The translations under genes and the position numbers were made by a program. The notes below the pieces were generated by a model. The model did no database searches. It saw only the letters and a list, made by a program, of their open reading frames with translations, and was not told where the DNA came from. A stretch of DNA of 64,000 bases, from positions 1 to 64,000 of the forward strand of contig JAPOIM010000006.1 of NCBI GenBank assembly GCA_029978905.1. Reading direction: 5' to 3'. Of this stretch, positions 1-64,000 are shown piece after piece (positions within the stretch are counted from its first letter, which is position 1; each line of letters opens with the position of its first letter). Source of the stretch: Planctomycetota bacterium (GTDB lineage: Bacteria > Planctomycetota > Planctomycetia > Pirellulales > UBA1268).

Positions 1-1
1 G

Positions 2-421
2 CTTGTTGTCAAGGACATGATCGACGAAGCGCTTCGGTCGCAGGGCCTGCCGACGGTTTTTAATCTCGGTCTGCAATGGGTCCTTGACGCGTATTCTTAT
101 ATTGCGATCGCGGATTTGTGTGGCGATCAGATGGGCATGGAAAGGAAGAAGAGGGGTGCCCTGCACCGTTTATTGCGTGGGGAGCCAGCTTCCCCGCACA
201 GTTTTTTGCGTGAGGCTCACCTGCAGAAATTGGATACTGATACGCGCCGCCGATACAGGGCTGGCTCAAGGGAGCAAATTGTAAAAACAAGAGCGGGGAT
301 CGGAAGAGGTTTTATTAATCAGCGTCACCAGCAGCTTTTCTATCAGATAGGAGATGTCCCTTCGGCGACGACGGATTGGTACATCGAGGTAATTATCGAT
401 AGATTAGGCGTCTTCAACTAG
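2..421 (+). CDS. hypothetical protein, 5' end outside the window
   Basis: The reading frame is open from the window edge (residues LVVKD precede the first Met at base 17), so this is probably the C-terminal part of a longer protein. About 139 residues are visible, ending in DRLGVFN. There is a basic central stretch (KRRGALHRLLRG, DTRRRYRAG) and no transmembrane segment. I recognise no family. The base composition is more AT-rich than the rest of the window and codon use is less biased towards G/C at third positions, which suggests acquired or weakly constrained DNA. It could also be a chance open frame. Confidence 0.4.
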   Translation, partial: LVVKDMIDEALRSQGLPTVFNLGLQWVLDAYSYIAIADLCGDQMGMERKKRGALHRLLRGEPASPHSFLREAHLQKLDTDTRRRYRAGSREQIVKTRAGIGRGFINQRHQQLFYQIGDVPSATTDWYIEVIIDRLGVFN

Positions 422-743
422 GCAGCTAATTCTCAGATCTTTTCGTGTGTTCGGGGCGATGCTGAAATTCCGCTGATCGGTGCCTGACTGGGGCGCGGCC
501 TGTGATGCCGTGAGAAGGGCGAGGTCGACGGCGGTGCAGAGCATCTTGTGAGCTCCGCTACGGGCGATTTCCGTTCGGCCCAACTGTGCTGAGTCGCTCA
601 TCGGCCGGATGACTGTTGGGGAAGTGCTTGTGACGCGTTTCAGGGGTGGTGGGGCCCGGGGTCGAGTTCCAGGGCAGGCTCGGTGAGAATGGTGTGATGC
701 GGCTGCTGGCGGTCGCAACACACCTGCCGAGGCGAGCGGTCCG
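422..743. other. intergenic region without recognised gene
   Basis: About 320 bases between the partial ORF and the SbcD-like gene. Short open frames exist on both strands, but none has recognisable protein features or a convincing ribosome site. I see no clear promoter consensus or terminator. Base composition rises from the AT-richer left end to the GC-rich level of the rest of the window at about position 480. Confidence 0.4.
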
Positions 744-1871
744 ATGGCAATCCGAATCCTGCACACCGCAGACAACCACATTGGGCTCCCCTTCCATCGC
801 TACGACGGGGAGGTGCGAGGCAGGCTGGCCGCGGAGCGGTTTGAGGCGCTCGCGCGGTTGGTTAGCGAAGGCAATGCGAGGGATGCGCACTTCCTGGTCA
901 TCGCAGGCGATCTCTTTGACACCACGCGGGTGAGCGTGGCCGATATCAAGCGCACCGTCGATGTGCTCAACGGTTTTGCTGGCGTGGCCGTGCTCGTGCT
1001 GCCGGGCAATCACGATCACGTTGCAGGGCCCGAGACCGAAGTTTGGAAACGGTTTCGGCTGGCGAGCGAAGGCGTCGACTCGATCGAAGTCTTGGCCGAG
1101 CCGCAGGTGCGATCGTTTGAGGTCGATGGCCAGCCGGTGCACTTCTTCCCCTGCCCCTGCCCTTCCAAGACGGGTTCAGCGCCCACGACGCCTTGGGTCG
1201 CGGGCGCCGCAGCGGCTACGGCGCCCGGCCTGCGGATCGGGATCGCCCATGGCAACGTGCCGGGGCTTGGGCTCGATGCGGCCGACCGCTACTTCACGAT
1301 GGACCGTGACGATCTTGAAGCCGCAGGCATGGCCACCTGGCTGCTCGGCCATATCCATGTGCCCTTTCCCACGTCGGCCTCTGGTGAGCGGTCGCCGTTT
1401 TTTATGGCGGGCACCCACACCCCCGACTCCATCCGCTGCCGCCACCCAGGTTCGGCATGGTGGATAGAGTGCGAAGGAGAGACCGTGGTTCGCTACGAAC
1501 AGCTCTCTCCTGGTGGCATTCGCTTTCTCAGGCTCGATCGGGAACTGCGAGATGCCGCCGATGTCGTGGCCCTGCTCGCAGATGTCCGCGGCGTGGAGCC
1601 ACAAACGACGATCCTTGACCTGCAACTCAGCGGCCGGCTCTCAGCTGAGCAGCGGCAACAACTGGCAGCAGGGCTCAATGAGGTGCGGCCTGCGTTTCTC
1701 TGCCTGACGGAGGAGGCAGAGATTCATGCCGCGATCGATGCCACAGAGGTGGCCGCACGCTACCGCGAGGGAGGCTTGGCCCAGCGATTGCTTTCAGCGC
1801 TCTTGGCAGACGAAGGGCATCCTGAGGCAGCAATCCTGGCCCACGAACTGATCGAGGAGGTGGCCCAGTGA
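744..1871 (+). CDS. metallophosphoesterase, SbcD/Mre11/YhaO-like DNA nuclease subunit
   Basis: A 375-residue calcineurin-like phosphoesterase. The Mre11-type metal motifs appear in order: D10-N-H12 (more often DTH or DSH), G55-D56, GNHD at 88-91, the His of AHG at 169, and GHIH at 202-205. The family cuts DNA ends and hairpins together with an SbcC/Rad50-type ATPase. The C-terminal 150 residues would form the capping or partner-binding region. The stop overlaps the start of the ATPase gene by four bases (ATGA-type coupling), as expected for a two-subunit complex. The length fits the YhaO subgroup. The start follows a GAGCGG-type weak ribosome site. Confidence 0.85.
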   Translation: MAIRILHTADNHIGLPFHRYDGEVRGRLAAERFEALARLVSEGNARDAHFLVIAGDLFDTTRVSVADIKRTVDVLNGFAGVAVLVLPGNHDHVAGPETEVWKRFRLASEGVDSIEVLAEPQVRSFEVDGQPVHFFPCPCPSKTGSAPTTPWVAGAAAATAPGLRIGIAHGNVPGLGLDAADRYFTMDRDDLEAAGMATWLLGHIHVPFPTSASGERSPFFMAGTHTPDSIRCRHPGSAWWIECEGETVVRYEQLSPGGIRFLRLDRELRDAADVVALLADVRGVEPQTTILDLQLSGRLSAEQRQQLAAGLNEVRPAFLCLTEEAEIHAAIDATEVAARYREGGLAQRLLSALLADEGHPEAAILAHELIEEVAQ

Positions 1872-4279
1872 TTCGCCTTTCCCGCATCCGGCTTCATCCC
1901 TTTGGGCGCTTTACCGATCAGTCGTGGGATCTCAGCGAGCCACTCGTCGTGATCCACGGGCCAAACGAACTCGGCAAGAGCACGCTGCGGCAGGCCATCT
2001 TTCACGCGCTCTTCACGCCGACGAAGCTCGCCAGCCGAAAGTTCGATCAGTTGACGCGGCCGTGGCTGCCTCTGCCGGGAGGGGATCATGCGGAGATCGA
2101 GCTCTCGTTTGTGTGTGACGGCGACGCCTGGACGCTGCAGAAGCGGTGGGGCGCTGGGCAGCGATCGCACCTGAGCAACGGGCAAACAGCAATCGCTGAT
2201 CCAGAGGCCGTGCAGCAGCGGCTCTCCGAACTGCTCGTGCACAGCGAAGCGACCTACCGGCACGTGCTCTTTACGGGCCAAGCAGAGCTTGAGCAGACAC
2301 TGCAGGCCGTTGGTGAGCATGCCGGAGAGTTGCGAGATATTCGTGATCTCATGCGAGCGGCTGGTAGCGCGGCAGCCGACATCGACGAGCAGAAACTGCG
2401 GCAGCGGCTGCAGGTGCGACTGGACGAAACGTTTGCCCGCTGGGATCTGGAGCGGGCGCGACCGGAGCGACAGGGTGGGCAGGAAAAAGGTATTGCCGAT
2501 CCTTGGAGGCGAGGCGTCGGCACGGTGACCGCCGCCTGGTATGCCTGGCAGACGCTTGTGGCCGAGCATCAGGAGGTGCTGGCCATCGAACGCCAGATGG
2601 ATGCGGAAAGCCAGCGCGTGACTGCGCTTGAGGGCGAGGGTCGCGACGCTGCCGAGTTTGCGAAACGTTACGGCAGCCTTCGCGAAGGGCTGACGGAGCG
2701 GAGCGGTCTGGAGGATCGGGTGGCGCGGCTGGCGGGCGAGGAAGCGGAACTCGCGAAGACGTTTGCCCAGTGGCCCAAGGCAGAGGCGGCGCTCGATGAA
2801 TGGGAGCGTCGTCAGCCCGATTTTCTTCGCCAAGCCGAGAGCCTGCAGGCCGAACATGCTGCGGCTCGCAAACGCAGCGAGGGAGGCGTGCGGCAGGCGG
2901 CATTTGCAAAACTCACGCAGGCGAGGGCCGCCCTCGATGAAGCCCTCCGCGAGGTGGAGCAGCATCCGCATCCGGGAATGCAGCGGCTTGCCGAGATCGA
3001 GCGCCTCGAGCGGGCGATCACCGCAGCAGAAAACAAGCTCGCCTCACGCACCCTCTCCTGGCGAATCGAGGCCGTCGAGCCAAACATGGTTTCGATTGCG
3101 CGAGGTACGCAGCCGCCAGAGACGTGCCACATCGGCCCAGAGCCGATCGCTGGCACCGCGGAAGCATGTGTGCGGCTTGAGGTTGCTGGCGTCACGCTGG
3201 CCGTTGAGAGCGGTGAGGACGATGTCGCTGGTTTGTTGGCCGATGTGCAGGCGAACCGGATGGGGCTGGCGGAGCAGTTGACGGCCTGCGGGGTAAGTTC
3301 GCCCCAGGTTGCGAGGCAGTTGGCGGAGCGCCATCAGGCTGCCACGGGGATGGCCGCGTCGAAGAAAGCGATCTATGAGGCGCTGCTCGGAGGCAAGGCC
3401 TATGAGGCGTGGGCCGCTGAAGTTGAGGCGGTCGAGAAACTCCCCGCCACCCGAGATTCGGCGACGATCGAACAGGAAATTGAAGTCCTCCGCACTCGGC
3501 GCGCTGAGGGGGCTGCGGCGCTTGCACAGCATCGTGAAGCACTCGAGCGATGGAGGGCGTCCTACCAAGATCACGATCGGCTCGGGGAGACGCTCCTTAC
3601 GAAAAAGATGGAGGTGAAGCAGGTACGCGAACGGCTCGCCTCGCTGCCGACGTTGCCGGATGGGTTTGCTTCTCCCCAGGTGTTGCTTGCCCAGCTCGAC
3701 CAAGCCCAGGCCCGCCAACTGGAAGCTCAACAGCACTTGACGGCGCACAAAGCAGAGGTCGCCCGGCTGACCGCGGTGCTGGCCGATCGCCGCAGTGAAG
3801 AGATTGTCGAACAGGCCGACGAGGCAAAGCGGCGCTTCGCCCGGGCACTTGCCCATGGGAAGGCCTACCTCAGGATTCGCGAAGAACTCGATCGGCTGGC
3901 GGAAGACTGCGATGAGGATCCGCTGGAGGCATTTGGCGATCAGGTGGCGGGGTTCTTCTCCCGGATCACAGGATCGTCGGCGTCGCTGGGGTTTGAGGGT
4001 CCATTGCCTGCAGAGGTGGTGCGCGACGCGGTGGCGGTCTCGCCCGAACAGCTTTCTCATGGGGCGGGAGGGGCGCTCGCCCTCGCGGTGCGCCTCGCGA
4101 TGGCCGAGGCTTCGGTGAAAAGCGGCGGCGGGTTTGTGATGCTGGATGATCCGCTCGTGCATTTTGATGCCGGGCGGATGGCAGCCGCTGCGGCGATTCT
4201 CCGCGAGTTTTCGCAGCACACGCAGACCCTCTTTTTCACCTGCCACGATCACCACGCGGAGGCGCTGCGGGGTGGCTGA
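1868..4279 (+). CDS. SbcC/YhaN-like coiled-coil ATPase
   Basis: An 803-residue SMC/Rad50-like ATPase. The Walker A motif GPNELGKST is at residues 31-39. Near the C-terminus come an ABC-type signature (LSHGAGGALAL) and Walker B (FVMLDDP, about 756-762). Between them lies a long Ala/Glu/Arg-rich coiled coil, interrupted near residues 385-460 by a non-helical, probably beta-rich segment. No CxxC zinc hook is visible, and the protein is shorter than E. coli SbcC (about 1,050 residues), so it resembles the YhaN subgroup. It is translationally coupled to the upstream nuclease and should form the ATP-driven part of a DNA-end nuclease. It is convergent with recD. Confidence 0.85.
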   Translation: MIRLSRIRLHPFGRFTDQSWDLSEPLVVIHGPNELGKSTLRQAIFHALFTPTKLASRKFDQLTRPWLPLPGGDHAEIELSFVCDGDAWTLQKRWGAGQRSHLSNGQTAIADPEAVQQRLSELLVHSEATYRHVLFTGQAELEQTLQAVGEHAGELRDIRDLMRAAGSAAADIDEQKLRQRLQVRLDETFARWDLERARPERQGGQEKGIADPWRRGVGTVTAAWYAWQTLVAEHQEVLAIERQMDAESQRVTALEGEGRDAAEFAKRYGSLREGLTERSGLEDRVARLAGEEAELAKTFAQWPKAEAALDEWERRQPDFLRQAESLQAEHAAARKRSEGGVRQAAFAKLTQARAALDEALREVEQHPHPGMQRLAEIERLERAITAAENKLASRTLSWRIEAVEPNMVSIARGTQPPETCHIGPEPIAGTAEACVRLEVAGVTLAVESGEDDVAGLLADVQANRMGLAEQLTACGVSSPQVARQLAERHQAATGMAASKKAIYEALLGGKAYEAWAAEVEAVEKLPATRDSATIEQEIEVLRTRRAEGAAALAQHREALERWRASYQDHDRLGETLLTKKMEVKQVRERLASLPTLPDGFASPQVLLAQLDQAQARQLEAQQHLTAHKAEVARLTAVLADRRSEEIVEQADEAKRRFARALAHGKAYLRIREELDRLAEDCDEDPLEAFGDQVAGFFSRITGSSASLGFEGPLPAEVVRDAVAVSPEQLSHGAGGALALAVRLAMAEASVKSGGGFVMLDDPLVHFDAGRMAAAAAILREFSQHTQTLFFTCHDHHAEALRGG

Positions 4280-4280
4280 G

Positions 4281-4312
4281 GTGATCTGAGGAGTGATCCA
4301 TCGGCAGATCAC
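4281..4312. terminator. inverted repeat between convergent sbcC-like and recD genes
   Basis: GTGATCTG at 4281-4288 is repeated perfectly inverted as CAGATCAC at 4305-4312, leaving a 16-base loop. It lies exactly in the gap between two convergent genes and overlaps the recD stop codon, so it could end transcription from both sides. No T-tract is present, so this is only a possible terminator. Confidence 0.4.
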
Positions 4313-6006
4313 GTGGTGGCGAGCCGTTCGGCGAGGCCGGTGGCGCGGCGGATCGGTGTTTGGATGGCCGCCTCGATCACGTCGCGAGAGCCGATCACCG
4401 TGACCTGCTTTTTCGCGCGGGTGACGCCGGTGTAGAGCAGTTCGCGGGTCACGATGCGGCTGGGCTGCTCGGGCAACACGATGACCGCGTGGTCGTATTC
4501 CGACCCCTGGCTCTTGTGGATTGTCAGGGCGTGCACGGTGGCGACGTCTTCGAGTCTGGTGACGGGCACGCTCTTGAGGTCGTTTGGTAGGCCGAACAGG
4601 GCTTCCATCCGCTTCCCCTGTGGTACGACCACCCCCACATCCCCATTGGCAAGGCCAAGGGCCCGGCTGTTGCGGGTGATCATGATGGGCCGACCGGCGT
4701 ACCAAGGCTCGCCGGCAGCGATTGCCATGCCCTTCTCAATCCGAGCGTTCCAACCGCCCACTCCCATGGGGCCGTCACGATGGGCGCAGAGCACCTGGAG
4801 TTGGCTTTTGGTGTTGAGCACGTTGGCGGGGCTTCTCCGCCGAGCCGCTTTTCGTAAGGCGTTGGCGTGGGCGACGACTTCCGCCACAGCGGTGTCGAGG
4901 GCAGAGCGATCACCAGGATCGATCCAGGTGACGGCAGGACTGCCCGCAGTAAGGACCTCGAAAGCCCCCTGCGGTGAGCTCTCGCGAATGGCGGTCGAGA
5001 GGGTGATGATCTCCGGGGCTTCCGCGCGGTGAATGGTGGTGAGCGTTTCGATGCAGGTGTGCAGCGGGGAGGTTTGCTGGGAGGCGTGTCCAAAAACAGC
5101 CAGGTCACCGAGCACCGTGCCCGCGTCAACGCTGGCGAGTTGGTCCGGGTCGCCGACCAGGCGGATCTCAGCCTCTGGGTGCACCGCCACAAGAAGATGG
5201 TGCATCAGCGCGCTGGAGAGCATCGAAGCCTCGTCGACGATCACCGTGTCGTAGGGCAGGGGGTTGCCTGCGTGGTACGTGTAGCGACGGGCGCGGGATG
5301 GGTTGTAGCCAAGGAGCTTGTGGACGGTGCGGGCCGGCTCGGCAGTGACCGCGGCGAGAACAGCCTCCGAAGCACCGGCATCAAGGCAGCGCTGTCGTAG
5401 CACCTCGCTCATCCGCGCGGCGGCCTTGCCAGTCGGGGCGGCGAGTGCCAAGCGGGGAGGAGGCGCGTCGGCGGGGAGTGACGAGAACGATTCGACAAGG
5501 TCGTAGGCCACCTTGGTGGTCTTGCCCGTGCCCGGGCCTCCGAGCAGGATGCGGAGGCGATTCGCCGCTGCCCGTTCGCGGATGCTCTGGGCGATCGAGG
5601 CTTCTTCGCTGTAGGAGCGTCCGAGATAGAGCCGTGTGCCGTCGACGATGAAGGGGCGGCGGCTCCCGGGAGGGCCCACCAACGCCTCCGTTGCCGTGAG
5701 TGCGCGGAGCCATCGCTTCACCTCGCCCGGCCACACGCCACGAGCCTCACCGTGCAGATCGAGCCCAGCGGCCCACTCGGTGATACGCCCAAAATCGACG
5801 CACGTATGGCCATCGCGAACCGTCCGCATGGCTAGGCACATGCCCAGCCAGCCCAAGAGATCGGGCGGCGTGTGGCCATCACGCTTGGCCATCTCGATGA
5901 GCATCCGGACCGCCGCGATGTCGTCTCGGCTGATCACACCGCTGCTACGGTAGCGTTCGAGGTCGGCAGGAATGTCGGCTCTGCTTGCCGCCATGGGGTC
6001 GCTCAT
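4309..6006 (-). CDS. recD: exodeoxyribonuclease V alpha subunit RecD
   Basis: A 565-residue superfamily 1B helicase subunit of RecBCD. Walker A is GGPGTGKTT at residues 156-164. The Walker B region VIVDEASMLSS is followed by the motif III stretch LVGDPDQLASV, the C-terminal UvrD-like stretch ALTIHKSQGSEY, and the motif VI region YTGVTRAKKQVTV. Its ATG overlaps the recB stop as ATGA, so the two are translationally coupled. The length is close to that of E. coli RecD (608 residues). RecD is the 5'-3' motor that also stimulates the nuclease of the complex. Confidence 0.93.
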   Translation of the reverse strand: MSDPMAASRADIPADLERYRSSGVISRDDIAAVRMLIEMAKRDGHTPPDLLGWLGMCLAMRTVRDGHTCVDFGRITEWAAGLDLHGEARGVWPGEVKRWLRALTATEALVGPPGSRRPFIVDGTRLYLGRSYSEEASIAQSIRERAAANRLRILLGGPGTGKTTKVAYDLVESFSSLPADAPPPRLALAAPTGKAAARMSEVLRQRCLDAGASEAVLAAVTAEPARTVHKLLGYNPSRARRYTYHAGNPLPYDTVIVDEASMLSSALMHHLLVAVHPEAEIRLVGDPDQLASVDAGTVLGDLAVFGHASQQTSPLHTCIETLTTIHRAEAPEIITLSTAIRESSPQGAFEVLTAGSPAVTWIDPGDRSALDTAVAEVVAHANALRKAARRRSPANVLNTKSQLQVLCAHRDGPMGVGGWNARIEKGMAIAAGEPWYAGRPIMITRNSRALGLANGDVGVVVPQGKRMEALFGLPNDLKSVPVTRLEDVATVHALTIHKSQGSEYDHAVIVLPEQPSRIVTRELLYTGVTRAKKQVTVIGSRDVIEAAIQTPIRRATGLAERLATT

Positions 6007-9000
6007 GCGTGGGCTCCTGCTTGGCCAGCCGTGGCGAGCAGATCGCTGAGCTGCTTCCAGAGACCAGGAGGAGGCTGCCAGAGAAAAACGCCATACGTGC
6101 GGCCCTGGTGGTCAACGGGCGTCTCCTCGCCTTGCATGCCACGGAGAAAGGCATAGAGGATGCCGGTGATGGCGTCGTCGGGATTGAGGTGGGGCAACCG
6201 CCAGCGGAGCATCCGGTAGACCGCCGTACCGTAGAGCAGTGCCTGAAGCGGGTAGTGGTGGTCGGCCATGGCCTCTGGCAGACGGTCGGGTGCATAGGCG
6301 GCCAGCGGATGTGCGGTGCCCGTGCGGTGCAGTTTGTTGCTCTTGTAGTCGCACAGCAAAAGTCTGGGAGACTCGCGTGTGCTCTCGGGCAGTTTCAAGA
6401 CGGCGTCGATCGACCCCGTCAGCATCCCGCCGATGGGGATGTCAAAGGCCGGGCCGGCAAGGGTGGCCGCGTAGGGGCGGAGCGCGTCATCTGCCGGGAG
6501 GGAACTCAGCAGCACCTCGCCGATCTGCTGGGCACGCACGCCTTTGTCTAAGGAGGGCAACCCAAACGAAAACTCGAGTTCGCTCAGGCGATCGTCGGAT
6601 GAGACGCACCCCAGTGTGAGGCTGCCCAGGTGACCGCCCAGCGGAGTTTGAAGACTCCGCGTGATGATCTCCACGAGTTGTTCGAGCCAAGGCCGCAGGG
6701 CGCGCGACATCACGCGTTCGTTGACCACACGGCGAACCTCGTCCACGAGCGGCTGCTGGCGTGTGTCGAGGTGTTCAAAAACCTCGTGAATCGCGGTTCC
6801 AACCGCCACGCCCGCAGGGAGGTCCACCACGTCGTGGCCCGGCATCGCCGCCGGAAGCAGATCAGGCTCGAGGAGCGGGTCGGCGGCCACCGGTTCGTCA
6901 TGCCCTGCCCCCTCGCGACGGAAGAGGGCCTCTTCGCTCGAGCCACGCGTGGCGACGAGGCTTGAAAACGACATCCGTCGAAAAGTGCGGCGGACGGCAG
7001 GCGCCGTGGCCACCTCAAGAGTCGATGGTGTGCTCGCTCGGATTGGCTGCGGGGGCTGAAACTCCGTGCGATCGCATGGTGGCACGAGCTGCACGCCAGC
7101 GGGGACAGGAAGCGTTTTTTCCAAAACGCTCAACGCGGCCTCGCCATCTTTGGAGGGCGTGGCACGGGCGACGAGTACGCACAGGGCGTGTTCAGCGCGG
7201 GTGGCGGCTACGTAAAGCAGCCGCTGCGTTTCTTCTTCGTCTGCCGCCTGACGCCGAGCTTTGGCGTGTGGCGACTGCTGTTCCACGGCGAATGAGAGGT
7301 CGAGTTTTCGGTCCCCATCGTCGTCGTAAAACACCAGGGGACTGCCCGAGCGTGCCGGCCCTTGAGATTTCCAGAGGTCGGCCACGATCACACAGGGGAA
7401 CTGCAGCCCCTTGGCCGCATGAATGGTCAGAATCTTGACCGCATCGGCGTCGCTTTCCACGCGGCGACTCACCAACTCATGGTTGTCGTCCATGCTTGCC
7501 AAACGACTGTAGATGGTGAGGGCATGCTCCGCGGAGCAGCCGCGACGGGGGCCCGCCGAATCCATCACTTCGAAGATGTGCAAGAAATCGGTGACGTTTC
7601 GTTCGCCCTGCCTTCCGGAGGCGATCCGCGTCATCACGCGTGTGTCGGCTTCAAGGGTTGAGGCAAGGGCAGCGATTCCCTTGGTGGTCAGCGTGCTTCC
7701 CAACTGAAACAGCGCGTCTTGAACGTCACCGAGGATCTCGTCCGTCAGTCCCCCGACATCGGCGAGTGAATGGCCGAAAAAGACCGTTGCCGCGGCACGT
7801 CGCACCTTTCCGAGGTTCGAGGGTTGTTCCATCGCATCGAGAAGCGAACGGATATCAGTCGCCATGCTGCCTGACATCACGCTTGAGGTTCCACCCATTA
7901 CGGCAGCAATCCCTGCCTGTGCGAGTGCACGCTGAATCTTCCGGCCGACACCGCCTGAGCGAACGAGCACTGCGATGTCGCGTGGCTCGACCTGTCGCGT
8001 GCGCTTCCCCGTGGGGTTGGTGACAAGCCGCGCGCGGTCGAGCAGATCGATGACTTTGCCGAGGACGGGTCGGGCGAGGGCCGTTTGATTGTCGGTGGGG
8101 CCGAGTTCAACGAACTCGACGCTCGTGGCCACCCCCGAGATACCAGCCTTTTGCCGACTTGGGGGTGCATCGACCTTGAGGTACGTGATCCCGTCGCCGA
8201 AGGTCTGCCCCGCAAAACTCGCGTTGAGAATGTCGAGCAGAGGCTGATCCGAACGGCGGTTGGTGGTCAGTGTGCGGTGGCTGCGAGCGTCGGCGGCGAA
8301 GGTGACGTAGGCCCGGACGTCCGCGCCGCGAAACCCGTAGATAGCTTGCTTCGGGTCGCCGACGGTAACTAAGGCCCGGCCGTCTCCACCGGGAAAGAGA
8401 CGCTTGAAAAATGCCCACTGCAATCGATCGGTGTCTTGGGCTTCATCGACGATGGCGAGGGTGAATCGCTGCATCAGCGAGAGCAGCAGGTCAGTCCGTC
8501 GTTCATCGCGGATCAGGTCGTGGGCGAGGCGCAGCAGGTCGTTGTAGCCGGGCTGACTTGCCGTGGCCGCCTGAACGCGTTGCACGCACTCGGCGAGCAA
8601 GGGCGGAAGGCCTTCCAGGTGAGCGCGGTCGGCGGGCGAGAGGCTTTCGGTGCGCGGGTCGATCCACGGGACAAGAAACGGGTCGCCGAGGAGCGCAGAA
8701 ACCAGAGGGGCGATCCGCTTCTCGTCCCAGCGTTGGCCGGCGTGGGCCCGACTGACGACGACATCGTTGACCACTTCGGTGAGGATCCGGTCGGTGGCGG
8801 TAGCATCCACGACCGCGTTCACCTCCATACCCGCTGCTCGCAACACGCGGCTGCACACGCCATGGATCGTGGAGATCGTGGCCGTATCAAACTCGGATAC
8901 GGCCCGTTCCAGACGGCGGACGCGGGCGTGCCGGTCGTCGGGGGTCCCATCGCGGAGACGAGTGACCAGCACATCGCTCGTTTCCTCGGAATCACTGCGG

Positions 9001-9245
9001 AGCGCGGCGATTGTTTCCACGATCCGCCGCCGAACCCGATCGCGGAGTTCCGCTGCGGCGTTGCGGGTGAACGTGGTGATCAGAATCTGGCCAATGCGGA
9101 GGTCGTCGCGCAGCGCGAGTTCACGGGTGACGAGCGCGGCCACCGAGTACGTTTTTCCCGTGCCGGCGCTGGCCTCCACAACGAGGCCGTGACAGACGGC
9201 GTCGTGGGCGAGATCAAGCGGTGTGTGCAGGGGCGGAGTAGACAT
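6003..9245 (-). CDS. recB: exodeoxyribonuclease V beta subunit RecB
   Basis: A UvrD-type helicase joined to a RecB nuclease domain, 1,080 residues from the ATG at 9245. I chose that start because VVEASAGTGKT, the standard RecB N-terminus with Walker A, begins at about residue 22. The longer open frame to 9404 only reads recC in another frame. Walker B is VDEAQDTD. The C-terminal nuclease shows an upstream Asp (GSIDAV), the DYK motif at about 966-968 and a QALLY (QxxxY-type) motif. The gene starts 32 bases inside recC and ends with an ATGA overlap into recD. It is the 3'-5' motor and sole nuclease of RecBCD. Confidence 0.93.
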   Translation of the reverse strand: MSTPPLHTPLDLAHDAVCHGLVVEASAGTGKTYSVAALVTRELALRDDLRIGQILITTFTRNAAAELRDRVRRRIVETIAALRSDSEETSDVLVTRLRDGTPDDRHARVRRLERAVSEFDTATISTIHGVCSRVLRAAGMEVNAVVDATATDRILTEVVNDVVVSRAHAGQRWDEKRIAPLVSALLGDPFLVPWIDPRTESLSPADRAHLEGLPPLLAECVQRVQAATASQPGYNDLLRLAHDLIRDERRTDLLLSLMQRFTLAIVDEAQDTDRLQWAFFKRLFPGGDGRALVTVGDPKQAIYGFRGADVRAYVTFAADARSHRTLTTNRRSDQPLLDILNASFAGQTFGDGITYLKVDAPPSRQKAGISGVATSVEFVELGPTDNQTALARPVLGKVIDLLDRARLVTNPTGKRTRQVEPRDIAVLVRSGGVGRKIQRALAQAGIAAVMGGTSSVMSGSMATDIRSLLDAMEQPSNLGKVRRAAATVFFGHSLADVGGLTDEILGDVQDALFQLGSTLTTKGIAALASTLEADTRVMTRIASGRQGERNVTDFLHIFEVMDSAGPRRGCSAEHALTIYSRLASMDDNHELVSRRVESDADAVKILTIHAAKGLQFPCVIVADLWKSQGPARSGSPLVFYDDDGDRKLDLSFAVEQQSPHAKARRQAADEEETQRLLYVAATRAEHALCVLVARATPSKDGEAALSVLEKTLPVPAGVQLVPPCDRTEFQPPQPIRASTPSTLEVATAPAVRRTFRRMSFSSLVATRGSSEEALFRREGAGHDEPVAADPLLEPDLLPAAMPGHDVVDLPAGVAVGTAIHEVFEHLDTRQQPLVDEVRRVVNERVMSRALRPWLEQLVEIITRSLQTPLGGHLGSLTLGCVSSDDRLSELEFSFGLPSLDKGVRAQQIGEVLLSSLPADDALRPYAATLAGPAFDIPIGGMLTGSIDAVLKLPESTRESPRLLLCDYKSNKLHRTGTAHPLAAYAPDRLPEAMADHHYPLQALLYGTAVYRMLRWRLPHLNPDDAITGILYAFLRGMQGEETPVDHQGRTYGVFLWQPPPGLWKQLSDLLATAGQAGAHA

Positions 9246-12200
9246 AGACCTTACGGCTGCGGCAGTAGGGGCAGTGGATGAACTGGAGGAAAGCGCTGAA
9301 GAATGGAAGCCGGCTGTCATCGACGGGAAAGATCTCCCAGAAGCGAGGGTGCAAGCCGTGCACCACGGCTTCCTTGCTCTGTGCGTAGCTTTGCCCAGAG
9401 ACAAAACCGTCGAACTTCACCTCCGCGGCATCTCGGCCGTCGCGGAGTGCTGCTGCGGTCGTTGCGAAGAGTCCGTGGGGCTGCACGGCTGCTTGCTGAT
9501 ACAGCCTGCACAGGGAGCCCAGCACATCCTTGGCGACGGCTGCGTCGATGCCGTCGTCGAGGATCACCTTTCGGGTGGCGATGGGCGACTCCGGTTTGCC
9601 TCTACGGTCGAGTTTGCCTGGAAACCAGTTGTCCCGTTCACTGAAGATGATCGCGTGTTGCACGGCGTGGCCCGCCGCGCGCATCGCAAGGAGCTGCGTG
9701 ACGGCACGAAGTTTGGGACGGTGGAAAGCGTCGCTGCTCTTCGCATCAGGACGCACGAGCACGATCAACTCCGCGTCGGGGTGCCAGCGTTCGATCGTTC
9801 CCCCGAGGCTGACTCCAGCGAGATGGAAGTGCACTGACTCCGCGACGCTCTCCTCGAGCGGAGAGCCGGCGGCAGTCGCCTCGATCAGGAGCTGCTCGGC
9901 GAACTCCTGAATGCGGTCGATCACATCGCCACCGTAGCCAAGGACAGGCACATCGCCATTGGCGCGTACGGCAGCCGCCCACGCACGCGCGAGGCCTGGC
10001 CGATCCTCTGACGCGATGAGTCGATCGATGTAGTCGTTGCGAAGCCGGCGCGACTCAAAGGGCTCGAGCTCCAGCGGCAGGGTTGCCGGGATCTCCAGGT
10101 CGTCATCACGCCACACGTTGATGTCGAGGGATTTCGCCACGTAGGGCCAGAGGGGATCGTGGAGAAACTCCGCCAGCCAGTCGAGTTCGAGGATGCATGG
10201 CGGGTCGATCGTGGAAGCCGAGCGCGTGGGCGGAGGCGGTTCCTTTCGGAGCGCCTCGGCCGCAGCTTGGGCTGCCGTGTCGTGACTCCAGGCGGTGTCG
10301 CCAGGCACAACACCGCCGCGGAGAAAGTTGCGACGGCTGCAGGCGTGGCGAGGATGAAACACCTCGATGGCACTGTGCGACTCTCCCTGGCGATCAACCT
10401 GGGGCACGCCATGGCGACCCGCGAAGTCGACCAGTTCTGCCAGTGGGGTGACGAGTGGCAGGGTGGCGTTGTTTTTCACATCCATGCCGGTGCAGGCGAC
10501 GATCAATCGGTCCTTCGCCGCGAGGAGTCCGTCCAAGAGGCCGCGACGCAGTTCCAGGCGTGAGTCGAGGTCGCCAAGCAGTTCCTGTCGGGCGGAGAGG
10601 TCTTCTGCGTCATGTTCGCGCGTGTTCATCGCGGACTCATCGAAGCCGGCCACACACACCACGCGATATGGGATCCCGCGGAGGGGAATCATCGAGGTGG
10701 CCGTGATCGCTCCGGTGAGCAGAGGCTGCTGGCCGGTCGGGGCGGAGAGGCGCGCGGTCAGGAGCGTCTTCACGTCGTGATACGGAACCGCGATGTCGGG
10801 AGCAGCTCCACTCGAGAAGGCGGCCTTGCGCAGGGAGTCGATCTCGTGAAGCGGGATCTCGAGTTCGTCACTGACATCGCCCGCCAACGACGCGAGCGAC
10901 TCCTCCAGGAGGTCGCACCAGACGCCGACAGGCTGTGGTGTGGCCGTGGCCTGATCAAGGGTGTCGATGATGGTAAACACCGAGACCAGGGAGGCGAGGC
11001 TCGTGACCTCCGCCGCCTCCACATGCGCCAGCGGCACAACATCCCCAAGCAGCGGCTCGGGAACGCCGTCGGGAGTGACCGCCCCGAGCAGCATGCGCTC
11101 GAGTCCAAGCCGCCAGGAGTGCGCGGAGAGTTCTGGAATCTCGAGCCCTGCCCGCACGCGTCGTTCGGCATCGAGTCCCCAACGGATTCGGGTTTGTTCG
11201 ATGCACCTCCGCCAGGTTGCCACGGCGTCGTCATCAAGATGGAGATGGGTCCGCACCAACGGATGCGTGGCCACTGCGAGCATGCTGTCGACGGAGCAGC
11301 GTGAGCCAACCACGTGCAGAAGGGCCGCCAGCAGCTCCGCCCCCGGGCTGACGTCGCGGATTCCTCGATCCGCAACGACCAGTGGGAGGCTGATGTCTCC
11401 CTCGACGCTCCCGAAAAGATCCGGCTTGCCGGTGACCGCACGATGAAAGGTTGCCTCAAGATGGGGGGCAAGGGCCGCGATCTGCGGGCTGACAATCACC
11501 ACCTCGTGGGCTGCGAGGTCATCGAGGTCGTGAAAGGCATGCAAGATCGCGTCATGCAGGACCTCTGCTTGGCGGCTGAGGTCATGACAGCGGTGGATGA
11601 GCAACGACTGGTCGGTGCCACTCTTTGAGGAAGTCGGTGTTCCCGGATCGGAAACGTGGCCAGTTGCGATCGAATGCTGGAGCCTTGCGAGAAGCGGCGT
11701 CTTGGCGGTCGGGTGCTTGGCGGCTGGGTCGGGAGTGTGCTGCGGTGCGATCCCTTGTGAGGCGAGAAGCCACTGGGTTTCTCGCGTACCACGCAGCCAA
11801 GATGAGACGAAAGGATCGCTGTCCGGGGCTGCGATCTCGGGAGCTACTTCCCTACGGGTTGGAGCCACACCAAGGCTCACGGGGGGCGCGTCTGCAGCCC
11901 AGGCGCGACAAAGCAGGGGCGAGGGATGCACGAGCACCGCCTCGACGTCGCGGGGACTGCCGGATGCTGTTGGGAGCCCCACCAGTTTCGTGAGAAGTTC
12001 GATCTGCTGGAGTGAAAGTGACTGCAGTCCTGCCACCAACACCGCGTCACACGTGGCCGTGGTCGCGAGCCGGTCACGGGCTGGTGGGCTTGGCTGACCG
12101 ATCAACTCCCTGACGGATCGCCAGAGTTCAAACTGCCAGCGGTCGCGGGGAGAGAGCGGTGTGAGGGTGCTCCTGCCCTGGTCATCCGCGGCGGGGCTGA

Positions 12201-12666
12201 GTTCGGCCCGGCCTTCTTCCCAGGCGAGGATCATTCCGGGCCGGCGGAAGTGCGCATGATCAAAGCGATCGGCAATGTGTCTCGCCGCCAGCAAGGGCCC
12301 GCCTGCCTGGGCCACCCGTGATGCGTATCTTTTGTCGCGTGCGATCACCTCGAGAACACGAAACGCGAGGCGTTCGACTTCCCACGGGTCATCGGCTCGG
12401 GAGAGCGTGTCGACTTCGTCATGTGCAAGCAGTGAGGAGAGGGCACCAGGCGAGAGAAACTCAACGCCAGCGATGATGCCATCACCACCGGCTTTGGTCG
12501 CTCCGAGCCGCGTGGCGAGAGCTGCAGAGAGCCACGTCTTCACGCCGGCTGTGGGCACGACGATGCGCGGCTGCGAAAAAAAATCCCCCGGCTGCCGACG
12601 CAGAAACGCTTCGGCTGCAGCAACGACTTCCTCAAGACTGCGGACGTAGCGAATGGGGATCGGCAT
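9214..12666 (-). CDS. recC: exodeoxyribonuclease V gamma subunit RecC
   Basis: An 1,150-residue protein, close to the usual RecC length of about 1,120. The N-terminus has the inactive-helicase pattern of RecC, with IVVPTAGVKTWLSAALA in place of a true Walker A. Further on, LIHRCHDLSRQAEVLHD resembles the family's conserved HSCHS...EVEVLHD segment, and VCVAGFDESAMNTRE resembles its VCLLGMNDG segment. RecC holds RecB and RecD together and, in characterised bacteria, scans for Chi. It is the first gene of a tightly overlapping recC-recB-recD operon, and lies only 36 bases after the kdgK stop on the same strand, so read-through from the sugar cassette is possible. Confidence 0.9.
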   Translation of the reverse strand: MPIPIRYVRSLEEVVAAAEAFLRRQPGDFFSQPRIVVPTAGVKTWLSAALATRLGATKAGGDGIIAGVEFLSPGALSSLLAHDEVDTLSRADDPWEVERLAFRVLEVIARDKRYASRVAQAGGPLLAARHIADRFDHAHFRRPGMILAWEEGRAELSPAADDQGRSTLTPLSPRDRWQFELWRSVRELIGQPSPPARDRLATTATCDAVLVAGLQSLSLQQIELLTKLVGLPTASGSPRDVEAVLVHPSPLLCRAWAADAPPVSLGVAPTRREVAPEIAAPDSDPFVSSWLRGTRETQWLLASQGIAPQHTPDPAAKHPTAKTPLLARLQHSIATGHVSDPGTPTSSKSGTDQSLLIHRCHDLSRQAEVLHDAILHAFHDLDDLAAHEVVIVSPQIAALAPHLEATFHRAVTGKPDLFGSVEGDISLPLVVADRGIRDVSPGAELLAALLHVVGSRCSVDSMLAVATHPLVRTHLHLDDDAVATWRRCIEQTRIRWGLDAERRVRAGLEIPELSAHSWRLGLERMLLGAVTPDGVPEPLLGDVVPLAHVEAAEVTSLASLVSVFTIIDTLDQATATPQPVGVWCDLLEESLASLAGDVSDELEIPLHEIDSLRKAAFSSGAAPDIAVPYHDVKTLLTARLSAPTGQQPLLTGAITATSMIPLRGIPYRVVCVAGFDESAMNTREHDAEDLSARQELLGDLDSRLELRRGLLDGLLAAKDRLIVACTGMDVKNNATLPLVTPLAELVDFAGRHGVPQVDRQGESHSAIEVFHPRHACSRRNFLRGGVVPGDTAWSHDTAAQAAAEALRKEPPPPTRSASTIDPPCILELDWLAEFLHDPLWPYVAKSLDINVWRDDDLEIPATLPLELEPFESRRLRNDYIDRLIASEDRPGLARAWAAAVRANGDVPVLGYGGDVIDRIQEFAEQLLIEATAAGSPLEESVAESVHFHLAGVSLGGTIERWHPDAELIVLVRPDAKSSDAFHRPKLRAVTQLLAMRAAGHAVQHAIIFSERDNWFPGKLDRRGKPESPIATRKVILDDGIDAAVAKDVLGSLCRLYQQAAVQPHGLFATTAAALRDGRDAAEVKFDGFVSGQSYAQSKEAVVHGLHPRFWEIFPVDDSRLPFFSAFLQFIHCPYCRSRKVYVYSAPAHTA

Positions 12667-12702
12667 GGTCCCCGGATCGTACCACTTCCGGGTGGAGGAT
12701 CA

Positions 12703-13800
12703 TTACCGCACCACGCGGGCGCCGCCGCCGGCAATCTGCTTCTCGACTTCCTTGCGGGTGGCCATCGAGGTGTCGCCCGGCGTGGTCGAGGCGAGGGCGC
12801 CGTGAGCGGCACCATACTCGACCGCTTTCTGGGGATCGTTGAACTCCAGGAAGCCAAACGTGAGCCCGCTGGCGAAGCTGTCACCGCCGCCCACGCGGTC
12901 AAGGATCTCAAGCTCGGGATACTTGCGGCTGTCGTAGAAGGTGCCGTCGTGCCAGAGGACGGCACTCCAGTCATTCTTCGTGGCGGTGATCACACGGCGA
13001 AGCGTCGTGGCGGCCACTTTGAAGTTGGGAAAGTCGGCGACCGCGCGTTCGATCATCGCCTTAAAGGCCCCCGACTCGACCTGGCTGATCGACTCGTCGA
13101 CACCTTCAACCTCAAAACCCAAGCAGGCGGTAAAGTCTTCTTCGTTGCCGATCATCACGTCGACATGCTTCGCAATTTCGCGGTTGACTTCACGAGCCTT
13201 GTCTTGGCCACCAATGCTCTTCCAGAGGCTGGGGCGATAGTTCAAGTCGTAGGAGACGATCGTGCCGTGCTTCTTGGCAGCTTGCACCGCCTCGATCACC
13301 ACATCAGCGGTGGTGGCCGAGAGAGCTGCGTAGATGCCGCCGGTGTGGAACCAGCGGACGCCGAGCGTGCCGAAAAGGTGTTCCCAGTCGACGTCGCCTG
13401 GCTTCATCTGACTCGCAGCGGTGTTGCCACGATCGGGCACGCCGACCGCGCCGCGGATTCCAAACCCGCGCTCGGTGAAGTTCAGCCCGTTGCGGACGCT
13501 GCGGCCGATCCCGTCATCCTCTCGCCAGAGAAGAAAGTCGGTGTTCACGCCACCTTGGTGGATGAAGTCTTCAATCAGATGGCCGACCTCGTTGTCGACG
13601 AAGGCCGACACGAGCGCTGTTCGCATTCCAAAGGCCTTCTTCAGCCCACGGGCCACGTTGTATTCGCCCCCCCCTTCCCAGGCCTGGAAACTCCGCGTGG
13701 TGCGGATGCGACCCTCGCCCGGATCGAGGCGAAGCATCACTTCGCCAAGAGAGACTTCGTCGAACGTGCAGGCGTCAGCAGGCTTGATGGGAAGGGACAT
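12703..13800 (-). CDS. kdgK: PfkB-family carbohydrate kinase, probable 2-keto-3-deoxygluconate kinase
   Basis: A 365-residue ribokinase/PfkB sugar kinase. The N-terminal substrate region has LGEVMLRLDPGEGRI and EGGGEYNVARGL. The C-terminal catalytic and anion-hole motif is GGGDSFASG, with the predicted base at Asp307 (family consensus GAGD). The N-terminal pattern resembles KDG kinases, which convert 2-keto-3-deoxygluconate to KDPG in uronate or Entner-Doudoroff routes. It is the last gene of a five-gene minus-strand cassette of sugar-acid-type oxidoreductases. No aldolase is encoded nearby. Substrate is inferred; another deoxy-keto-sugar or fructose-like sugar is possible. Confidence 0.75.
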   Translation of the reverse strand: MSLPIKPADACTFDEVSLGEVMLRLDPGEGRIRTTRSFQAWEGGGEYNVARGLKKAFGMRTALVSAFVDNEVGHLIEDFIHQGGVNTDFLLWREDDGIGRSVRNGLNFTERGFGIRGAVGVPDRGNTAASQMKPGDVDWEHLFGTLGVRWFHTGGIYAALSATTADVVIEAVQAAKKHGTIVSYDLNYRPSLWKSIGGQDKAREVNREIAKHVDVMIGNEEDFTACLGFEVEGVDESISQVESGAFKAMIERAVADFPNFKVAATTLRRVITATKNDWSAVLWHDGTFYDSRKYPELEILDRVGGGDSFASGLTFGFLEFNDPQKAVEYGAAHGALASTTPGDTSMATRKEVEKQIAGGGARVVR

Positions 13801-13845
13801 GGGTGCTCAGGGGTGAGTCGGTTGTGGATCAAACAGGTGGGCCCG

Positions 13846-14934
13846 TTAGGCCGTGGCGAGGGATGCGGGGTCAAGTGCTTCGGTGCCGGCTTCGGCAGCG
13901 ATCTCGTTGAGGGCGGCGACCTCGGCCGTTGAGAACAGCAAACCACCGGCGGCGTCGGTTCGCTTGGCGGCGTCTGCCTCCAGCTGGCCGGGCAGCAGGC
14001 AACTCTCGTTGCCGTGACCGAGAATGTCGGCCAAGACCGCTTTGATGTTGTCGGCCTGGCTACGACCTGCCGCGAAGGCCCCACCGCTGATTGCATCAGG
14101 GTGCGTCACCTGGAAGTAGAAGCAGCAGCTCTGCTTCTCCCCGGCGACCGGAGCGCGGCTCCGGATCGTGGGCAGCGAGCCTCCGATGAGCGCGGCCACC
14201 ACCTCGTTGATCAACGACAAGCCGTAGCCTTTATGAGCACCGAAGGGCAGCAGGGCCTTGGCCTGGGCGGGGTCGGTGGTGGGCTGGCCGTTGGCATCGA
14301 CCGCGGCATTGGGCGGCAGCTGTTTGCCCTCGCGGAGGAACTGCTGCACGCGGCCCATCGCCACGGTCGAGGTGGCCCAGTCGATCACGATCGGGAACCC
14401 AACGGCGTCGGTGGTGGGAAAGCCCCAGGAGTGTGGGTTGGTGCCGAGGGTGGGATGCTTGCCACCAAAGGGTACGACTTCTGCAAGCGAAGCCGTGCAG
14501 TTGGTGTAGGCGATGTAGCCCCGCTTGGCTGCTTCCATCACGTAGCCACCACCCCAGAGGTAGTGAAACGCGTTGTCGACCGCGACCGTGCCGGTGCCGT
14601 ATTTGTCAGCAAGGGCGATGCAGCGATCGATCGCTTCCCAGGCCACTGCTTGGCCGAGTTTCTTGCCGGCGTCCCAGGTTTCGGTGGCTTCAAAACGGGA
14701 GGGCAATCGGCGGATCGCGGCCCCCGGCACGCAGCCGGCTGCCTTTGAGCCAAACAGGTCGTCGAGGTGCAAGGCCTTGATCGCGTTGTGCGTGCGGATG
14801 CCGTGACGGGTGGCCGCTGCCGCGAGCGAAACGGCATGACCGCTTTCCGCATCATCAAAGCCGCGCTGACGGTAGGCCTCGCGAACAATCCGCTCGTGGG
14901 CCTCGAACGGCACGACATGAAAGACTTCAGACAT
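13846..14934 (-). CDS. malate/L-lactate (Ldh_2) family dehydrogenase
   Basis: A 362-residue NAD(P)-dependent reductase of the Ldh_2 family, which includes malate, ureidoglycolate and 2,3-diketo-L-gulonate dehydrogenases. The family pattern is visible: RHGIRTHNAIKAL with the catalytic-region His, FGGKHPTLGTNPHSWGFP, IDWATSTVAMG, and LLPFGAHKGYGLSL near the C-terminus. The start ATGTCTGA overlaps the stop of the upstream 2-hydroxyacid dehydrogenase by eight bases. In this cassette it probably interconverts a 2-keto acid and a 2-hydroxy acid derived from a sugar. The exact substrate cannot be read from the sequence. Confidence 0.82.
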   Translation of the reverse strand: MSEVFHVVPFEAHERIVREAYRQRGFDDAESGHAVSLAAAATRHGIRTHNAIKALHLDDLFGSKAAGCVPGAAIRRLPSRFEATETWDAGKKLGQAVAWEAIDRCIALADKYGTGTVAVDNAFHYLWGGGYVMEAAKRGYIAYTNCTASLAEVVPFGGKHPTLGTNPHSWGFPTTDAVGFPIVIDWATSTVAMGRVQQFLREGKQLPPNAAVDANGQPTTDPAQAKALLPFGAHKGYGLSLINEVVAALIGGSLPTIRSRAPVAGEKQSCCFYFQVTHPDAISGGAFAAGRSQADNIKAVLADILGHGNESCLLPGQLEADAAKRTDAAGGLLFSTAEVAALNEIAAEAGTEALDPASLATA

Positions 14935-15928
14935 GCTTGGTGACTTGAACCTCAGGGTTGATTTGAGCCAGCGGTTTTTCTCCCCGCATGGCGTTGATCA
15001 GGTTGGTGACTGCAGCCACGGCCTGACGCTCGACGCTCTCACTTGTGCGGCTGCCCACGTGCGGCGTGACGACGCAGTTGGGGAGGGTGAGCAGCGGGTG
15101 ATCCGCTGGGGGCGGCTCGGCGTCGAGCACGTCGGTACCGTAGCCCCCCACCTGCCCACTTTGCAGCGCCGCGGCCATGTCCGCCGTGTTGACGATCTCG
15201 CCACGAGCGCAATTGAGGATGATCACCCCTGGCTTCATGGTGGCAATCGTTTCGGCTCGCACGAGGTCACGAGTCTCATCGGTGAGATTCGTGTGCAGCG
15301 AGAGAATGTCACTTGCTGCGAAAACCTCGTCGATCGAGGCGGCGCGATCGACCGCGTGCTCGGCAGCAAAGGCTTCGTCCCAGTAGAGGTCGTAACCGGT
15401 GACGTGCATGCCAAACGCACGGGCCCGGATGGCGACTTCCTTACCGATCCTACCCAGGCCAATGATGCCGATCCGCTTGCCGAGAATCTCGTGCCCCGTT
15501 TTCCGCTTCCAGCCGCCTGTGCGTGTGGAGTCGCAGTGGAAGAGGAGGTGCTTCTCCAATGCCAGCAGCAGCAGGAAGGTGTGTTCCGCGACGGTGGTGT
15601 GGTTGACGCCTGGCGTGAAGAGCAGCGGAAGGCGCTTCTCCGTGCACGCAGCGACGTCGATCTTGTCGACACCGATGCCGTATTTGCTCAGCACTTTCAG
15701 CCGTGGACAGGCCTTCTCGAGCACCGCCCGCGTGATCGCATCGTCACCGCAGATGTAGCCGTCGATGTCGCCGACCGCGGCGAGCGTGTCGGCTTCATTG
15801 AGCGGGCCACGAGCCGTGACGACTTCCCAGCCGGTTTGGGCAAGGAGGTCGTGGTGACGGCCCGGTGTGTCTTGGAACGACGTGGTTGTGAGCAGAATCC
15901 GAGGGGGATTGTTTGTCGCCACTATCAT
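14927..15928 (-). CDS. D-isomer-specific 2-hydroxyacid dehydrogenase
   Basis: A 333-residue enzyme of the SerA/GyaR/VanH family. The Rossmann NAD-binding motif is GIIGLGRIGKEVAIRARAFG. The catalytic Arg lies in LNCARGEIVN, the Glu in the VLDAEPPPADHP region, and the His in VVTPHVGS. It has no C-terminal ACT domain, so it is more like a glyoxylate or hydroxypyruvate reductase than full-length SerA. It lies six bases after the oxidoreductase gene upstream and overlaps the Ldh_2 gene by eight bases, so it is clearly in the operon. It probably acts on a sugar-derived 2-keto acid. Confidence 0.85.
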   Translation of the reverse strand: MIVATNNPPRILLTTTSFQDTPGRHHDLLAQTGWEVVTARGPLNEADTLAAVGDIDGYICGDDAITRAVLEKACPRLKVLSKYGIGVDKIDVAACTEKRLPLLFTPGVNHTTVAEHTFLLLLALEKHLLFHCDSTRTGGWKRKTGHEILGKRIGIIGLGRIGKEVAIRARAFGMHVTGYDLYWDEAFAAEHAVDRAASIDEVFAASDILSLHTNLTDETRDLVRAETIATMKPGVIILNCARGEIVNTADMAAALQSGQVGGYGTDVLDAEPPPADHPLLTLPNCVVTPHVGSRTSESVERQAVAAVTNLINAMRGEKPLAQINPEVQVTKHV

Positions 15929-15934
15929 TCCTTC

Positions 15935-17068
15935 TCAGACGTTGACCCACTGATGGCTCTTGGCACTTGCCAATACAGCATCGCACACTTTTTGCGTTTC
16001 GAGCGCATCACGGAAGGTGGGTGAACAGGGCTCGCCCTTGGCATACGCAGCGAGGAAGTCAGCGACCTGATGCACGAACGAGTGCTCGTAACCGATCGCC
16101 AGGCCAGGCACCCACCACTTGTCCATGTAGGGGTGGTCGCCGTCGGTCACATGGATGCTCTTCCAACCACGCTCGGGACCAGCGTCCTTGTAGTCAAAGA
16201 CTTCCAGCCGATGCAGGTCGTGGAGGTCCCACTTGAGGCTCATGTCGGCACCGTTAATCTCGAACGTGTAGAGCGCCTTGTGGCCACGGGCGTAGCGGGT
16301 GCTCTCAAACAGACCGAGTGAGCCATTTTGGAAGTGGCAGAGGAAGGAGCAGGCGTCGTCGATCTCGACCGGCTCGACCTTTCCAGTGAGGGTGTGCTGC
16401 CGTTCCTTCACAAACGTCTCGGTCATCGCCGTGACGTCCTTGACGTTGCCGTTGAGCCAGATGGCGGTGTCGATGCAGTGGGCGAGCAGGTCGCCGGTGA
16501 CGCCGCTCCCCGCTGCCTTGGCGTCGAGTCGCCAGAGCGCCGCGCCGCCCTGCGGGAGATCCGCGTTGATCGTCCAGTCTTGGAGGAAGTTGGCGCGGTA
16601 GTGGTAAATGTGGCCAAGTCGACCAGAGTCGATCAGGTGCTTGGCGAGTGTGACGGCAGGAATGCGGCGGTAGTTGTACCAGACCGTGTTGGGCACGCCG
16701 GCGGCCTCCACGGCCTTGCACATCTCTTCTCCTTCGGCCGTGTTCATCGACAGCGGCTTCTCGCAGAGGATCGCCTTGCCATGCTTGGCCGCTTCGATGG
16801 CGATCTCGGCGTGCAGGTTGTTGGGGGTGCAGATGTCGATCGCGTCGATGTCGTCTGCGGCGACCAGCTTCCGCCAATCCGTTTCGACACGCTCGTAGCC
16901 CCACCGGTCCGCGAAGGCTTGGGCCTTCTCGGCATCACGCGCGGCCACGGCCTGGAGCTTGGGCAGATACTCCAGGTCGAAGAAGTCCTTCACGCGGTTG
17001 TAGCCGTTGGTGTGCGCGCGGCCCATGAAGCCGTAACCGATCATGCCGATGCGGAGTGGTTTTGCCAT
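15935..17068 (-). CDS. Gfo/Idh/MocA family oxidoreductase
   Basis: A 377-residue cytoplasmic NAD(P)-dependent sugar oxidoreductase. The N-terminal Rossmann motif is [13 protein letters not shown]. The conserved EKP motif follows in the segment [11 protein letters not shown], and the family's catalytic-type segment includes [16 protein letters not shown]. No signal peptide is present, unlike the two Tat-exported relatives further along. It sits between the TIM-barrel isomerase gene (46-base gap) and the 2-hydroxyacid dehydrogenase gene (6-base gap). Family members oxidise inositols, glucose derivatives or other cyclic sugars; this substrate is not identifiable. Confidence 0.85.
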
Positions 17069-17114
17069 TGCGAGTCCTTTGATGTGGGGGTGAGTTGGGG
17101 AAGGGTGCGTACGG

Positions 17115-18149
17115 CTAGCTCCAGCCGTGAGCGTTGCGGACGTCGATCATCGCCTTGAGGATCGTGTTCCAGGTTTCGGGCTTCTCAAGCGTGGCGTTGG
17201 GGAACATGCAGCCGTCCCAGCAGATGTGTTGCATGCCACGCTCAGCCGCACCCTCGAGCCAGTAGCCTGAGCACTTCACGATGTCGAGCTTGCCGTTGGG
17301 GTCGTCGGCTGGGCAGTGCTTGCCCGTCTTGTCGTGCGAGCCCGCACCGTGTACCTCGCCGTCGTTCTGGGCGACGTGGAAGTCGATCGTCCAAGGACGC
17401 AGCTTGTCGGTCATCTGCTTGTAGGCCGCGTAGAACTCCTCGTCGTTGTAGCCCGGCTGCACGAGGGCATGATCGGGAGCGTTGTAGCCCAAGAGGTAGA
17501 GGTAGGTGTGCGCGAGGTCGGCCTGGAAGCCGAGCGTTTCCGGCATGCCAACGGCCTCGAGCAGGTCGAGCATGTCCTTCCACGAGTGCATGCCCGCCCA
17601 GCAGATCTCGCCTTCCGCGGCCAGCCGCTGCCCGTTGTCTTTGGCGATCTTGGCCGCCTCGCGAAACGTTTCGGCAATCCGGGTGGTGTTCGCCTGGGGG
17701 CTCTCACGCCACTTGGCCACACCAAACTCCGCAGAGTCGATGCGGATCACGCCATACTTCCGCACGCCATGATTTTCAAAGACCTTGGCGATCCGGCAGG
17801 CCATCTTTACCGCCGAGAGAAACTTTTCGCGGGCCGCGTCGTCGCCCATGGCAGAGTCGCCAACCGTGCCAGGCCACACTGGGGCTACGAGCGATCCCAC
17901 GGAGAAACCGTGGCTCGCGATCAGGTCAGCGATCTGCTTGAGTTCGTCGTCGCTCGCTTCGGGGTTGGTGTGCGGCAGAAACAGGAAGTAGTCGATGCCG
18001 TCAAACTTCTGGCCGTCGACCTCAGCAGCGGCCGTGAGCTCGAGCATCCGCTCCAACGAGATCGGCGGCTCCTGCCCCTCGTCGGTGCCTTTCCCCACAA
18101 GACCAGGCCACATCGCGTTGTGAAGCTTCGGAAGAGCGTGTGTCGACAT
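17115..18149 (-). CDS. sugar phosphate isomerase/epimerase (xylose isomerase-like TIM barrel)
   Basis: A 344-residue AP-endonuclease-2/xylose-isomerase-like TIM-barrel protein. Barrel strands ending in acidic or His residues are visible: [57 protein letters not shown] and HICWDGCMF. These carry the Glu, Asp and His residues that bind the divalent metal in this superfamily. It is the first gene of the sugar cassette ending in kdgK and has no export signal. It may epimerise or isomerise a keto sugar before oxidation. Many such proteins are annotated only by fold, so the reaction is uncertain. Confidence 0.75.
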
Positions 18150-18307
18150 CAGTCAGCCTTTCATGTGGCAGCGAGAAGAACGCAAAGGGACGGGGTGCAC
18201 CCCGAAAAGATGCGATTGAATGGTGTGTTCCCTGACGAGACCGACGAGTTTGAACGATCCCCTCAGTCGCCGCAACTGCCGGCCGGATGACGCGATCGGG
18301 GCCGCTC

Positions 18308-18445
18308 GGGGTGAGCCCAGTGCTGCCCCACCGGACGTTCGCTGCGGGCCCTCCAGGCCCTCGCTCTCTCGAAGATCCGCGTCGCTTACGCCCTCCAGGC
18401 TTCGCTCGCGTCTCTACGCCGGTGGTTCAGCACCGGGCTCACCCC
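18308..18445. repeat. 138-bp palindromic element, copy A
   Basis: One of three 138-bp copies in the window, aligned without gaps. The 27-base ends (18308-18334 and 18419-18445) are inverted repeats matching at 24 of 27 positions. The outermost bases are GGGGTGAG and CTCACCCC, different from copies B and C but still complementary. Inside are the hairpins GGGCC-CTCCA-GGCCC (18346-18360) and GCGT-CTCT-ACGC. The second internal hairpin is imperfect here (CGAAG-ATCCG-CGTCG). Weak similarity to copies B and C continues about 30 bases past the right arm. It lies between a DUF72 gene and the sugar cassette. Confidence 0.85.
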
Positions 18446-18471
18446 TCGCTACGAGATTAGGGAGGGCCTGT

Positions 18472-18564
18472 TCGCCGCAGGATGCGGCGACCTGCGGCCG
18501 CTTAGAAACCTTGGCTTTCTGAGTGGCCGCCAAGTCAGCAGGGGCCATGGAAGGGCCTGCTGAC
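18472..18564. repeat. cluster of three consecutive hairpins
   Basis: Three separate stem-loops follow one another. The first is 18472-18490, with arms TCGCCGCA and TGCGGCGA and a three-base loop. The second is 18494-18530, a 15-bp stem with two G-T wobbles and a seven-base loop. The third is 18534-18564, with arms GTCAGCAGG and CCTGCTGAC. No T-tract follows any of them on either strand. They fill the space between element copy A and its orphan right arm at 18574-18599. This could be a structured RNA, or more palindromic repeats. Confidence 0.6.
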
Positions 18565-18573
18565 GTGAAGTGA

Positions 18574-18599
18574 GTTCAGCACCGGGCTCACCCCTCGCT
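18574..18599. repeat. orphan right arm of the palindromic element
   Basis: This 26-base stretch is identical to 18425-18450, the right end of copy A, and is in the same orientation 149 bases further on. It contains GCACCGGGCTCACCCCTCGC. It runs into the 3' end of the DUF72 gene and supplies its last codons and stop. A tandem duplication of the element end, or an insertion between two ends, would explain it. Confidence 0.75.
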
Positions 18600-19703
18600 G
18601 ATCAACTGGTTGGCGAGGGCTTCGACGGAGAGTGGGGCGGAGCCTTCGGCTTTGTTGTTGATGGTGATGAACACGTCGCGGGTCTTGGCAACCGCGGCGG
18701 CGATCGTGGAAAGGGCGTGTCGGGTGGGGAGGTCTTCCTCGACAAGGCGGTTGAAGGGGGCGTAGAGGTCCTTGGCTTCCTGGTAGACGAGCCCCGCGTG
18801 GAGGTTCCAGCGGGCGACCAAGGGCAGTTGGCAGTTGGTTGCGGTCAAGCCAAAGGCGTGCGCCTGCTCGTCAACCGGCGGCATCCGCGCATGCACCGCA
18901 AGGCATGGGACGGCTCCTGCGCTGCAGACTGCGTCGCCGAACGCGTCGCACACCAGCTGCGCGTCACGGACTTCGACCGCGTAGAGCGGGCCGCGGGGGA
19001 GGGCGGCGATAAACGCGGCGACGCGTGCGATCAGGCGGGGGAGATCCGCCAGCAGCTTCGCGCCGAGCGGCGGGAACTGAAACACGAGCGGGCCGGCTTT
19101 GGTGCTGAGTCCGGCAACGGCGGGACGGACGAAAACGTCGGTGGCCGCGGCGGCATCGAGAAAGGAGGGGTTCGCGCGCTCGGGCTCTCCCGATCGATTT
19201 CGTCGTAGCACCGCATCAGTGAAGGCCTGCGGTGCTTTGACCACAAACCGAAAGCCCTCGGGAACCTGACGGGCGTAGTCCGCAAATGCGTCGACAGTCA
19301 GGGGGCTGTAGAAGGTGCGGTCGAGGCTGACGGTGCGAAACAGCGGATGCGAGGCGTAGGCCGAGAGCCCTTGCTGGGCGAGCCGGCGTTCGGTTTCCCA
19401 CGTGTCTTCGTGCGAGAGGTCTTCGCTGTCGGCATGGAAGTCAGCCCCCCTGCCCCGCCCTCCCCTTCCCCTTGCGGACCTAGTCTTGGGAGGGCGTGGC
19501 GCGTAGACGATCCCGGTCCAGCCAGGAAACGACCAGCTGGAAGTGCCCAGATGAATCGACGTTGGAAGCCTCGCTGCAAGCTGCGTGTGATGCTCGCTCG
19601 GCTCAGCCGGCTGCACACGGTCATTCGCGGCAACGGGATCCGCAGCAAACTCTTCCCCAAACAGGGAGAGTTGCTGCGGACCACGTGGTTTGTGGATTGC
19701 CAC
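18588..19703 (-). CDS. DUF72 (YecE-like) protein with an inserted segment
   Basis: A 371-residue member of the DUF72 TIM-barrel family, of unknown function. Typical family segments are LGTSSWSFPGWTGIVY (about 52-67), FRFVVKAPQAFTDA, GPLVFQFPP, and YAVEVRDAQL near the C-terminal side. Between GIVYA and LAQQGLSAYASHP, residues about 69-106 form a basic, Gly/Arg-rich stretch that I do not associate with the family. It is encoded by DNA carrying an inverted repeat. The N-terminal 45 residues are also extra and low in structure. The last codons lie in the orphan repeat arm. Confidence 0.8.
   Translation of the reverse strand: MAIHKPRGPQQLSLFGEEFAADPVAANDRVQPAEPSEHHTQLAARLPTSIHLGTSSWSFPGWTGIVYAPRPPKTRSARGRGGRGRGADFHADSEDLSHEDTWETERRLAQQGLSAYASHPLFRTVSLDRTFYSPLTVDAFADYARQVPEGFRFVVKAPQAFTDAVLRRNRSGEPERANPSFLDAAAATDVFVRPAVAGLSTKAGPLVFQFPPLGAKLLADLPRLIARVAAFIAALPRGPLYAVEVRDAQLVCDAFGDAVCSAGAVPCLAVHARMPPVDEQAHAFGLTATNCQLPLVARWNLHAGLVYQEAKDLYAPFNRLVEEDLPTRHALSTIAAAVAKTRDVFITINNKAEGSAPLSVEALANQLISEG
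19386..19499. repeat. probable in-frame palindromic insertion inside the DUF72 gene
   Basis: The DNA encoding DUF72 residues about 69-106 is strongly C-rich on the plus strand and contains the inverted repeat CGCCCTCCC (19456-19464) / GGGAGGGCG (19488-19496), with purine-rich tracts on the coding strand. It keeps the frame open and adds about 38 residues. The boundaries are estimated from where the family pattern breaks off and resumes. No second copy was seen in this window. Confidence 0.45.
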
Positions 19704-19705
19704 AG

Positions 19706-20938
19706 TTACGACTTCTGCCGGAAGACGAATCCGCCCTTCTTATTCCCGATCACGATGTCGACCTTGCCGTCACCATTGAGATCGCCCACGGAGAACTGCG
19801 TGCCGACGCCTGAGTCGTTGTCGATGCGGTGAGGGACGTAATGAGCCTCCACGCCATCGTCACTCGCGGCATGCACCAACTCAAACCAGTAGAGCACGGC
19901 GGCTCCAGCTGGGTCGGCATCTCCCTTGGGACCGTGCGCCCAGAAACGCTTGCCGGTCACGATGTCCATCAGCCCGTCGCCGTTCACGTCGGCGAGTTCG
20001 ACCGCGTGGGGCTGCGAAAACTGCACGCCGTCGAGGTTTTCTTCGGCGACCGCTGGCAGGATCGCGTGCTCCACGAACGTGATGCCGCCATCGTCCCCGG
20101 GCACCTGCTCAAACCAGGAGAGGCCGTAGTCGTGCGCCTTGAGGCTCGTGATCACGTCGCCGTCACCGTCACCGTCAACGTCGTAAACATGCATCTGGGC
20201 ACCACCTGAGCCGAAGGCAAACGGATGCTTTTTCCAAGGCGATCCGTCGGCCGATGCTGGCTGCTCCCACCAGCCCTCACTCATCAGCAGGTCGTGCCGC
20301 CCGTCACCATTCACATCGCCGAAGCCGAGCCCGTGCGTGTACTGCCCCCAGCCATGCATTTCAGAGCATGGATTGAAGAGCCAACGCTCGGTGCCGCTGG
20401 CTTCCGAAGGAGCCGCGAAGCCGAGCACACCGCCCGTGTGGAACACAAGTTCAGGCTTGCCGTCTCCGGTCACGTCGGCGTAGCCAGGCGACTCGTTATC
20501 AACGACGGGGAATGCAAGCTGGCGCTCCCAACGCCCCCCCTGCTCTCCCGGATTACGAAACCAGGCCACCTCTTTGCCGGGCCACACATTGGCCAGCACG
20601 TCGATCCAGCCGTCGCCATCGACGTCGTGCACGAAGGTGATGAAGTTGTTTGAGTAGCCATTCGGGTCGAAGTCTTCGGGCGGATAGATCTCGTGCCGCT
20701 CTGTGAAGTCTGGGCCCGCGTACCAGTACGGTCCGTAGACCGCGTCGCCATGGCCGTCGCGGTTGATGTCTCCCATTCCCGAGCCTTCAGCATGGAAGGT
20801 TCCGGTGAGCGGAATCTTCTCAAAAGTGATCTCGCCCTCGGCTGCGCTTGCCGCAGTGCCGAATGCCGTGCCAGCGACCACAAGCCCCATGGCGATGGCG
20901 ATCTGATGCCGACGCATACCCCGGACGAACGACCTCAT
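19706..20938 (-). CDS. exported FG-GAP/VCBS repeat protein
   Basis: About 410 residues from the ATG at 20938. That start is supported by the ribosome site AAGGGGAG just upstream and by the signal peptide that follows (IAIAMGLVVAGTAFGTAASA). An open frame reaching back to 21055 only reads the adjacent repeat element. The mature protein has at least seven calcium-binding-type FG-GAP/VCBS loops, including DINRDGHGD, DVDGDGWID, DVTGDGKPE, DVNGDGRHD, DVNGDGLMD and DLNGDGKVD. This indicates an integrin-alpha-like beta-propeller outside the cytoplasm. Such proteins are numerous in planctomycetes; the ligand is unknown. Confidence 0.85.
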   Translation of the reverse strand: MRSFVRGMRRHQIAIAMGLVVAGTAFGTAASAAEGEITFEKIPLTGTFHAEGSGMGDINRDGHGDAVYGPYWYAGPDFTERHEIYPPEDFDPNGYSNNFITFVHDVDGDGWIDVLANVWPGKEVAWFRNPGEQGGRWERQLAFPVVDNESPGYADVTGDGKPELVFHTGGVLGFAAPSEASGTERWLFNPCSEMHGWGQYTHGLGFGDVNGDGRHDLLMSEGWWEQPASADGSPWKKHPFAFGSGGAQMHVYDVDGDGDGDVITSLKAHDYGLSWFEQVPGDDGGITFVEHAILPAVAEENLDGVQFSQPHAVELADVNGDGLMDIVTGKRFWAHGPKGDADPAGAAVLYWFELVHAASDDGVEAHYVPHRIDNDSGVGTQFSVGDLNGDGKVDIVIGNKKGGFVFRQKS

Positions 20939-21032
20939 GCTGCTCCCCTTCTTTGGGTGTGTTCCGAAACCCGAATCCAAAAACCTGAAGATAAGAGTAT
21001 GCCGCTGCGACGGTTTCGGTGCGAGTTGCTCG

Positions 21033-21170
21033 GAGGGAGCCCAGAGCTGTCCCACCGGACGTTCGCTGCGGGCCTTCCTGGCCCTCGCTCACTCGAAGAT
21101 CCGCTTCGCTTTCGCCCTCCAGGCTTCGCTCGCGTCTCTACGCCGCTGGGTCAGCACTGGGCTCCCTCCT
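21033..21170. repeat. 138-bp palindromic element, copy B
   Basis: The second 138-bp copy, with inverted arms at 21033-21059 and 21144-21170 matching at 24 of 27 positions and outer ends GGAGGGAG / CTCCCTCC. Internal hairpins are GGGCC-TTCCT-GGCCC (21071-21085), CGAAG-ATCCG-CTTCG (21095-21109) and GCGT-CTCT-ACGC (21133-21144). Similarity to copy C extends about 35 bases beyond the right arm, into a short palindrome with the core AGGACTGTCCT. It lies upstream of both the FG-GAP gene and the divergent membrane-protein gene. Confidence 0.9.
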
Positions 21171-21283
21171 CGCTCGGTGAACTGAGGAAGGACTGTCCTC
21201 CGCCTGCGACCGTAGCGAGTATTCTGCGATCTGTTTCAATGTGCCTTGTGACGGCAGTGCCCCAGCTGGCCAAGAGGGTGTGC

Positions 21284-21934
21284 ATGGGAATATGGGAGCT
21301 TCTTACGAAAGACCTGATGCCCAGCCGGGCGGACCTGCGGTGGAAAGAACCCTGGCTCTACCGCATCCGCCTGCGTGGGGATCTTGTGGCCAGGCTGATG
21401 TTCGTGACGAGTGGCTGGATGGCGGCGACGGCGGGCCTGCTGGCACTCTTCTCAGTGAGTGAGAAGCCAGGTGGACTCGATGTGGCTGTCGGGCTTGGGG
21501 CAGCGGCGGGGCTGGGGCCAGTGGCGCTCACTCTCTTTTTCACCAAGCACGTGGTTTCGGGGCAGGTGAGGATCATCGACGGCGTCATCGAGCGAAAGAC
21601 GCAGTACACCGGGTGGACCGGCCATTGGACGAAGACCGCGAGATGGGATTTGGATGCGGTTGATCCCTACAGGCTGCTCGTTGCAGACAGGGCAACACGA
21701 CCCTTTCATGTGTTGGTCTTGGAGTTTGACGATCGCTGCGAGCTGATCGGCGTTCCACAGCATGTCGACCTGAAAAAGCTGGCGGACCTGCTCTGCTCAT
21801 GCGGTTCGCGTGTGGTGAGTGCGGAGGCGATCGCGCCGCAGTTTGTAAAGAGTGTCTCGCTGGCATTCGCGATGACTGCGGTTGGAGGAAGCGGAGTGCT
21901 GCTCGTGGCGGCTGCCATGGCGGCGTTTGGATAA
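21284..21934 (+). CDS. small hypothetical membrane protein between two repeat copies
   Basis: 216 residues from the ATG at 21284, preceded by AAGAGGG at good spacing. An upstream in-frame ATG at 21239 has no ribosome site. Two probable membrane helices (about 38-56 and 64-86) are followed by a soluble middle region (VRIIDGVIERKTQYTGW, then FHVLVLEFDD) and a C-terminal hydrophobic segment (about 190-213). The layout of two helices followed by a strand-rich region recalls bacterial PH-domain membrane proteins, but I see no diagnostic motif. The gene lies between element copies B and C, which are in the same orientation. Confidence 0.7.
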   Translation: MGIWELLTKDLMPSRADLRWKEPWLYRIRLRGDLVARLMFVTSGWMAATAGLLALFSVSEKPGGLDVAVGLGAAAGLGPVALTLFFTKHVVSGQVRIIDGVIERKTQYTGWTGHWTKTARWDLDAVDPYRLLVADRATRPFHVLVLEFDDRCELIGVPQHVDLKKLADLLCSCGSRVVSAEAIAPQFVKSVSLAFAMTAVGGSGVLLVAAAMAAFG

Positions 21935-21943
21935 GGGCCGCTC

Positions 21944-22081
21944 GGAGGGAGCCCAGAGCTGTCCCACCGGACGTTCGCTGCGGGCCATCCGGGCCCTCGC
22001 TCACTCGAAGATCCGCTTCGCTTTCGCCCTCCAGGCTTCGCTCGCGTCTCTACGCCGGTGGGTCAGCACTGGGCCCCCTCC
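21944..22081. repeat. 138-bp palindromic element, copy C
   Basis: The third 138-bp copy, with arms at 21944-21970 and 22055-22081 matching at 24 of 27 positions. The internal hairpins are as in copy B, except that the first loop is ATCCG (21982-21996). It starts ten bases after the stop of the membrane-protein gene. A perfect short inverted repeat, GGAGGAC-T-GTCCTCC, follows just downstream. Copy B begins 911 bases to the left in the same orientation. Confidence 0.9.
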
Positions 22082-22187
22082 TCGCTCGGTGAATTGAGGG
22101 AGGACTGTCCTCCGCGTGTGGCGTCGGTCTGCGGCGGGCCGGGGACGCTCGGTATCATGCGAGGTTGCGTATCAAGGCCAGCCAGCC

Positions 22188-25100
22188 ATGAAAGACGAGA
22201 ACGCTATGCCTGCTTCCGTTGCACGACCTTCCGTGACGTCTGCTCCGCCTCATGCACCGGGCCTCACGGAGACGGCCGCACGCTATGCGACGCTCGACCT
22301 GATTCTCGACGGCGAGGTGCGGAGCGATCGGGTGGCCCGGTCGATCTATGCCACCGATGCGTCGGAGTATCAGCAGCGGCCAGAGGCGGTGGCGTTGCCC
22401 AAAACAGACGCCGATATCCATGAGCTGATTCGGTTTGCCTCGATCGAAGGCGTGGGGATCATTCCGCGGGCGGCGGGAACGTCGCTGGCTGGGCAGGTGG
22501 TTGGAGGCGGCATCGTGGTCGACTCCGGTCGCCACATGAACATGATTCTTGGGCTCGACGTGGAGCGCCGTCGGGTGCGGGTGCAGCCGGGTGTGATTCG
22601 CAATGAGCTCAACCGTTACCTCGCGCCGCATGGGCTCTTCTTTGGCCCCGAAACGTCGACTGCCGACTGGGCGATGATCGGCGGGATGGTGGGCAACAAC
22701 TCGTGTGGCTCCAACTCGATCGCCTATGGAACCACGCGCGACCACCTGATCACGGCCCGTGGCTTCCTCGCGGATGGTTCGGAGGTGACCTTCGGCCCGC
22801 TGACGAAGGAGGAGTTTGCGGCGAAGTGCGCGGCCCCCGACTCGCTCGAAACCAGGATTTACTGCGGATTGCGAGAACTTCTCGGCGACAAGGCAACGAG
22901 GCAGACGATTCGCGACAACTTTCCCAAACCGGAAGTCACGCGGCGCAACACCGGCTACGCCCTCGACGCCCTGCTCGATGCGTCGTGCTTTGATCCGACG
23001 AGTGACACGCCCTTCAACCTCTGCCGCTTGATTGCCGGGTCCGAAGGCACCCTCTTTTTTGGCGTGGAATACGAACTCAACCTGATCCCGCTGCCGCCTC
23101 CGGGAACACTCTTGTGCGTGCACTGCGGGAGTGTGGAAGAGGCCCTCCGCGCCACGGTGATGGTGATGCAGAACCGTCCTCAGCTCGGCAGTGCGGACGG
23201 GAGTGAACTGACCGCCTGCGAACTGATTGACGACAAGATTCTCAGCTGCACCAAAGACAATCTCGAGCAGGCTCGCAACCGCTCTTTTGTGGTGGGTGAG
23301 CCGGGCGCGGTGCTGGTGGTGGAGTTGAAGCATGCCGACGCCGAGCAGCGGAGCCACGACGTGGCAGCGATGCGGCAGCGACTTGAAGGCGCTGGCCTGG
23401 GCTACGCCTATCCGGTGCTCGAGGGAGCCGAAGGTGCCAAGGTCTGGGAACTCCGCCGGGCAGGCCAAGGGCTCGTCAACAATCTGCCGGGTGATGCCAA
23501 GCCACGCGAGATCGTGGAAGACACCGCGGTGGCAGTCGAGGATCTGCCTGCCTACATCGCCGACTTTGACCGGCTCCTCGCGGAGAAGTATCAGATCGAC
23601 TGCGTGCACTACGCCCATGCTGGGGCCGGTGAGTTGCACCTACGTCCCCTCTTCGACCTGCATTCGTCCGACGGGCTCGCCATGTTTCGCTCCGTGGCGA
23701 CCGACGTGGCGATGCTGGTGAAGAAGTATCGTGGAAGCCTCAGCGGTGAGCATGGTGACGGCAGGCTGCGCGGCGAGTTCATCCGCATGATGGTAGGCGA
23801 TGCGTGCTACCGCTACCTCGAACAGGTGAAGCGGCTCTTTGATCCGAAGGGGATTCTGAATCCCAACAAGATCATCGCCACGCCCCCGATGGACACGTCA
23901 CTGCGGATTCTGCCAGGGGAGCCTGAGCCGCATCACCACACGGTCTTTCGCTTTGCCGACACCGGTGGAGTGCTGCGTGCGGCCGAGAAGTGCACGGGCG
24001 TGGGACAGTGCCGCAAGCCACCGGGGGCGGGTGGCACGATGTGCCCGAGCTACATGGCCACCCGCAACGAGCAAGACTCCACGCGGGCTCGGGCCAACAT
24101 GCTGCGTGGAGCACTCTCGGATCCCACGTCGGCCGATCCGTGGAACCGCTCCGAGCTGGCGGACGTGCTCGATCTCTGCCTCTCCTGTAAGGCATGCAAG
24201 AGTGAGTGCCCATCGAATGTCGATATGGCACGGCTCAAGGCGGAGTGGGAACAGCACCGGCATGATGCCAAGGGTGTGCCCTTCCGCACGATGGTGGTGG
24301 CTGAGATGCCTCGGCTGATGCGGCTTGCGGCGGTGGTGCCGTGGCTTGCGAATGCGTGCATGACGGCTCCGGGCATTTCCTCGCTCATCAAATGGATGCT
24401 TGGATTTCATGCCAACCGCTCGTTGCCCACCGTGTCTCGAACGCTGCTCTCGGAGTGGGTGCGGAGGCCCAATCGAGTGCGGGGCGATGGTCGCCGAGGC
24501 CGGGTGCATCTGTTCTGCGATGAGTTTTCGGAGACGCTTGATGCGGAGATTGGCATCAAGGCTGTGCAACTCCTCGAAGCGCTCGGCTATGAAGTCACGA
24601 TCCCTGAGCATGTGGAAAGCGGACGGGCGAAAATTTCGAAGGGGCTGCTTCGGTCCGCGCGAACGCTGGCGGTAACGAATCTGGAGCTGCTCGGCCCGGT
24701 GGTCACCGAGGAGGTGCCGCTGCTGGGCATCGAGCCTTCGGCGATCCTCGGCTTTCGCGATGAGTATCCTGATCTTGTGCCGCAGCAGCACGAGGCCGCC
24801 GCCCGCAAACTCGCGGCCAACTGTTTTCTGATCGACGAGTTTCTGGCCCGCGAGATGGCTGCAGGAAAAATCAGCCCCAACGACTTTGACGATGCGCCGC
24901 GCCGCATCCTGGTGCACGGCCACTGTCACCAGAAGGCGCTCGCCTCGCTCGAACCGACGCTCCAAATCCTGCGGCTCCCAGCGGGGCATATAGTGGAAGC
25001 GATTCCCTCGGGTTGCTGCGGGATGGCGGGCTCGTTTGGCTACGACCGCGGCCACTTTGACCTGTCGATGCAGATCGGAGAGTTGGTGCTCTTTCCTGCC

Positions 25101-25241
25101 GTTCGGCGGGCAACCACCGAAACGTTGGTCGCCGCTCCCGGCACGAGCTGCCGTCATCAGATCAAGGATGGCACGGGCCGCTCTGCCCTTCATCCGGTCG
25201 AGATCTTGCATGCAGCCTGCCCGGCTGCCCGCTCAGCGTGA
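22188..25241 (+). CDS. FAD-linked oxidase with Fe-S and CCG domains (D-lactate/glycolate dehydrogenase type)
   Basis: About 1,017 residues from the ATG at 22188; an ATG at 22206 is an alternative. The N-terminal half is an FAD-binding type 4 (PCMH) domain with PRAAGTSLAGQVVGGG and NNSCGSNSIAYGTTRDH, followed by the oxidase C-domain with SGEHGDGRLRGEF. The second half has 4Fe-4S cysteine sets (CTGVGQCRKPP...MCPSY and CLSCKACKSECP) and a CCG-type segment (HGHCHQKAL, SGCCGMAGSFGY). This architecture belongs to membrane-associated D-2-hydroxyacid dehydrogenases that pass electrons to quinone or cytochrome. It is monocistronic, and its 3' end overlaps the convergent PHP gene by nine bases. Confidence 0.9.
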   Translation: MKDENAMPASVARPSVTSAPPHAPGLTETAARYATLDLILDGEVRSDRVARSIYATDASEYQQRPEAVALPKTDADIHELIRFASIEGVGIIPRAAGTSLAGQVVGGGIVVDSGRHMNMILGLDVERRRVRVQPGVIRNELNRYLAPHGLFFGPETSTADWAMIGGMVGNNSCGSNSIAYGTTRDHLITARGFLADGSEVTFGPLTKEEFAAKCAAPDSLETRIYCGLRELLGDKATRQTIRDNFPKPEVTRRNTGYALDALLDASCFDPTSDTPFNLCRLIAGSEGTLFFGVEYELNLIPLPPPGTLLCVHCGSVEEALRATVMVMQNRPQLGSADGSELTACELIDDKILSCTKDNLEQARNRSFVVGEPGAVLVVELKHADAEQRSHDVAAMRQRLEGAGLGYAYPVLEGAEGAKVWELRRAGQGLVNNLPGDAKPREIVEDTAVAVEDLPAYIADFDRLLAEKYQIDCVHYAHAGAGELHLRPLFDLHSSDGLAMFRSVATDVAMLVKKYRGSLSGEHGDGRLRGEFIRMMVGDACYRYLEQVKRLFDPKGILNPNKIIATPPMDTSLRILPGEPEPHHHTVFRFADTGGVLRAAEKCTGVGQCRKPPGAGGTMCPSYMATRNEQDSTRARANMLRGALSDPTSADPWNRSELADVLDLCLSCKACKSECPSNVDMARLKAEWEQHRHDAKGVPFRTMVVAEMPRLMRLAAVVPWLANACMTAPGISSLIKWMLGFHANRSLPTVSRTLLSEWVRRPNRVRGDGRRGRVHLFCDEFSETLDAEIGIKAVQLLEALGYEVTIPEHVESGRAKISKGLLRSARTLAVTNLELLGPVVTEEVPLLGIEPSAILGFRDEYPDLVPQQHEAAARKLAANCFLIDEFLAREMAAGKISPNDFDDAPRRILVHGHCHQKALASLEPTLQILRLPAGHIVEAIPSGCCGMAGSFGYDRGHFDLSMQIGELVLFPAVRRATTETLVAAPGTSCRHQIKDGTGRSALHPVEILHAACPAARSA

Positions 25242-26549
25242 ACGCAGGTAGAACGGGTTGCTGAGCACCCACAGGTGCGGCTCTCCCGCCACATCGAGCG
25301 AAAGTTCCACGCGGTGGTTGCCCGCCTTCTCCAGCGGAAGGCGCAGGCTCGCTCCGTCGGCTTCGTGGATGCATGTTCCGTCGCGGATCACCCGCCAGTG
25401 GCCCGGGAGCGGCGCGCGAGCTTGCAAGGAGTGTCCCTCGGCCCAGGCCGCCACGCTTCCCATTTCGAGCCTGCCGTCGGCGGAGTCCACGAAGCAGTCG
25501 AAGCCACGGGCATCGGCAATCCAGTCAAAGGCGACAAAGGCCCGGCCTGCTCGGAGGGCGTCTTCGATCGCCTCGCGGGTGAGAGCCGTCGCCAGCACGT
25601 GGGTGCCGACATGTCGCAGGCTGTACTCATAGGGATCGAGCTGCATGCGAAAGAGCTCTTCTCCTTCCCCAGCCTCGGCGGCGGTTGGCAGCAGCGGACG
25701 CACGAGGGCGAGGTCGAGGGTCAGCAGGGGGTCGTCGAGTGGATCGGTGATAGCCACCTTGCCGTCGGCAGCAAGCCGGATCACCACGCCCACGTTCTCG
25801 TGCGCATCGTTGGCGGACACGCCGGTATGGGGAGCGATCTGGCAAAGTTCGTCCCAGCGGTCGAGGTAGAGCCGTGGATCGTCTTGCAACGCGGAGAGCG
25901 TTTCCTGGGGAAAGCGTTTCACGAGCGAGGCGATCTGCAGCAGCCAAAGCGGATTCTGCAGGCTGGAGAAAAGGCGTTTCTCTTCTTTGGCATCAGCGTG
26001 GGTGTTGTAGATTTCGCAGCCCGTCAGGCCGGGGAGTTCCCAGTCGAGGCGTTCTTCGAGGTGGGAGAGAAACGACAGGCCGTCCTGCTGCTGCACACGG
26101 CGGGCGAAGTCGGCAGGTTCCAGGGCGTCTTGATCGGCCATGCTCACGCGGGGATACGTCAGCAGGCCTTTCACCTCGGCCCCTGGAATGCACAGCACAC
26201 CATCGTGGATGCCCGAGTGGCCATCGGTCACGAAGTCATAGTGCTCCGCAGGATGCTCGGTGAACATCAGCACGTTGGAGCCCGCTCGCTTGGCCGCGGC
26301 GACGATGTTGGGCAGTTGGCCTCGGCTGTCGTGCGAGAACGCCGAATGCACGTGCAGGTTCACGCGGTATTCGTGATAGGGGCCTTGCCGCGGCAACTCC
26401 GTGCGCCGCGAGGCCAATGTCTCCACTGCCCCATGCACCCGCTCCAGCCGCTCGCTGGTCAGCCGATCCAACGCGTCGGCTTGGGCAACTGCTGCCCACA
26501 GGAGGCATGCTCCCCACCACATGGCACACCGCATCGCATGATCCCTCAT
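25233..26549 (-). CDS. exported PHP-domain phosphoesterase-like protein (CehA/McbA type)
   Basis: 438 residues with an N-terminal signal peptide (CAMWWGACLLWAAVAQADA). The PHP metal motif NLHVHSAFSHDSRG lies at about residues 63-76. Further metal ligands are likely in MFTEHPAEHYDF and in the later segments SHLEER, EIYNTHAD and SANDAHE. PHP enzymes are multi-metal phosphoesterases or hydrolases. The C-terminus (about 330-438) is beta-rich and may bind substrate. ATG codons at 26549, 26534 and 26522 are all possible starts. The substrate is unknown. The gene lies 12 bases after the TPR-redoxin gene on the same strand. Confidence 0.75.
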   Translation of the reverse strand: MRDHAMRCAMWWGACLLWAAVAQADALDRLTSERLERVHGAVETLASRRTELPRQGPYHEYRVNLHVHSAFSHDSRGQLPNIVAAAKRAGSNVLMFTEHPAEHYDFVTDGHSGIHDGVLCIPGAEVKGLLTYPRVSMADQDALEPADFARRVQQQDGLSFLSHLEERLDWELPGLTGCEIYNTHADAKEEKRLFSSLQNPLWLLQIASLVKRFPQETLSALQDDPRLYLDRWDELCQIAPHTGVSANDAHENVGVVIRLAADGKVAITDPLDDPLLTLDLALVRPLLPTAAEAGEGEELFRMQLDPYEYSLRHVGTHVLATALTREAIEDALRAGRAFVAFDWIADARGFDCFVDSADGRLEMGSVAAWAEGHSLQARAPLPGHWRVIRDGTCIHEADGASLRLPLEKAGNHRVELSLDVAGEPHLWVLSNPFYLRSR

Positions 26550-26561
26550 GGCGAACTGAAA

Positions 26562-28961
26562 CTAGCGTTGGTCCAGGCCTTCGGGCCGGCCGTGACACGC
26601 GTCAAGCCTTTTGATTTCGGTCAGGAGAAACTCAGGCAGCATGAAGGGCTCGTAGCCCGCGTGCTGCCATCGCATGCGTCCGTCGGCCGACACATAGCAG
26701 GTGGCATGCATGGGGATGTCTTCAAAGTCGTCCCAGGCGTCGAGTGCCTGAAACGCGACGCCATCCGCAGCGGAGAGCGCGACAAACGGCAAGCCCTCCG
26801 ACGACATCGCCACATCCTCGACCGAGTCCGTGCTGATCACGAGCACCGGCACGCCAGCCTCTTCAAAGCGACGGGCAGCCTCCGTGAACGCCTTCACCTG
26901 GTCGTTGCAATGTTCGCAGGCCATGCCGAGCGTGAGGAGGATGACGTGAGGCTGACCGGCGTAGTCGCCCGCAGATACGGGAGTGCCGTCGGTGGCAAGC
27001 GCCGTCCAACTGCCCGCCTGCCAGGCGGTCCACTCCAGAGGACCGAGGGTGGCGAGGTCAGGGCGTTCGCCAAGGTCGTTGGGAGGATCGTGGGCAATCC
27101 GCCAGTCACCGGCCACTTCCGCGGCCTCGGCGATCGGAGCGAGCCGAGCCAGGAGAGGCAGGTTGAGATCCGCTGCGGCGGCGAGTGTGCGGACTTCCGC
27201 AAAGGTGGCCTTCGCCTCGTCATGCTTGCCTGCTTCCCACTGCACGGAGGCGAGCAAAGCCTGCGGATGGAGCTGTTGCGTTGTTCCCTTGGCAGCAGAT
27301 GTGGCAGCCTCAACGGCCTTCTCCGTGTTGCCGAGGGCGAGTTCGATACGCGCGAGTCTGCTTTTGTCGATCGCGTTTCGCTGCTTGTCTTTCAAGCCAG
27401 CGAGGGATTCGCGAGCTTTCTCGAGGTCACCAGTAGCGATCCATCCGTGCAGCCTGAGTTCCGCGAGACAGGCTTCAAGCTTTTCGATGCGATCGGCAAA
27501 TGGCTGCATCGCGTCTGCCATGGCTTTGCTGATGTCTGCTGCCGATTTGCCTTCATCGCGGGCTTTCCTTTCCGCACTGTCGGCGGCGTCCGTGCGTCCG
27601 GTGCGTTCTTCCGCTTCCATCGCCTCAAGCCGCTCGAGGGCGGCCTGGCCAGCGGCCGTGTCTCCGCGGGAAAAACCGGCGATGCTCAGGAGTTGCTCGC
27701 GCTTCCAGCGATCCTCAAACTCCTCCGCGGGCTCGATAAATGGCGTGTCGGCGAGGGCGGCCGCCACGTCCCAGAGTTCCCACTGCAGGATCGTTTCGAA
27801 CAGGCGATCCCGTCCAAACTGCCAGCAGCTCCCTCCTTCCTGATATGACTGATCGGGATCGGGGTTCACTTTCTTGGAACGGGCGATCCTCGGCATGCTG
27901 ATCAGGTTGGTGGCCACCGTCAGCGCATCGTGCACGCGACCGAGGTGGTTGAGGTTCCGGATGAACCACTCGCTGTTGTGAGCGAAGTTGTGGATCTGGT
28001 CGGGAAAGACGTGGGCACGGATCATCTGCGCGTGATCCACCCGCACCGCGGCTTCCTGTTGCCAGGCGGCGTCGTGCCAACGCTCGAGGCCTGAATAGAT
28101 ATGGCCGGGCATGTGCCACATGTGGGCGATGCCCGGGGCTGACGGCCCACACATCGCGGCCGAGTGCAGGGCTTCGGCGGCGCGATTGCGATCCCACAGA
28201 TGGATCAGGTAGTGGTGCGCTGGATGCATCGGGTTGGCGGCGAGCACTTGCTTGCCGAGCGCGTCGAGGGCGAGTGGGCTTGAAATCGGCACACCACGAT
28301 TGCGGTTGATCCACGAGAAGCCCACCACAAACGCCCGGGCTTCAAGGTCGTCTGGATAGTCGAGGGCGATCTTTTCGAGCCCCTCGAGAAACGCTTTTCG
28401 CCGGGCCTGCTTTTCCTCGTCGGTCTCCGGCTTGGCCTCCTTCGGCTTGTCTTCCTTTGGCTTGTCCTCGGGCTTGTCGCCCTTGGCTGGTTCGTCTTTT
28501 ACGCCGAAGAGTTTCTTGGTGACGGCGAGCCAGTCCTTCTCGCGAGGCGTGAGCTTCTCGAGCGTCGCACCCGTGAGAGCCGGGCCGGTGGCATCGGTGA
28601 GAAACTCGCGTGCCCGCGCCTCGTTTTCGACGTTGGCCATCGCCAAGCCCCAGCGGGCCATCACGCACTCGGGGTCGAGTTTGAGCACCGTGCGGAAACT
28701 CCGTTCCGCCTCCCAGTACCAGAAGCCATGCAGCTGGCCGACACCCTGGTCGAAGTACTGCTGGGCCTCAGGCGACGCGGTGGTCACCGGGAAGTGCACG
28801 TTGCTGCATCCCGGGATCAAGGGAAGGTGGCGACGGGGCCCCTCCGAAAACCCTTCGCCGTGGAGCGAATGACCAGGCAGAGGTGTCGCAGGATCTTGGC
28901 CGTAGACGCCCGTGGGAGCGACGGCAAAGGCAAGGCAGGTCAGCAGAAGAAAGTGTTTCAT
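26562..28961 (-). CDS. exported TPR protein with C-terminal peroxiredoxin-like domain
   Basis: 799 residues from the ATG at 28961, chosen because a signal peptide follows directly (KHFLLLTCLAFAVAPTGVYG). The open frame to 29240 reads the neighbouring gene's complement. Residues about 50-600 contain TPR-like helices (YFDQGVGQLHGFWYWEAE, LDPECVMARWGLAMAN), a Lys/Glu/Pro-rich linker near 155-185, and His-rich segments. The last 150 residues form an AhpC/TSA-like thioredoxin fold (VILLTLGMACEHCNDQ) with a CxxC pair and VPVLVISTDS. A periplasmic redox function is inferred. The fusion is unusual, but the TPR part resembles proteins widely found in planctomycetes. Confidence 0.75.
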   Translation of the reverse strand: MKHFLLLTCLAFAVAPTGVYGQDPATPLPGHSLHGEGFSEGPRRHLPLIPGCSNVHFPVTTASPEAQQYFDQGVGQLHGFWYWEAERSFRTVLKLDPECVMARWGLAMANVENEARAREFLTDATGPALTGATLEKLTPREKDWLAVTKKLFGVKDEPAKGDKPEDKPKEDKPKEAKPETDEEKQARRKAFLEGLEKIALDYPDDLEARAFVVGFSWINRNRGVPISSPLALDALGKQVLAANPMHPAHHYLIHLWDRNRAAEALHSAAMCGPSAPGIAHMWHMPGHIYSGLERWHDAAWQQEAAVRVDHAQMIRAHVFPDQIHNFAHNSEWFIRNLNHLGRVHDALTVATNLISMPRIARSKKVNPDPDQSYQEGGSCWQFGRDRLFETILQWELWDVAAALADTPFIEPAEEFEDRWKREQLLSIAGFSRGDTAAGQAALERLEAMEAEERTGRTDAADSAERKARDEGKSAADISKAMADAMQPFADRIEKLEACLAELRLHGWIATGDLEKARESLAGLKDKQRNAIDKSRLARIELALGNTEKAVEAATSAAKGTTQQLHPQALLASVQWEAGKHDEAKATFAEVRTLAAAADLNLPLLARLAPIAEAAEVAGDWRIAHDPPNDLGERPDLATLGPLEWTAWQAGSWTALATDGTPVSAGDYAGQPHVILLTLGMACEHCNDQVKAFTEAARRFEEAGVPVLVISTDSVEDVAMSSEGLPFVALSAADGVAFQALDAWDDFEDIPMHATCYVSADGRMRWQHAGYEPFMLPEFLLTEIKRLDACHGRPEGLDQR

Positions 28962-29001
28962 AACTTCTGAGAATACTTCCGTGAGAGGACTGCCGCATCT
29001 G

Positions 29002-29688
29002 CTAGCCGAGGACTCCCGCGTCGGCGAGGAGGCAGGCAGGTGCGCCGATACCGACGACCTCGACACGCCCGAGAAACGCGGCTGCAGAAGGGGAGGTAAA
29101 CCCGCGCTTGGGGGCGACGAAGGTGACGGTGAGGTCTGCCGTGACGCACGCACCTGCGGCGATGCCAGCATCGCAGTCAAGCCCCGAAGGAAGGTCGATC
29201 GCACAGACCGTCGCCCTGGGAGTGCGCGTGCGGCAGGCATTCATTGCCTCGATTGCGATGGCGATGGCTCCCCGGGGCGGCCCGCTTGCGCCCGTGCCAA
29301 GCAGGGCGTCGACGAGCACGGTGGCTTCGGCAAGGGCCGCGTGCCACTGGTCGCGTGACGCCTCTGCCAGCAGCTGCATGGGGATCTTTGAGCGGCGGGC
29401 AACCTCGCAGGCAATCGCCGCATCGCCGCTGAGGTCGGCTGGATCGCAGACGGTGAGCAGCGTGATGTCGTGGCCAAGCAGTTCGAGGTGGCGAGCGATG
29501 ACGTAGCCATCTCCGCCGTTGTTTCCTTTTCCACAGAGGATGGCCACGCGACCATCGGGGGCATGGGCGTGGATTTGCTCGGCCGCGCCCCGCCCCGCGT
29601 TTTCCATGAGCACGATGCCAGGAAGGCCAAACTCCTCGATCGCGCGTCGGTCGATTTCGCGAACCTCACTTCGAGAGAGCGTGTGCAT
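29002..29688 (-). CDS. nnrE: NAD(P)H-hydrate epimerase (YjeF N-terminal domain)
   Basis: 228 residues, the length of a stand-alone epimerase domain. Family motifs are LSRSEVREIDRRAIEEFG, PGIVLMENAGRGAA and ILCGKGNNGGDGYVIARHL, then VDALLGTGASGPPRG and AIDLPSGLDCD with the catalytic Asp. It epimerises R-NAD(P)HX to S-NAD(P)HX for repair. In many bacteria it is fused to the NAD(P)HX dehydratase (NnrD) domain; here that domain is absent and must be encoded elsewhere. The gene lies just upstream of the TPR-redoxin gene on the same strand. Confidence 0.88.
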   Translation of the reverse strand: MHTLSRSEVREIDRRAIEEFGLPGIVLMENAGRGAAEQIHAHAPDGRVAILCGKGNNGGDGYVIARHLELLGHDITLLTVCDPADLSGDAAIACEVARRSKIPMQLLAEASRDQWHAALAEATVLVDALLGTGASGPPRGAIAIAIEAMNACRTRTPRATVCAIDLPSGLDCDAGIAAGACVTADLTVTFVAPKRGFTSPSAAAFLGRVEVVGIGAPACLLADAGVLG

Positions 29689-29879
29689 CGGACGACCTTT
29701 GCGGTGGATGGCGAAACGTTTGGATGTGGACGAGTGAGGTCATCGTAGGGGGCGAGCGCTCAGAGAAAATGGTTGCGGAGCCCATGCGGATCCAAGCAGC
29801 ACTCGACAGTGAGAAGATTCTCGCGAAACAATGCGTCCTCTTCAGGCGCGGTCCACATGAGACATCGGGAGGAGCAGCC

Positions 29880-31331
29880 ATGACACAGCATCCAGCAGCG
29901 GCGACAGACGCGGCGCCTGTCACGACGGTCAGTTGGAGGCACAACGACGACATCTGGGCGATGATCCTCGCCGCGTTGCTCCTGCTGGCCAGCTGGTGGG
30001 CGAACGTACCGGCGGCCACCGACGCTGCCGGAGAGTCTGCGGCGGCGGTGTCCTACGAAAACGCGCTGACGCCCTGGATCACGAAGCCCGGTGGCTGGAA
30101 GACCAACCCGCTCGACGCGTTTTCCGGGACCCCATCCGACGGTGGGCCATCGATGGCGGTGGCGCTCGTGGCAACGGTGGCCGGGTGCGTCGTGGTCTTT
30201 GCGGTGGCGCTTGCCGGTGTGGGAGTGCCTCTCACGCGGAGCGTGCCCGGATTGCTGGGAGTGACGCTGCTGGCCGTGCTCGCCTGGCTCGCCAGTTCCC
30301 AGGCAGCGATCAAGAGCCTGCAGCTGGAGTATGTGCTGTGGGCGTTTGCGGGAGGGCTCTTCGTGAGCAACGTGATTGGGGTGCCGAACTGGCTGCGGCC
30401 GGCCCTCAAAGGGGAGCTCTACATCAAGACGGGCCTGATCTTCATGGGCGCGAGTCTCCTCTTTGGAACGCTGATGAAGCTTGGTCCTCCGGGCATCCTG
30501 GTGAGTTGGATCACCACGCCGATCGTGTTGATCGCGACTTACCAGTTCGGCCAGCGTGTGCTGAAGATCGAGTCGAAATCGCTCAACCTCGTGCTCTCGG
30601 CCGACATGAGTGTGTGTGGCGTGTCGGCGGCAGTGGCCACGGCTGCAGCATGCCGGGCGAAGAAGGAAGAACTCTCGATCGCTGTCGGCATCTCTCTCGC
30701 CTTCACGGTGGTGATGATGTTTGCGATGCCGGCCGTGATCAACGCGGTGGGGCTGGATGAGGTGCTCGGCGGAGCCTGGATTGGTGGCACGGTCGACTCA
30801 ACCGGCGCGGTGGTGGCCGCCGGCGAACTGGTGGGGCCGGTGGCCCGCGATGTGGCGGCGAGCGTGAAACTGATTCAGAACGTGCTCATTGGTGTGATTT
30901 CACTGGTCGTGGCGGCCTTGTGGACACGGATTTCCGACGAAGGGGGCGCAGCGCCCGCGATCGGCGTTGCTGCGGGCATGGCGGAGATTTGGAAGCGGCT
31001 GCCGAAGTTTGTGATCGGCTTCCTGGCGGCCTCGGCGATCTTCACGTTCCTCGCGTCGACGGGACCAGAGAGCCGCGAATCGATGGTGCAGGCCACACTT
31101 AAGGGGCCGGTGAAGATGATGCAGTCGTGGTGCTTCTGCCTGGGTTTCGTGAGCATTGGGCTCGAGACCGAGATCCGGAGGCTGGCCGCGGCGATGGGTT
31201 CGGTCAAACCGATTGTGCTCTACGTCTGTGGTCAGACTTTGAACATCGCCCTCACGTTTGTGATGGCCTACCTCGCCTTCCGGGTGGTCTTTCCGGAGGT
31301 TGCTGCGAAGTTGATGAGTGGCGGACTCTAA
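29880..31331 (+). CDS. YeiH/UPF0324 family putative sulfate exporter-like membrane protein
   Basis: 483 residues from the ATG at 29880, preceded by GGGAGGAG. It is a polytopic membrane protein with roughly 11-12 hydrophobic segments. The conserved family stretch includes FMGASLLFGTLM, SADMSVCGVSAAVATAAA and GGTVDSTGAVVAAG. YeiH-type proteins are annotated as putative sulfate exporters on limited evidence, so the transported substrate is uncertain. It is longer than E. coli YeiH (349 residues) because of the N-terminal region. It is divergent from nnrE, with a 190-base gap that should contain both promoters. Confidence 0.85.
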   Translation: MTQHPAAATDAAPVTTVSWRHNDDIWAMILAALLLLASWWANVPAATDAAGESAAAVSYENALTPWITKPGGWKTNPLDAFSGTPSDGGPSMAVALVATVAGCVVVFAVALAGVGVPLTRSVPGLLGVTLLAVLAWLASSQAAIKSLQLEYVLWAFAGGLFVSNVIGVPNWLRPALKGELYIKTGLIFMGASLLFGTLMKLGPPGILVSWITTPIVLIATYQFGQRVLKIESKSLNLVLSADMSVCGVSAAVATAAACRAKKEELSIAVGISLAFTVVMMFAMPAVINAVGLDEVLGGAWIGGTVDSTGAVVAAGELVGPVARDVAASVKLIQNVLIGVISLVVAALWTRISDEGGAAPAIGVAAGMAEIWKRLPKFVIGFLAASAIFTFLASTGPESRESMVQATLKGPVKMMQSWCFCLGFVSIGLETEIRRLAAAMGSVKPIVLYVCGQTLNIALTFVMAYLAFRVVFPEVAAKLMSGGL

Positions 31332-31433
31332 GGCCGCCCGCGAGAGAGTGCGCGGGTGTACGATACGGCCCGTGCGACGCACGCACAGTGGGCACGTGAG
31401 CACAGCAGCGAAGCGATGTTGAGGAGAGACGCG

Positions 31434-32258
31434 ATGCGGTGGATGAAGGCAGAGGCGGCATGGCAACTGGGTCACGGTCGGATGCGTGGGGCCGCGGTGG
31501 CCGGTGCCCTTCTCGCTTTGCTGGTGAGCTGGCCGCTGGCCGTGATGGCGGAAGACGCCTTTTCGCCCAAGCAGGCGAGGCTGCCGGTGGAGCCGCCGGC
31601 CGACGCGATCGTGCTCTTTGGCGCGGAGAGCGAAGGCACCGGCCGCTTCGTGGCCATGGACGGAAGTCCCTCCAACTGGAAGGCCGAAGGCGGTGTTCTT
31701 GAGGTGACGCGCAGCCCGGGCCATGCCAACCACGCGGTCTCCACCGTGCACTTCCGTGATGCCGACATCCATGCCGAGTTTGCGACTGTGGAGCAAGCCA
31801 AAGGAAACAGCGGCCTCTACATCCACGGTCACTTTGAGATGCAGGTTTTGAACTCGTTTGGTGTGGAGAACTTCACCATCGAAGACGAAGGCAGTCTCTA
31901 TCGGTTTGCGCCCCCCCTGGTGAACGCCTCGCGGCCCGTTGGTGAGTGGCAGGTGTATGACATTCGCTTTCGCGCGCCGCGTCACGACGCGGAAGGCAAG
32001 GTCACCGAGCCGGGCAGCATCACCGCGTGGCTCAACGGACAGAAGGTGCAGGATGGCGTGACCTTCGACGTGCCACGATCGCCCTACATCCCCTATCGCC
32101 ATGGTGTGACCGACTACCTGCGAGGCGTGGAGAAGAGCCTTAAGGCCACCGGAGCGGGACCGCTCTTCCTGCAGGACCACGGCGCTCCGGTGAAGTTTCG
32201 CAACGTCTGGATCAGGCCGCTCGACGACAAAGCCGCCGACTACACTCCCGCTGGCTAG
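31434..32258 (+). CDS. exported DUF1080 (3-keto-disaccharide hydrolase-type) protein
   Basis: 274 residues from the ATG at 31434, six bases after GAGGAGA. An in-frame ATG at 31416 lacks this site. A signal peptide (GALLALLVSWPLAVMA) precedes a DUF1080 concanavalin-like jelly roll: IVLFGAESEGTGRFV, NSGLYIHGHFEMQVLNSFG, EWQVYDIRFRAP, and FLQDHGAPVKFRNVWIRPLD at the end. DUF1080 proteins are abundant in planctomycetes, and some act on 3-keto sugars. The catalytic activity of this one is unproven. The photolyase gene starts eight bases after its stop. Confidence 0.88.
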   Translation: MRWMKAEAAWQLGHGRMRGAAVAGALLALLVSWPLAVMAEDAFSPKQARLPVEPPADAIVLFGAESEGTGRFVAMDGSPSNWKAEGGVLEVTRSPGHANHAVSTVHFRDADIHAEFATVEQAKGNSGLYIHGHFEMQVLNSFGVENFTIEDEGSLYRFAPPLVNASRPVGEWQVYDIRFRAPRHDAEGKVTEPGSITAWLNGQKVQDGVTFDVPRSPYIPYRHGVTDYLRGVEKSLKATGAGPLFLQDHGAPVKFRNVWIRPLDDKAADYTPAG

Positions 32259-32266
32259 GAACGCCC

Positions 32267-33718
32267 ATGCCCCCCGTCACGCTCGTGTGGTTTCGTCGCG
32301 ACCTGCGGCTGGATGACAATCCGGCCCTCGAGGCCGCAGCGAAACGTGGGCCCATCGTGCCGCTGTTTATTTGGGCACCGGAGGAGGAGCATCCCTGGGA
32401 GCCAGGGGCGGCCTCGCGGTGGTGGCTCCACCACTCGCTTGAGGCGTTCTCCGCATCGCTCGCGTCGAAGGGCGTGCCGCTCGTGATCCGCCGCGGTCCG
32501 TCGCTCGACACGCTGCGGAGCGTTGCGGAGGAGTATGGCGTGACGCACGTCTGCTGGAACCGCTGCTACGAACCGGCGATCGTCGCCCGCGACACCCTTA
32601 TCAAGCAGGCGATTGGAGCAGATGGCCTTGAGGCCGAGAGCTTCAACGGTTGCCTCCTCTACGAACCGGTGCGGGTGAAGACCAAGCAGGGAAACCCCTA
32701 TCAGGTCTTCACGCCGTTTTGGAAATCGCTGATCGCCGGCGACGAGCCCGACACGCCCCGCGGGCCGCCGAAGAAACTGGTGGCGGCCCCGGCCATTGGT
32801 CGGCGACGAGAACCGTCGGTGTCGATTGAGTCGCTCGGGTTGCTGCCAACGATCGACTGGGATGCGACGATCCGCGAGACCTGGTCGCCCGGGGAGGCAG
32901 CGGGCAGCAAGGCCCTCGCGACATTCCTCAAGGCTGGCCTGTTCGACTACGGGGAGGGACGCGATCGCCCGGATCATCAGGGCACGAGCCGCCTCTCGCC
33001 GTACTTGCATTTCGGCGAGATCTCACCGCGACGCGTGTGGCATGCCGCCCGCGAAGCGGCTGGGGGCAAGCCTGCGGCAAGCCTCACTGGATCGCCCGAG
33101 GTGTTTCTTCGCGAGATTGGCTGGCGTGAGTTTGCCAGCCACCTGCTCTTTCATTTTCCGCACACGACCGACGAGCCGCTGCGGGAGAACTACGCGAAGT
33201 TCCCCTGGGCTCGCGATCCGATTGGGCTGCGGGCATGGGAGCAGGGGCACACAGGCTTCCCGGTGGTCGACGCGGGGATGCGGCAGCTCTGGACCACCGG
33301 GTGGATGCACAACCGGGTGCGGATGATCGTGGCGAGTTTCCTGGTGAAGGATCTGCGGATCAGTTGGTTGGCTGGAGCGAAGTGGTTCTGGGACACCCTC
33401 GTGGATGCCGACCTGGCCGCCAACACCCTGGGGTGGCAGTGGGCGGGCGGCTGCGGTGCCGATGCTGCCCCCTACTTCCGCATCTTTAACCCCACCTCGC
33501 AAGGGAAGAAGTTTGACCCTGACGGCAGCTACGTGCGGCAGCACGTTCCCGAACTCGCTGCGCTTCCCGCGTCGGTGATCCATCAGCCTGAAGTGGTGGC
33601 GGCGCCACAGCTTGCCAAAGCGGGGATCACGCTCGGGCGGACCTACCCCGAACCAATCGTCGACCATGCCGAGGCCCGCAAGCAGGCCCTCGCCGCCTTG
33701 GCCACGCTCAAGCAGTAA
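32267..33718 (+). CDS. phr: deoxyribodipyrimidine photolyase
   Basis: 483 residues of the photolyase/cryptochrome family. The N-terminal antenna domain starts with LVWFRRDLRLDDNPAL. The FAD-binding C-terminal half shows SPYLHFGEISPRRVW, REIGWREFASHLL, FPVVDAGMRQLWTTGWMHNR and WQWAGGCGADAAPYFRIFNP. The length and motifs fit class I CPD photolyases, which repair UV-induced pyrimidine dimers using blue light. The gene follows the DUF1080 gene by eight bases, so they may be co-transcribed. It is convergent with the lipoprotein gene at 33731; a short palindrome CCAGCGCTGG (33720-33729) lies between their ends. Confidence 0.93.
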   Translation: MPPVTLVWFRRDLRLDDNPALEAAAKRGPIVPLFIWAPEEEHPWEPGAASRWWLHHSLEAFSASLASKGVPLVIRRGPSLDTLRSVAEEYGVTHVCWNRCYEPAIVARDTLIKQAIGADGLEAESFNGCLLYEPVRVKTKQGNPYQVFTPFWKSLIAGDEPDTPRGPPKKLVAAPAIGRRREPSVSIESLGLLPTIDWDATIRETWSPGEAAGSKALATFLKAGLFDYGEGRDRPDHQGTSRLSPYLHFGEISPRRVWHAAREAAGGKPAASLTGSPEVFLREIGWREFASHLLFHFPHTTDEPLRENYAKFPWARDPIGLRAWEQGHTGFPVVDAGMRQLWTTGWMHNRVRMIVASFLVKDLRISWLAGAKWFWDTLVDADLAANTLGWQWAGGCGADAAPYFRIFNPTSQGKKFDPDGSYVRQHVPELAALPASVIHQPEVVAAPQLAKAGITLGRTYPEPIVDHAEARKQALAALATLKQ

Positions 33719-33730
33719 CCCAGCGCTGGC

Positions 33731-34675
33731 TCACTTCAGCTGGTCGAGTGCCCGGCTGACTTTTGCGAGGACGAGCTTCCGCTGCTCTTCATCGCCCACC
33801 TTGTCGGCGGCAGCATAGGCCTCGTCGAGCACGCTTCGGGCGGCGGTTTTGTCTCCGCTCTCGGCCGTCGCTTCGCCCACTGCGAGCAGTGCATAGGCAC
33901 GGCTTTCGGTCCGCTCGATCTCGCGGGCCACGGTCGCGGCTTCCTCAAGCAACGTCTTGGCTTCATCGGCCTGGTCGATCTGAGCCTTTACGTTGGCGGC
34001 GGCGGCGAGTCCTTCTGCCTTGGCTCGCGGATTGTCGTTGCTGCGAGCGGTCTCAAGGAGCTGCTCGACCATTGAAGCGGCTTCGCTCGCCACATTGCCT
34101 TTGGTGTAGCCAAGGGCGACGGCAGCGAGGGCTTCGGCTCGGTAGCGTTCCTCCACAGCGAGGGCTGCATCGCGGGCACGGGTCAGGAGACTTGTGGCCG
34201 CGGCGGAGTCGGAGAGGCCTGTGGTCTTGTTGCCGTAGATCGCCCCTGCGTCGGCGAGCACACTCACCTGCCGCACGGGGTCGGCAATGCCTGCGGCCCG
34301 CTCGTCGACCAGACTCAGGGCTTTTCTGGCCGTTGCCTTGTCGCCGATCGCTGCCAAGAAGCCGGCGGTGCTCACGAGACGGGCAGCGGTGGCGTTGGCA
34401 TCGTCCATGCTGGAAAGGAGTTGAAAGGCTTCTTTCGCAGTTGTCGTGGCTCCTGCCGTGTCGCCCTCGGCATTCTGCTTGCTCGCGACACGCAGCAAAG
34501 CGACCGCCTGGCGGTCGGGTGTCGACTGCTTGCGGGCCTGCACGAGTTGCTCACTGATCGACTTTGCGCCCTTCGACGAACCGCCGCCGCATCCGGCGAA
34601 CGGAAGGCAGACCATGGCCAGGAGGCAGAGGCCGACCGTGTGGGGGACGCGGGCACAACGCAGAGAGAAAAGCAT
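33731..34675 (-). CDS. hypothetical lipoprotein with TPR-like helical repeats
   Basis: 314 residues from the ATG at 34675. That start gives a lipoprotein signal peptide (GLCLLAMVCLPFAGC) with the lipidated Cys followed by Gly and Ser residues. The rest is Ala/Glu-rich helical repeats of TPR character (QAVALLRVASKQNAEGDT; TARKALSLVDERAAG; ARSVLDEAYAAADKVGDE), probably six to eight helical pairs. No enzymatic motif is visible. It is probably a periplasm-facing scaffold protein. It lies 79 bases upstream of the start side of no operon partner: dapL ends at 34756 on the same strand, so the two may be co-transcribed with dapL first. Confidence 0.7.
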   Translation of the reverse strand: MLFSLRCARVPHTVGLCLLAMVCLPFAGCGGGSSKGAKSISEQLVQARKQSTPDRQAVALLRVASKQNAEGDTAGATTTAKEAFQLLSSMDDANATAARLVSTAGFLAAIGDKATARKALSLVDERAAGIADPVRQVSVLADAGAIYGNKTTGLSDSAAATSLLTRARDAALAVEERYRAEALAAVALGYTKGNVASEAASMVEQLLETARSNDNPRAKAEGLAAAANVKAQIDQADEAKTLLEEAATVAREIERTESRAYALLAVGEATAESGDKTAARSVLDEAYAAADKVGDEEQRKLVLAKVSRALDQLK

Positions 34676-34755
34676 GGGATCACCGACAGTACGAGGAGGA
34701 AACACACACCGAATCGCAGACACCGCCGAAGCCGCGCCTGGTTGCTCGCCCGGCC

Positions 34756-36033
34756 TTAGAACCGCAGGGAAACTTTTTCGAGGCGACTCTTCAGGTCTTC
34801 CATCAGCCGATCTTCTGCCGCTTCGTCTGCGGCTACGTAGGTGACGGAGAAGCGGAGATGAGGGCCTGCTTCATCCCATGGCACTGTGGAGATGGACTGC
34901 TCGCGAATCAAAAACTGGCTCGCGTCTTCAGCCGTCACGAAATCCGTCGTGCCTGCCCCGACCGGACTTTTTGTGTAGAGGAAATAGGTGCCACCAGGGA
35001 CGTTGCAGTTGAAGCCAACCTCGCGCAGCACGTTCACCAGCTTTTCGAGACGCCGGCGATACTTGGCCCGCACCTGCTGGGGAATCTCCGCGTCGTCGAG
35101 CGCGGCAGCGCCGGCTTTCTGGATGGCGATGAATTGCCCTGAGTCGCAGTTGTCTTTGACGTCAGCGAAGGCCCGCACGAGCTTCTCGTGGCCGCAGACC
35201 CAGCCGAGTCGCCAGCCGATCATGTGGAAGCCTTTGGACAGGGAGTGGACCTCAATGCCCACGTCTTTGGCCCCAGGGGTTTCCAAGAAGGAGAGCGGCT
35301 TGTCGTCGTAGCTGAGCATGATGTGCGCGGCATCTTGGACGACGATGATCTGGTGCTTCTTCGCAAAGGCGACCACCTGCTCATAGAACTCCCGCGTGGC
35401 CGCTTTGCCAGTGGGGCTGTTGGGATAGCAGAGGACGAGCAGTTTGGTCTTCGCGAGGATTTCGGCGGGGATCCCATCAAGGTCTGGGAAGTAGTTGTTC
35501 TCAGGCAGCAGCGGCAGCGGGTGCACCGTGCCCCCAAACCACTTCGTGGCCGTGCCGGCGACGGGGTAGCCCGGCACGGTCATCAGAGTCACGTCGCCAG
35601 GGTTGATGAAGGCCGCCGGCAACATGGCGTAGGCGGTCTTTGAGCCGATGCAGTGGTTGATTTCCTTATCGGGGTCGAGGCTTACGCCAAACTCCCGCTG
35701 CATGAAGCGGGCCACCGCTTCCTTGAAGGCCGCGATCCCGTTGTCGGCGTAGCCACGGTTTTCCGGCTGATCGATCTCGTGCCGCATCACGGCCCGCACG
35801 CTCTCAGGGGCCATTTCGTCGTTTTCGCCGATGCCGAAGTCGAGGATCGCTCGATCGGGATGGTCGGCCATCGCCTTCCGCTTGGCCCGCTTGATCTTCT
35901 CGAACTTGTAGATGTTGGTGTCCTTGCCGTAATTCGCCCCGCCAATGCGGTCGGCAAAGTGGCCCTGGAACCAGGGGTCGTCGGCGGAGGTGTCAGCAGC
36001 GGCAGCGGTGTCGGTGGCCATCGAGTCCTTCAA
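34756..36033 (-). CDS. dapL: LL-diaminopimelate aminotransferase
   Basis: 425 residues of a fold-type I PLP aminotransferase. The DapL-like N-terminus YKFEKIKRAKR...ILDFGIGENDE is followed by GYADNGI, CYPNSPTGKAA, and the PLP lysine in the segment HSLSKGFHMIGWRLGW. DapL converts tetrahydrodipicolinate directly to LL-diaminopimelate in lysine and peptidoglycan-precursor synthesis. It occurs in plants, Chlamydiae, cyanobacteria and some related bacteria. The ATG at 36033 or 36021 is the start; the N-terminal 20 residues are Ala/Asp-rich and probably disordered. It is divergent from the sulfatase gene. Confidence 0.85.
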   Translation of the reverse strand: MKDSMATDTAAAADTSADDPWFQGHFADRIGGANYGKDTNIYKFEKIKRAKRKAMADHPDRAILDFGIGENDEMAPESVRAVMRHEIDQPENRGYADNGIAAFKEAVARFMQREFGVSLDPDKEINHCIGSKTAYAMLPAAFINPGDVTLMTVPGYPVAGTATKWFGGTVHPLPLLPENNYFPDLDGIPAEILAKTKLLVLCYPNSPTGKAATREFYEQVVAFAKKHQIIVVQDAAHIMLSYDDKPLSFLETPGAKDVGIEVHSLSKGFHMIGWRLGWVCGHEKLVRAFADVKDNCDSGQFIAIQKAGAAALDDAEIPQQVRAKYRRRLEKLVNVLREVGFNCNVPGGTYFLYTKSPVGAGTTDFVTAEDASQFLIREQSISTVPWDEAGPHLRFSVTYVAADEAAEDRLMEDLKSRLEKVSLRF

Positions 36034-36169
36034 GGTCAGAGAGAACGTGTCGTTGCAACGGGAGGCCGCTCCGGATGCGACCGCGTTTCAAGGCGAGTAT
36101 AAAGCCTGAACGTATTCCGTCTTGCCCTCCGCGTGGAGTGGGTGGGTAGAGACGGCGAGAGGGGGCTTC

Positions 36170-37726
36170 ATGAGCAGCAATGAGCGGAGTGTGTCGGTGC
36201 GAAACGTGGTGATCCGGGCTGGCTTTGGCCTGCTTGTGGCGTGGGGCGTTGTCGTGGGGCCCTCCGTGGCTGCCGAACGCAACATCATCTTCTTCGTGAC
36301 TGACGACGAGAGCCCGACGCTGGGGTGCTACGGCGACTCGGTGGCGGTGACGCCGGCGATCGACGCACTGGCGGCTGACGGCACCCGCTTCACGCACGCC
36401 TATGCGACCACCGCGAGCTGCTCCGCGAGCCGCTCGGTGTTGCTCTCAGGCCTGCACAACCATGCCAACGGTCAGTACGGCCATCAGCACGACTTCCATA
36501 AGTTTGCGGCCTGGTACGACCTCGTGGGCCTCTCCCTGCCACGAGCCCTCGCCCGCTCCGGCTACCGCACCGCGCGGATCGGCAAGTACCACGTGGCGCC
36601 CGAGGAGGTCTTTCACTTTGAGGAGGAGATCCCAGGCAACAGCCGCAACGCAGTCGCCATGGCGGAAGCCAGCCGCGCCTTCCTGACGGCCGACGATGAG
36701 AAGCCCTTTTTTCTCTACTTTGCCACCAGTGATCCCCACCGCGGCGGCGGCCTCGACCAGACCAGCGAACTCGCGCTGAAGCCCGACCTGTTTGGCAACA
36801 AGCCGAAGCAGGGCAGCTACCCCGGCGTGGAGGAAGTGTTTTTCGATCCGGCTGAGGTGCCGGTGCCACCATGGCTGCCCGATACGCCTGAGACCCGCAG
36901 CGAACTGGCGCAGTATTACCAGTCGTGCGCCCGCATCGATCAGGGGGTCGCTCGGCTGGTCGCGATCCTCAAGGAGGCGGGCCTGTACGAGAAGACCTTG
37001 ATTCTTTTCACCAGCGATCACGGGATGGCGTTTTCCGGTGGCAAGACCACGGTGTATGAGCCGGGCTTGCAGGTGCCGCTGGTGGTGCGGGATCCGTATC
37101 AAGCCAACCGTGGCGTGGTGCACGACGCGCTCGTGAGCCACATTGACATCACGCCGTCGCTTGTCGACTTTGCGGGTGGGCTCGATCGAGCAGAGAACCG
37201 CCCCGTCGTCTGGGAGGAGCCGGCGGAGTATTGGAAAGACAAGCCCTACGCTCGTGGTGAAAACCGTGGGCCGGCGAAAGTGCTCTCCGCGTATCAGGGC
37301 CGTTCGTGGATTCCGATCCTTGGGGACGGACAAGCGGAGCATCACACCACGCTCCTGGCCAGCCACACCTTCCACGAGATCCAGATGTACTACCCGATGC
37401 GGGCTGTCCGCGATCGTGAATGGAAGTTGATCTGGAACATCGCCCACCCCCTGCCCTACCCCTTTGCCTCGGACCTCTGGGTGGCGAGCAGTTGGCAGTC
37501 GCAGTTTCAGCATTCGCAGGATGCCAACTACGGTCGGACGACGGTGGGCGGCTACATCCACCGGCCTGCGTTTGAGCTCTACCACGTGGCCAGCGATCCG
37601 TTTGAAACGAAGAACCTGGCCACGGATCCAGCGCACGCCGAAACGTTGACGTCCTACAAGCAGCTCCTGCGGGAAATGCAGGAGGCGTCGGGCGACCGTT
37701 GGGTGAGCAAGTGGGAATATGAGTGA
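36170..37726 (+). CDS. exported sulfatase with variant CSASR active-site motif
   Basis: 518 residues from the ATG at 36170, which follows a GAGAGGGGG ribosome site. A signal peptide (FGLLVAWGVVVGPSVA) precedes the alkaline-phosphatase-like fold. Metal ligands are D45 and D46 (FVTDDESP) and the later SDHG. The formylglycine motif is C84-S-A-S-R88, with Ala in place of the usual Pro of CxPxR. The overall pattern resembles N-sulfoglucosamine sulfohydrolase-like sulfatases. It probably removes sulfate from exogenous sulfated glycans in the periplasm. It needs a formylglycine-generating enzyme, which is not encoded in this window. Confidence 0.85.
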   Translation: MSSNERSVSVRNVVIRAGFGLLVAWGVVVGPSVAAERNIIFFVTDDESPTLGCYGDSVAVTPAIDALAADGTRFTHAYATTASCSASRSVLLSGLHNHANGQYGHQHDFHKFAAWYDLVGLSLPRALARSGYRTARIGKYHVAPEEVFHFEEEIPGNSRNAVAMAEASRAFLTADDEKPFFLYFATSDPHRGGGLDQTSELALKPDLFGNKPKQGSYPGVEEVFFDPAEVPVPPWLPDTPETRSELAQYYQSCARIDQGVARLVAILKEAGLYEKTLILFTSDHGMAFSGGKTTVYEPGLQVPLVVRDPYQANRGVVHDALVSHIDITPSLVDFAGGLDRAENRPVVWEEPAEYWKDKPYARGENRGPAKVLSAYQGRSWIPILGDGQAEHHTTLLASHTFHEIQMYYPMRAVRDREWKLIWNIAHPLPYPFASDLWVASSWQSQFQHSQDANYGRTTVGGYIHRPAFELYHVASDPFETKNLATDPAHAETLTSYKQLLREMQEASGDRWVSKWEYE

Positions 37727-37737
37727 GCGTTCACTCA
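37720..37737. terminator. short perfect hairpin across two convergent stop codons
   Basis: TGAGTGA (37720-37726) and TCACTCA (37731-37737) form a perfect 7-bp stem with the loop GCGT. The stop codon of the sulfatase gene and that of the convergent PHP gene both lie inside the arms. There is no T-tract; a role as a bidirectional terminator is inferred from position only. Confidence 0.4.
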
Positions 37738-40017
37738 CTCCGCAGCCGTCTCGCTGAGAATCGTCTGGTACACCTCGCGGGCGTGGGCGTAGGCCGCTTC
37801 AGCCGCGTCCATGTCTGCGGGCCTGTACTGCCCCTTTTTCTGCTTCCAGCAGACATCCACAGCATCGAGGCACCACTGGGCCGAGTCGCGGCTCGCGCGC
37901 ACCGGCTTCTCCCCAACCTGGACCCAGATCGGGTTGGTGTGGCTTGAGGGCCAGATTCGCACGGCGACCCACGAAGACTCGGAGATCGTGCCTTGCCAGG
38001 TGATGTCGTGCACGTTGCCGTCGGCCTCGATCTCGCTGCGACCGGCGACCTGGCCATTGATGATCACTTCCACCGGCACGCGGCGGCCCTCAGCGATTCT
38101 CGCTCGCTCCAACTCCCAGTAGGGCTTCTGCGAGAGCGGCCGTGAACGCACGTTGGCAAGGCCCTCTGGCGGTGTGTCTGGCAGCATGGCCGCGGCCCGA
38201 CACGAGATCGTGACATCGCCGGGCGCGTCGAGGGTGAGTTCGGAGCCGTCGACTCCCAGCTCGGCATCGCCGACACGGAAGTCGAACAGATGGCTCTTCC
38301 CGTCGGTCACATAGCTCCGCCCTTCCTTGATGCCTTCGACGTAGCGATCGAAGTCGAGGGCCTCGTCATGCAGCTTCACGTAGAGCCGACCAAGACCGAC
38401 CCGCTCCCCGTAGATACAGGGGAAGTCGGTTTCACCGCTGATGCGCGTGCGAAAGCCGCAGTTGAGTGTGTGGTACCAGATGTTGAGTTCCCAGTTGATC
38501 GGCGTGTCGACTGCCGAGAGGAAGTCGACCGCGTCGTGGGTGACATCCACGATGTACTCGTTGGCCCCGATGCCGTCGAAGCGAGGCATCTCCAGCGACG
38601 GGATCTTCTCGTCGGCGATCTCCAGACCCCAACCCGAGTGGCTAAAGCCCACCACCCCGCCCTGCTCTTTCCCCCACTGCAGCACCGGCAGCGTCCAACT
38701 GGGCCACTGCTCAATCCGGGTCGTGCCAGGGTAATCATCTTCGGCGAGCCGCAGCAGGCAGAGGTGCCCAGCATGGCTCGAGGGAAAACCGGAGACTTCG
38801 ACGTCGTACCGCATCACGTAGTCGGGCGTGGAGAGCGGATGCACGCCGCCGTCAAAGAACTGTTTCTGGTGATACCAGCATGGGCCCCAGGAGAGGACAC
38901 AGCCGACGTTGAGGTCTTCGCCGAGGATGTGCCGCATCATGTCTTCCGGGCCTACGCCCGCGGTCGGGCTCTCGTAGTGTGCGCAGCCAGCGGCATGGAC
39001 ATGGTGGTCACCGGAATACCAGCCGCGGTCTGCCAGATGGATCCAGCGGGTGAGGTTGAATCGCTCCCGCTGCTCCGGAGCCTGGCCCACGACCAGCGTG
39101 CGACGCTGGGTGAGATACTCGGGGCCACGCGTCCAGCTGACCTGATACTCGCCCGGCGGAAGGAAGATGTGCTCGTCGGTGGTGCGGTAGACCTGCGGGT
39201 GGAAAAAGAAGTCGGGGGCGAGTCGGCGGCTCTGTGCCGGGTAGACGCGGCCGAGTGGATCCTTGATCAGGAAACTCGCCATCGCATCGCTGCCATCTTC
39301 ATCCTTGACATCAAACACCACCTTGGTGGCAGGGGCCGCGTCAAAGAGGATGTCGACGTCGGAACGAAAGCCGAGGTCTTGAGTGCCCTGCCCGGCATCA
39401 AAACCGATCCGCGCCTCGCGTTTGCCGGCATCACGACTGAAGATCTGAATCAGTCGATACTCGACCGCGAGGCCCGAGAGCGTGGGCGTCATTGGCCGTT
39501 CGTTAAACATGCGGATGTCGGCCCAGCGGTTGGCCACTTCCGCATCAGAGAGGCCCGGCGGTGGATCGGGTGAACCCGACGAGGGACCCACAATCTTCGC
39601 CGCATTCGGGCTGGCGGCTTCGAGGGGAGCGGTGATGCCCGCTTCGTTGACCACCTTCACGAGAAACACGGTCCAGCCCTGCTGCACCAACTTTTTTGGC
39701 ACAGGTCCGGCTGCGGCCTTCACGCGACTCTCGGGGTTGATTTCAACCGTGACGAGGCTGAGCGGATCGAGCACCTTTTGGATCGCAGCAACCGCCTCTG
39801 CATCGTTGTCGAGTGAGAGGGCCTCACTCAGTGCGGCTGCCGTCTCCGCTGGAAGGGGCTGCCCGAGCGAGGTCAAAGCTTCGCTGAGCCGTGTGGCCTG
39901 TGCGGCCAGCGGTTGCCGCTCGACGTCGATGGCACGGGCCGTCGGTGACATGACCAGCGAGACGGTGATCGACGCCAAGGCGAACCACAAGGCTCGCCGG
40001 TTGCACGTGGTTTGCAT
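37735..40017 (-). CDS. large exported PHP-domain (CehA/McbA-like) protein
   Basis: 760 residues from the ATG at 40017, which follows GGAGGGGG. The signal peptide is ALWFALASITVSLVMSPTARA. The N-terminal 250 residues are helical, then beta-rich (EYRLIQIFSRDAGKREARIGF). A carboxypeptidase-like beta segment follows (PPGEYQVSWTRGPEYLTQ), then the PHP-like metal motif GDHHVHAAGC with LSWGPCW and GFSHSGWGL. The C-terminus has further beta segments. It resembles uncharacterised CehA/McbA metallohydrolases common in planctomycetes. It is divergent from the oxidoreductase gene at 40199, with 181 bases for the two promoters. Confidence 0.75.
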   Translation of the reverse strand: MQTTCNRRALWFALASITVSLVMSPTARAIDVERQPLAAQATRLSEALTSLGQPLPAETAAALSEALSLDNDAEAVAAIQKVLDPLSLVTVEINPESRVKAAAGPVPKKLVQQGWTVFLVKVVNEAGITAPLEAASPNAAKIVGPSSGSPDPPPGLSDAEVANRWADIRMFNERPMTPTLSGLAVEYRLIQIFSRDAGKREARIGFDAGQGTQDLGFRSDVDILFDAAPATKVVFDVKDEDGSDAMASFLIKDPLGRVYPAQSRRLAPDFFFHPQVYRTTDEHIFLPPGEYQVSWTRGPEYLTQRRTLVVGQAPEQRERFNLTRWIHLADRGWYSGDHHVHAAGCAHYESPTAGVGPEDMMRHILGEDLNVGCVLSWGPCWYHQKQFFDGGVHPLSTPDYVMRYDVEVSGFPSSHAGHLCLLRLAEDDYPGTTRIEQWPSWTLPVLQWGKEQGGVVGFSHSGWGLEIADEKIPSLEMPRFDGIGANEYIVDVTHDAVDFLSAVDTPINWELNIWYHTLNCGFRTRISGETDFPCIYGERVGLGRLYVKLHDEALDFDRYVEGIKEGRSYVTDGKSHLFDFRVGDAELGVDGSELTLDAPGDVTISCRAAAMLPDTPPEGLANVRSRPLSQKPYWELERARIAEGRRVPVEVIINGQVAGRSEIEADGNVHDITWQGTISESSWVAVRIWPSSHTNPIWVQVGEKPVRASRDSAQWCLDAVDVCWKQKKGQYRPADMDAAEAAYAHAREVYQTILSETAAE

Positions 40018-40198
40018 GGGAATGCCCCCTCCGCTGTGATGCGAACCCTGGGAAACTACCACGCTCTGAGACCATGGGAAAGCAGCGTGCTCGTCGGGTA
40101 TCATGTTTCCCACAAGGACTCATGAGCCCGGGGGGGCGAGCGTGCGTGTACGGACACGCCCTCATTCTTCCCGTTCACACAACTCTCAGGTGATAGCG

Positions 40199-41515
40199 AT
40201 GACGCAGCCAGCCCACACCGACGACACCACTGTTTCTCAGCCGACCCGCCGCCACTTCCTTGGCACGTCTGCAGCCGCGTCGATGGCTGCCGGGCTCGCG
40301 GTGCACTCTTCCGTGGAGGCTGCTGAAGAAACGCGGGAACTGCGATTGGCCGTGGTGGGTTGCGGCGGCCGTGGGTCGGGTGCGATCAACGACTCCCTCT
40401 CCATCAACGACAACATCAAGCTCGTCGCCGCGGCGGATCTCTACGCCACCAAGGCGGATCAGATGCGGAAGGCCATGCAGGGCGCCCACGAGGGGAAGGT
40501 GGAGCTTCCCGATGCCAACATCTACGAAGGGCTCGATGCCTATCGCCGCATTCTCGACGACCCAGAAATCGACGTGGTGATCATGACCACGTCGCCGGGC
40601 TTCCGCCCGCGGTACGTGCGGGACGCCGTTGCGGCTGGCAAGCACGTCTTTGCCGAGAAGCCATCGTGCGTGGACCCTGCCGGCTACCGCATCTGCTTGG
40701 AGGCCCACGCGATGGCCGCGGCCAACGGCACCGGCATCGTGACGGGCACCCAGTATCGTCGGCAGACCAACTACCTCGGTGCGATCGAGCAGATCCGCAA
40801 GGGAGCAATCGGCGAGATCGTCTCGGCGACCACCCGCTACTGCTCCAGTGGCATTTGGTACCGGCCGCGTCAGCCAGAGATGAGCGATGCGGAGTATCAG
40901 ATGAACAACTGGATGCACTTCATCTGGCTCAGCGGCGACCAGATCGTCGAGCAGGCCGTGCACAACATCGACACGATCAACTGGGTGATGGGTGCGAACC
41001 CCGTGTCGGCCTACGGCTCTGGTGGCCGCTTCACCCGTCCTGCCGACAGTGAGATGTGGGACAACGTCGTGGTCGACTACGAGTATCCAGGCAACAAGAT
41101 CGTGTCGTTTATGTGTCGTCAGATTCCGGACACCACCGGCGACAACGGCAGCGTGATCTACGGCTCCGCAGGTCGCTGCGAGATCGGTGCGATCAACAGC
41201 GGGTCACGGATCTACGACATGAAGGGTGAGCTGATGTGGGAGATGGGTGGCAGCATCGCCGACGCCTACAAGCAGGAACACAAGGATCTGATCGACTCGA
41301 TCCGGGCTGGCAATCCGATTGTGGAGCTCGCTCAGACGGCCGACAGCTCCCTCGTCGCCGTGCTCGGCCGCGTGGCTGCCTACACCGGGCAGAAGGTGGC
41401 CTTCGACTATCTCGCGACGAAGAGCGAGATGGATCTTTTCCCCAAGAACCTCACCTGGGATGCCGATCTGCCCGAACCGCAGTTTGCGATTCCGGGAAAG
41501 ACCAAACTCGTCTGA
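40199..41515 (+). CDS. Tat-exported Gfo/Idh/MocA oxidoreductase
   Basis: 438 residues from the ATG at 40199, seven bases after AGGTGA. The Tat signal TRRHFLGTSAAASMAAG precedes the Rossmann motif LRLAVVGCGGRGSG. The family EKP motif is in AEKPSCVDPAG, and a conserved segment has VEQAVHNIDTINWVMG. Export by Tat implies folding with bound NAD(P) before translocation, as in glycoside-processing relatives that keep the cofactor bound. It is followed 27 bases later by a second exported family member, and the two may act on the same sugar or glycan. Confidence 0.87.
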   Translation: MTQPAHTDDTTVSQPTRRHFLGTSAAASMAAGLAVHSSVEAAEETRELRLAVVGCGGRGSGAINDSLSINDNIKLVAAADLYATKADQMRKAMQGAHEGKVELPDANIYEGLDAYRRILDDPEIDVVIMTTSPGFRPRYVRDAVAAGKHVFAEKPSCVDPAGYRICLEAHAMAAANGTGIVTGTQYRRQTNYLGAIEQIRKGAIGEIVSATTRYCSSGIWYRPRQPEMSDAEYQMNNWMHFIWLSGDQIVEQAVHNIDTINWVMGANPVSAYGSGGRFTRPADSEMWDNVVVDYEYPGNKIVSFMCRQIPDTTGDNGSVIYGSAGRCEIGAINSGSRIYDMKGELMWEMGGSIADAYKQEHKDLIDSIRAGNPIVELAQTADSSLVAVLGRVAAYTGQKVAFDYLATKSEMDLFPKNLTWDADLPEPQFAIPGKTKLV

Positions 41516-41542
41516 GCCAAGATTCGTCTCTGGAGCAAGAGC

Positions 41543-42907
41543 ATGGCTGTCCATCGTCGTGGTTTTCTAAAAACGGTTGGACTCGGTGCAGCGCTGGCTG
41601 CTGCGCCGGGCGTGGTGCGCGCACGCAATCTTGCCAGCAAACTTCAGGTGGCCTGCGTCGGCGTCGACGGAATGGGCTTCTCCGATCTCTCGCAGGTCGG
41701 AAGCCACCCGTCGGTGCAGTTTGTGGGTTTTTGCGACATCGATGCCAACCGCTTCGCGCGCGCCGACGCGAAGTTTCCCGGTGTGCCGCACTTTCGCGAC
41801 TACCGGGAAATGTTTGCCACGCTGGGTGACTCGGTCGATGCCGTGCTCGTCGACACGCCTGACCACATGCACGCGCCGGTGGCGGTGGCGGCGATGCAGT
41901 TGGGGAAGCATGTGTACTGCCAGAAGCCACTCGCCCACACCGTCTGGGAATGTCGGCAGATGCGGTTGTGGGCGGCAAAGGCTGGCGTGACCACGCAGAT
42001 GGGCAACCAGATCCACTCGCACGTGGCCTATCGGCTTGGCACGAGGCTGATTCGTGATGGGGTGATTGGGAAGGTCCGTGAGGTGCACTCCTGGATTGGC
42101 GTGACCGGCAATCAGCGGACACGGCTCTTCGCCCCACCTGCGCCGGCGGCCGTGCCCGCCAACATCGATTGGAACCTCTGGATCGGAGCGGCTCCGATGC
42201 GGGACTACGCTCCGGCCTACCACCCCTTTACCTGGCGCGACTGGCAGGACTTTGGCGGAGGGGCTCTGGGTGACTTTGGATGCCACGTGCTCGACCCCGT
42301 GTTTACGGCTACGGGCATCAGCAGCGTCAAGAGCGTGCAGGCCACCAACAGCGGCATCAACGATCAGGTTTGGCCGACCTACGAGAAGGTGCGCTACGAG
42401 TTTGTGGGGACGGAGCACACGGTGGGCGACACGCTGCCGGTGACCTGGACCGATGGCGGGATCAAGCCGGCGCACTCGCTGGCTCAGATGCCGGGCGACA
42501 AGGATCTTCCTGGGGGGGGCAGCCTGTTCATTGGCGAGGAAGGCACCATGGTGCTGCCACACGTCGGCATGCCCTCGCTCTACCCCGTAGAGAAGTTTCA
42601 GGGGTTTGCGATGCCCGAAGTCGGCGAGCGAAACCACTGGCACGACTGGGTGGATGCAGCCATCGCTGGAGAGAAGACCACCGACGATTTCAGCTACGCG
42701 GGCCCGCTCGCGGAAGCGGTGCAGCTCGGCAACGTGGCGACGCGGTTGGCGGTGGCCACGCTCAATCCGGTCGATGGGCAACTGAGCGATCCGCAGAAGG
42801 TTTTGGACTGGGACGCCGAAGCCGGGCAGTTCACGAATGCGCCTGAGGCCAGCGAGCTGCTGACAAAGAAGTATCGCGACGGGTTTGCGGTGCCAGCTTG
42901 CGGATAA
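41543..42907 (+). CDS. second Tat-exported Gfo/Idh/MocA oxidoreductase
   Basis: 454 residues. The N-terminus HRRGFLKTVGLGAALAAAPG is a Tat signal. It is followed by LQVACVGVDGMGFSD (Rossmann), the CQKPLAHTVWE segment in place of EKP, QMGNQIHSHVAYRLG and GGGALGDFGCHVLDP. This pattern is typical of planctomycete dehydrogenases with a C-terminal bacterial-type OxRed domain. It lies between the first exported oxidoreductase and an SGNH hydrolase, all on the plus strand, which suggests joint processing of an acylated or sulfated carbohydrate. Substrate unknown. Confidence 0.87.
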   Translation: MAVHRRGFLKTVGLGAALAAAPGVVRARNLASKLQVACVGVDGMGFSDLSQVGSHPSVQFVGFCDIDANRFARADAKFPGVPHFRDYREMFATLGDSVDAVLVDTPDHMHAPVAVAAMQLGKHVYCQKPLAHTVWECRQMRLWAAKAGVTTQMGNQIHSHVAYRLGTRLIRDGVIGKVREVHSWIGVTGNQRTRLFAPPAPAAVPANIDWNLWIGAAPMRDYAPAYHPFTWRDWQDFGGGALGDFGCHVLDPVFTATGISSVKSVQATNSGINDQVWPTYEKVRYEFVGTEHTVGDTLPVTWTDGGIKPAHSLAQMPGDKDLPGGGSLFIGEEGTMVLPHVGMPSLYPVEKFQGFAMPEVGERNHWHDWVDAAIAGEKTTDDFSYAGPLAEAVQLGNVATRLAVATLNPVDGQLSDPQKVLDWDAEAGQFTNAPEASELLTKKYRDGFAVPACG

Positions 42908-42982
42908 GCCCTGAGTTGGGTGTGCTCGCCCGCACGGATCAACAGCACGTGTTTTGACTTTTTACTTTGGGAGTGGTGTCAG

Positions 42983-43744
42983 ATGGCAGTGATCAAAAGC
43001 CTTCGCGGTGTGGTGCTCGGCGTGGTGTCCATTGGGGCGATGGTCTGTGGGCTGAGTAGCACGCACGCCGTCGAGGTGCCCACCTCGGAAAGCATGCGGG
43101 TGGCCACCACTCCGGATGACCGGCTCGGAGAGGAGTGGTGGCAGAAGCGGCACGACGAAAAGCTGACCCTGGTCAAAGAGGGTGGCTGGGAGCTGGCCTT
43201 CATCGGTGACTCGATCACGCATGGTTGGGAAGGACATGGGAAGGAGACCTGGTCCAAGTATTACGGCGACCGCAAGGCGATTAATCTCGGTTACAGCGGC
43301 GACCGCACGGAGCACGTGCTTTGGCGGCTCGACAAGGGAGAACTTGACGGTTACGAGCCGAAGGTGGCCGTGATCATGATCGGTACCAACAACACTGGCC
43401 ACCGCAAGGACGCCCCTGAGATCATTGCGATGGGCGTGGGGCGAATCGTGCAGCGGATTCAGGAAATTTCGCCGAAGACCAAGATTCTGCTGCTGGGGAT
43501 TTTCCCCAGGTCTGCCGAAGCAAAGGATCCTCAGCGCGAGAACAACGACCTGACCAACGCGATGCTGGCAAAGATGGGGAACGACGAAACGGTGTTCTTT
43601 TTGAACATCAACGACAAGTTTCTCACCGAGGACGGCGTGCTTACCAAGGAAGTCATGCCCGACCTGCTGCACCCCGAAGCGGCTGGCTACGCGATCTGGG
43701 CCGAAGCGATGGAGCCAACCCTGGCGAAGCTGCTTGAGGAATGA
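42983..43744 (+). CDS. exported SGNH/GDSL hydrolase
   Basis: 253 residues from the ATG at 42983, preceded by TTGGGAG at slightly long spacing. A signal peptide (GVVLGVVSIGAMVCGL) is followed by the SGNH blocks: block I FIGDSITHGW with Ser77, block II LGYSGDRTEH, block III MIGTNNTGH, and block V PDLLHPEAAGY with the catalytic Asp/His. It resembles platelet-activating-factor acetylhydrolase-like esterases. It may deacetylate carbohydrates outside the cytoplasm. The next gene starts six bases after its stop. Confidence 0.88.
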   Translation: MAVIKSLRGVVLGVVSIGAMVCGLSSTHAVEVPTSESMRVATTPDDRLGEEWWQKRHDEKLTLVKEGGWELAFIGDSITHGWEGHGKETWSKYYGDRKAINLGYSGDRTEHVLWRLDKGELDGYEPKVAVIMIGTNNTGHRKDAPEIIAMGVGRIVQRIQEISPKTKILLLGIFPRSAEAKDPQRENNDLTNAMLAKMGNDETVFFLNINDKFLTEDGVLTKEVMPDLLHPEAAGYAIWAEAMEPTLAKLLEE

Positions 43745-43750
43745 TCGTTC

Positions 43751-44887
43751 GTGAGCAGCAAGTCGCCGCGGACGCCGCACCTGTCGCTTGAGACAACCGA
43801 GGAGATCGGCGTAGGACATGGCTGGATCAGCGGCTTGATCGCCGCGGTCCTCGCCGTCGCTGGGCTCGGTGCGGTGCTCTGCCTGAGGTTTCCGGATGTG
43901 CTCACGGTGCCTGCGCTCCGTGAGCACTACCCGGTCCCATGGATTCGCGCGGCAGTGGAAGTCGCTCTTGTCGCCTCGTTCCTGTTGGCGACGGTGAGCA
44001 TCTGTTTGCGAGCCAACAAGATGCTTGGCGTGTCGGCCTTGGTGTTGACCTTCGTGGCGGCGATGCTTGGAGGGGGCAGCGCGAGCGGAGACGCTCCCTC
44101 AAGCAGTTGGGCCTTTGGGCTCGACTGGTTTGTGTTGAACCTGATGCTCTATTCGGTGATCTACATCCCGCTGGAGCGTTTGTTTGCGAAACACCCGGAG
44201 CAGCCGACGTTTCGCAAGGAGTGGCAGGTCGATCTGACCTATTTCTTCTTGAACACGCTGCTGATTCAGGTGATCACGCTCTTCACCATGCGGCCTGCCA
44301 TGGTGTTTTTTGATTGGGCCCGAGTGCCGCAGGTTGCGGAGTCCGTGAGTCGACTTCCGGTTTGGGTGCAAGTGCCAGCCTGCTTGCTGATCGCGGACCT
44401 CACGCAGTACTGGGTTCACCGGGCGTTTCACACGCTCCCGGTGCTGTGGCGGTTTCACGCGATTCATCATTCCGCCCAGGCGATGGATTGGCTGGCTGGT
44501 GCCCGGTTGCACTTTGTCGATGTGGTGGTGACGCGGGGGCTGACCTATGTGCCGATCTACGTGCTTGGTTTTTCTCAGACGACGCTGGCGGTCTACGTCG
44601 TCATCGTGGCCGCCCAGGCGACGTTTTTGCATGCCAACGTGCGTTGGGAGTTTCCGCTGATTCGGTGGTTTGTCGCCACCCCCTGTTTTCACCATTGGCA
44701 TCATGCCGCGGAGCGGGAGGCGATCGACAAGAACTTCTCGGTGCACACGCCGCTGTGGGACTGGGTGTTTGGCACCTACTACATGCCGGGGCGGTGGCCG
44801 TCGAAGTACGGGCTTTGTGGGCAGCGGGAGATGCCGGCCAGTTGGCTGTTGCAGTTCCTGGAACCGTTTCGCCGTAGATCGCGATAA
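43751..44887 (+). CDS. fatty acid hydroxylase/sterol desaturase family membrane protein
   Basis: 378 residues starting with GTG at 43751, six bases after the SGNH gene. There are about six hydrophobic segments. The His clusters of the family are present: HRAFHTLPVLWRFHAIHHS, then HANVRW and FHHWHHA. These bind a di-iron centre in membrane hydroxylases and desaturases. The substrate could be a sterol, a fatty acid or a hopanoid-like lipid. Its neighbour is a lipid kinase gene, and a FAD2-like desaturase is encoded further on, so lipid modification is a recurring theme in the window. Confidence 0.88.
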   Translation: MSSKSPRTPHLSLETTEEIGVGHGWISGLIAAVLAVAGLGAVLCLRFPDVLTVPALREHYPVPWIRAAVEVALVASFLLATVSICLRANKMLGVSALVLTFVAAMLGGGSASGDAPSSSWAFGLDWFVLNLMLYSVIYIPLERLFAKHPEQPTFRKEWQVDLTYFFLNTLLIQVITLFTMRPAMVFFDWARVPQVAESVSRLPVWVQVPACLLIADLTQYWVHRAFHTLPVLWRFHAIHHSAQAMDWLAGARLHFVDVVVTRGLTYVPIYVLGFSQTTLAVYVVIVAAQATFLHANVRWEFPLIRWFVATPCFHHWHHAAEREAIDKNFSVHTPLWDWVFGTYYMPGRWPSKYGLCGQREMPASWLLQFLEPFRRRSR

Positions 44888-44908
44888 CGGGCGAGGGTGG
44901 TGAGCCGC

Positions 44909-45838
44909 ATGACGATCCGTGTGGTCTGCAATCCGAGTGCGGGGTGCCGTGCGGCCCAGCGGCGAGCGGCAGCCTTTCGCCAGCGGTGGTCGCGCCGAGC
45001 AGAGTTTGTAACGCCATCCACAGGTGGCGAGACGTACGCCTGTGCTCGCGAGGCGATTGAGCGCGGGTGCGACATGCTGGGGGCAGCCGGTGGTGATGGC
45101 ACCGTGCACCACGTGGCAAATGCCTTGCTGGATTCTGGCCGTGCGGGCGATGTCACGCTCGCAGTGATTCCCGTAGGGACTGCCAATGACTACGCCTCGA
45201 GTGTGGCGAAGCAGTTTGGCGAGACCGCCCTCGATGATCCCTCGGCGGCCGTGGTCGACGTGGGGCATGCGTCTCACGCCATCTCCGGGAAGGGTCAGTA
45301 TTTCGTTGAGAGCCTTGGTCTTGGGGTGAGTGCCGACGTGGCTGCTGAAGCGCGAGGGCTTCTCCAGCTCACCGGCCGAGTTCGGTACGGGTTGGCGGCG
45401 CTTCGTATCATTCGTACGGGTCTTGTCCCGCGGCCGTTTTGCATCCAGATCGATGGCGTCGACCGAGGCGAGGAACCGACGCTGCTCTTCAGCCTGCTCC
45501 TTGGGCGTCGCGAGGGCAACATGGTGCTTGCTCCTGCGGCCTCGCTGAATGACGGCCTGTTTTCATCTGTCTGGGTTTCCCGCGTTTCTGCCCTGGAGGC
45601 GCTACGGCTTTTACCCCAGCTGCTCTGGAGCGGCGTGCCCAGGCGGCATCCAGCGATCCACCAGGGTGTCTGCCGGCAGGTTCACGTGGCTTCGGGTGAG
45701 CCCTTCGCCGTGCACACCGACGGCGAAGTCTTTTTTGAGGCCGCCCCCGGCGAGGTTGGTCTCGACGTGCGGGTGGTGCCAGGAGCGCTCCGCGTAAAGG
45801 TCTGTCGCTTCGATCGAGGGCCCGTGAGGGATCGCTGA
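44909..45838 (+). CDS. diacylglycerol kinase-family lipid kinase
   Basis: 309 residues from the ATG at 44909; upstream GTG codons (44897, 44900) are alternative starts. The DAGK catalytic domain shows RVVCNPSAGCR at the start, GGDGTVHHVAN at 61-71 with the nucleotide-binding GGDGT, and PVGTANDYASSV. The C-terminal half (FAVHTDGEVFFEA) matches YegS/DgkB-type kinases. They phosphorylate diacylglycerol, sphingosine-like or phosphatidylglycerol lipids in the cytoplasm or at the membrane. It lies 20 bases after the hydroxylase gene. Confidence 0.88.
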   Translation: MTIRVVCNPSAGCRAAQRRAAAFRQRWSRRAEFVTPSTGGETYACAREAIERGCDMLGAAGGDGTVHHVANALLDSGRAGDVTLAVIPVGTANDYASSVAKQFGETALDDPSAAVVDVGHASHAISGKGQYFVESLGLGVSADVAAEARGLLQLTGRVRYGLAALRIIRTGLVPRPFCIQIDGVDRGEEPTLLFSLLLGRREGNMVLAPAASLNDGLFSSVWVSRVSALEALRLLPQLLWSGVPRRHPAIHQGVCRQVHVASGEPFAVHTDGEVFFEAAPGEVGLDVRVVPGALRVKVCRFDRGPVRDR

Positions 45839-45982
45839 AGGGCTCGCCCAAGGCGGTATCTTCTGCGCAGGTGGTGGAATCGTTGCACGTGGCCCTTTTG
45901 CCGATTCAGCATGACCGTAAAAGCCGTGGTAGGGTTCTAGGAGACGATTGCTTTCACGCTTTTCCCATTAGGTCAGCCTTTC

Positions 45983-46549
45983 ATGCTCGATCTCCTGATG
46001 AACGAGGGGGCTCAGTGGTTCACGGGCGTTGCCTTCGTGGCGAGCCTGATGTTTGCGATCACGGTCCTGCTCTTGTTTGTGGGGGGCGACGGAGGGCTCG
46101 ATGGCGGCGGAGATGTGGATCTCCCCGACGGCAGCGGTGATGGCAACGCCTCCTTTAAAGTGCTCTCGCTGCAAGGCGTGGTGGGCTTTGGGATGGGCTG
46201 GGGATGGGGAGGCTTAGTGGCCTTCCGCAACCTCGGCTGGACCTGGAACGTTTCTGCCGTCGCTGGGGTGGTCGTCGGTGGCCTCTTCGTGGCCATGCTC
46301 TGGTTGGGTTTCAAGTTGGTGTACGGCCTCGCCGGTGATGGGAACGTCCATCGTCGCGATGCCATGGGATTGACCGGCACCGTGACCGTGGCGATTCCTG
46401 CCTCAGGAAGCGGGCGGGTGCGAGTCGTGATCCGCAACCACCAGCGGGAGTTTTCGGCCACAAGTCGCAGCATACGGATCGAGTCGCACAGTGCGGTCCG
46501 GGTGGTTGCGGTGCGAGACGACGGCATGCTCGAAGTGGAGCCTGCCTGA
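45983..46549 (+). CDS. NfeD-like membrane protein
   Basis: 188 residues. An N-terminal hydrophobic segment (FVASLMFAITVLLLFVG) is followed by an acidic Gly/Asp linker, two more hydrophobic segments (VVGFGMGWGWGGLVAF; VAGVVVGGLFVAMLWLG), and a C-terminal OB-fold-like domain (GLTGTVTVAIPASGSGRVRVVI). This is the short NfeD1b-type layout. Such genes stand next to flotillin genes in many bacteria, and here flotillin follows 73 bases later. They probably act together at membrane microdomains. Confidence 0.82.
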   Translation: MLDLLMNEGAQWFTGVAFVASLMFAITVLLLFVGGDGGLDGGGDVDLPDGSGDGNASFKVLSLQGVVGFGMGWGWGGLVAFRNLGWTWNVSAVAGVVVGGLFVAMLWLGFKLVYGLAGDGNVHRRDAMGLTGTVTVAIPASGSGRVRVVIRNHQREFSATSRSIRIESHSAVRVVAVRDDGMLEVEPA

Positions 46550-46622
46550 ACGCCGAACCCCGTTGAACCGCCCCCCCTTCCCTTCTTCTCCTCTCTCTTA
46601 TCTTTTTTCGCGAGTGTTCATC

Positions 46623-48218
46623 ATGCCCGAAGGTCAAGCTCTCACCGGACTCCTCTGGATCGGCCTGTTCACGGCGGCGGGGCTGATCGTTCTGTTCTTC
46701 CTGATCTTCGTGTTGAAGCAGTACAAACGCTGCCCTTCAAATCGGATCCTCGTGATCTACGGTCAGGTCGGTGGGCAGAAGGCGGCCAAGTGCATGCACG
46801 GTGGCGGTACGTTTGTGATCCCGTTGATCCAGGCGCATGAGTTTCTCTCGCTTGAGCCGCTGGTGATCGAGATCCCACTCGAAGGCGCACTCTCGCTCAA
46901 CAACATCCGCGTGAATGTGCCCAGCACGTTCACCGTTGGCATCTCGACCGATCCCGTACTGATGAACAACGCGGCCGAGCGTCTTCTGATGCTCAAAGAA
47001 GACACGATTCGTGAACAGGCCCAAGACATCATCCTCGGCCAGCTGCGCTTGGTGATCGCCACGCTCTCGATCGAAGAGATCAACAAAGACCGTGAAAAGT
47101 TCATGACCCTCGTCAACGAAAACGTTGCCGAGGAAATCAACAAGATCGGTCTTGAACTGATCAACGTGAACATTCGCGACATCACTGACGAGAGTGGCTA
47201 CATCCAGGCAATCGGCAAACGGGCTGCGGCCGAAGCGATCAACCGTGCGAAGGTGGAGGTTGCGCAGCAGGATCGGGAAGGTGCGATCGGTGAAGCGGAG
47301 GCGGTACGCCAGCGGGAAGTCCGCGTGGCGGAGGAGAACGCCAAGGCGGAAGAGGGGCGAAAGCAGGCGGAGCGAAGCCAGCGACTGGCGCTTGCGAAGT
47401 TTGAGGCGGATGCGATCACCGGTGAGGCGGAGTCGCAGCGGAATCACGAAATCGCGACGGCTGATCGCACGGCGGAAACCGCGATTGCCCGTAAAAATGC
47501 CGAACAGTCTCAGCGTGTGCAGACCGCGAAGGCAGAGTCGCTCGCGCGGCAGGGGGAAAACACTTCCAGCGCCGAAGTTGCCGAGAGCGATGCAAAGCTC
47601 GCGGAGGTGCGGGCTGAGGCGCAGCGGCGAAGCGATGTGGCTCGTGCGGAATCCGCACGGGCGATTCTGGAAAAGGAGCGGGAGCAGGAACTGGCCCGAC
47701 TCGCCAAGGAGATCATCGCTCCCGAAGAGATCCGCAAGAAGCAGATCGAGATTGCAGCCGAAGCGAGTGCGGAGAAGCTGCGGCGCGAGGCTGCCGGTGA
47801 AGCGGACGCGATCCTTGCCCGCTACAACGCTGAGGCAGAGGGTGTGCGAAAGGTGCTCGAGGCCAAGGCCGAGGGCTACCGACGGCTGGTAGAAGCCTGT
47901 GCCGACAATCCGCAGATCGCCCCTACGCTCCTCTTGATTGAGCAGTTGCCCGACTTGATCAGGGAGCAGGTGAAGGCGATTTCCAATCTCAAGATCGACA
48001 AGATCACGGTCTGGGATGGCGGTCGGCAAACCGGCGGGAAGGGGTCAACGAGCGACTTCCTGTCAGGCCTGATCGGCTCGCTGCCTCCGATGCATGAACT
48101 CGCCTCGCAGGCCGGGATCGAACTGCCAGGTGTGCTCGGCCAGGTGAAGCAGGGCTCCGGCGGTGCTTTTTCCGCGAAGTCGGCTGCCGCGCCGGTCGCT
48201 TCGGCAAGTGATGCCTGA
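46623..48218 (+). CDS. flotillin (SPFH/band 7 family, YuaG-like)
   Basis: 531 residues from the ATG at 46623. One N-terminal membrane anchor (GLFTAAGLIVLFFLIFVL) precedes an SPFH domain (NRILVIYGQVGGQKAAKC; VPSTFTVGISTDPVLMNNAA). A long Ala/Glu-rich coiled coil carries the repeated EA pattern typical of flotillins (GEAEAVRQREVRVAEENAKA). The C-terminus is Gly/Ser-rich. Flotillins scaffold ordered membrane domains and affect fluidity. The gene is paired with the NfeD gene directly upstream, and lipid-modifying genes precede both. Confidence 0.92.
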   Translation: MPEGQALTGLLWIGLFTAAGLIVLFFLIFVLKQYKRCPSNRILVIYGQVGGQKAAKCMHGGGTFVIPLIQAHEFLSLEPLVIEIPLEGALSLNNIRVNVPSTFTVGISTDPVLMNNAAERLLMLKEDTIREQAQDIILGQLRLVIATLSIEEINKDREKFMTLVNENVAEEINKIGLELINVNIRDITDESGYIQAIGKRAAAEAINRAKVEVAQQDREGAIGEAEAVRQREVRVAEENAKAEEGRKQAERSQRLALAKFEADAITGEAESQRNHEIATADRTAETAIARKNAEQSQRVQTAKAESLARQGENTSSAEVAESDAKLAEVRAEAQRRSDVARAESARAILEKEREQELARLAKEIIAPEEIRKKQIEIAAEASAEKLRREAAGEADAILARYNAEAEGVRKVLEAKAEGYRRLVEACADNPQIAPTLLLIEQLPDLIREQVKAISNLKIDKITVWDGGRQTGGKGSTSDFLSGLIGSLPPMHELASQAGIELPGVLGQVKQGSGGAFSAKSAAAPVASASDA

Positions 48219-48242
48219 GAACCACGCGCGAGGCAGGCGAAT

Positions 48243-49640
48243 TCACCCCAGCCCAGGAATCGGAACGCCACGCGCGAAGAGGGCCTGAAGACCTGTGGGT
48301 AGATCGGTCTGGAGGCGGACTTCCGAGAGGTCGAGCAGCCGCTCCATGATCGTGGCCACAAGATTCGGGATCGTGACGGGGTCGCTCGCTGGCTGCCCGC
48401 CGTCGCGGGTCGACTGACCGATCACACGGCCCCCCTCGAGGCCGCCGCCGTAGAGCAGGAGCGGCGCGAGGCCACCCCAGTGGTCGCGACCGCCGGTGGC
48501 GTTGATCACCGGGGTGCGGCCCATCTCGCCGCAGCAGACGAGGAGGATTTTGTCGCGCAAGCCTCGTGCTTCGATGTCGTCGATTAGGGCTGCCACCGCG
48601 TGGTCAAAGGGAGCGCCCACATAGTCCATGCCAACATCGACCGGTGCGTTGTTGATGTCGGAGTGCATGTCCCAGACAAAACTGGTGGTGACGGTCACGA
48701 AGCCGCAGCCGCGTTCGCAAAGCCGGCGGGCGAGTAACAGCAGTTTGCCGATTGAACGGTTGTGGTCGGTGTAGTGCTTGTGGTTGTTCCACTTCTTGTT
48801 GAGCCTTGCGACGTCGAAGCGACTCGCCGTGTCGTAGGCGGCGATCGTGGCGTCGTCTTCGCCGTCGAGGGTGAAGGCGTCGGCGACGCCGCGGGCAAGC
48901 ACGTCGAAGGCAAGCCCCTCACCATCCAGCATGGAGCGGACGGAAGGTGTGTCGAGCCAGCGACGACCGCGGTCGAGCGAGGCGAGCAGGCTGCGGCGGC
49001 TCCCCAATCGCTCCTGCGGGAGGTGCAGCCTGAGGTTGTCGAGGAAGGGACCGCTTCCACCCGGAACGAGTGGGCCGTAGCTCTGTCCGAGGTCACCACC
49101 ACTCTCAAAGTTGCCAAACTGCGTGATCGCCGGCCCTGCGTCGGCGTCGACGGCCTGCGGGAAGAGCATCACGTTGGTGGGCATTGCGTTGTCGGTCCGC
49201 AACACGCCAGCGGCACGGGCGTAGAGCGAACCCATGTTCGCCCCGAGCGTGGCCTGGCCTACGACCGGTTTGATGTCATGGTTGCCATCGCCCGTGACAA
49301 ACGACCTGACGATCGTCAGGAGGTGCGCGCGAGCCGCGAGCTTTTCGAAGGTGGAACCGAAGAACACGCCGGGAATCGTGGTGGCGATTTCCCCGGTCAC
49401 ACTGCGAGCGTTGGCGGGACCGCCGATCTTGGGATCAAACGTTTCAAACTGCGAGGGCCCACCGTGCATGAAGAGGAAGATCACGCTGCGGTCGCGGGCG
49501 AGCTGTTGGATCGCTGCGGCCTCAGCGGCAGAGGTGAACAATCCTCCGAGGCCTGCGGCCGCGAGCGTGCTGCCAACCTTGAGAAATGGCCGGCGGGAGA
49601 GATGCCCCCCAGTGCGAATCGCGTCTTCGAAGGTGAACAT
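48243..49640 (-). CDS. DUF1501 (sulfatase-like) Tat-exported protein
   Basis: 465 residues. The Tat-type start LSRRPFLKVGSTLAAAG is followed by the family hallmark SVIFLFMHGGPSQFETFDPK, then CCGEMGRTPVINATGGRDHWG near the C-terminus. DUF1501 belongs to the alkaline-phosphatase/sulfatase-like fold and is greatly expanded in planctomycetes. Its activity is not established. It is the last gene of a seven-gene minus-strand run that begins at 58943 and is convergent with the flotillin gene (24-base gap). Confidence 0.9.
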   Translation of the reverse strand: MFTFEDAIRTGGHLSRRPFLKVGSTLAAAGLGGLFTSAAEAAAIQQLARDRSVIFLFMHGGPSQFETFDPKIGGPANARSVTGEIATTIPGVFFGSTFEKLAARAHLLTIVRSFVTGDGNHDIKPVVGQATLGANMGSLYARAAGVLRTDNAMPTNVMLFPQAVDADAGPAITQFGNFESGGDLGQSYGPLVPGGSGPFLDNLRLHLPQERLGSRRSLLASLDRGRRWLDTPSVRSMLDGEGLAFDVLARGVADAFTLDGEDDATIAAYDTASRFDVARLNKKWNNHKHYTDHNRSIGKLLLLARRLCERGCGFVTVTTSFVWDMHSDINNAPVDVGMDYVGAPFDHAVAALIDDIEARGLRDKILLVCCGEMGRTPVINATGGRDHWGGLAPLLLYGGGLEGGRVIGQSTRDGGQPASDPVTIPNLVATIMERLLDLSEVRLQTDLPTGLQALFARGVPIPGLG

Positions 49641-49765
49641 CGCAGAGCCTCCCGCACCGATTCGGACGCAGGTGTGATCAGGGACACCCCCCAGAGGATG
49701 CCTGCCCTCATGATACGCGGAGGCTGCGGCCGGTGCACAACGCGAGCAATCGCGGCCGCAGGGTG

Positions 49766-51211
49766 TTACCGCAGCAAATCAAGGCAGACCACGCGGCCGG
49801 CACCACGTAGGTAGGCATAGCCGCGGGCGATAACCGGTGCCGCCCAGCAGGGAGGGGCGAGCAGGGGTTGGCCGGTGGCGGGATCGGTGAGCGTTGCTTC
49901 GGCGAGCGGCGTGTAGGCCTCAGGCGTGGCTTTCACAACCAGCACCTCGCCAAACTCACCGATCACGAGAAGCCGGTCACCCACGAGTGCCACGCTTGCT
50001 CGTCCGAGCCCGCGTTCGCTCCATTTCACCTCGCCGGTGGCGGCCTCCACGCAGACGAGGCGGGCGTCACCGATGTTGCGGCCGCTGGTTCCGTAGAGGT
50101 GGCCTTGATGCACGACGGGGGTGGCCCAGTGGGCTTTGAGGGTAGCGTCGGGCCGAGCGCCTTTGGGGCTTGTCCACGCGGGCGTGAAGGTGTCGCCGCG
50201 TGGTGTCGAGGCAACATCAAGCAGCACACCACCGACTTCGTAGGTCTCTGAGAGCAGGACCTGGTCGCCGAGCACCACGGGGTTCGCGGCATTCACACTG
50301 AAGAGTTCGCTTGCCCGCCAGCGGAACGAGCCCGTCTCGCGACCGGTGGCGGGATCGACTGACACCAGCTGGTCCCGCAGCCAGGCGAGCAACCGCGGAC
50401 GGCCTCCAAGCGAGGTCAAAACCGGGGAGGAGTAGCTCGCTAACTCACTGGAGCATCGCCACACCTCGTTGCCGGTGGCGAGATCAAAGGCGACGAGACC
50501 GCTGTCGAGCCCGCGGACAAGATCGAGCCGTTCGGGGGCGGGTGGGGTCGAGCCAGGTTCGCTGCCTCCCACAGGTACGATCACGAGCTGCCGAGCCGTT
50601 GGCCTATAGGGCGCGTCGATCACCAGCGGCGCGGCTCCTACGCCAAAAAAGTTTTGTACGACGTGGTACGTCTCCGAGGTGGCGACCTGCCACAACAGCG
50701 TGCCATCCGCAAGGCTGCGGCAGCTGAGCAGACCGTCGGCCGCAAAAGTGAGCACCCGGTCATTCGCGATCACCGGACAGCAGCGAGGGCCCCCGTCGTA
50801 GCCAAAGGTGTCGCGGTAGCTGGTGGGGTCGGCCACGCTCCAGAGTTGTTCGCCCGTTTCGGCGTGCAGGCAGCGGAGCCGTGCTTGGTCACCCACGCGG
50901 TCGAAGAGCACGATCCTGCCGAGGGCCACTGCTGGAGCGCCGTAGCCTTCGCCCATCTCCGCATGCCACACGAGGCGAGGACCGCCGTCTGGCCACGGCA
51001 GGGGGATTTCGGGCAGGCTGCTGGTGCCGTCGCCACGAGGGCCGAGAAATCGCGGCCAGTCTTCACCCTCGCGCGTGGCGAGGTTGGCCACGGCGGAAGG
51101 GCCAGCGGTGTTGTCGGCCTGAGTCGGGAGGGCGAGGCTCAGGCCCAGCAGAATGCCCACGACGAGCACACTGAGGAACTGCGGTCGGGTGGCAGCCATC
51201 GGCATCCTCAC
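49766..51211 (-). CDS. exported PQQ-binding-like beta-propeller protein
   Basis: 481 residues with a signal peptide (FLSVLVVGILLGLSLALPTQA). PQQ/WD-like propeller repeats are visible as D/N-x-A-T-G-x-x-x-W blades: HAETGEQLWSVAD, LADGTLLWQVATS, LATGNEVWRCSS, PATGRETGSFRW and AATGEVKWSERG. The N-terminal segment DWPRFLGPRGDGTS is typical of planctomycete outer-membrane-biogenesis/BamB-like PQQ proteins. Enzymatic activity is unlikely without a recognisable dehydrogenase pattern. Its ATG overlaps the desaturase stop (ATGA), so the two are translationally coupled. Confidence 0.88.
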   Translation of the reverse strand: MRMPMAATRPQFLSVLVVGILLGLSLALPTQADNTAGPSAVANLATREGEDWPRFLGPRGDGTSSLPEIPLPWPDGGPRLVWHAEMGEGYGAPAVALGRIVLFDRVGDQARLRCLHAETGEQLWSVADPTSYRDTFGYDGGPRCCPVIANDRVLTFAADGLLSCRSLADGTLLWQVATSETYHVVQNFFGVGAAPLVIDAPYRPTARQLVIVPVGGSEPGSTPPAPERLDLVRGLDSGLVAFDLATGNEVWRCSSELASYSSPVLTSLGGRPRLLAWLRDQLVSVDPATGRETGSFRWRASELFSVNAANPVVLGDQVLLSETYEVGGVLLDVASTPRGDTFTPAWTSPKGARPDATLKAHWATPVVHQGHLYGTSGRNIGDARLVCVEAATGEVKWSERGLGRASVALVGDRLLVIGEFGEVLVVKATPEAYTPLAEATLTDPATGQPLLAPPCWAAPVIARGYAYLRGAGRVVCLDLLR

Positions 51212-52383
51212 ACACGCACGTGCGAACGAACCCGCCCCGAGAACTTCCAGCCGCTGTCCGCCTTGCTGACGACGTTGCAGTGGGTGGCAATCTTCCAGAG
51301 CGCCTTGCGGATCGGTGTCGGATCGTAAAGGTAGAGATCGGGGAAGTGAGCCTGCAGGGCGTGCGTCGCTTTAACAGCGTGGTAGTGGGGGATGCGTGCG
51401 TCGATGTGGTGCGCGACATGCGTGCTGCCGATGCGGTGATGCATGAAGTCGAGCACGACGCCATAGGGACGATCGATCGTCATGAACGCGCCTTTGACCC
51501 ACGTCCACTCCTCGTCTTCAAAGTGAGGAACGTCGACATCCGTGTGCTGCAGCCAGGTGTAGAGGACCAGCCAAAAGTTCACCACCAGGTAGGGCCCAAC
51601 GTAGAGGGCGAGCACCGGGGCGATTCCGGCTACCGAAGCCCACCAGACGAGCAGGCCAAGCGTCGCCACCACACCGACGGTGGAGAGCCAAACCTTGGTG
51701 CGCCACTTGCCGGGAAACATCGCTTCCGAGAATGGCCACGTCGGCCAGAAGTGATTGGTCCATCCGCGGGCAGGGCCGCCCGAGGCGCCGGTGAGGAGAT
51801 AGACGGGCCACCCCACGAGGAACCGTGTGACCATCACAAACACGGCAAACGCTTCGTCCCCCATGTTCCGTTGCCACCAGATCCAGGCCTGTCCGGACGC
51901 AGTCGTGTCGCGGAGCGGCACAAAGGTCTCACCGAGATCAAGGTGGTTCGTTCGAGCGTGGTGCAGCGCATGACTACGCTGCCACGAGAAGTAGGGCACA
52001 AGCAGGGCGCTGTGTAAGACGAAACCGATCAGGTCCTGCAGCCAGTTGTACTTGGTGAACGCCCGGTGGCCGCACTCGTGGGCGACGACCCAGCAGCCGG
52101 TGGCGGCAGTGCCGGCGAAGATCGCGTAGGCGATCCAGGCAGGCAGCCAGGCCCACGTCAGAGGAAGGTAGGCATAGGCGAGCACGCCACTCCCGATCGT
52201 CATCACAAGCGACGAGAGAAGGTAGAGCGAGGACTTGAGCAAGCTTCGCTCAAAACACTCGGGCGGAATGACCGCAAGCACTTCGTTCTTGGTCGGATAC
52301 TTTTTCTTTTTGGTCGTGGTGCAGCCGGGGTCATCGATGGCTTCTAACGACGAACGATCTTCCTGATCACAGACAAGCGACAC
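51208..52383 (-). CDS. membrane fatty acid desaturase, plant FAD2-like (delta-12/omega-6 type)
   Basis: 391 residues. The three His boxes are HECGH (102-106), HALHH (138-142) and HVAHH (322-326), which bind the di-iron centre. The surrounding sequence follows plant microsomal FAD2 closely: IPPECFERSLLKS, VAHECGHRAFTKYNWLQD, LLVPYFSWQRSHALHH, TWLQHTDVDVPH, then IDRPYG and THVAHHIDARIPHYHAV. It would insert a double bond into lipid-bound fatty acids using O2 and an electron donor. The N-terminal 30 residues carry a KKKK patch. It is coupled to the PQQ gene downstream, and the zinc-ribbon gene lies 115 bases upstream. Confidence 0.9.
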   Translation of the reverse strand: MSLVCDQEDRSSLEAIDDPGCTTTKKKKYPTKNEVLAVIPPECFERSLLKSSLYLLSSLVMTIGSGVLAYAYLPLTWAWLPAWIAYAIFAGTAATGCWVVAHECGHRAFTKYNWLQDLIGFVLHSALLVPYFSWQRSHALHHARTNHLDLGETFVPLRDTTASGQAWIWWQRNMGDEAFAVFVMVTRFLVGWPVYLLTGASGGPARGWTNHFWPTWPFSEAMFPGKWRTKVWLSTVGVVATLGLLVWWASVAGIAPVLALYVGPYLVVNFWLVLYTWLQHTDVDVPHFEDEEWTWVKGAFMTIDRPYGVVLDFMHHRIGSTHVAHHIDARIPHYHAVKATHALQAHFPDLYLYDPTPIRKALWKIATHCNVVSKADSGWKFSGRVRSHVRV

Positions 52384-52498
52384 GACAGGATGGCCCTCGA
52401 AAAAAGAGAAATGGGCGGGGAAGCAGAGTGGTCAAGGTACCACAATGACTTCCCGAGGACAGCGACGCAATGCAGATCAACGCCCCGGAGGGCGGCTG

Positions 52499-52678
52499 TC
52501 ATCCACGGCCTCCTTCACAGCAGGTTTCGCAGATCGTGTGGCACCGGCTGCACTGCAGTTTTGCCCGGATTTCCATCAATGTCCCTCCACAGACGGGGCA
52601 GGCTGGGCGCGTCGGCGATGCGGCGCACGCTTCAGGAAGTCCGTTTGCGGAAGAGTCGCTCGTGTTTTCATCATGCAT
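52499..52678 (-). CDS. 59-residue zinc-ribbon protein
   Basis: A small frame from ATG at 52678 to TGA at 52499. After about 26 mostly polar residues, the protein has ACPVCGGTLMEIRAKL, then QCSRCHTICETCCEGG and a short basic end. This gives four C-x2-C-type pairs or extensions (CPVC, CSRC, CETCC) plus a His, a clear metal-binding ribbon. The cysteine order is far from random and resembles short conserved proteins I associate with planctomycetes. It lies 45 bases after a DUF1501 stop and before the desaturase gene. A weak ribosome site (TGGAG) lies about 11 bases upstream. Function unknown. Confidence 0.72.
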   Translation of the reverse strand: MHDENTSDSSANGLPEACAASPTRPACPVCGGTLMEIRAKLQCSRCHTICETCCEGGRG

Positions 52679-52723
52679 CGGACCGTTTGCTCCAGAGCCT
52701 GTGTGTGGTTGGGGGCGTGAAGG

Positions 52724-54097
<1,374 letters not shown>

Positions 54098-54122
54098 GGG
54101 AAGGCCTTCTTTGGAGGTCAGC

Positions 54123-57100
54123 TCAGTCCACAAACATCGTTTCATTGGAAATCAGCAGCACCTGAGCGATCTGTTCGAGCCGCGAGAGCTGCGGTGACTG
54201 GGGGCCGGAGAAGTTGCGGGCTGCGTCCCAGGTGTGGGAGGGCTGCTCAGGTGTGGAGGGAAACGTTTCGGTGATTGTGGCCGCCCAGAGGTGCTGATCG
54301 CTGTTGAGCGTGTCGCGGACATCAGCCACAAAATCGATCGTGTCGCCTGCGGCGAGGGTGAAGGGGCCGCCGCTGAGGCTCTGTTGATCGTGATGCACAA
54401 CCGCCGTGGCCACGCGTTCGCCGCGAACGAGCAGGTGGCAGCGAATCCCATCGCCGGCCTCGACCTCGTGCGTCACTTCGGAGTCCACGGTAAACACGCC
54501 ATCGTGGGGAGCGATCCAACGTCGCACGGAAGAATGCGCTAGGTCGTTGCCGGTGTGGCCCCCAGCGGCGGTGAGCTGCACCCAGCCGAGCGCGGCGTCA
54601 GGCCAGGCACCGCCACCCTGCCAGGCATCGCCGGTGAAGTGGGGCAGGGGAGTGAAGGAGGCCAACGTTCCCGCCTCCGGATCAAACGGTCCGTAGCCGT
54701 AGTGCCAGTCCTTGGCGTCGGCAGCAGGGGCTGTGGTGTCGGCCTCTGGGAGCTGCAGGAAGGCCAGCGTTTTCGCGAGCTGCTCAGCGGTGGGCTCGCG
54801 CTGCAGCACGAGGTGGTAGAGCGAACGGACGACCTCTTCTGGACGGGCCGCGTCGGCAGTGGCAATCGCCGCCACCCCTCGGGCGTGCTCGGCAATGAAG
54901 GGATTGTTCAGAGCGAAGAGTGCCTGCTGGGGGACTGTGGTTTGGCTTCGCGTGGGCACGTGCAGGTCGGGGTTTGCCATGTCGAACACCCGCAGCACGG
55001 TCGGGAAAAACTGGCGATCGATCATGCCATACAGGCTTCGTCTGCGGTTGTTCAAGCCATCGCCGGCGAGCATGTCACTCGCTTGACCTCCCATCTGTGG
55101 GTCGAGCCGCTGCGAGACGGCGAGCAGGGTATCGCGGAAGGACTCAAAGGAGAGCCGCTGAGCGTTCATGCGCCACAGCAACCGGTTGGACGGGTCGACC
55201 TCGCGGGCGTGAGCCGCGGTCGCCGCATCGAAGCCTGCCGAAGACTGCTGGCGGTAGGCCGCGGACCCGACGAGGAGCCGGTGGATGTGCTTCGTGCTCC
55301 AGCCGCTGGTGATCAGTTCGCGAGCGAGCCAGTCGAGCAGGGCGGGGTGACTGGGGGGAGCCGCGCGGGTGCCAAAATCACTCGGCGTGTCCACGAGCCC
55401 ACGGCCGAAGTGCTGTTGCCAGAGACGGTTCACCCACACCCGCGCGGTCAGCGGGTTGGTGGGGTCGACAATGGCCTGTGCCATTTCCAAGCGACCGCTG
55501 CCTTGGCCGAACGGCTGAGGCTCGGCGTGGGTTGTGAGGGAGAGGAAGTGACGATCGACTGGGTGCGTGGGTTGCTTGGGATCTCCTCGGCGAAACACCC
55601 AGGGCGTGCGAAGCTCGTCGCGGTCGACCAGCCGTAAGGCGTAGGGGGGCGCTGCGGGCTGCCCTAAGATCCAGCGGTCCACCTCGCCCCGCAGTTTCCA
55701 AAGTTCTTCGCAGACGTTCGTGGGGAAGAAGCCTTCCACCGAAACGATCGGCTCGTCGGGCACGTTGCACAGCGCGCGTGGTCCGTAGAGCAAGGCCCGG
55801 AGGTCTTCGAGTTCGTCGCTTTGCAGCCGCTCGGGCGGTGGGTCGCCCGCTGTCTCAGCTGCGGTGATCGCAGCCTGCCACTGGGCGTCGACATCGGCGA
55901 AGAGTTGGCCGTAGCGCTCGGCGAGTTCTCGCATCGATGCGGGGGCGGGGTCGAGGATGGCTGCAACGAGGCCGTTCACTGGAGTGCCGGACGTGGTCAG
56001 CTCTGCCACGACGTTTGCGGCTCGTTCTGCAAAGGTGGCGTTGTTGGGGCTGCCGTCGCTGGCCGCGTGCGCAGGCTCAGCGGCCAAGGCCACCCAGGGG
56101 GCGAAGATGGGATCGTGGGCCCGCGTGGGGTCCGCGAAGAATCGCTCAAACTGACGCACGAAGGCGGGGATCGTATCGTCTTCGCTCAGGAGCGTGTCGA
56201 AGCCTTCGGCGGGATAGTTGGCGAGCTCGGTTTGGGCCACCAGGTAGGCCGTGAAGCGTGCACGAGCGCGGTCGGTGGCCTCGCGTCGCCGGGTCTCCAG
56301 CATTGTGGCGTAGGTCGCTTCGCGTTCAGCGAGCCCCGCTTCAAACGCCTTCTGGGTTTCGTTTGCCTCGGTCTCGGTCGGGGCTGGCTCAAGTCGCAGG
56401 AGGTCTTCGGTGCAGCTGGCGAAGACACCGTAGAGGGCGTAGTAGTCCTCGGTAGGAATCGGATCGTATTTATGGTCGTGGCAACGGGCGCAGGCGACGG
56501 TGAGACCCATCGTGGTGCGGGTGACCGTATCGATGCGGTCGTCGATGATGTCGTGCGTGACCCCTAAGAACCTGCGGCCGAGAGTCAGAAATCCCATCGC
56601 AGCCTGGGCGTCGATGTCGTCTGGGGCGGCCTGGTCGGCAGCGAGCTGGAGCGTGAGGAAGCGATCGTAGGGGAGGTCGTTCTGAAAGGCGGACACGACC
56701 CAGTCGCGGTAGGCAGCTGCGTGCACCCACACCCGATGCTCACGGCCGTAGACATAGCCTTTGGTATCGGCATAGCGGGCGAGATCGAGCCAGCGACGGG
56801 CCTGAGCCTCACCGTAGTGAGGGGAGGCGAGGAGTTGTTCCACGGCCTGTTCGTAGGCATCGGTTGAGGTGCTCTGCTCAAAGGCCTCCACCTCGGCGTG
56901 CGAGGGAGGCAAGCCAGTGAAGTCATAGGAGAGCCGGCGAAGCAGCACGCGGCGGTCGGCAGGGGGGGCGGGTCGCAGATTTTCCGAGGCAAGTTGCCTG
57001 GCCAGGAAGGCATCAACCGGGGTGCGGATCCAGTCCGCTGCCCAGGGGATGTCGCGTGTGTCTGGGATGTCAGGTGTGGCCAGCGGTTGAAATGCCCAGT

Positions 57101-57563
57101 GATCACGACGGGCTTGTGCTGGGTCGGCGAGGCCTGAGTCGTCGTTGGGCCAAAAGGCGCCGCTCGCTACCCATGCTTCAAGGGCAGCGACCTCATTAGC
57201 AGGCAGCGGTTCGTCGGGAGGCATCGCGAGCTCCCCTTCGCGGCGGACTGCGGCAATGAGCCTGCTGCCAGCAGGATTGCCAGCCACCACGACGGGCCCG
57301 TTCTCGCCTCCGACGGTCAGGCCGGCGCGGCTGTCGAGCCGCAGTTCGCCCCACTGGGTTTCACCGCCGTGACAGGAAACGCACCGGTTGGCGAGGAGGG
57401 GCCGGATCACGTTCTCAAAGTGCTCGGTCAGGGCTGCGACCTGGCCTGCGTCGGTGGGCTCGTCAGCTGAAGCCAAGCCCAGCAGGGCACCTGCCACGGC
57501 CCACGTCGCGAGCGCCGTGCACGCAGTGTTTCGCCAAGCCTGCAGCGCGAGTGGCAGTCGCAC
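54123..57563 (-). CDS. PSD1-type cytochrome-c/DUF1549/DUF1553 protein
   Basis: 1,146 residues, exported by an N-terminal signal ([14 protein letters not shown]). A planctomycete cytochrome-c domain carries the haem motif CVSCH at 61-65 in [20 protein letters not shown]. DUF1549 follows ([31 protein letters not shown]), then DUF1553 ([34 protein letters not shown]). Between TPSH and the C-terminus is a beta-sandwich-like module ([20 protein letters not shown]). These proteins are a signature of Planctomycetes and may be used for uptake or degradation of complex polysaccharides. It lies between two DUF1501 genes. Confidence 0.92.
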   Translation of the reverse strand: [1146 protein letters not shown]

Positions 57564-57590
57564 GGCGATCCCCCTTTGCCGTGCGGTAGT

Positions 57591-58943
57591 TCAGAGCAAC
57601 TCCGATGGCACCACGCCACCAGGAACAAGCTGGGTTGGGCGGCCCGAGAGGTCCATCACGTGGTCTTCAATCGAGAGCCCCATCGAGCGGTAGACGATGG
57701 CACAGAAGTCTTCCACGCCGATCTTCCGCTCGGTGGGATACTCGGCCTTGTCATTGGTGGCGCCGATGATTTGGCCATGCTTGTAACCACCACCGGCGAG
57801 CAGAATGCTCTGCGCCTGCGGCCAGTGGTCGCGGCCGGCATCCCCATTGATCCGCGGCGTATGCCCAAACTCACCTGCCACGACGACGAGCGTGTCGTCG
57901 AGCATGCCACGGTTGGCGAGATCCTGAATGAGCACACCGACCGCTTTGTCGTGTCGTGGGAGTTTGTCTTTGAGCGCGGGCGCGATGTTGGAGTGGTCGT
58001 CGAAGTAGCCTGTGTTGAGTGACACGTAGCGAACTCCCGCCTCGATCAGGCGGCGGGCCAGGAGCGCCTGCTCACCCCAGCCCGGCCCATACTGCTCGCG
58101 GAGCCCAGCCTCTTCTTTGTCGAGATTGAAGGCTTCACGCACACGGCCTGAGAGCACAAGGTCGATCGCCTGCTGTTCGGCAGCGTCCATCTGTTCGAAG
58201 CTGCGTTCGGCGTCGATCTGTCGCTTGAGACCGTCGAGTTGCTGCCGCAACGAGATGCGGTTCATCAGCCTCGATTCCGAGAGGCCGTCTCGGAGGGCGA
58301 AGTCGTTGGCGTTGGCTGCCGGCAAGACGCCCGCTTCGTTGCCATAGCTAAACGAACCGCACTGCAGCGGGTTGTAGCTGACCCCGAGCCATGACGCTCC
58401 GTGGAAGCCAAAGCCGCCGTCGTTCATGTTGACCGCAGCCAAGGATCCGTGCTGCGTGGGGCCCAGCAGATGCGAGGCAACCGCACCCATCGAAGGGTAG
58501 CGCGGCTTGCGGTCGTTGCCGGTGGCACCGAGTCGACCGGTGAGCATCCAGTGGGCGGCCGCCCAATGGTCGCCGTTGCCGTGCGAGAAGCTGCGGATCA
58601 CCGTGCACTTGTCCATCACCTTGGCGTGCTCTGGCAGGAGTTCGCAGACATCAATCCCGGGCACGTTCGAGTGGATGGGCTTGAATGCCCCGCGAAACTC
58701 CGACGGCGCGTCGGGCTTCATGTCGAATGTGTCGAGTTGCGACGGGCCGCCGTGCATCCAGACGAGGATCACCGACTTCTTCGACCGCGCGGCAGGGTGC
58801 AGGCTCCCCGCCGATTCCGCCCGCAGGAGGTTTGGCAGGCTCAGGCCAAAGGTTCCGATCGCTCCCACCTGCAGCATTTTGCGGCGAGAGATGTGGTCGC
58901 AGAACGATGCTGCCGACGAGCGAGAACCAAGAATGTTGAACAT
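57591..58943 (-). CDS. DUF1501 protein, first gene of the PSD1 operon
   Basis: 450 residues. The N-terminus ISRRKMLQVGAIGTFGLSL is a Tat-like export signal. The hallmark SVILVWMHGGPSQLDTFDMK is followed by FSHGNGDHWAAAHWMLTGR, then VVAGEFGHTPRINGDAGRDH and a short C-terminal ISMGLSIEDH-type region. GAAGG-like ribosome site (GAAGG, nine bases upstream) supports the start. It lies 27 bases upstream of the PSD1 gene. It is divergent from the esterase gene at 59094; the 150-base gap should hold both promoters and contains the perfect palindrome CTGTCGACAG at 58994-59003. Confidence 0.9.
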   Translation of the reverse strand: MFNILGSRSSAASFCDHISRRKMLQVGAIGTFGLSLPNLLRAESAGSLHPAARSKKSVILVWMHGGPSQLDTFDMKPDAPSEFRGAFKPIHSNVPGIDVCELLPEHAKVMDKCTVIRSFSHGNGDHWAAAHWMLTGRLGATGNDRKPRYPSMGAVASHLLGPTQHGSLAAVNMNDGGFGFHGASWLGVSYNPLQCGSFSYGNEAGVLPAANANDFALRDGLSESRLMNRISLRQQLDGLKRQIDAERSFEQMDAAEQQAIDLVLSGRVREAFNLDKEEAGLREQYGPGWGEQALLARRLIEAGVRYVSLNTGYFDDHSNIAPALKDKLPRHDKAVGVLIQDLANRGMLDDTLVVVAGEFGHTPRINGDAGRDHWPQAQSILLAGGGYKHGQIIGATNDKAEYPTERKIGVEDFCAIVYRSMGLSIEDHVMDLSGRPTQLVPGGVVPSELL

Positions 58944-59093
58944 GGTGAGTGTCCTTCAATTGTTCGCAGCCACGAGCGCGTGCAGCAGGCCATCTGTCGA
59001 CAGTTTATAGTCTCGTCAGTTTACCCCGCCGCAGACCAGTCGACCAATCGCGGGTGTGGGACAGCGGGGGGAGAGAAACGATGAGGTGTCAGG

Positions 59094-62000
59094 ATGGGTG
59101 AAATGGGGCGAACGCGGGCTTCGTGGGCGGGTTCGATCGCTTGGGCGATTGCGAGCGTGTGGCTGGGGAACCTCGCGGCCGTTGCGCTCGCGAACGATGC
59201 TGCGACTCCAGCGGACCAACAGCTGGCGGAATACTTCGCGACCCAGACGCGGCAACTGGAAGATGCGTGTCTGGCCGAGGTCCGCACCATTGAAGACTGG
59301 GATGGGGCACGGCCGCAGGCCCGTCAGCAGTTGCTCGAGATGTTTGGCCTCGATGCGGCGGCGCTCACACCGGCCACCGCCGACGAACTCGCCCCCGTGG
59401 TAACTGGTCGGCTCTCCTTCGAGGGGGAAGGCGATCGCCCTGGCTGCATCGTCGAGAAGGTTCACTATCAGTCGCGGCCTGGGCTGTATGTGACCGCCAA
59501 TCTCTATCTTCCCGTCGACGCCTCCGCAGAGACGCCATGCCCGGCGGTGCTCTACCTCTGTGGTCATGGCCGCGTGGTGGAGGATGGCGTGAGCCTCGGC
59601 AACAAGGTGCACTACCAGCACCACGGAGCCTGGCTCGCGGAGCACGGGTATGCGGTGCTGATGATCGACACGCTGCAGCTCGGGGAGATCGAAGGCATTC
59701 ATCATGGCACCTACCGAGAAGGACGGTGGTGGTGGCCCTCTCGCGGCTACACGCCAGCGGGTGTGGAAGCGCTCAATGGCCTGCGGGGCGTGGACTACCT
59801 GCTGACCCGGCCCGAGGTGGACCCTGAGCGGATTGGCGTCACGGGGCGCAGCGGTGGCGGCGCAGGCAGTTGGTGGGCGGTCGCGCTCGACGAACGCGTG
59901 AAGGCGGCCGTTCCGGTCGCGGGGATCACTGATCTCCACGATCACGTGGTGGAAGGCTGCATCAGTGGTCACTGCGACTGCATGTTTGTGGTCAACACGT
60001 ATCGCTGGGACTATCCCAAGGTCGCTGCGCTTGCCTATCCACGGGCACTGCTCCTGGCCAACACCGATCAAGACACGATCTTTCCCTTAGAGGGTGTGAT
60101 CCGCACGCAGTCTCAGGTGCGCAGGCTCTACAAGCTTGGAGGCAAACCGAATGCCTTTGGGGTGGCGATCACCTCCGGCGGTCATGCCGACACGCAGGAA
60201 CTGCAGATGCCTGCCATCCGCTGGCTCGATGCGCATCTTGGCATGGGGCCGCGGCTGATCGACTCTGCCGCACGTAAGCGATTTGCCCCGCGCGAACTGA
60301 AGGTCTTTGACGAGTTGCCTGCCGACGAACGCAACACGCGGATCGATCGCGAGTTTGTGCCAGTGGCTGGGCCGTTTGATCCACCGGCGAATGCCGCGGC
60401 GTGGGACGAGCAAGGTGCCGCATGGAAGGCGGCACTGCTCGAGAAGACCTTTCGCGGCTGGCCGACGGCTGCCACAGCACCGGCAGCGGTCGAGGTATCG
60501 CAGCGCGAGGGGCATGGGTTGGTGGAACGTAGGTATCGCTTTGAGAGTCAGCCGCACGTTGAGTTGGACATGATCGCGATGCATCGCAACGACGTCGGGG
60601 TTCCCAAGGCCATCGTGTTCGATGTGCTTGATCAGCAAGGTTGGGAACGCCTCGATGGGGTGCGTGGGGAACTCTTTGACGCGGCCGGCGGTGATCTCTC
60701 CGTGGAGGCGGCGAAGGTCCATCGCAGGCTCACCGATGAAGGGGTGGCTGTGGTCTTCTTTGCTCCTCGCGGAGTGGGGCCGACGCTGTGGAATCAAGAC
60801 GCATCGACCCACATTCATAACCGTCGCCGTTTTCTGCTCCTGGGGCAGACCTGGGAAGGCATGCAGGTCTACGACATCCGCCGTGGGCTGCAAGCGATTC
60901 GCGAAGGCCTGCGGCAGATGCCCGAGCTGGCACGCGTGCCACTGGCGGTGACCGCGGAGGGAGGCATGGGGGTGCTGGCGGTGTATGCCTCCCTCTTTGA
61001 CGAGGCGCCCGCGCAGCTGGATCTGCACCGCATGCCAGCGTCGCATGACGTGGCCGTGGAGGGGAGCGATCAGGAGGTGGCGCCGTCGCTCCTCAACGTG
61101 CTCAAGACACTTGATGTGCCGCAGGCCGTGGCGATGGCAGCCTCGCGCAGTCGAGTGGCGTTCCACGACTGCGACGCCGAGGCGTTTGACTATGTCGCTC
61201 GCGTGGCTGAGGCGCTCGCCTGGCCCGAGGATCGCGTGCTCATGCAGCCGGTGGTGGCTGCCGGCGTGGCTTCCGCGGGCGATCTTGCCTTTGAAGAACG
61301 CATGCTCGATCCGCACGCCGGCGAAGTCTGCTACGCCGTTACGCTTGCCGATGTGGACGGCGACCATCGTGACGACATCGTGGTCGTCACGGAAGAAGCG
61401 GTGATCTGGTATGCAAATCCTGGCGACACCGCCGGTGACTGGGTGAAGCGCGACATGATTCGCGGGCAGACGCCGCGCGACAACGTCTGCATCGCGGCGC
61501 ATGACATTGATGGTGACGGCGCTATCGATTTTGCGCTGGGAGCGAGTTGGCCTCGTGAGGGCACGCTGCACTGGATCACACGTGACGGTGATCCGACCAA
61601 GCCATGGAAGGTGCATGACATCGGGCCGCTGCCGTCGACCCATCGGATGGCATGGGCCGATGTGCTCGGTAGTGGCTCGCCGCAGCTGGTGGTGTCTCCG
61701 CTGAATGCGGCTGCTGGCACACCTGGCGTGGAACTCACCGCGTTCGCGATCCCCGAGAAGCCCGCGACCGACCGCTGGTTGCCGACGGTGCTCGACCGAA
61801 CGCTTAACCGCATGCACGGCCACATGCACACCGATCTCGATGGCGATGGCAGCGTCGACGCGATCGCTGCCAGCCGCGAGGGATTGCACTGGATCGAGAA
61901 GCAGGGGGAGAGCTTTCGACGCACGACGCTGAGCACGGGGGCGCAAGCCGCCGAGCCCAACGCCAGCGGTGCCGGGGAAATTGCTCGAGGGCGCTTGGGA

Positions 62001-62507
62001 GAAGACGCGGACTTTTTGGTAGCGGTCGAGCCGATGCACGGCACGGACGTGGCCATCCTCACGCGGCGCGGCGGGGCCCAGGCCGGGTGGGAGCGCGGCG
62101 TGATCGATGCTGGCTATGCGCGCGGGCATGCGATTGCCGCGGCCGACTTTGATGGTGACGGCATCGACGAGATCGTGTTTGGGTCAAGCGATCCTTCGCA
62201 GACGCCTGGTCACGGACCCACGCTCGCGATCTACCACCGCGTGCCGGGAGAGTCGCCGCTTGAGGCCACCGGTTGGCAGCGGTCGGTGCTCGACGCAGGA
62301 GGCACCGCGGTTGAGGCGGTGGCGGTGGGCGACCTGACGGGCGACGGCGTGCCCGAGATCGTGGCGGTGGGGCGGGCCACCCACAACGTAAAGCTCTTCA
62401 CCCGCAGCGGCCTCGACCGCGGCGGAGAGGTGGTTGGGCGTTCTTCGGAGGAGGTCGTCACGTTCAGGGAAACCAGCAGCGGAACCTGGTCTCGTGACCG
62501 TTTTTGA
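59094..62507 (+). CDS. exported alpha/beta-hydrolase (acetyl xylan esterase-like) fused to FG-GAP repeats
   Basis: 1,137 residues; ATG at 59103 is an alternative start. A signal peptide (IAWAIASVWLGNLAAVALA) precedes an alpha/beta-hydrolase domain with LYLCGHGR (oxyanion region), the nucleophile elbow GRSGGG with Ser253, LANTDQD (acid) and TSGGHADT (His). A second, less clear domain with hydrolase-like character follows (about 410-740). The C-terminal 390 residues carry FG-GAP loops: DVDGDHRDD, DIDGDGAID, DLDGDGSVD, DFDGDGIDE, DLTGDGVPE. It probably deacylates plant- or algae-derived glycans at the surface. The propeller may anchor or bind the substrate. Confidence 0.83.
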   Translation: MGEMGRTRASWAGSIAWAIASVWLGNLAAVALANDAATPADQQLAEYFATQTRQLEDACLAEVRTIEDWDGARPQARQQLLEMFGLDAAALTPATADELAPVVTGRLSFEGEGDRPGCIVEKVHYQSRPGLYVTANLYLPVDASAETPCPAVLYLCGHGRVVEDGVSLGNKVHYQHHGAWLAEHGYAVLMIDTLQLGEIEGIHHGTYREGRWWWPSRGYTPAGVEALNGLRGVDYLLTRPEVDPERIGVTGRSGGGAGSWWAVALDERVKAAVPVAGITDLHDHVVEGCISGHCDCMFVVNTYRWDYPKVAALAYPRALLLANTDQDTIFPLEGVIRTQSQVRRLYKLGGKPNAFGVAITSGGHADTQELQMPAIRWLDAHLGMGPRLIDSAARKRFAPRELKVFDELPADERNTRIDREFVPVAGPFDPPANAAAWDEQGAAWKAALLEKTFRGWPTAATAPAAVEVSQREGHGLVERRYRFESQPHVELDMIAMHRNDVGVPKAIVFDVLDQQGWERLDGVRGELFDAAGGDLSVEAAKVHRRLTDEGVAVVFFAPRGVGPTLWNQDASTHIHNRRRFLLLGQTWEGMQVYDIRRGLQAIREGLRQMPELARVPLAVTAEGGMGVLAVYASLFDEAPAQLDLHRMPASHDVAVEGSDQEVAPSLLNVLKTLDVPQAVAMAASRSRVAFHDCDAEAFDYVARVAEALAWPEDRVLMQPVVAAGVASAGDLAFEERMLDPHAGEVCYAVTLADVDGDHRDDIVVVTEEAVIWYANPGDTAGDWVKRDMIRGQTPRDNVCIAAHDIDGDGAIDFALGASWPREGTLHWITRDGDPTKPWKVHDIGPLPSTHRMAWADVLGSGSPQLVVSPLNAAAGTPGVELTAFAIPEKPATDRWLPTVLDRTLNRMHGHMHTDLDGDGSVDAIAASREGLHWIEKQGESFRRTTLSTGAQAAEPNASGAGEIARGRLGEDADFLVAVEPMHGTDVAILTRRGGAQAGWERGVIDAGYARGHAIAAADFDGDGIDEIVFGSSDPSQTPGHGPTLAIYHRVPGESPLEATGWQRSVLDAGGTAVEAVAVGDLTGDGVPEIVAVGRATHNVKLFTRSGLDRGGEVVGRSSEEVVTFRETSSGTWSRDRF

Positions 62508-62540
62508 CCTGTTCTTTAAGAAATAGGTCAGAGGTGCGGC

Positions 62541-63056
62541 ATGGGTCATGATGAAGCCGGTCTTCTCCTCGCTCTGGGGCGTGCTGCGGGCCGGGGAACG
62601 GCATACACGCTGCCAAGAACGCGTTGGGAGTGTTCACTGCAGGGGCTCGCGGAAGATCAACTCTGGAATGAGGTCCGACCCTGCTTTGAGAGATTTTGGT
62701 CTCGCCGAGCAGGAGTTGGGCACCGTCGGCGACGCGTTCACCGAGATGGTCAACAACACCATCGACCACAGCCGGAGCGGCACATGGTTGTGATGACCTT
62801 CACCCCGGGACGCGTCGTGCCGCTGGCAGACATCTTTCGCGAGTGGACCGATCCGGAAACCCTCGCCTTCGAGCGAACGCAAACCACGGTCCGCCTGGCG
62901 TCGTTTGGTGTCCAGCTCTTGTCGCGGTCCGAGGCGAGGCGTGTGACGACGGGGCTTGAGCGTTTTCGTCATGTGACGGTGGATTTCACGGGGGTGGATC
63001 TCGTTGGGTTGGGATCTTCCCGCGGTCGGAGCGACGTGTTCTCTCTGCACGTGTGA
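62541..63056 (+). pseudogene. decayed DUF4325-type regulator (HATPase plus STAS-like) gene
   Basis: Family fragments lie in two alternating frames. Frame of 62541: CSLQGLAEDQLWNEVRPCFERF. Frame of 62548: LGTVGDAFTEMVNNTIDHSRSGT, the N-box of a histidine-kinase-like ATPase. Back in the first frame: MVVMTFTPGRVVPLADIF, then VRLASFGVQLLSRSEARRV and FRHVTVDFTGVDLVG, the STAS-like DUF4325 region. The wHTH start, the ATPase G-boxes (expected between IDHS and VVMTF) and the C-terminal FADE-type segment are missing. So there are at least two frameshifts and an internal deletion. The family assignment is from memory of the pattern; the decay itself is visible directly. Confidence 0.6.
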
Positions 63057-63066
63057 AAAATGGGCT

Positions 63067-63096
63067 GGCTGGCGAGGCCGCAAAGACGCCAGTTTT
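63067..63096 (+). terminator. possible rho-independent terminator after the pseudogene
   Basis: CTGGCG (63069-63074) and CGCCAG (63087-63092) form a stem with a 12-base loop, followed at once by TTTT. A competing hairpin GCCAG-TTTTC-CTGGC overlaps it. It would end transcription coming from the esterase gene and pseudogene before the efflux gene. Confidence 0.45.
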
Positions 63097-63252
63097 CCTG
63101 GCTTCTCCAGACTCCAGACGCATCTCAGCGAAGCTACGGAATGGCTCACGAACGGCGTGTAGGCGTTCGATTTCAGAGAAAGAAGGAACCTCGTTGCAAC
63201 TCCGGCAGAGGTCCCAGCCGCTTCGTGAGCCGCAGCCGCACCACCCGTTCCC
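63097..63252. other. noncoding leader before the efflux gene
   Basis: About 155 bases without a convincing reading frame. It separates the pseudogene and its possible terminator from the TolC-like gene, so it should contain that gene's promoter. I could not identify -35/-10 boxes or a strong ribosome site; the bases before the ATG are C-rich. Confidence 0.35.
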
Positions 63253-64000
63253 ATGGCGATCCCCATGCCACGACCTTCCCAGAGCTGCCGTACGCTCTGC
63301 TTGTTGGTCGTGGTCTGCGGACTGGCTGCCACGGGCTGTACGCCTTGGGGGCAGTATTGGCGGAACCATCTCAAGGTCGGGCCAACCTACATGCGGCCCT
63401 TCGCTCCGGTTGAGCCAGAGTGGATCGATGCCGATGAACCGCAGGTGCGGTCGGAGTTGATCGTGGAGAGCCAGTGGTGGCGGCAGTTCAACGATCCTGT
63501 GCTCGATGGCCTCATACTTCAGGCCTACGATCAGAATCTCACACTCCGCGATGCGGGGTTTCGCGTGCTCGCGGCGAGGGCGTCCTACAACATCACCGTC
63601 GGTGGTTTCCTGCCGCAGTCTCAAAGCGCAGTGGCGGAGTATGCGCGGTGGCAGTTGAGCAACAACGTGGGAGCGTTTGAGAACCTCTCAATCCCTCCGT
63701 TTAGCCTTTGGCAGACCGGCTTCAATCTGTCGTGGGAGCTCGACCTCTGGGGCAAACTCCGCCGCAAGATCGAGTCGGCGGGCGCGAAGTATCAAGCGAC
63801 GGTTGAGGAATACGATGGGGTGCTGGTGACGCTGATCGCCGACGTGGCGGACCGTTACATCGACTATCGCGTCGCCTCGAAGCAGATCGCCGACCTGAAC
63901 CGGCTGGCAGCGATCCAGCGCGATGCCTTGGCGGTGGCGACGGATCGCCATGCAGGGGGCGTCACCAGCGAACTCGACATTTCCCAGGCGCAGCTGAATC
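63253..64000 (+). CDS. TolC/NodT-family outer membrane efflux lipoprotein, 3' end outside the window
   Basis: 249 residues are visible, open to the window edge. The start is ATG at 63253 or, in frame, 63265. The signal peptide LCLLVVVCGLAATGC ends in a lipobox with the lipidated Cys, as in OprM/NodT-type outer membrane factors. It is followed by VGPTYMRPFAPVEPEW and ESQWWRQFNDPVLDGLI, then NLTLRDAGFRVLAARA, and WELDLWGKLRRKIESA with coiled-coil helices to the end. Such proteins form the outer channel of RND or ABC tripartite pumps. Inner-membrane and adaptor genes are expected to the right of the window. Confidence 0.88.
   Translation, partial: MAIPMPRPSQSCRTLCLLVVVCGLAATGCTPWGQYWRNHLKVGPTYMRPFAPVEPEWIDADEPQVRSELIVESQWWRQFNDPVLDGLILQAYDQNLTLRDAGFRVLAARASYNITVGGFLPQSQSAVAEYARWQLSNNVGAFENLSIPPFSLWQTGFNLSWELDLWGKLRRKIESAGAKYQATVEEYDGVLVTLIADVADRYIDYRVASKQIADLNRLAAIQRDALAVATDRHAGGVTSELDISQAQLN

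Follow-up and report, generated by a model that had tools for sequence, protein, structure and literature searches.

Several bacterial repeat systems combine a folded unit with high copy number. Integron attC sites are strand-specific folded recombination sites of 60-150 bp, and ERIC (IRU) elements are extragenic, imperfect palindromes of about 127 bp. REPs are shorter, at 20-40 bp (PMC3733652), and are found chiefly downstream of coding regions (PMC3733652, PMC3116915, PMC8049555), while REPINs consist of two REPs in inverted arrangement and are duplicated by RAYT (PMC8049555). Palindromic intergenic REPs tagged with GTAG or CGTC have been reported from Planctomycetes among other phyla, with the CGTC repeats lacking a dedicated transposase (PMC3733652). 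Also described from Planctomycetes, and from Acidobacteria, are the Class 3 TnpA(Y1) structures, high-copy atypical secondary structures with a CnGA foot beside the Y1 gene (PMC6006769).

Here we describe a previously unnamed family of folded repeats of about 150 bases, present in dozens of copies per genome in one mostly-lake family of Planctomycetes. No description of it was found in the literature on Planctomycetes repeats and REPs, in a search that left most subscription papers outside, and a scan of the window (the whole 64,000-nucleotide stretch of DNA analysed) against Rfam 15 gave 0 matches at the gathering score.

Three copies in the window and the fold of the family

The window holds three copies, A, B and C, all scored with a covariance model, R1, that was built from 38 copies (alignment A2). 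They and the features around them are as follows.

18304-18453, minus strand: copy A, a 150-bp unit (cmsearch with R1, 164.7 bits; alignment A2)
18465-18500, minus strand: module M2 upstream of copy A, with the hairpin CGGCCGCAGGTCGCCGC..GCGGCGAACAGGCC (blastn against the module consensus)
18496-18522, minus strand: module M1 upstream of copy A, with the AGAAAGCCAAGGTTTCT hairpin (blastn against the module consensus)
18574-18599, minus strand: exact 26-bp duplicate of the 5' arm of copy A, 149 bp upstream on the element strand (repeat search)
21028-21177, minus strand: copy B, a 150-bp unit with the palindrome proper at 21032-21169 (cmsearch with R1, 169.8 bits)
21032-21062, minus strand: 3' arm of the outer stem of copy B (A2 structure)
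21070-21083, minus strand: inner hairpin 2 of copy B, GGGCC-AGGAA-GGCCC, loop GGA (A2 columns 97-110)
21114-21124, minus strand: inner hairpin 1 of copy B, GCC-TGGAG-GGC, loop GGA (A2 columns 55-65)
21140-21169, minus strand: 5' arm of the outer stem of copy B (A2 columns 10-39, paired with columns 118-148, that is 21032-21062)
21940-22089, minus strand: copy C, a 150-bp unit (cmsearch with R1, 168.0 bits)

A first-pass annotation of this DNA had aligned the three copies over 138 bases without gaps, and realignment confirmed this. Its coordinates hold for copies A (18308-18445) and C (21944-22081); it had placed copy B, which lies at 21032-21169, one base too far to the right. The 27-base inverted ends that it described are present, with a complementarity of 89% in copies A and B, both double changes that it noted in the outer eight bases do separate the copies, and the GGGCC/GGCCC stem is unchanged among the three while all the five-base loops differ. 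Two further hairpins that it proposed did not survive comparison: copy A reads CGAAG...CGTCG where CGAAG/CTTCG was expected, many other copies read GCTT...ACGC in place of GCGT/ACGC, and the family structure pairs these bases otherwise. Folding is on the minus strand, not on the plus strand that had been described.

The fold is real and is conserved across one bacterial family. None of 200 shuffles was as stable as the real copy for any of A, B and C, with z = -9.2 for copy A and -7.4 for copy B folded as RNA, and -5.1 for copy C folded as DNA. Covariation was assessed in alignment A7, which comprises 36 diverse copies from outside the genus aligned by sequence only; alignment A6, which joined the genus to the rest of the family, was left out because its outer stem was misaligned. 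In A7, a structure of 42 pairs has 97.2% of its cells paired and double changes in 29 of the 42 pairs, with 181 double-changed cells against 47 in shuffles; none of 500 shuffles scored as high on any measure, and slid structures used as a control pair in 32-43%. Among the copies of the source genome, 18 of 46 pairs show double changes. At the core, an outer stem of about 17 pairs leads through a short neck to two arms, both tipped by a small hairpin whose loop retains GGA. Both inner hairpins covary family-wide, hairpin 1 as helix 5 and hairpin 2 as helix 7. Covariation within the source genome and across the family strongly supports conservation of the structure, which had already been read from the three copies.

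The strand that folds can be read from mismatched cells, in that an A-C cell would be G-U on the opposite strand and an excess of G-U marks the folding strand. In the outer stem, G-U outnumbers A-C by 32:4 family-wide and by 49:13 in the source genome, and in the inner helices of the source genome by 29:0, which identifies the minus strand as the one that folds. As this strand is C-rich, a bias from C to T on its G-rich complement would be expected to shift the counts in the opposite direction. Family-wide, the inner helices contain G-U in just 4 of 900 cells despite many double changes; such near-absence of G-U in helices is unusual for RNA.

A nucleotide search of the 4.26-Mb source draft genome gave 47 matches. 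The covariance-model search that the first-pass annotation had suggested, for this genome and its relatives, returned many more copies: 65 matches in the source genome, or 61 places once 4 matches to the opposite strand of palindromes already counted are set aside. Since several copies lie at contig ends, this is probably an undercount. With some 60 copies and many covarying pairs, the family is far from the three isolated copies, devoid of further covariation, that had been allowed for. The same model found the element in 20 of 23 genomes of the same family, 16 of these carriers having from 12 to at least 79 matches each, and found none in the other three or in any of 15 genomes from other families of the order. 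Across named genomes, a degenerate core pattern matched only records labelled as Planctomycetes, mostly lake MAGs; those labelled Kuenenia are probably mislabelled. Viral contigs contained no exact match to the pattern.

Orientation, neighbours and shared positions

With genes called by a simple codon-usage finder, no copy lies within a predicted gene, either in the source genome (0 of 49) or in a second genome of the genus, G001 (0 of 25), which disposes of the earlier concern that the copies might be fragments of a protein-coding gene. Of 46 downstream genes in the source genome, 31 are oriented against the element and have their stop codon about 22 bp from it; in G001 the orientation of downstream genes is split about evenly. 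Genes were rejected as the cause of element orientation, the flanking genes being on either strand.

Copies within a contig nevertheless agree in strand almost without exception in this genus: 34 of 35 in G000, 70 of 71 in G001 and 23 of 23 in G003, a total of 127 of 129, against expectations of about 26, 48 and 17, respectively. The three species are not independent tests of polarity, since their positions are largely shared. Polarity is weaker in a genome of another genus (G006, 45 of 53, p 0.002) and not significant in G010 (11 of 14), so it is not shown for the family as a whole. Some copies outside the genus occur as inverted pairs a short distance apart, much like REP doublets (L077, L079, L130, L141, L154, L169).

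When stretches are read along the element, 26 of 27 (26 from G001 plus the window) have a negative GC skew, on contigs of either orientation; at four-fold sites the skew is negative in 21 of the 27, and in the flanks of source-genome copies in 41 of 49. The folding strand is hence the C-rich strand, while the coding strand around copies is mixed. The leading strand is usually the G-rich one, and by this rule the folding strand has lagging-strand sequence, with replication direction read from GC skew as a proxy.

The element shares its surroundings with other folded repeats. M2 forms another repeat family, which is stacked on the 5' side of the element; at copy A, M2 and M1 lie upstream with the 26-bp duplicate of the 5' arm beyond both, and in G001 the element closes a stack of unrelated folded repeats that follows a common order. 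Over 496 kb of G001, non-palindromic modules share the element strand (M2 50 of 50, R3 15 of 15, M1 7 of 7, R0 14 of 15). The intergenic stacks of G001 (L111-L129, for example L121 8404-8981) include a three-hairpin palindrome, GGGACGGGTC...GACCCGTCCC, with GAA loops.

A 231-aa ORF (window 21239-21934, plus strand) with no Pfam match separates copies B and C, which share an orientation and are 93-97% alike. The ORF is absent at the G001 site and is present in G003 with a copy behind it; the difference would reflect either a gain resembling that of a cassette or the deletion of the ORF between direct repeats. A DUF72 gene (18588-19703, minus strand) adjoins copy A; it is gone together with copy A at the G001 and G002 site and present in G003. 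On G001 contig C24 (L129 4807-11949), three secreted-looking proteins with PEP-like C termini are separated by long non-coding gaps, with an element 0.4-1.3 kb after each. On source contig C201, at about 83,680 (L046 19676-19862), some 150 bp of sequence recur at more than 10 places in G001 with 69-77% identity, and are probably an N-terminal coding region shared by a large paralogue family.

Positions are largely shared between species. Most source copies whose flanks could be matched to G001 have a counterpart there that occupies the same junction and points the same way, in a sample enriched for G001 copies. A stretch of source contig C160, picked without knowledge of G001, has three element-bearing junctions, all of them occupied in both G001 and G003. 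Combined, 13 of 15 source sites with an identifiable G001 counterpart are occupied in G001, the exceptions being copy A and a pair on C151. Some gain or loss continues, as site A shows: its copy is absent from G001 and G002, and none was observed in G003.

At these shared places the sequences themselves do not follow descent. Copy identity within a genome is 0.849 in G000, and 0.945 and 0.979 in two subfamilies of G001, compared with 0.82 and 0.67 between species. Copies at orthologous sites resemble each other no more than they do randomly chosen copies of their type, with orthologues ranking 15/20, 16/20, 9/18, 3/20, 3/18, 9/18, 4/18, 11/20, 15/20 and 3/18. Five shared sites carry a 142-bp body in G001 and a 150-bp body in G000. 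5'-truncated copies often stand in tandem behind full copies, and in one case (C9:90050) a 142-type remnant lies behind a 150-type copy. The copies are homogenised within each genome at fixed, largely ancient places, a pattern of concerted evolution from which we infer overwriting on the basis of two species. Most copies are old and fixed in place, and do not look recently spread.

Candidate mechanism and competing explanations

No Y1/RAYT gene (PF01797) was found in the source genome. Nor was Y1 found in 8 of 17 copy-rich genomes, some of them 95-97% complete; about half of the carriers have one or two Y1 genes of RAYT-like length, and the loci of 11 same-family Y1 genes contain no R1 match. 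On G001 contig C17, two RAYT-like Y1 genes (L197 4074-4724 and 6141-6482) lie amid many GGTGTCAGGAACCTTTTTC palindromes, a separate REP family. The flanks of the element give no sign of a target-site duplication, sharing no more than swapped flanks do (3.86 against 3.68), and the empty site that corresponds to copy A reads ambiguously in this respect. Y1/RAYT was rejected as the mobiliser, since it was not found in about half of the copy-rich carriers and no copy adjoins a Y1 gene in the loci examined; the earlier suggestion of spread by a host transposase is not supported.

We propose, with a probability of about 0.5, that the element belongs with the non-autonomous hairpin repeats of the REP/REPIN/ERIC kind and that its copies are homogenised in place, by a copying process that is specific to one strand and linked to replication. 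Resident copies would be overwritten by sister copies of the same genome, either through copy-into-copy conversion or through insertion into the resident copy, and the copying may act on the folded strand while it is single-stranded, at the replication fork or in its wake. Such overwriting would keep position and orientation and preserve the fold while replacing the sequence. The original insertions may themselves have been strand-selective, which would explain the polarity. The enzyme might be a dedicated transposase since lost, a general recombination or repair activity, or an enzyme of another kind. An overwritten resident hairpin is the best reading, given that no Y1/RAYT was found in the source genome or in about half of the copy-rich carriers and that a target-site duplication signal and an attC core are lacking. 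Going further, we speculate that a population of hairpin DNA could be kept without any dedicated transposase, through sister-copy overwriting at replication, with places and strand fixed for the age of the genus while the set evolves as one and retains its fold; this stronger version seems rather unlikely, and we know of no such transposase-free mode of maintenance in bacteria.

The main rival to a DNA repeat is a role in RNA, in which a minus-strand transcript would present the two GGA hairpins, for example as a CsrA binding site or decoy. Massive covariation, a tolerance of G-U on one strand that makes an RNA role possible, and the retention of GGA in both loops all speak for it, as does the presence of CsrA in 39 of 39 genomes (3 matches in the source genome); CsrA occurs, however, in all 15 genomes from other families, which are without the element, and being found in every genome of the order examined it is uninformative on a decoy. 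Flanking genes lie on either strand and orientation tracks GC skew rather than genes. Moreover, read-through from the downstream genes of the source genome, most of them opposed to the element and ending so close to it, would yield the non-folding strand, which counts against RNA, as do the inner helices nearly without G-U and the empty Rfam scan of the window. We regard a structured RNA as doubtful. Three features favour a repeat that acts at the level of DNA, namely the replication-linked polarity, the intergenic placement whatever the strand of the adjacent genes, and the homogenisation in place. The first-pass annotation had left a choice between a structured RNA family and a mobile palindrome; membership in a dispersed palindromic repeat family is strongly supported, and the preference for DNA over RNA is tentative.

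An ordinary mobile element, a REPIN or MITE spread by Y1/RAYT or another transposase, would likewise be palindromic, intergenic and multi-copy, and could account for the near-identical 142-bp copies in G001 and for the RAYT-length Y1 genes of about half the carriers. It is unlikely in view of the copy-rich genomes in which Y1 was not found, the same-family Y1 loci that lack the element, the different repeat that flanks the Y1 genes of G001, the missing target-site duplication signal and the age of most positions. Near-absolute polarity and conserved positions within the genus would also suit a KOPS-like signal of chromosome polarity, read by a DNA translocase or segregation protein and kept in orientation by selection. 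Short polar motifs are invariant, whereas this is a 150-bp covarying fold that changes freely; unrelated modules have the same polarity, the signal is not significant in G010, and three same-family genomes have no copy at all, making this explanation very unlikely.

The polarity of 127 of 129 copies, together with concerted evolution at fixed sites, provides signatures by which the copying of bacterial interspersed repeats can be tested, an issue still open for REP families without a transposase. The element could also mark replication direction in uncultured lake Planctomycetes, and it offers a set of structured sequences big enough to ask whether selection on a fold acts on DNA or on RNA.

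Relation to known repeat systems

The element resembles ERIC in size and in being imperfectly palindromic and extragenic; it differs in occurring in different bacteria and in showing no detected duplication at its ends, and to our knowledge neither replication polarity nor stacked modules have been described for ERIC. It has the terminal inverted repeats of MITE- and ERIC-like elements, in its 27-bp ends and covarying outer stem, without a signal of their target-site duplication. Like a structured RNA, it has a conserved, covarying secondary structure. Paired RYYYAAC/GTTRRRY core sites of the attC type occur in just 1 of 37 copies, and the element is dispersed among chromosomal genes, whereas attC sites lie in cassette arrays.

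The nearest described structures in related bacteria are those of Class 3 TnpA, from which the element is set apart by the absence of a Y1 gene near its copies in the loci checked and by the many carriers without a detectable Y1. In contrast to GTAG- and CGTC-tagged REPs, it has no unpaired terminal tag; its ends are CCNAGCGAG and CCGAGCGG, and GTAG and CGTC are confined to the interior of the fold, where they are largely paired. With REPs and REPINs it shares the character of an intergenic, palindromic, non-autonomous repeat that persists in a lineage in dozens of copies. It has the palindromic unit and the many intergenic copies of a REPIN/RAYT system; no RAYT gene was found in the source genome or in 8 of 17 copy-rich genomes, and none was seen flanked by the repeat in the loci checked. 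It departs from both REPs and REPINs in its three-part fold of 140-150 bp, in a strict polarity within one genus and in homogenisation in place. By build and place, the element belongs with the bacterial interspersed palindromic repeats REP, REPIN and ERIC (PMC3733652, PMC3116915, PMC8049555), and it goes beyond an ordinary REP family in that no Y1/RAYT was found in 8 of 17 copy-rich genomes, in the polarity and shared positions of its copies within a genus, and in their concerted evolution.
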